From Candidatus Mcinerneyibacteriota bacterium (GTDB lineage Bacteria; AUK180; JAQVHJ01): a stretch of 19,746 nt of DNA. Shown piece by piece: positions 1 to 19,746 of this stretch. The notes under the pieces were generated by a model. That model did not search any database, was not told where the DNA came from, and was given only the letters and a program-made list of their open reading frames with translations. The translations under genes were made by a program, and so were the position numbers. Location: assembly GCA_030630935.1 (NCBI GenBank), contig DAOVMD010000008.1, forward strand, positions 1-19,746, read 5' to 3'. Each line of letters opens with the position of its first letter. Within the stretch, counting starts at the first letter, position 1.

Positions 1-677
1 AGGGGGTAGTATTTACCATCGTACAATGGGCAAAAGATAAAAAATTTAAATTAAAAGGCGCAAAATATTTTGTTCAGGGTTTTGGAAATGTCGGGTCATG
101 GACTTCCAGATTATTAAAACCTTATGGCAGTAAATTAATGGCAGCCGAAGACGCAACCGGAGCAATTTATAATCCCAAGGGAATGGACCCGGATAAGTTA
201 ACAAAATATGTTAAAGAAAAAGGTGGTGTAGCTGGTTTCCCGGGATCTAAAAAGATTGATCACAAAACTTTTCTGTCAACTAAAGCTGATATCTTCATTC
301 CTGCAGCTCTTGAAAACCAAATCACTAAAGAAACTGCACCACTTTTAAATGTAAGATTGGTTGCAGAAGGAGCAAACGGTCCTACCAATCCCGATGGTGA
401 TGAGATCCTGATGAAGAAAAAAATTGATGTTCTCCCCGATATACTCTGTAACTCCGGTGGTGTAATTGTAAGTTACTTTGAATGGCTTCAGAATAAAAGA
501 AGTGAGTTTTGGGAATTAGAAGAAGTTGATGAAAAATTACTTAGAATTCTCTTAAACGCTTATGATCGGGTTAAGAAAAGAGCAAAAGAATTTAAAACCG
601 ATTGGAGAACTGCAGCATATATCGTTGCCCTTACTAGATTAGAAAGAGTTTACAAAGAAAGAGGAATCTTCCCTTAA
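1..677 (+). CDS. gdhA: Glutamate dehydrogenase, C-terminal part (5' end outside window)
   Basis: NAD(P)-dependent glutamate dehydrogenase, which interconverts glutamate with 2-oxoglutarate and ammonia in the cytoplasm. The reading frame is open from base 3, so this is the 3' part (224 codons) of a gene usually about 415-450 codons long. The first visible residues, GVVFTI, are typical of the family just before the Rossmann domain. The dinucleotide motif GFGNVG is at visible residues 26-31. Further on come EGANGPTNPDGDEIL, the LCNSGGVIVSYFEWLQN block that closes the Rossmann domain, and the helical C-terminus RTAAYIVALTRLERVYKERG, all standard for the hexameric class. An internal ATG at 138 is not the start, because homology continues upstream of it. 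NAD versus NADP preference cannot be read safely. No truncation is seen at the 3' end. Confidence 0.95.
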   Translation, partial: GVVFTIVQWAKDKKFKLKGAKYFVQGFGNVGSWTSRLLKPYGSKLMAAEDATGAIYNPKGMDPDKLTKYVKEKGGVAGFPGSKKIDHKTFLSTKADIFIPAALENQITKETAPLLNVRLVAEGANGPTNPDGDEILMKKKIDVLPDILCNSGGVIVSYFEWLQNKRSEFWELEEVDEKLLRILLNAYDRVKKRAKEFKTDWRTAAYIVALTRLERVYKERGIFP

Positions 678-794
678 TAGAACTACATTTATGATTTATA
701 ATTGGGATTTCAAAGACCCATTGTTAAAGGGAGCTTGCTCCCTTGTTAATTGATAAACCGATTTCTCGAACGTTTTTGAATCTGCAAATGTTAT

Positions 795-846
795 TTGTCA
801 TTGCGAGATTTTTCAGAAGTTTACGAAGGAAAAACCGTGGCAATCT
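795..846 (+). repeat. Dispersed repeat family A (TTGTCATTGCGAG...GGCAATCT), copy 1
   Basis: Begins TTGTCATTGCGAG and ends GTGGCAATCT. Conserved ends flank a variable middle. Related copies in the window are at 9435-9470 and 14466-14508 on the plus strand and at 9821-9863 on the minus strand. From memory, repeats opening with GTCATTGCGAGG are common intergenic elements in many bacterial phyla. All four copies here are intergenic. Confidence 0.75.
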
Positions 847-854
847 GTTCAATC

Positions 855-912
855 CAAAGACCAAAGCATTGTTTCCCAAACAATGTAGGGGTTTCCGGAC
901 GGAAACCCGAAT
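855..912 (+). repeat. Dispersed repeat family B (AGACC..GCATTGT.TCCCAAACAA.GTAGGGG + palindrome), copy 1
   Basis: Starts with AAGACCAAAGCATTGT and then TCCCAAACAATGTAGGGG, leading into the perfect inverted repeat GGGTTTCCG-GA-CGGAAACCC (889-908). Copies at 9197-9250 and 14521-14572 share the left part but carry a different, GC-rich palindrome (GGGCGACCGG / CCGGGCGCCC). The sequences of the arms differ while the pairing is kept, which suggests selection or mechanism acting on hairpin structure. In all three places it lies close after a family A copy or its remains. Confidence 0.75.
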
Positions 913-1270
913 CGAATAGACATAATTCTTCGATATAATCAGGGAAAAAACTTTATAATCACCGAGGAAGCAGAGAAAGGAAGGCAAATCATTCCGGTGT
1001 CGTGACACCCAACGTGGTTTATGGTTCATTTCTGCGCCACGAATCCCCACGTAGTTCGTTGGTTTATTGTTATTCTTATCCCGCGATGTGCTTCAAGTTT
1101 GGAATCACCTCCCGTTGATCAACGACTTGTTTAAATGAGATTGCAGCAATCGCTGCGCTCTTCAATCTTCAATCCGACACATCAATACAATACCAAGGTA
1201 GATTGTTCTCCATGAAGACACATGGCTCTTTATTACAGATAAATATTAAAGTACAATCTTATTGAAGTTA

Positions 1271-1483
1271 TTAGTAAAGGATCTCATCAGCATTATGATC
1301 TCCGTGCTCCTTTTCTAAACAATCCTCACATAAAAGCACTTCCCTGTCCTCCTCTTGTGAGCATTCGATACAAATCCAAGTTGCAATTGTTTTCTTTCCT
1401 TTAATATTGCATTCCTCACAGTAATCATACTTTGGCTTGTTCCTGGAAATTACCCGGGATATGTTAAAATTCCCGGAAAGCAT
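1271..1483 (-). CDS. Small zinc-binding protein, B-box / pRiA4b-ORF3 C-terminal-like module
   Basis: A 70-residue protein with paired metal ligands: C22xxC25, C38xxC41, C52xxC55 and H60/H63 in HGDH. Spacing and context (TWICIEC, LLCEDC, then a histidine pair) recall the zinc-binding tail that I remember from pRiA4b ORF-3-like proteins, and also B-box fingers. It could bind two zinc ions and mediate protein contacts; no enzymatic residues are evident. The ATG at 1483 is supported by AAAGG six bases upstream and by an in-frame stop just before. The protein stops soon after the last ligands, where the longer relatives continue, so it may be a stand-alone module or a gene remnant. It is separated from the ferredoxin gene by about 200 bp and may have its own transcript. 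Function unknown. Confidence 0.6.
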   Translation of the reverse strand: MLSGNFNISRVISRNKPKYDYCEECNIKGKKTIATWICIECSQEEDREVLLCEDCLEKEHGDHNADEILY

Positions 1484-1518
1484 GCTTAGCCTTTAATATA
1501 AAGTACTCTGTGTCCTTG

Positions 1519-1540
1519 GAGCTATATAACTGCGCATATA
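1519..1540 (+). repeat. Solo copy of the CTATATAACTGnGnATAT motif
   Basis: Contains CTATATAACTGCGCATAT, which matches the ends of the putative inverted-repeat element at 9956-10262 (14 or more shared bases). No inverted partner is visible nearby, so this is a solo end or the remnant of another copy. Confidence 0.5.
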
Positions 1541-1680
1541 TATCTTGTCATCAATAAAGTATTTTTTCAGTTACAAATTCTGCTGCGAACAAAGTGAGTC
1601 GTATATACTGTATTAGGCAATGTATTGCCATATCATTTTCTCTGTACAATATTATCCCCGCTTATTCAAAAAGATTGCGA

Positions 1681-2040
1681 TTATTTCTTCTTAAGTATTT
1701 GTAGTTTTTCCAATGTCTTTTCAATAATGATTTTTTCTTTATTGAAATACTTTATCATCCTGTTAAGACATTTTTGCTTTTCTTTCGCATCACCAAGATA
1801 CTTAGCACAAGCGGACATAAACTCTTTTGTTTTTGTTATGTTTGCATTTACCTCATCTGGTATTTTCTCGCTGTCATGCATTACTGCATCGTTGGGACAT
1901 ATATCGTGGCAGATTCCACAACGAATACAGTTCGACATATCTATTACTGCCACACCATTCTCTAAAGAAATTGCTCCTACGGGGCAAGACTCAACACATA
2001 CACCACAACCAACACAGCTTTCTCCTTTTATCCATGGCAT
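1681..2040 (-). CDS. 2[4Fe-4S] ferredoxin with helical C-terminal extension
   Basis: Small soluble electron carrier of 119 residues. Two cluster motifs are complete: C9xxC12xxC15xxxC19-P and C38xxC41xxC44xxxC48-P, as in bacterial 8Fe ferredoxins. Residues from about 62 to 119 are an added lysine- and glutamate-rich helical tail, probably coiled coil, with two more cysteines (in SACAKYL and QKCLNR). Typical clostridial ferredoxins are about 55-60 residues, so the tail is an addition that may dock a partner enzyme. The start is secure: AAAGGAGG lies nine bases upstream. It is transcribed from a promoter at 2175-2203 behind a roughly 125-nt leader that contains a short open frame ending four bases before this ATG. 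No redox partner gene is adjacent, so its acceptor is unknown. Confidence 0.93.
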   Translation of the reverse strand: MPWIKGESCVGCGVCVESCPVGAISLENGVAVIDMSNCIRCGICHDICPNDAVMHDSEKIPDEVNANITKTKEFMSACAKYLGDAKEKQKCLNRMIKYFNKEKIIIEKTLEKLQILKKK

Positions 2041-2044
2041 CTTA

Positions 2045-2104
2045 TCAAACCTCCTTTAACTTTTTTGGTTTTTCTATTTCATCAGGTAATATATCATATA
2101 ACAT
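2045..2104 (-). CDS. Possible 19-codon leader ORF upstream of the ferredoxin gene
   Basis: MLYDILPDEIEKPKKLKEV, ending in TGA four bases before the ferredoxin ATG. Its last codons form the ferredoxin SD (AAGGAGG read as Lys-Glu-Val). The frame is also open for 23 further codons upstream, back to near the promoter, but without an ATG, GTG or TTG. It may therefore be a leader peptide that couples translation, the tail of a decayed gene, or chance. No SD precedes the ATG. Confidence 0.3.
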   Translation of the reverse strand: MLYDILPDEIEKPKKLKEV

Positions 2105-2174
2105 CTTGCGGATAAAAAAGTTCCCGAAGTCAATTTGGGGTGAATCTTTGATTTTCCACTTTTTCCTTTGTTTA

Positions 2175-2203
2175 ATTATAACACATTTAATCTTAAAAAT
2201 CAA
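2175..2203 (-). promoter_or_regulatory. Sigma70-type promoter for the ferredoxin gene
   Basis: On the minus strand TTGATT (2203-2198), a 17-bp spacer and TATAAT (2180-2175), with the extended TG (TGTTATAAT). The block around the -10, TTAAATGTGTTATAATTAA, is almost identical to that of the promoter at 3774-3802. Confidence 0.8.
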
Positions 2204-2204
2204 A

Positions 2205-2622
2205 TCTCTGTCAATAAAAATGGAGTATAAAAATCTTTTTTTTATTTCGTCCGAATTTCTGTGGATATTGCTGTTACTCTAAAAATTACAAAAAGTGAGA
2301 GAATTATATTAAGTATATTATTTTTCAAGGTATCCAATTAAAGCGATTTTGCATGATTTCCTTTTCACCTTTTTATTCATCAGGCACTTCCTCGAAAGTG
2401 TGGGGTTTATCCCGGATACAAGCCTTTTAGTGTAGAACTATTGTTTTTTCACTATTTAATAATATAAGGAATTACTCCCGTTGTCGGTTTCTGTATGAAA
2501 TTTTTTAAAATAAGATATTCTGTTATTTCTGTATAAAGGAAATGATACCACCATATAAAATATTCCTCAAATGTGATTTCTTTTGAATAAGAAGAATTTT
2601 GATAATTATTTTCAAAGAAGGT
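2205..2622. other. Gene-free spacer, no recognisable element
   Basis: Lies between the ferredoxin promoter and the 3' end of the next minus-strand gene. It is A+T-rich with several T-runs. I see no gene, strong hairpin or member of the repeat families found elsewhere. A terminator for the gene ending at 2623 is not obvious. Confidence 0.6.
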
Positions 2623-3645
2623 TCAATTTTTTTCTAATAAGTTAATTATATCATTTGTTATAATATTTGCTATATTATAAAGTACCTCGTTATCCTTCCA
2701 ATCAAAAACCGGAACAGATAATTTATTCCCTTTCATCATATTTATTTTATTGAATCCCTTTTTATAAATATCATTTATCACATAATCGGGATTATCTGAA
2801 AGTTTTATCAGTTCTATTAGCAATTCTTTCTTAATTTTCTTTTTATCTTTTGATTCTTTTATACCAAACCATTTTTTGAATTGTTCTTTTGTAAGTGTAT
2901 TAAAATTAGTTCTTTGCCTCTCATTACCATAAAGACTAAATAGAATTCCTCTGTTTCGATTAAAAAGGAGAACAAATAGTTTATCTAATATGGTTCCATA
3001 ATATTGCGATGAATTCCCATAGATGCCAAATGCTTCTTTCTTATCACCTTTTTTCATTTCTTGAAGTGAATAATAGTAATTCATATTATTTCTCGGTGTT
3101 CGTTTGCTTTTTAAAAATTTTTCCTCAATAATGTTGATTTGCCAATTATCAAGTAATACATTGCTTAAGATAAGTAATGATACTCTTGAAAACTCTATGT
3201 TTTTGGAACACGATATTTTAGCATATTTCTTTTTTATTTCAGGTAATTTCTTGATTATAATCTTACTAATAATTTCTGCAAGCAATTCTGTTTCTTCTCT
3301 TATTTTTTCACCGTCTCTTAGTGATATTACCATCACAGTAGGAAGATAACCAAATTCTTCATCCTTCTTAATCAATTCATCTTCAAGAAGTAGATTAAGT
3401 TTTGTTTGAAATTCATTATCAGACCAACTATAATGTTTTTTGATCTCTTTTAAAGAAATGCGATTATGCAATAAAATGAGTATATCATCCAAATTATTTC
3501 TATAAATATTAATAGTGGGATAATTTTTTCCTGAAGAAATCATGTTTGCCGAATATTTTGATTCCAAAATCCTTGCAAGGTCTTGGCTATATCCGGAAAG
3601 TGACACTAATAACAAGAATAATATGATTGTTAATCGCTTTAACAT
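2623..3645 (-). CDS. Secreted protein of unknown function with a winged-helix-like segment
   Basis: 340 residues. Residues 1-20 form a signal peptide (KRL, then a leucine/isoleucine-rich core, then SGYSQ); there is no lipobox cysteine, so it is probably exported rather than a lipoprotein. Residues about 50-108 have the pattern of a winged-helix fold: a helix with DDILILLHNRIS, then LKEIKKHYSWSDNEFQTKLNLLLEDELI as the helix pair, then a strand GYLPTVMVISL. The remainder is lysine-rich and mixed helical, with no motif I can name. The ATG is supported by GGAGG seven bases upstream. Transcription probably starts near 3767 from the promoter at 3774-3802, leaving a leader that may encode a 23-residue peptide. 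A winged helix behind a signal peptide is odd, because such folds usually bind DNA. It may instead be a protein-interaction domain. No function is proposed. Confidence 0.8.
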   Translation of the reverse strand: MLKRLTIILFLLLVSLSGYSQDLARILESKYSANMISSGKNYPTINIYRNNLDDILILLHNRISLKEIKKHYSWSDNEFQTKLNLLLEDELIKKDEEFGYLPTVMVISLRDGEKIREETELLAEIISKIIIKKLPEIKKKYAKISCSKNIEFSRVSLLILSNVLLDNWQINIIEEKFLKSKRTPRNNMNYYYSLQEMKKGDKKEAFGIYGNSSQYYGTILDKLFVLLFNRNRGILFSLYGNERQRTNFNTLTKEQFKKWFGIKESKDKKKIKKELLIELIKLSDNPDYVINDIYKKGFNKINMMKGNKLSVPVFDWKDNEVLYNIANIITNDIINLLEKN

Positions 3646-3694
3646 ATTTTAACCTCCATAAGTATCTTAAAATTTTCAAATATCATTTCCTTCT

Positions 3695-3766
3695 TTAATC
3701 CCTATCTAATGGATTCACTATCTTCTCAATTTGCCTTTTTATTATTCTGATTTTATACTTTTTCAT
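3695..3766 (-). CDS. Possible leaderless 23-codon ORF ahead of the secreted-protein gene
   Basis: Begins MKKYKIRIIKRQIEK and ends PLDRD, strongly basic. Its ATG lies seven bases after the -10 hexamer of the promoter at 3774-3802, so the transcript would begin at or next to the start codon. It ends 49 bp before the ATG of the 340-residue protein. It could be a leader peptide or chance. The longer frame reaching back to 3877 runs through the promoter and is not credible. Confidence 0.3.
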   Translation of the reverse strand: MKKYKIRIIKRQIEKIVNPLDRD

Positions 3767-3773
3767 CTGCTTA

Positions 3774-3802
3774 ATTATAACACATTTAATTCCATAGGTC
3801 AA
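3774..3802 (-). promoter_or_regulatory. Sigma70-type promoter for the secreted-protein gene
   Basis: TTGACC (3802-3797), 17 bp, TATAAT (3779-3774) on the minus strand with extended TG. The stretch TTAAATGTGTTATAATTAA is shared with the ferredoxin promoter 1.6 kb away. Confidence 0.8.
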
Positions 3803-3849
3803 ATTTTTAGGGTGCGGATTATTATTGATTTTTATTATAAACAGAATTG

Positions 3850-4140
3850 TTGAACTCTTAAACCATTGAACTATCAAAACTTGTTTAACACTTAAACGTT
3901 TTTATTAACACTTAAACCATTCAACTATCTCAACCTCCGCACACTTAAACGTTTTTATTAACTCTTGAACTATTGAACTATATCAACTCCCGCACTCTTA
4001 AACTTTTTTATTAACACTTAAACCATTGAACTATCTCAACCTCCGCACTCTTAAACGTTTTTATTAACTCTTGAACTATTGAACTATATCAACTCCCGCA
4101 CTCTTAAACATTTTATTAACACTTGAACTATTAAACTTTT
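3850..4140 (+). repeat. 53-bp tandem repeat array, about five units, alternating A/B types
   Basis: Units at 3907-3959, 3960-4012, 4013-4065 and 4066-4117 (52 bp), with a degenerate unit before and a partial unit after. Type A begins AACACTTAAACCATT and contains ATCTCAACCTCCGCAC. Type B begins AACTCTTGAACTATTG and contains TATCAACTCCCGCAC. They alternate A-B-A-B, so the true period is about 106 bp. Each unit ends AAACGTTTTTATT or similar. Inside a unit GAACTATT-like octamers recur. Related single units occur at 5093-5150, 7213-7262 and 7343-7430. There are no unique spacers between units, so this is not a CRISPR array. It sits just upstream of the cutA promoter. Confidence 0.9.
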
Positions 4141-4158
4141 TACTTTTTTTATTGTTCC

Positions 4159-4187
4159 TTGACAAAGTATTTTCCAAGTGTTATAAT
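4159..4187 (+). promoter_or_regulatory. Perfect consensus promoter for cutA
   Basis: TTGACA (4159-4164), 17 bp, TATAAT (4182-4187) with extended TG (TGTTATAAT). This is a full match to the sigma70 consensus. The tandem repeat array ends about 20 bp upstream of the -35. Confidence 0.9.
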
Positions 4188-4224
4188 ATTAATATAGAAA
4201 CAAGATAAATAAAAGGAGAAAAGA

Positions 4225-4542
4225 ATGGGTGACATTATTCAGATTTCAACTACAACCGAGAAAATCACTGAAGCAGAGAAGATTGCAAACCTTCTTATTG
4301 ACAGTAAACTTGCTGCTTGTGTTCAGGTAAATGGTCCTGCTATCACACACTATATTTGGAAGGGTAAAAAGGAGAGAAGTGAAGAGTTCATCCTTTTTAT
4401 TACAACAAAAAAGGAACTATTCCCGGAAATTGAAAAGGTTATTAAAGAAATACACGCATACGAAACACCAGAAATTTTAATTATCCCTATTATTGGTGGA
4501 AGCAAGGAATATTTGGATTGGATCGAAAAAGAAACTAAGTAA
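4225..4542 (+). CDS. cutA: Divalent cation tolerance protein CutA
   Basis: CutA1 family, a small trimeric cytoplasmic protein linked to tolerance of copper and other divalent metals; its exact biochemical role is unsettled. At 105 residues it is full length. Family landmarks are in order: ISTTTEKITEAEKIANLLIDSKLAACVQV near the N-terminus, the YIWKGK strand, EEFILFITTKKELFPEIEKVIKEIHAYETPEI, and the C-terminal IPIIGGSKEYLDWI. The ATG at 4225 has GGAG six bases upstream and a near-perfect promoter about 37 bp upstream. It is a single-gene unit closed by a hairpin and T-tract at 4546-4588. No metal transporter or regulator lies next to it. Confidence 0.96.
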   Translation: MGDIIQISTTTEKITEAEKIANLLIDSKLAACVQVNGPAITHYIWKGKKERSEEFILFITTKKELFPEIEKVIKEIHAYETPEILIIPIIGGSKEYLDWIEKETK

Positions 4543-4545
4543 ATT

Positions 4546-4588
4546 CCCGTATGTCCGTAGGACATCGGGATCTGTTTTGTTTTTTTTC
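4546..4588 (+). terminator. Rho-independent terminator of cutA
   Basis: Stem CCCG-(bulge T)-ATGTCC, loop GTA, GGACAT-CGGG (4546-4569), followed by ATCTG, TTTTG and an eight-T run, just after the cutA stop. The stem core resembles the GTCC..GGAC pieces of the neighbouring repeats. Confidence 0.8.
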
Positions 4589-5168
4589 TGCACTCTTTGC
4601 GCGCGCTGCGGTTAATGATTTTTCTTTTTGTTTTTTTCTGCCGTCCCTACAGGACTGAAATTTCTTAGGGTTATCTATTCCCCGCAATAAATTGCGGGGC
4701 TACTATCGCTTTGTCTCTACGGGACAAATATTAACGATAAATTTTTTGTTTTTATATCATGCAGGTGTTTAAATTCTTCTAGTCAGGGTTAATGCCCTTA
4801 ACCCCTACTGCTTTTACTCATATCTTTTTATTTCTATATTAAAAAGTTCTCATCAGTTCTCCCGATACACTTCGCGTTGGGATCACCTCTCTATGTTCGG
4901 CGATCTGCTGATTTATTGTTTTGTTTTTAAATTATTTCATCGAGACATGCCATGCAAAAGCAACTCTGTTGCTTTTGCAGAGAGCAGATAGCTGAGAACA
5001 GAGAATAGAAAAGAATTTGCCTTCATTTGATAATTAAGGGTAATTATAATATTTCTTGTTAAGAAACAACGATCTGAGCCAAGCGAAACGATAACATTTG
5101 AACTATTGAACACTTGAACGCATGCGAAGCATGCATTGAACTCTTTAATACAGAGCGAAGCGATGTTA
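4589..5168. other. Gene-free spacer with hairpins and dispersed repeats
   Basis: No gene is supported. It contains a perfect hairpin CCCCGCAAT-AA-ATTGCGGGG (4680-4699) inside a block with GTCCCTACAGGAC and CTCTACGGGAC, GGGTTAA-TGCCC-TTAACCC (4786-4804), the 12-bp-arm hairpin at 4953-4979, GCATGC-GAA-GCATGC near 5120, and a degenerate unit of the 53-bp family (about 5093-5150). From memory, CCCCGCAATAAATTGCGGGG-type blocks recur in other bacterial genomes. Confidence 0.7.
4953..5010 (+). repeat. Hairpin repeat family C, copy 1
   Basis: TGCAAAAGCAAC-TCT-GTTGCTTTTGCA is a perfect 12-bp stem (4953-4979), followed by GAGAGCAGATAGCTGAGAAC. The second copy at 7121-7166 has a different stem sequence, GCTAAAGCAAC-TTC-GTTGCTTTAGC, and the same kind of tail (AGAGAACAGAGAGCTGAGAAC). 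Confidence 0.75.
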
Positions 5169-5948
5169 TTAAATCTCTATCTCGCCTATTAGGTATGTAA
5201 TCGCCTGACCTGAAATTTCGACTCTTTCCCCTAAGTCTTTACAGAATACCTCCCCCTGTCTTTCTGAAACTTGGAATGCATGAAGTTCCTTCTTCCCCAA
5301 TTTATTTGACCAATACGGTATTAACGTTGTATATGCTGATCCCGTAACAGGGTCTTCATTAATCCCGGCACCGGGAGCAAAGAATCTTGAGACAAAATCA
5401 GAATCATTACCAACTGCAGAAATAATTATTCCCAGGCAATCAAGTTCATTTAATATTTCAAAATCAGGTTTTATACTCCTGATTACTTCTTCAGAATTAA
5501 AAACTGCAAGATAATCTCGAGACTTTAAAGTTTCAATCGGAGTTGCCTGCAAACCGTCAATGAGCTTTTGCGGGATCTTAACCGGTTCCGATTTTGATGA
5601 AGGGAAATTCATGATAAGCATATTGTCATTTCGACTTACTGTTAACTCACCGCTATTTGTCATGAATTTCACAATGTTAATATCAGGTTTAAGATAATTA
5701 AATATAACATAAGCAGTTGCTAATGTTGCATGTCCGCATAAATCAATCTCTATCTTTGGTGAAAACCACTTCAATTCAAAGAAATCTCCATTACTAACAA
5801 AGAACGCGGTCTCTGAAAGATTATTCTCCGCAGCAATACTCAACATAGTATCTTTATCAAGCCATTCCTTCAATGGACAAACCGCGGCAGGGTTACCCTT
5901 GAAAACTCCGTCTGTAAATACATCAATTTGATATAATGGTATCTTCAT
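5169..5948 (-). CDS. phzF: PhzF family isomerase/epimerase-like protein
   Basis: Phenazine-biosynthesis PhzF-like fold (diaminopimelate-epimerase superfamily), 259 residues, full length. Visible family motifs are IDVFTDGVFKGNPAAVC at 8-24, the catalytic glutamate E46 in NNLSETAFF, CGHATLA at 71-77, GAGINEDPVTGSA at 193-205 and SERQG at 228-232. Most homologues act on small amino-acid-like metabolites of unknown identity. No other phenazine genes are near, so phenazine synthesis is not implied. The ATG at 5948 overlaps the stop of the upstream membrane-protein gene as ATGA, so the two are translationally coupled, and no separate SD is needed. The first 56 bp of the gene are duplicated at the head of the operon (6961-7016). 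Valine 10 here is alanine in that copy, and alanine is what I recall as usual in the family. Confidence 0.94.
   Translation of the reverse strand: MKIPLYQIDVFTDGVFKGNPAAVCPLKEWLDKDTMLSIAAENNLSETAFFVSNGDFFELKWFSPKIEIDLCGHATLATAYVIFNYLKPDINIVKFMTNSGELTVSRNDNMLIMNFPSSKSEPVKIPQKLIDGLQATPIETLKSRDYLAVFNSEEVIRSIKPDFEILNELDCLGIIISAVGNDSDFVSRFFAPGAGINEDPVTGSAYTTLIPYWSNKLGKKELHAFQVSERQGEVFCKDLGERVEISGQAITYLIGEIEI
5893..5948. repeat. 56-bp direct repeat, copy inside phzF
   Basis: First 56 bp of the phzF coding sequence. It matches 6961-7016 at 54 of 56 positions in the same orientation. One edge of the repeat is exactly the start codon. The pair flanks the membrane-protein gene, with a period of 1068 bp. 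Confidence 0.95.
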
Positions 5949-6955
5949 TTCTTCTCTCCTATCTCAAGTTCTTTATTTTTATCTTTTATAATTATTTCCA
6001 TAATTTCAATTTCTGATTCCGAAATCTTGTGATATAGTTTTTGTTTTGCAGGGTTCCTCTTCTTTCTGTCACTTACCCATTCAATAAAAATTGTCCCCTG
6101 GTCATTTACAAAGAAGGATGGGAGTTTAAATATTTTGTTGAAAGGTTTGAGCGGTAACTTTCTGTCCGGGAACATATGTACCTGAAATCCGGATAAGTCG
6201 GAATTATAGTTTATATCTGAATGTGTTTCATTAAAAAATAGCTTCACAGTATCTGGTAAGTTTTTAAAATTATCTGTGTCGCTTGTTTTATCCAAATTTG
6301 TTATCCGCAGATACCTTTTCCTTCCTCCTGATTCTTTTAACATTAATCTTGAATATGCAATTTGATATGTAGAAAAGTTTTTAAGAGCGTTTACTTCCGC
6401 TTGATTTATTGGAATAATTGGGTAATTTTTCAAGGCTATCAAACTATATATGCTAATAGGGATAATAAATAACATAAAAATTGGAGGATATAACATCTTC
6501 CATAACTTTTTTCGAATCGCATCTTCAATTGTACCAAATAACAAAAACCAGAAAAAAATTGATAAACCACAAATGAAAAACAGCCATATTACGGATAGCC
6601 ACATCTGTACAAACACTAGAATTTCCGATGTTATTACCAATAATCCAAAAACCTCTTTCTTTAAAACATGGGAAAGTTTTGTATTTTTCTTAATTGATTG
6701 CATCCATGATAAATAGAAATAAAAACCAAACATAATAATTATTAAAATAAATAGTCCTAATGACAATTCTATTTCTTTAGCTACGAATCCGTAAATATAG
6801 TACGCTGTTAATAATAAGAAAATAATAATTGCGGAAATCTTGCCAACTATCCCCATCTCCTTCTTCGACTTATCAGTATCTGGTATAATATTACCATTTT
6901 TAATATTGTTCTTTTGATCCCTTATCTTATCTGATTCAAATAAATATAATTTCAT
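5945..6955 (-). CDS. Polytopic membrane protein of unknown function
   Basis: 336 residues from the ATG at 6955. A polar, charged N-terminal segment (1-35) is followed by about five hydrophobic segments near residues 38-58, 64-84, 102-122, 122-141 and 154-175, then a soluble C-terminal domain (about 176-336) rich in Lys, Asp and Asn. I do not recognise the family. The ATG at 6955 is preferred over the one at 6994 because the latter would translate the duplicated phzF fragment out of frame. AAGGG lies eight bases before 6955, and a 19-codon phzF-derived leader frame stops one base upstream. Its own stop overlaps the phzF ATG. The gene sits exactly between two 56-bp direct repeats, which suggests that it was inserted into the head of a pre-existing phzF operon. 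Confidence 0.8.
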   Translation of the reverse strand: MKLYLFESDKIRDQKNNIKNGNIIPDTDKSKKEMGIVGKISAIIIFLLLTAYYIYGFVAKEIELSLGLFILIIIMFGFYFYLSWMQSIKKNTKLSHVLKKEVFGLLVITSEILVFVQMWLSVIWLFFICGLSIFFWFLLFGTIEDAIRKKLWKMLYPPIFMLFIIPISIYSLIALKNYPIIPINQAEVNALKNFSTYQIAYSRLMLKESGGRKRYLRITNLDKTSDTDNFKNLPDTVKLFFNETHSDINYNSDLSGFQVHMFPDRKLPLKPFNKIFKLPSFFVNDQGTIFIEWVSDRKKRNPAKQKLYHKISESEIEIMEIIIKDKNKELEIGEKK

Positions 6956-6956
6956 A

Positions 6957-7016
6957 TTAATTACCCTTGAACACTCCGTCTGTAAATGCATCAATTTGAT
7001 ATAATGGTATCTTCAT
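6957..7016 (-). pseudogene. Truncated duplicate of the phzF 5' end (19-codon leader ORF)
   Basis: Reads MKIPLYQIDAFTDGVFKGN then TAA. It is the phzF N-terminus with one substitution, alanine for valine at residue 10. AAGGG lies seven bases before its ATG and a promoter lies just upstream (7034-7062), so it is likely translated. The stop is one base from the ATG of the membrane protein at 6955, an arrangement suited to translational re-initiation. It is either a gene remnant or a leader that delivers ribosomes to the membrane-protein gene. Confidence 0.8.
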
Positions 7017-7033
7017 AATCAACCCTTTTTTTT

Positions 7034-7062
7034 AGTATAGCATATAATTTAATTAAAAGCAA
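7034..7062 (-). promoter_or_regulatory. Promoter of the membrane protein-phzF operon
   Basis: On the minus strand TTGCTT (7062-7057), 17 bp, TATACT (7039-7034), with extended TG (TGCTATACT). The start of transcription is predicted near 7027, about ten bases before the leader ATG at 7016. Confidence 0.7.
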
Positions 7063-7120
7063 ATCATTAAATTGTCAAAAACTTTCAACATGATATATGA
7101 GAATTGCTTCTGCAAAGCAT

Positions 7121-7166
7121 GCTAAAGCAACTTCGTTGCTTTAGCAGAGAACAGAGAGCTGAGAAC
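7121..7166 (+). repeat. Hairpin repeat family C, copy 2
   Basis: GCTAAAGCAAC-TTC-GTTGCTTTAGC stem (7121-7145), then an AGAGAACAGAGAGCTGAG tail. It pairs with copy 1 at 4953-5010. Stem bases differ between the copies while complementarity is kept. Confidence 0.75.
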
Positions 7167-7342
7167 TGAAACCAGTCGTTTCTTAGAGAGAAAAAAGCAA
7201 AGTACGTCTCGTTAATAACATTTGAACAATTGAACTATCTCAACCTCCGCACACTTTAACGATTATATCGGAATGCATCGATGGTAATTGATGCAAAGTA
7301 ATTGCATTGATTCGTAAGCTCATCAATGCACTCCAAAATTAC

Positions 7343-7430
7343 CCATTAACATTTGAACTCTTTAACTATCTCAACTTCCACACACTTAAACGTTTTTATT
7401 AACACTTGAACTATTGAACTCTTTACTTCT
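7343..7430 (+). repeat. Degenerate 53-bp-family units abutting the araC promoter
   Basis: Contains ATCTCAACTTCCACACACTT, AAACGTTTTTATT and AACACTTGAACTATTGAAC, matching the tandem array at 3850-4140. As at cutA, the final unit runs through a T-rich stretch directly into the -35 region. Confidence 0.8.
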
Positions 7431-7442
7431 TTGTTTTTTTGT

Positions 7443-7471
7443 TTGACTTTCATAAGAAAAAATGCTAAACT
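7443..7471 (+). promoter_or_regulatory. Promoter of the araC-receiver operon, predicted leaderless
   Basis: TTGACT (7443-7448), 17 bp, TAAACT (7466-7471), with extended TG (TGCTAAACT). The expected start of transcription, six to seven bases further on, coincides with the araC ATG at 7478, so the mRNA would have little or no leader. Confidence 0.7.
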
Positions 7472-7483
7472 ATTCTTATGAAA
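7448..7483. promoter_or_regulatory. Perfect 11-bp inverted repeat around the araC -10 and start codon (operator candidate)
   Basis: TTTCATAAGAA (7448-7458) and TTCTTATGAAA (7473-7483) are exact reverse complements, separated by 14 bp that hold the -10. Arm centres are 25 bp apart, a little over two helical turns. The right arm includes the ATG. A dimeric regulator bound here would block RNA polymerase. The regulator is not identified; autoregulation is one possibility. Confidence 0.65.
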
Positions 7484-8263
7484 AATTCAACTCAAGGACC
7501 AAAAGTATTTTATTTTTCAAAAGAACGATTAATCTTTAAAAAGAACAAGAGCTTTTTAATTCATATCCCAGTAGATAATTGCAATTACAAATACCAAGAG
7601 AGTTTTACGTTTCATAAATCAAAGCCTTGTATTTCAATATTTAACTATGAAGACTTTGATTACGGTAATTTACTTAAAAGTATCTTATTTATGAAGGCTT
7701 TAAATCCGCATTGTATTTTTCTGATTTTAATAAATAGTAATACTATCACTCCTGACCTTGAAGGATTAACCACTATTTCAAATTTATTTTTAATAACAAA
7801 TGATCAAGCCCCAAGAATTGAAACTATTATAAATAACCTATTTCGAAAACATCGAGAAGAGATTTCTTTTTTGTTTTTCATACTAAAGATAATTACTCGT
7901 ATTAATAACCCTGTTGATTTCAGGAATTTAAAATGTGATTTTTCTATATCTTCCAATAATCACTTTAACAAATTATGCAAGAAATATTTCAACCTTTCTC
8001 TTAACCAAATAAAAGATGCAATTATAATAGATAAGATCTTAAACTTTTTAAAATTCTCAATGAAGAATGCCTCTGAAATAGCATCGGAGTTAGGATTTCG
8101 GGATGTTTCTTACCTGACACATTTCTTCAAGCGAAAAACAGATGTCTCCCCTTATCAATATAGAAAATTCTATTACAATAAGATTTCTAAAATTAAATGT
8201 AGTTTACAATATAATATTAACAATGAAAGAGATTGTTTAACCATGGAGTCAAAGCAGTCATGA
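7478..8263 (+). CDS. AraC-type transcriptional regulator with degenerate N-terminal domain
   Basis: 261 residues. The C-terminal part is an AraC/XylS DNA-binding domain. A first helix-turn-helix at about 150-188 (SNNHFNKLCKKYFNLSLNQIKDAIIIDKIL) is followed by the strongly conserved second one at about 196-235 (ASEIASELGFRDVSYLTHFFKRKTDVSPYQYRK). The N-terminal 130 residues are not a cupin of the AraC sensor type. Residues 60-125 (LLKSILFMKALNPHCIFLILIN...) look like the second half of a receiver fold, but the phosphorylatable aspartate and acidic cluster are not apparent, so this is inference. No SD precedes the ATG; the promoter places the transcript start at about the start codon, which suggests leaderless translation. 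The stop overlaps the next gene's ATG (ATGA). Targets are unknown. It may control its own promoter through the dyad at 7448-7483. Confidence 0.85.
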   Translation: MKNSTQGPKVFYFSKERLIFKKNKSFLIHIPVDNCNYKYQESFTFHKSKPCISIFNYEDFDYGNLLKSILFMKALNPHCIFLILINSNTITPDLEGLTTISNLFLITNDQAPRIETIINNLFRKHREEISFLFFILKIITRINNPVDFRNLKCDFSISSNNHFNKLCKKYFNLSLNQIKDAIIIDKILNFLKFSMKNASEIASELGFRDVSYLTHFFKRKTDVSPYQYRKFYYNKISKIKCSLQYNINNERDCLTMESKQS

Positions 8264-9108
8264 AGAAAGACGATTTTTCATTAACAACTTTTAAAGATGC
8301 GATCAAACTATTCCACTCTCTTTCTTATGAGGGAAAAGAATTCCCACAGGGAATGTACTCAAAGACTCTAGCAGAAATTGAGATTTCAGAAACTCTAAGT
8401 GACCTGCTTTATGTTCTTGAAAAATTTAATCCGGATTTCGATCCATTTGATTGGGGGAAAAAAATCAAGATTGCAATCGGGTGTGATAAATTTCCATTCT
8501 TAAAATTAGTTCTGCAGGAGAGTCCAATCAAAGGAGAATATGGTTTTCTTGTTGACAGGCATTCTGAGTTCTTAGGACATAAAGTAAGTATTTCATATGA
8601 AAAAGAAGTTGAGTTAAAGAAATATTTAAATGACTTAAAAAATAAAATCGAGGATATTTTTTACGAAAATCACCTTCCAAGTTATAAATACCTGATTAAG
8701 AAGTACATTGACGAAAACAGTCAGGATATTCCATCGTCAGAGCGAAAAGGTTCTATCTTACTTGCAGAGGATGAGCCTGATGTTCACGACCTTTATAAAA
8801 TGGAACTTGAGATCATAGGATACTCTGTCTGTTCAGCATACTCCGGAGAAGATGCATTGGATATGGTTGATGAAAGTGACTTCTCTTGTGTTGTTCTGGA
8901 TTTAATGATGCCGAATGTTAGCGGACTCGATGTCCTTGAAGCAATTGGTAAGGAACATAAATGCATTATACTCTCCGCACTTGCTGATGATAATACTAAA
9001 GAAACTTGTAAAAACCTTGGTGCTGCGGCTTACCTGGAAAAACCTGCGGAACAAACTGAACTGGAAATCACAATTGAGAAAGTACGAAAAGGTGAACATT
9101 TAATTTAG
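8260..9108 (+). CDS. Receiver-domain protein with unknown N-terminal domain
   Basis: 282 residues from the ATG at 8260, which overlaps the araC stop as ATGA and has GGAG eleven bases upstream. An in-frame ATG at 8233 would lie inside araC and is less likely. The C-terminal third (about 165-275) is a complete response-regulator receiver: acidic pair E170/D171 in LLAEDEPDV, phosphoacceptor D214 in VVLDLMMP, S239 in IILSA and K261 in LEKPA. Residues 1-160 form an uncharacterised domain with a helical linker (YEKEVELKKYLNDLKNKIEDIF). A C-terminal receiver on an unknown N-terminal domain is unlike the usual receiver-first order. Coupled expression suggests that it works with the AraC-type regulator, perhaps as its phosphorylation-dependent partner. 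No histidine kinase is in the window. Confidence 0.88.
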   Translation: MKKDDFSLTTFKDAIKLFHSLSYEGKEFPQGMYSKTLAEIEISETLSDLLYVLEKFNPDFDPFDWGKKIKIAIGCDKFPFLKLVLQESPIKGEYGFLVDRHSEFLGHKVSISYEKEVELKKYLNDLKNKIEDIFYENHLPSYKYLIKKYIDENSQDIPSSERKGSILLAEDEPDVHDLYKMELEIIGYSVCSAYSGEDALDMVDESDFSCVVLDLMMPNVSGLDVLEAIGKEHKCIILSALADDNTKETCKNLGAAAYLEKPAEQTELEITIEKVRKGEHLI

Positions 9109-9196
9109 GAATCATTTCAACTTTTTAAATTTCAAACATCCAAAATACAAAACAAAATAAAACCAAAAATAATAAATATTTTTAATTATCCCTTCG

Positions 9197-9250
9197 AAGA
9201 CCAAAGCATTGTATCCCAAACAAAGTAGGGGCGACCGGCCGGGCGCCCTG
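9197..9250 (+). repeat. Dispersed repeat family B, copy 2
   Basis: AGACCAAAGCATTGTATCCC, AAACAAAGTAGGGG, then the near-perfect palindrome GGGCGACCGG/CCGGGCGCCC. It is nearly identical to copy 3 at 14521-14572. Confidence 0.8.
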
Positions 9251-9434
9251 ATCATAAGAAATAAAACACCCATTCGATAAAATAATAAAAAACAAGAAGA
9301 AAGAAAAAAAATTGCTTCAGCAGGTTGACGACCGAAGAGAGGAGATCCCGCTCACTCCGAAGTGAATCCGGAGTAAACTGCGTGCATCGGGAGACTTTTA
9401 CGAGACTTGTAATGGAAAAATTAAAAACGTTTGA

Positions 9435-9470
9435 TTGTCATTGCGAGAAATGAAGTGACGTGGCAATCTT
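9435..9470 (+). repeat. Dispersed repeat family A, copy 2
   Basis: TTGTCATTGCGAGAAATGAA, then GTGACGTGGCAATCTT. Shortest of the four copies. Confidence 0.75.
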
Positions 9471-9820
9471 ATCTTTTATCTATTAAACGACTGTTCCGGA
9501 GTCCAGATACCCTAACGAAGTGCGTGGTTCAGGGTCTGATATCTGCACTCTGCTTTCTATTTGGTTAACTGAATTAACTGAATATGTTATTTATTGCTAC
9601 TATGAAAAAGATTCGTATCCGGGGGGTATTATTTTCTTCGAAAACAACAGTATCAAGATTGATCGCATACCACGTTGAGGTTGTCCGTCAACCTGTGGAT
9701 AACTTATTTGCTAAGAAAAACGGAAGGATTGTCATTAACGAATCGAAGATCTAGCGAAGCGTCGGAAAGTGCGGTAAACAGCGCATTGACCGAAGTAATC
9801 TCGCTTTTAAGAAAAACATT

Positions 9821-9863
9821 AGATTGCCGCAGTCGTCGCAATATTCCTCCTTCGCAATGACAA
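9821..9863 (-). repeat. Dispersed repeat family A, copy 3 (inverted)
   Basis: On the minus strand it begins TTGTCATTGCGAAGGAGGAA and ends TGCGGCAATCT. Opposite orientation to 9435-9470. Confidence 0.7.
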
Positions 9864-9955
9864 AATGGAGTTATCGGACAGCCTCCGTTGGGTACACGAC
9901 ACAGGATATCAGATCGAGACTGTACTAAATGCTTAAAATACTTTGTCTCGATCTA

Positions 9956-10262
9956 GATCTATATAACTGTGCATATTATTTTCGACATAACTATTATTTA
10001 TAATTATTAAAATAATAACTGTTCTTATATATATTATCATGATATTGTTATGTTATCATTTTTAATTCAGATACACAGTCTCTTCAATAAACCTATTATT
10101 GTTCGTGCCTGTCCCACTAATTACTTCTTATTGTAAAAAGTATTTCCTAAAAATATTAAAATGTCAGTTTCGCGATTTCGTATATACGAAATCGCGACAT
10201 TGGAAAAATAGATTAAAAGAATATTTTGAATGACGATTTATATATTCGCAGTTATATAGATC
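9956..10262. mobile_element. Putative MITE-like element with about 20-bp terminal inverted repeats
   Basis: GATCTATATAACTG, followed by TGCATATTA (9956-9978), is mirrored by GATCTATATAACTG, followed by CGAATATATA, reading leftward from 10262. The roughly 307-bp interior is extremely A+T-rich, non-coding, and contains a 28-bp perfect palindrome (10170-10197). No target-site duplication is clear. A solo copy of the end is at 1519-1540. The right end forms the last codons and stop of the nitroreductase gene. It could be a non-autonomous element or coincidental hairpin arms; no transposase is nearby. Confidence 0.4.
10170..10197. repeat. 28-bp perfect palindrome
   Basis: Each half reads TCGCGATTTCGTAT with no spacer, so the whole is self-complementary. 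It is partly extended by ATGTC-like sequence on both sides. It lies 55 bp beyond the nitroreductase stop. There is no strong T-run on either side, so a terminator role is uncertain; a dimeric-protein binding site is also possible. Confidence 0.85.
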
Positions 10263-10845
10263 CAGCGTGATCTATCTTGGAAACATAATCTTCGCCAAAA
10301 TAATTGGAAAATAAAATGTTCTTTAACTCTTTTCGTTTATGACTCCCGGCAAACTTTTTGGACATGACATCAATTATATTTTTCTTCTCTGCCTGATATC
10401 CAAGCGGGGTCAATGCAACCACTTTATAGTCTTCAGGAATATTAAGAAACCTCCTTACTTTCTCCTCATTAAACCACCCAAGCCAGCAAGTTCCAAGTCC
10501 GACATCGGCAGCACCTAACACGAAGTGTTCCATTGCAATTCCAAAATCAACTAAATAATATTCCATACCATTCATCTTCCCTGACTCAACAGGTTTTGCA
10601 AGACCAATCACTATAACCGGAGCATTCTTAATCCATAGCTTATTCGTATTGAAACCGGTTTTCTTTATTAACTGCTGTTTGGTCTCGGGGTCTGAAATAA
10701 TAATAAATCGCCAGCATTGCTTATTCTGCCAGGATGGGGATAACCGCGCACATTCAAGTGCATATAATAACTTATCTTCTTCAACTGGTTTTGTTAAAAA
10801 AGACCGGACACTCTTTCGCTTCTTTACAAGCTCTAAAAATGACAT
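10252..10845 (-). CDS. Nitroreductase family protein (FMN-dependent)
   Basis: 197 residues, a typical length for the small nitroreductases that reduce nitro compounds, quinones or flavins with NAD(P)H as soluble dimers. FMN-contact motifs are present: RKSVRSF at 10-16, SPSWQNKQCWRF at 36-47 and GLGTCWLGWF at 116-125. The TPLGY strand is at 146-150. The cysteine in CWRF and two more in the FMN region are notable but not diagnostic. The ATG has GGAG six bases upstream, and the gene starts only 23 bp after the stop of the large CPBP gene, so the two are almost certainly co-transcribed. The physiological substrate is not evident. The last codons (GSI-stop) lie in a repeat end shared with the putative element at 9956-10262, so the C-terminus may have been altered. 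Confidence 0.92.
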   Translation of the reverse strand: MSFLELVKKRKSVRSFLTKPVEEDKLLYALECARLSPSWQNKQCWRFIIISDPETKQQLIKKTGFNTNKLWIKNAPVIVIGLAKPVESGKMNGMEYYLVDFGIAMEHFVLGAADVGLGTCWLGWFNEEKVRRFLNIPEDYKVVALTPLGYQAEKKNIIDVMSKKFAGSHKRKELKNILFSNYFGEDYVSKIDHAGSI

Positions 10846-10868
10846 ATATTTCTCCGTTTTTCCTTAAT

Positions 10869-13800
10869 TTAAAATGAAGCTTCTTTGCTCACTCTTTTTA
10901 AATTTGAAACTAAAAATATTATTATTAAAACTAATAGAATGAGACTTATTAATATGAACTTAAAAATCATCTGTGGAACGGCTGAATAAAGAATTGAGGA
11001 GATATATCCCAGGAATAGAAAATACATCAGGATTAAATATGAAAAATAATTCTCTTTAAGAAATAGGATCAAGAATCCAATTAACGCAGTTAAAAACATT
11101 AATATAAACCAAAACAAGTAGTAAAAAGCCGGGAAATGAAACCTTGAAATTGCTCCTGTCAGAATAATGCTGAGTACAATCACATAAGCAAACCATATCT
11201 GTGGATTTAAATAATTCTTAATAATAAAATAAAGAATATATAAAAATATGCTTCCGCTAACTAAAAAAAGAATCCCTGTTAATACCAAATTAATAGTCAA
11301 ATAATGTAAACTTAAAAACCTCGGGTTAAAAATTGGGACCGGTAGATATGGAATATTTAAATTTATGGAAATTATTTGATAAAATTTAATGAGTGCAAAA
11401 CTAATGATTGCTGCAAATAATCCCTTCAAAATAGAATCTCTAATATAAGCCCAATGATATTTCTTCTTATATGGAATAATAAAATCAGTTGATGTCCTTT
11501 TAAAGTTCACCTGATAAAATAAGGCGATTAAAAAGGCGAATCCAACACCTAATAAAACAGATGACATAAATTTGGAAGACATTAGAATAACAAAATACTT
11601 TATTAATTCAACTGAAGTATCATAATATAAAAGATCATTTTTAATAATTAACAATTTAGAAATAAAATGAATTAAACCTAAAATTATTGTGACTTGAAAT
11701 ATTTTTTTAAAGGGAGTCTTAACAGTATTTAAATTTGAGAAAAATGTCAATAACATTAGTGCTGTTATTAAACCAAGACAAAATACTAAAAGGATTGAGA
11801 TTAAAGTTTGAAAACCATGTTGTTTTTCCCTTTCATCCTTCCAATTCTCCGGAATCTTAAGGTTTAAGCCCGTAACCAAAACCTCATCCCCCTGTACCCG
11901 AACTGTTAACTTTGGATACGCATCATGAATCTCTCCGGCTTTATCTTTCCACGTAAAAGTAAAATCCGTCCGGTTCTTTCGCTGTTCAGTTTTTACGTCT
12001 AATTGCTCAAATCTATCTTCTGAAAAATACGGGAGTAAACGGTTTAGCTCATCATTGATTAGAATTAAAGCCCCTTCTCTTTCAAGGTTCGCTCCGGGAG
12101 CTTCTTCACTCAGGTGATGAAGATAGTGGTGAATCTCTCCATTAAATTTAATTATAACATAATAACTTTCCTTATCTTCAGGCTTATAAAATCTAATTAT
12201 ATAATAAAAAGGTTCCGCAAGATATTTTTCATAATATTTTTCAACTTCACTTATTATAATTTTCTCCCTTAAGAAATTAACGGATTCCTCTATAATGACC
12301 TGACGATATGCTGAGGTGATCCCGGAACAAATATCAAATTTTGTTAAATCAACCTTTTTCCTTTCAAGAAACTTTTTCGCTCGAGCTTCTGCTTCTTTAA
12401 CTGTCGTTTCTGGTTTGGAAAATAATGTGATTGGAGAATACGACCTAACTGAAATTAACCAAATAAATATTAATACAATTAAAACACCTAAGATCAAGAG
12501 CTTGGAAGGTTTCATTTTAACATACTCTAATCCCGGATGATTAAAGTGAACCTCTTTAGTTTTTGTAACTTCAAGCTGATCAGCTTCGTTTAAGATATCA
12601 GGATTATCTGAGAATCCCTTATTTCTGAAATAACTTATTAATGACAGAACCAACGGAATAAATACAATCCCAACCACTATTAATCCCGAAATTATAAAAT
12701 ATAAATTACTTGACCCGAAAAGGAACATCCCAACTAATGCGGCATCAATTGCGTAATGCCAGATGAGTGTTGCAAGTATCCCATAACGAATCATTATAAT
12801 CCCGGCGACTATTCCAATTATCCCAATTTCAATCCCACGGATATAACCCGGTTGCTGCGGGTAATTGCTGTGCAAAAAACCCCAGAGAAATGCAGGAATT
12901 ATAACTGCTAGAAAATCCGATTTCGTTAACTTCTTAAAAAATGGAATCGCAAAAACTCTAAATGTGAACTCCTCACTTACTGAAGCCATGACTCCAATAG
13001 TTAAAGGGAATATCCAGGGGATAACAGTATTCACCATCTCAGTATATTCCGTACCTGCCGGAGCCCAAACTCCAAAATCTTTACTTTTAATATAAAATAA
13101 TATTACAAAACCGATATGGAACATAGCAAGAATATAACCCCAAATAGAACCTAATAATGTTTCCGTAAGACTAAACCCATTCTTCGAAAACAGTACGGAT
13201 AACTGGATCTTTTTCTTGAAATACTCTCGATAAATTGATTCTCCGGAAGCAACCGCAAGGAAGATTAAGAATCCCTGGAGAAGTCCTAACGCAAGGCCAG
13301 CAAAGCTAAATTGTATAATAAATGCAGAGAACGAATTTGTAACATCATATTCTGCAAGATAAAACGGATACATATTTAGATGAGATAAAACCTGAAGAAT
13401 AAATATCAATATTCCAAACCTGAATGCAAGCTTGAACTTAATATCCTTCTTTCTAAAACGATAGATAAAATTAATAATTATCACAACCATTAAAAGCACA
13501 TAAAAGATTGTTGAAATTGATTGATAAAGGTTATTGCCAGAACGAAGTTTTCTGTAGCCCCTCGTCCATTTCTCAGGAACCTTTAAGTATTCCCGATAGC
13601 TTCCAACCTCATTACCCTGTATCTTAATAATGTATCTATAAACAGCATCGTCAAGATTAAATCCCCTTACCTCCCATTCAAAATGATAATCTGTCCTATT
13701 AGGTTGACGAATCTGTTTCTCTTCCTTTAAAACAAGCTTATTGAAATCTAAACCGACTGTCTCTTTTAGAAATACTTCTGCAATTAATAAAGCTTCGGAC

Positions 13801-14237
13801 TGTTCTAAATTCGCACCAGGACGAGCCTCTTCATAAATATGTTGAAACTCCTTCAGCTTACCTTCTGTATTAAAACTTATTTTGAATTCTTCTTTTTGTA
13901 AGGGCTTGAATCTGCGGCAGCGCCAGGACCAAATATTAAATCCTTTCCTGTTTAGTTCCTCAAGTTTCTCAATGCCAAACTCCTTATCAATAAAAACTCC
14001 CGCTGTAGAATCCTGAGAAAAAATAATTGTTTTGGAATATGAATCATCTAAATCAAAACCCTGCTCACGCAGGAAATTATCACAGATTCCCTGAATCTCT
14101 TTCCGCGAATACTTAAAATCTAACGATGCCTCCGGGAATGCACCCTTGAAATTCCGTACACCAAATAATAAAAACAAGATGCTGATAAGGAAAAATATTA
14201 ATATTATAAATAAATGTTTCTTTGATATAACTTTCAT
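10869..14237 (-). CDS. Giant CPBP-family intramembrane metalloprotease with duplicated extracytoplasmic domains
   Basis: 1122 residues, against roughly 200-350 for ordinary CPBP (CaaX protease/bacteriocin-processing) proteins. Order: membrane anchor (8-26); extracytoplasmic module 1 (about 30-236); membrane segments (240-345); CPBP core with all three active-site motifs, EEFTFR at 422-427, FLWGFLH with H456, and HYAID with H494 and D498; linker; anchor (578-597); extracytoplasmic module 2 (about 600-805); and a second membrane block of about eight to nine segments (810-1112) that lacks CPBP motifs. The two modules are homologous: EEARPGANLE/EEAPGANLE, PNRTDYHFEW/KNRTDFTFTW, IQGNEV/VQGDEV and LKVPEKW/LKIPENW. 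They resemble PepSY-like domains. The ATG has AGGAG eight bases upstream. It is first in an operon with nitroreductase. It probably cleaves membrane-bound substrates; substrate unknown. Confidence 0.9.
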   Translation of the reverse strand: MKVISKKHLFIILIFFLISILFLLFGVRNFKGAFPEASLDFKYSRKEIQGICDNFLREQGFDLDDSYSKTIIFSQDSTAGVFIDKEFGIEKLEELNRKGFNIWSWRCRRFKPLQKEEFKISFNTEGKLKEFQHIYEEARPGANLEQSEALLIAEVFLKETVGLDFNKLVLKEEKQIRQPNRTDYHFEWEVRGFNLDDAVYRYIIKIQGNEVGSYREYLKVPEKWTRGYRKLRSGNNLYQSISTIFYVLLMVVIIINFIYRFRKKDIKFKLAFRFGILIFILQVLSHLNMYPFYLAEYDVTNSFSAFIIQFSFAGLALGLLQGFLIFLAVASGESIYREYFKKKIQLSVLFSKNGFSLTETLLGSIWGYILAMFHIGFVILFYIKSKDFGVWAPAGTEYTEMVNTVIPWIFPLTIGVMASVSEEFTFRVFAIPFFKKLTKSDFLAVIIPAFLWGFLHSNYPQQPGYIRGIEIGIIGIVAGIIMIRYGILATLIWHYAIDAALVGMFLFGSSNLYFIISGLIVVGIVFIPLVLSLISYFRNKGFSDNPDILNEADQLEVTKTKEVHFNHPGLEYVKMKPSKLLILGVLIVLIFIWLISVRSYSPITLFSKPETTVKEAEARAKKFLERKKVDLTKFDICSGITSAYRQVIIEESVNFLREKIIISEVEKYYEKYLAEPFYYIIRFYKPEDKESYYVIIKFNGEIHHYLHHLSEEAPGANLEREGALILINDELNRLLPYFSEDRFEQLDVKTEQRKNRTDFTFTWKDKAGEIHDAYPKLTVRVQGDEVLVTGLNLKIPENWKDEREKQHGFQTLISILLVFCLGLITALMLLTFFSNLNTVKTPFKKIFQVTIILGLIHFISKLLIIKNDLLYYDTSVELIKYFVILMSSKFMSSVLLGVGFAFLIALFYQVNFKRTSTDFIIPYKKKYHWAYIRDSILKGLFAAIISFALIKFYQIISINLNIPYLPVPIFNPRFLSLHYLTINLVLTGILFLVSGSIFLYILYFIIKNYLNPQIWFAYVIVLSIILTGAISRFHFPAFYYLFWFILMFLTALIGFLILFLKENYFSYLILMYFLFLGYISSILYSAVPQMIFKFILISLILLVLIIIFLVSNLKRVSKEASF

Positions 14238-14261
14238 GAATTCTCTCCTGATTAAAAGTAT

Positions 14262-14291
14262 ATTATATCATAAAAGGATTATAAACTGCAA
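14262..14291 (-). promoter_or_regulatory. Promoter of the CPBP protease-nitroreductase operon
   Basis: TTGCAG (14291-14286), 18 bp, TATAAT (14267-14262) on the minus strand, with extended TG (TGATATAAT). The -35 is weak and the -10 is perfect. Confidence 0.65.
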
Positions 14292-14331
14292 TCACTTTTT
14301 TATTTTACAGGAGTTTCTCCAAACTGCGGAG

Positions 14332-14363
14332 CCCAGAACCCTAGCAAAGCGCGTGGTTCTGGG
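14332..14363 (+). repeat. Inverted repeat CCCAGAACC/GGTTCTGGG, dispersed family D
   Basis: Nine-bp perfect arms around CTAGCAAAGCGCGT. The related unit at about 9505-9540 reads CCAGATACCCTAACGAAGTG, then CGTGGTTCAGGGTCTG. The loop sequence is similar while the arms diverge. Confidence 0.7.
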
Positions 14364-14465
14364 TCATTGCGCCATCGACCGAAGGTAGATCTCGCCTGCG
14401 TCCAGGGTCTTCACACTTATCATATGAATCAAGTATCCTGTTGAGGTTGTCTGATAAACTATATT

Positions 14466-14508
14466 TTGTCATTGCGAGGAAGAAGAATTACGACGACCTC
14501 GCCAATCT
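14466..14508 (+). repeat. Dispersed repeat family A, copy 4
   Basis: TTGTCATTGCGAGGAAGAAG, followed by AATTACGACGACCTCGCCAA, then TCT. Lies immediately upstream of family B copy 3, the same order as at 795-912. Confidence 0.75.
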
Positions 14509-14520
14509 CGCTGCATTTGA

Positions 14521-14572
14521 AAACCAACGAATTGTATCCCAAACAATGTAGGGGCGACCGGCCGGGCGCCCT
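14521..14572 (+). repeat. Dispersed repeat family B, copy 3
   Basis: ATTGTATCCCAAACAATGTA, followed by GGGGCGACCGGCCGGGCGCC. Its palindrome is the same as in copy 2. Confidence 0.8.
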
Positions 14573-14614
14573 GACCAAATGAACTTAATCCTCCCAAATG
14601 AAAGGATTATGAAA

Positions 14615-14657
14615 ACAATAAAAAAAGCATCATTTAAATCGAAGATTTAAGTGATGC
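14615..14657 (-). terminator. Rho-independent terminator of the M20-GATase-RicT operon
   Basis: On the minus strand GCATCACTTAAATC, loop TTC, GATTTAAATGATGC: 14 bp with one G-T pair (14657-14627). A run of seven T and then ATTG follows directly. It lies about 78 bp after the RicT-like stop. Confidence 0.9.
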
Positions 14658-14734
14658 ACTCCATATAGTACTAAATGCATTCAATACTTTATCTCAAACC
14701 AGATTGGTAAATTATTCATTCAAGAACAAACAAA

Positions 14735-15616
14735 TTACTTTTCAAAAAATATTTTTTCTTGCTTTTTTAATTCGAAGTCAGAGACTTCTTTCTCTGTGAT
14801 CTCGATTTTGGAGAGGTCTTTACCGGCAAATAAAGAGATATCTATATCTTTAAATATGCCATCCTTGTAAATAATAGTAATACAATTTTTTATTGCATTG
14901 AATCCTGTTACTTTTGCGCGTTTGCCAAGATATTGAATTGATGTTCCCGGTTGAGGGATCTTTTTTAAGAAATCTTTATAGAAATCCAACTCGTATGTCA
15001 AGCAGCACATTAGCCTTCCGCATACACCGGAAATTTTTGCTGTATTGATATTAAGGTTTTGGTCTTTTGCATTTTTTATAGTTACGGTTTCAAAGTTTTG
15101 CAGGAATCTATTGCAGCATAAATGAATTCCGCATAACCCGTGACCACCCCTGATTTTTGCTTCATCCCGAACTCCGATTTGTTTCATCTCAATTCGGGTT
15201 TTAAATTTAAAAGCAAGTTCCTTTACCAATTCTCTGAAATCAATTCGTCCGTCCGCGGTATAGTAAAATATCCCTTTTGTCCTGTCATAATTATATTCTA
15301 CATCAATGAGTTTCATTGCTAATTCAAGATTATTAATAATATCGAAACAAGTATCGAAAACCTTCTTCGCTTTTAATCGATTATCCCTGAAAGTTTTTAA
15401 ATCCTCCAGGTTAAGTTGACCTAAAACCGGGAAAATTTTATTCTTATGATTATCCTCGTCTATTTCCTTTGGGATGGTCTCGACCTTACCCATCCAAACC
15501 CCGTCTTCGGATTGAACCTTTACAGTTGTACCGATTGAAAAATCCTGAGATTCGTTAATCCCGAAGTATTCAATCTGCCCTAAAAGTTTATATTTTATTC
15601 CTAAAACTGTCTTCAT
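14735..15616 (-). CDS. ricT: PSP1 domain protein, RicT/YaaT-like
   Basis: 293 residues, the usual length. The PSP1 C-terminal domain spans roughly 60-150, including FYYTADGRIDFRELVKELAFKFKTRIEMKQIGVRDEA. It is followed by the cysteine-rich block GGHGLCGIHLCC (C162, C167, C168) and GVCGRLMCCLTYE (C199, C204, C205). In Bacillus, RicT (YaaT) forms a complex with RicA and RicF that carries [4Fe-4S] clusters and promotes RNase Y-dependent mRNA processing; whether the same partners exist here is not visible. The start at 15616 has AAAGGTG just upstream. It is last in an operon after an M20 peptidase and an amidotransferase, but also has its own consensus promoter (15641-15669) inside the end of the preceding gene, so it is probably expressed independently too. 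The C-terminus is a lysine- and glutamate-rich tail. Confidence 0.92.
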   Translation of the reverse strand: MKTVLGIKYKLLGQIEYFGINESQDFSIGTTVKVQSEDGVWMGKVETIPKEIDEDNHKNKIFPVLGQLNLEDLKTFRDNRLKAKKVFDTCFDIINNLELAMKLIDVEYNYDRTKGIFYYTADGRIDFRELVKELAFKFKTRIEMKQIGVRDEAKIRGGHGLCGIHLCCNRFLQNFETVTIKNAKDQNLNINTAKISGVCGRLMCCLTYELDFYKDFLKKIPQPGTSIQYLGKRAKVTGFNAIKNCITIIYKDGIFKDIDISLFAGKDLSKIEITEKEVSDFELKKQEKIFFEK

Positions 15617-15640
15617 TTAAAACACCTTTCTTAATTTTGT

Positions 15641-15669
15641 ATTATAAATCAAAATGCTTGTTTTGTCAA
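15641..15669 (-). promoter_or_regulatory. Perfect consensus promoter for ricT, embedded in the preceding gene's 3' end
   Basis: TTGACA (15669-15664), 17 bp, TATAAT (15646-15641) on the minus strand. The -35 encodes Leu-Thr near the end of the amidotransferase. Confidence 0.85.
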
Positions 15670-16398
15670 GAAGGTTTTTCCAATAATTCCTTCTTTCGTT
15701 ATGTGTACCAGTGACGAATTCTCCATCTTCTCCCAACCAAAACAATCTTCATCAATTTGTTGAGAAGATACAATAGTATATCTCGGTTTTGATTTCAACC
15801 ACATCGTATAATAATTCGCGACATACTTATCTATCTCTTTAAATTTACAAAATGCAAATATCTCTTTTTCATTTGAGATCAATAAATTCATTGCAGTATA
15901 ATTCTCTCCAACTTCAATAATTATATTATACAAGCAAACAACTAAGGATTTATAATCACGACCGGACCAGTTTTTCTTTAATCTTTCAAGAATAACCTGG
16001 GAATCCGTCAGGTTTTTTACTTTGCCTTCATCAATATAAGGATAAAGAGTTCCATTATGTGCAAGAATAATATCATCATCAATAAGCGGTTGGGATTCTT
16101 TCCTTGTTACAGGTGTACCTTTAGTCGCGTATCTGATATGAGCGATTGAAAGTTCTGCTTTAATTTCAAGAGAAGCTGATAGAAAATTATTATCTTCAAA
16201 TTCTTCTCTACCTCTTCTTTCGTAAAATTGATCGGGTCCCTTTTTCCAATATATCCCCCAACCATCACGGTGCTTAGTCATTGAGTTTCCTTTATTTGAA
16301 ATTGTACCATGACTCTGTTTTAATAACGAGTTTTTATTCCCGCCTAAATAACCGGCTAAATGTCTCTTCTCTCCAATATAACCAAATAATCTACACAT
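15649..16398 (-). CDS. Class II glutamine amidotransferase (YafJ/EgtC-like)
   Basis: 249 residues from the ATG at 16398. That start makes Cys2 the N-terminal nucleophile after methionine removal (MCRLFGYIG), as the Ntn-hydrolase mechanism requires. A TTG at 16407 would add three residues and bury the cysteine. Other catalytic landmarks are HRDGWGIY at 43-50, IAHIRYAT with R89 at 85-92, LAHNGTL with N115 and G116, and D132 in TDSQ. It is a stand-alone glutaminase-type domain without a synthetase or transferase domain, so the acceptor of ammonia, or another amide substrate, is unknown; EgtC-type members hydrolyse gamma-glutamyl amides. The start overlaps the end of the M20 peptidase gene by eight bases, which implies coupled translation. 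An amidohydrolase beside a dipeptidase-like enzyme suggests handling of gamma-glutamyl or small peptides, but that is inference. Confidence 0.9.
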   Translation of the reverse strand: MCRLFGYIGEKRHLAGYLGGNKNSLLKQSHGTISNKGNSMTKHRDGWGIYWKKGPDQFYERRGREEFEDNNFLSASLEIKAELSIAHIRYATKGTPVTRKESQPLIDDDIILAHNGTLYPYIDEGKVKNLTDSQVILERLKKNWSGRDYKSLVVCLYNIIIEVGENYTAMNLLISNEKEIFAFCKFKEIDKYVANYYTMWLKSKPRYTIVSSQQIDEDCFGWEKMENSSLVHITKEGIIGKTFLTKQAF

Positions 16399-17566
16399 CT
16401 TTCCCAAATTCCAGTAAAGTTGAAACCATTACTTTTTGAAATTGAATAAGTTCTTTAATTTCAATAAATTCATCTGACATATGCGCAATTGTTGAATCCC
16501 CCGGACCATATCCAATTGCGATCACACCTTTCTCGATAAGTTGTTTGCAAACTGTCGCCCCGCCTAAACCAATTAATTTAACATCCAAGCCACAATGTTC
16601 CTTGGCATTTTTTATAATAGCTTCAACAACTACGTTATCAGGAGAAACTTCCGTGGGATTAAGCTGGTCCATTCCAATGAATTCAAACTCACCATTCATG
16701 ACCTTCTTCCCTACTTCTTCAAAATCCTTAATTATTGTTTCGGGAGTCATACTTGGAAGATAACGAATATTAACCAGGGCTTCCGCTTTATCAGGAACAA
16801 TATTATGAGCTGCTCCACCATGAATAATATTAACACTCTTTGTCGGAGCATCAAAATAACGATTTGGCTCATGAGTCAGAACAATCGGTTCAAGCTTCTT
16901 AATAAACTCCGCAAGCTTGTCAATTGCATTCAAACCCAGGTGAGGTAAAGATGAATGTGCTTTCTTACCATGAGAAATCACCCGGATATTTATTAGGCCT
17001 TTCTCTGCAATGTCAATTGCACAATTACTCCCTCCGATATCAGGGATAATTGCGTAGTCAGGAGAGATCTTCTCAGCTTCCATTAAATAACCAACTCCAA
17101 GTTTGGAACCCAACTCTTCATCAGCAACCGCACCAATTAAAACCTCACAATTTAAATCATTCTCTATCTTCTTCAGCTCCTTTGAAAGCATTAGAAGAGC
17201 TGCCGTTTGTCCCTTGTTATCCGATGAACCACGACCAAAAATCTTGCCGTCTTTTATTACAGGGTCAAATGGCGGGGTGGCCCAGCTACTTAAATCTCCT
17301 GCCGGAACAACATCAAGATGACCTGCTAAAAAAACAGAAGGCTTCTTACCCTTGTTAATATAACCAATTACGTTGGTTCGACCGGACTCCTTCTCAAACT
17401 TCTCAAATTCAATTGAATTCGCCTTGAAAAAATCAATAACTACCTCTGCCGCAAGGTATTCGTCTCCGGGTAAATTTACAGTTTTTTTTCTGATTAATTC
17501 ACAGGTTAAATCAATTAATTCCTTCTCCGAATTTTCGATTGATTCAAATATCTTTTTTAAATTCAT
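16391..17566 (-). CDS. M20 family metallopeptidase (ArgE/DapE/CPG2-like)
   Basis: 391 residues, full length for a two-zinc M20 enzyme that removes acyl or aminoacyl groups from small peptides and amino-acid derivatives. Metal and catalytic residues are in the expected order: H83 and D85 in GHLDVVP, D116 in GRGSSDNKG, E150 and E151 in DEELG, D176 in IIPDIGGSN, and H362 in AHMSDE. The lid and dimerisation domain lies at about 185-295, with the GKKAHSSLPHLG segment. ArgE, DapE, succinyl-diaminopimelate and carboxypeptidase G2 types cannot be told apart here. The ATG has AGGAG about five bases upstream. It is first in a three-gene operon with a consensus-like promoter at 17587-17615. The end overlaps the amidotransferase start. 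Confidence 0.93.
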   Translation of the reverse strand: MNLKKIFESIENSEKELIDLTCELIRKKTVNLPGDEYLAAEVVIDFFKANSIEFEKFEKESGRTNVIGYINKGKKPSVFLAGHLDVVPAGDLSSWATPPFDPVIKDGKIFGRGSSDNKGQTAALLMLSKELKKIENDLNCEVLIGAVADEELGSKLGVGYLMEAEKISPDYAIIPDIGGSNCAIDIAEKGLINIRVISHGKKAHSSLPHLGLNAIDKLAEFIKKLEPIVLTHEPNRYFDAPTKSVNIIHGGAAHNIVPDKAEALVNIRYLPSMTPETIIKDFEEVGKKVMNGEFEFIGMDQLNPTEVSPDNVVVEAIIKNAKEHCGLDVKLIGLGGATVCKQLIEKGVIAIGYGPGDSTIAHMSDEFIEIKELIQFQKVMVSTLLEFGKDV

Positions 17567-17586
17567 TGTATCTCCTATTTAATGCT

Positions 17587-17615
17587 ATTTTATCATAATT
17601 TATTCTTCTTGTCAA
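17587..17615 (-). promoter_or_regulatory. Promoter of the M20-GATase-RicT operon
   Basis: TTGACA (17615-17610), 17 bp, TAAAAT (17592-17587) with extended TG (TGATAAAAT), minus strand. Divergent from the promoter at 17678-17706. Confidence 0.85.
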
Positions 17616-17677
17616 GAGTAGGAAAACAGAGAACAAAGAACTAAGAGTAGAGAATAGTTAAAAGAGTAATCTTTATC

Positions 17678-17706
17678 TTGATTTATAAAAGAAATTATGA
17701 TATAAT
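17678..17706 (+). promoter_or_regulatory. Promoter of the secreted GATase1/Ig-like protein gene
   Basis: TTGATT (17678-17683), 17 bp, TATAAT (17701-17706) with extended TG (TGATATAAT). The transcript should start near 17713. Confidence 0.8.
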
Positions 17707-17750
17707 ATATTTTGAAAACACGATTTTTAAACATCGAAACTATTTTTAAA

Positions 17751-19625
17751 ATGAGAAAAATAATTTTAATCTTTATATTTATTTTATTTATAATATCAAT
17801 CATTTCATATACAGATAGCAAAGGATACATTATTTTCTCTACAGATAAAGGTTCTGAAAATGTTCCAAACGATGAGAAGAATAACAGGAAGATACAATCA
17901 AAAAAACAAGAGAAAAAATTATACAAAAAAAGAGTTATTATAAAAGAAGATGCAAAAGTTGGAATTATTGATCGAGGACCATATATAGCTAATGCAAGAT
18001 TCTTAGGTTTATATAAAGAAAAAATTAACCATATTGATATCCATGATCTATCTTCTCGATTTTTCCCTTCAAAAAAGCTTCGGGATTTCAATTTAATAAT
18101 TTTCCCAACAGGTTCTTTATTCGGTGTTGAGAATGATATTGTATTAAAATATCAGCTTGAAAAATATGTCCGTAACGGAGGGGTTCTTTTTTGTTTCACC
18201 CAGCAACACGGGTATGAATTCAGCATTTTACCCGGAGGAGGAGTTAAAGGGATGGGGTGGCGTGAGGATGAAGGGGATCATATTTACTCAGTTTATATTG
18301 ATGAGTATCACCAAGTATTATCCAATTTAACAGAATATATTGTTAATATTAAAGTAGACGGATATTTCACTTCATACCCTAAGGATACAGTAATTTTGTT
18401 AAGAAGAACAAAGAATAATTATCCTGCGATGATTCTATATCCCTTTGGAAAGGGGTATGTAATTGCAACCACGGCATATACTGACAGGAATTTTGGATGT
18501 ATGAATCTTAGTCATCAAGAAAAAAATGTTTATAGAGATATAATTTCATGGTCTCTAAAAAAGGACCGTGAGAAAATACTAAGTATAAAGAAAGAAGAAA
18601 CCGTTGAAACTTCTATGGATATTGATGGACCATTGAACAATTCTTATATAGATTCTGTTGTAATAAGTATTAGTGATCCTGATAGAAACATTGTAAATAC
18701 AATGACTTTTCCAATTTCTTTAGTTAACGGGAAAGCAACTGTTCCTATTTCCTACTCCACTGATAAAAACTCACCTCCTGGCATTTGGTGGATATCATAT
18801 GTTCTTTTACACAAAAGAGGTTTTAAAATTAAGAGAAAGATACATGGGAAAAGATTTACCGTAGAGGCTCTTCATGAAATTCACACTCCTGACAATTTAA
18901 TTAATTTAACAGTTTCAGCTCCCGACAATAACGATTCATCAAAACAAAAATTCATAATCAAAATTAAGAATGATCATAATTATGACCTTGTTAAACATCA
19001 ATTAACAATCGGAAAAAGTAACCCGGTTATTGAGTATCCTGGTAAATATTGGCATAATCTATTTCAGAAAACCATTACCATTCCTGCCAAGAAAGAAATC
19101 ACGATTAATTGGACAGAGGAAAACTTTGATATAACCAATATATATTGGTTTGGCATATATAAATCATGGGAAGAAAATTATTCATATAGTTTCCCGGGTT
19201 CTATGAAAAGGGCTAGAAAGAGTTTTTGGAATATAGATCCCATGAAATTAGAGGGATTGAATATTAACGTTACGCAAAATACAAATAAAAATGCTTATGA
19301 TATCGGAGAAACAGTAACCTTGACAGTATATATTAAAAATAATAATCCCAATATCAAGCCTGAATTATACACCGAGGTTAAATATGCAGAATTTGAAGAA
19401 AGAAGGAGTTACAAACTCGATAAACTCCAAACCTTAGTAGTTAATTTCCCTACTGTAAAAGGTCAACCTAAAGTTAATATAAATACCTATGAAAAAAACA
19501 CAAGATCATTGATTTATAAATCCTTTAAGTATATAAGAGTTTGTGATACAGATTTAATCATATATACCGATAAGAATTGTTATAACCCGGGAGAAACAAT
19601 CAATCTAACTATTATTACAACCTAA
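17751..19625 (+). CDS. Secreted protein with class I GATase-like fold and Ig/macroglobulin-like repeats, possibly truncated
   Basis: 624 residues from the ATG at 17751. Residues 1-25 form a signal peptide or anchor (RKIILIFIFILFIISIIS), followed by a Lys/Glu/Asn-rich linker (about 32-65). Residues about 66-270 look like a class I amidotransferase-like flavodoxin fold, as in ThuA or beta-galactosidase trimerisation domains: KVGIIDRGPYI, DFNLIIFPTGS, LEKYVRNGGVLFCFTQQHG, GKGYVIATTAYTD. No catalytic Cys-His pair is evident, so a binding role is likelier. From about 284 on come beta-rich Ig or MG2-like repeats; the last two begin LNINVTQNTNKNAYDIGETV and LIIYTDKNCYNPGETI. The final repeat is cut off after its first strands, so the gene may have been shortened by a stop codon. 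The ATG has no SD. A TTG at 17712, five bases after the -10, is in frame but less likely. Function unknown. Confidence 0.8.
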   Translation: MRKIILIFIFILFIISIISYTDSKGYIIFSTDKGSENVPNDEKNNRKIQSKKQEKKLYKKRVIIKEDAKVGIIDRGPYIANARFLGLYKEKINHIDIHDLSSRFFPSKKLRDFNLIIFPTGSLFGVENDIVLKYQLEKYVRNGGVLFCFTQQHGYEFSILPGGGVKGMGWREDEGDHIYSVYIDEYHQVLSNLTEYIVNIKVDGYFTSYPKDTVILLRRTKNNYPAMILYPFGKGYVIATTAYTDRNFGCMNLSHQEKNVYRDIISWSLKKDREKILSIKKEETVETSMDIDGPLNNSYIDSVVISISDPDRNIVNTMTFPISLVNGKATVPISYSTDKNSPPGIWWISYVLLHKRGFKIKRKIHGKRFTVEALHEIHTPDNLINLTVSAPDNNDSSKQKFIIKIKNDHNYDLVKHQLTIGKSNPVIEYPGKYWHNLFQKTITIPAKKEITINWTEENFDITNIYWFGIYKSWEENYSYSFPGSMKRARKSFWNIDPMKLEGLNINVTQNTNKNAYDIGETVTLTVYIKNNNPNIKPELYTEVKYAEFEERRSYKLDKLQTLVVNFPTVKGQPKVNINTYEKNTRSLIYKSFKYIRVCDTDLIIYTDKNCYNPGETINLTIITT

Positions 19626-19701
19626 AATCCCAAAAAATTATAACTATATAGTTTAAATAAGCAAAAATAGACGGAAAAAACGAAATAAAACAAAAAAAGG
19701 C

Positions 19702-19730
19702 TTGACTTTTGGTGAAAAAATAGTTATAAT
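19702..19730 (+). promoter_or_regulatory. Promoter of a gene beyond the window
   Basis: TTGACT (19702-19707), 17 bp, TATAAT (19725-19730), plus strand. No start codon is visible in the 16 bases that remain. Confidence 0.75.
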
Positions 19731-19746
19731 ATATATTATAACCATA

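Follow-up and report, generated by a model that had tools for sequence, protein, structure and literature searches.

How does the start of a gene come to stand twice in the same orientation around a different, complete gene? This question is raised by the phzF locus of a draft genome (G000) of a Candidatus Mcinerneyibacteriota bacterium, analyzed here within a window of 19,746 nucleotides, i.e., the whole stretch of DNA under study. The features that pose the question are the following:

5169–5948, minus strand: intact phzF, PhzC-PhzF family, 259 aa (PF02567, E = 2e-54; TIGR00654)
5893–5948, minus strand: inner repeat copy, which is the start of intact phzF (repeat comparison)
5945–6955, minus strand: M, membrane-protein gene, 336 aa, ATG at 6955, stop at 5945–5947 (relatives in G004, G001 and contig C151 of G000)
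6961–7016, minus strand: outer copy of the phzF head, 56 bp (54/56 repeat match; Ala-10 kept, as in most PhzF relatives)

The repeated phzF start and the gene that it encloses

The first 56 bp of phzF were found by repeat search at 5893–5948 and again at 6961–7016, in the same orientation and with 54 of 56 positions identical, M being the sole gene between the two copies. One edge of the repeat coincides exactly with the phzF ATG, while the sequences flanking the copies agree at chance level (12/40 upstream and 10/40 downstream). Since the next best ungapped 56-mer match within the window reaches just 32/56, a chance origin of the repeat is excluded. No further copies were detected in the organism’s own assembly, searched with positions 5000–7480 of the window. 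A previous sequence-only reading had described a repeat of this identity and orientation around one gene, which the search and the coordinates confirmed, and had placed its edge at the phzF ATG and joined M to phzF by ATGA, both of which are present in the sequence.

The two copies differ at base 29, which is C in the outer and T in the inner copy (Ala to Val), and at base 45 (G/T), where the change is synonymous. At the Ala/Val position, seven of nine PhzF relatives carry Ala, one Ser and one Thr, and none Val, so the alanine that the earlier reading had named as usual in the family was indeed the common residue. Judged from these relatives, Ala is ancestral and has been kept in the outer copy, and the Val of intact phzF is derived. 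The further proposal that the outer copy is the original phzF head fared less clearly: its promoter-like neighborhood and the ancestral Ala agree with it, but the Ala does not decide which copy is the original, because copying before the Val mutation would also have preserved it. With 2 differences in 56 positions, the head copy may also be merely young rather than selectively kept.

Apart from the 56-bp repeat, dispersed intergenic repeats occupy positions 3858–4163, 4970–5170 and 7090–7450 of the window, and include a 53-bp tandem array at 3891–4137. Comparison of positions 5000–7480 with the organism’s own assembly returned 81 matches to these dispersed repeats, and no comparable match was found in the syntenic contigs of G001. 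They may represent a mobile or REP-like family.

The protein encoded by M had no match in Pfam and no sequence match in the PDB, and its NCBIfam matches were all below cut-off. Its structural model, of modest confidence (pLDDT 67), is mostly helical, with helix predicted for the N-terminal two thirds and a strand/helix domain at the C-terminus, and gave no significant fold match; a resemblance of the C-terminal domain to type IV pilins (4d40) was discarded, as an E-value of 0.97 is not evidence. Relatives of M exist inside the phylum, in G004 and G001, and none were found in viral and plasmid collections. In the whole of its own assembly, M gave one match; the same genome has a further member of the family on contig C151 (L039, 373–1320), where the upstream gene is different. 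Elsewhere in the window, at 10869–14237, a membrane protein of 1122 aa showed a weak, sub-cut-off match to DUF4901 (YcdB/YcdC repeat) and contains the motif EEFTFR, which recalls proteases of the CPBP/CAAX type.

The corresponding locus in relatives

The position of the locus was compared with that in G001, the only genome of the same family in a comparison set that included none of the same genus. Three genes around phzF and M served as syntenic anchors:

4225–4542, plus strand: CutA-like gene (56% identical to the CutA-like gene beside M', the counterpart of M in G001)
7478–8263, plus strand: AraC-type HTH protein, on the other side (HTH_18; relative in contig C259 of G001)
8233–9108, plus strand: response regulator (66% identical over 275 aa to its counterpart in contig C259 of G001)

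In G001, the end of contig C256 carries cutA (+) and M' (-) in convergent orientation, M' being represented by its C-terminal 114 aa, with a 358-bp gap between the two genes and no phzF. The start of contig C259 carries the N-terminal part of M' (-) and a gene that we call X (-), followed by the divergent genes for the AraC-type protein (+) and the response regulator (+). The order in the window, namely CutA, (phzF), M, AraC-type protein and response regulator, matches that of G001, and both phzF and the 56-bp repeat are absent from the G001 locus. Sequence similarity between the two loci is lower for the AraC-type protein (24% identical, 9e-19) and for M against the C-terminal part of M' (28% identical, 5e-7), both E-values being those for a set of ten proteins. 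The similarity of M to M' is weak, and the N-terminal half is without BLAST similarity. Both parts of M' matched the G004 relative well (9e-16 and 9e-12). One is approximately 196 aa long, counted from the likely start, and the other 114 aa, so that together they reach about the 309 aa of that relative; both observations support a single M' gene split by a contig break. Since the ends of C256 and C259 share no sequence overlap, we infer this join; similarly, strict orthology of M and M' rests on position, because the M family has another member in G000.

The distribution of phzF is different. The protein of the window matched the PhzF family over the full profile (PF02567, 185.5 bits against a cut-off of 27; TIGR00654, 130.8 against 76.2), while PF02567 was absent from all six of the other genomes of the phylum in a search that was positive in 11 of 14 control genomes. 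The phzF of the window is the only one among the seven phylum genomes compared. Its best relative, 64% identical, was found in G007, which belongs to a different phylum and is the one genome of that phylum in the set, and a scan of genome contigs returned PhzF of Candidatus Methanorudis (51%) as sole match, which is uninformative about this locus. Since G001 has M' in place without phzF, and six genomes of the phylum are without PhzF, M is best regarded as the old resident of this locus and phzF as newly acquired in this lineage.

Gene X is a conserved partner located just upstream of M relatives (L049, 591–1253; L029, 800–1393). It precedes M' in G001, where its stop lies 1 nt ahead of the M' start (joint GGGGAATGAAATG) and AAGGGG precedes this stop-start (GAGAAAAAGGGGAATGAAATG). 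The adjacency of X and M was also observed in G004, X being 32% identical between the two genomes (2e-25), and the pair is likely to be old because it is found in two families of the class. X was found neither in the window nor in the G000 assembly, which is approximately 80% complete. The copy of the phzF head occupies its former place, because the window keeps the same layout of stop, one base and start. Further, codons 17–19 of phzF share the motif AAGGG(N)AA with the 3' end of the G001 X gene; judged from this one distant relative and a motif that is common, the joint may have formed at this short homology.

The outer copy as a probable leader of M

The outer copy and M are accompanied by start and stop signals, arranged as follows:

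7034–7039, minus strand: TATACT after TGC, similar to an extended -10 promoter and 17 nt ahead of the leader ATG (by eye)
7023–7029, minus strand: AAAAGGG, 6 nt ahead of the leader ATG, as its Shine-Dalgarno-like site (sequence)
6957–7016, minus strand: 19-codon leader ORF, MKIPLYQIDAFTDGVFKGN-TAA, with its stop 1 nt ahead of the M ATG (translation, sequence)
6963–6968, minus strand: AAGGGT within the leader, Shine-Dalgarno-like site for M, whose ATG lies 8 nt beyond the GGG (sequence)
5954–5959, minus strand: GGAGAG in the 3' end of M, Shine-Dalgarno-like site of phzF (sequence)

The promoter-like element, TGCTATACT, resembles an extended -10 promoter; a good -35 is missing, and a consensus scan did not report the element. 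The phzF head of the window ends in AAGGGTAAT-TAA-T-ATG, so that the joint AAGGGTAATTAATATG consists of a stop, 1 nt and a start, and the AAGGGT before M has its counterpart in the AAGGGG at the equivalent place before M'. The spacing between leader and M is +1, whereas M and phzF overlap by ATGA (spacing -4). According to a recent review, translational coupling works best when the spacing is between -4 and +3 nt, the value met most often being -4 (NTGA) (PMC12548453). By its start signals, its internal ribosome site and a stop within the range of -4 to +3 nt, the leader has the architecture of a putative coupling leader. The coupled unit of three ORFs claimed by the earlier reading is likewise present in form, as judged from the joints of leader, M and phzF.

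The folding of the leader RNA was no more stable than that of shuffled sequences (z 0.28). There is no support for the unfolding form of coupling at the leader and, since its RNA is not unusually folded, termination-reinitiation is the likely mode. Taken as a whole, the head remnant probably serves as a translated leader that couples translation to M. Ribosomes would start on the 19-codon leader, read through it and stop 1 nt before M, where restart would use the AAGGGT inside the leader; M would then pass ribosomes to intact phzF via ATGA. Coupling of leader to M would in this way stand in for that of X to M in the relative.

Origin of the arrangement

The reading that we favor, at a probability of roughly 65%, is that the 56-bp copy is the scar of an operon rearrangement that followed the acquisition of phzF beside X-M, in which it replaced X and would have assumed a leader role. 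In such a course of events, phzF would have landed at the resident X-M locus; then either a tandem phzF-M duplication would have been pruned, with loss of X, the spare M and all but the head of the first phzF, or the head would have been copied across when X was deleted.

Regarding the first of these routes, phzF would have stood upstream of X-M under the present promoter, and phzF-X-M would have been duplicated, after which the first unit would have lost its phzF body, X would have disappeared and the second unit would have lost its M. The outer copy, located beside the promoter, keeps the ancestral Ala, and direct repeats of the dispersed family flank the unit (5092–5115; 7216, 7347 and 7400) as possible recombination sites. 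A remnant, the 56-bp phzF head, is present at the duplicated place, although a templated copy would look alike. Several events are required, however, with exact joints at M|ATG and head|M, and no trace of X or an additional M was detected, so that we put this route forward tentatively, as a serious candidate with less than an even chance.

The alternative route requires the fewest events. Here, phzF would have landed downstream of M and X would later have been deleted, and the repair of the gap would have used the nearby phzF head as template for 56 bp, joined at the ATG and at AAGGG(N)AA. The edges of the copy lie at the ATG and at a Shine-Dalgarno-like motif found likewise at the end of the G001 X gene; however, the motif is a common one and the X sequence compared is that of a distant relative rather than of this lineage, which leaves templated copying possible but somewhat unlikely.

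In a one-step integration, DNA carrying M-phzF would have come in from a related strain, one of its ends recombining with a resident phzF and the other joining by illegitimate recombination; the two differing heads would then be those of recipient and donor. This would need a phzF resident before M, yet G001 has M' as the resident and phzF is rare in the phylum; we consider it improbable.

The sequence-only reading put forward that short-homology duplication had captured M at the start codon of phzF. Such a capture would account for a geometry like that of a target duplication, with the promoter on one side and the phzF body on the other. The same reading had named a relative with the membrane-protein gene ancestrally in place as the case that would speak against it, and G001 is such a relative: it holds M' in place without phzF and without the repeat. 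An insert is expected to be absent from the same place in relatives, and M' is present there. On the synteny with G001, we rejected an insertion of M into phzF, which is contradicted unless M was lost and regained at that locus and is therefore very improbable. The earlier description was correct and the observation stands, but the direction of events is reversed by the G001 synteny.

We also looked for a recurrent process or a mobile element. A scan of 80 sequences of the organism’s own genome (545,829 bases including the window, approximately 17% of the assembly) revealed no other gene-start fragments flanking another gene. Its matches were tandem paralogs, within-protein repeats, dispersed repeats and a degenerate copy from inside a methyltransferase gene, and on this approximately 17% of the assembly a recurrent process was rejected. 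The latter copy, on contig C78 of G000 (L129, 5354–5434 vs. 4892–4966), is an 80% degenerate copy of an internal methyltransferase segment, located approximately 230–310 bp upstream of the gene start, and looks like a decayed partial duplication. Between the two repeat copies of the window there is no recombinase or transposase, the only gene there being M, without a Pfam match. A mobile cassette was likewise discarded, given that M is without viral or plasmid relatives and has one match in its own genome. The lack of mobile relatives of M and of a second case in 546 kb also weighs against its capture; as far as the sequences tell, no mobile element is indicated, nor does the case point to a new one. 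Finally, an assembly artefact, for which the fragmentation of the assembly (471 contigs) could be invoked, is hardly credible because the copies differ at 2 sites, have no exact run longer than 28 bp in common, and leave the new junctions head|M and M|ATG both outside the sequence that they share.

Read as an operon rearrangement scar, the locus would be a freeze-frame of operon remodeling, with an acquired gene, a lost resident gene and a recognizable scar that apparently keeps the resident translated. It suggests that stop-start coupling could survive the exchange of an upstream gene for the head of an unrelated one. These considerations apply to one example in one draft genome. More broadly, gene-start fragments comprising a promoter, a ribosome site and the first ~20 codons might be portable leader modules, reused in operons rebuilt after horizontal acquisition. 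We regard this generalization as doubtful; if it were true, the head of the new gene would take over the coupling role of the lost upstream gene.

Comparison with known systems

Within the PhzF family of isomerases (PF02567, TIGR00654), intact phzF encodes a clear member, and nothing unusual was found in the protein. Integrative elements can enter the end of a gene and restore it, as SXT does at prfC. As in those elements, a gene end is duplicated on both sides of an insert; in contrast to them, there is no integrase here, the “insert” is one resident gene, and M is without relatives in the mobile collections.

Tandem duplication with random loss, best documented in animal mitochondria (e.g., PMC3283314), similarly leaves a partial remnant of a duplicated gene at its former place and a changed gene order. 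The present case differs in that it concerns a bacterial operon, in which the remnant has start signals and a probable use, and the duplication is postulated from the arrangement. In architecture, the joint of leader and M resembles the engineered bicistronic design (PMC6302717; for coupling leaders, PMC12548453), where a short ORF with its own ribosome site carries a second site inside and ends beside the next start. Here, stop and start are separated by +1 nt without overlap, and the putative coupling arrangement is a natural one built from the start of a third gene.
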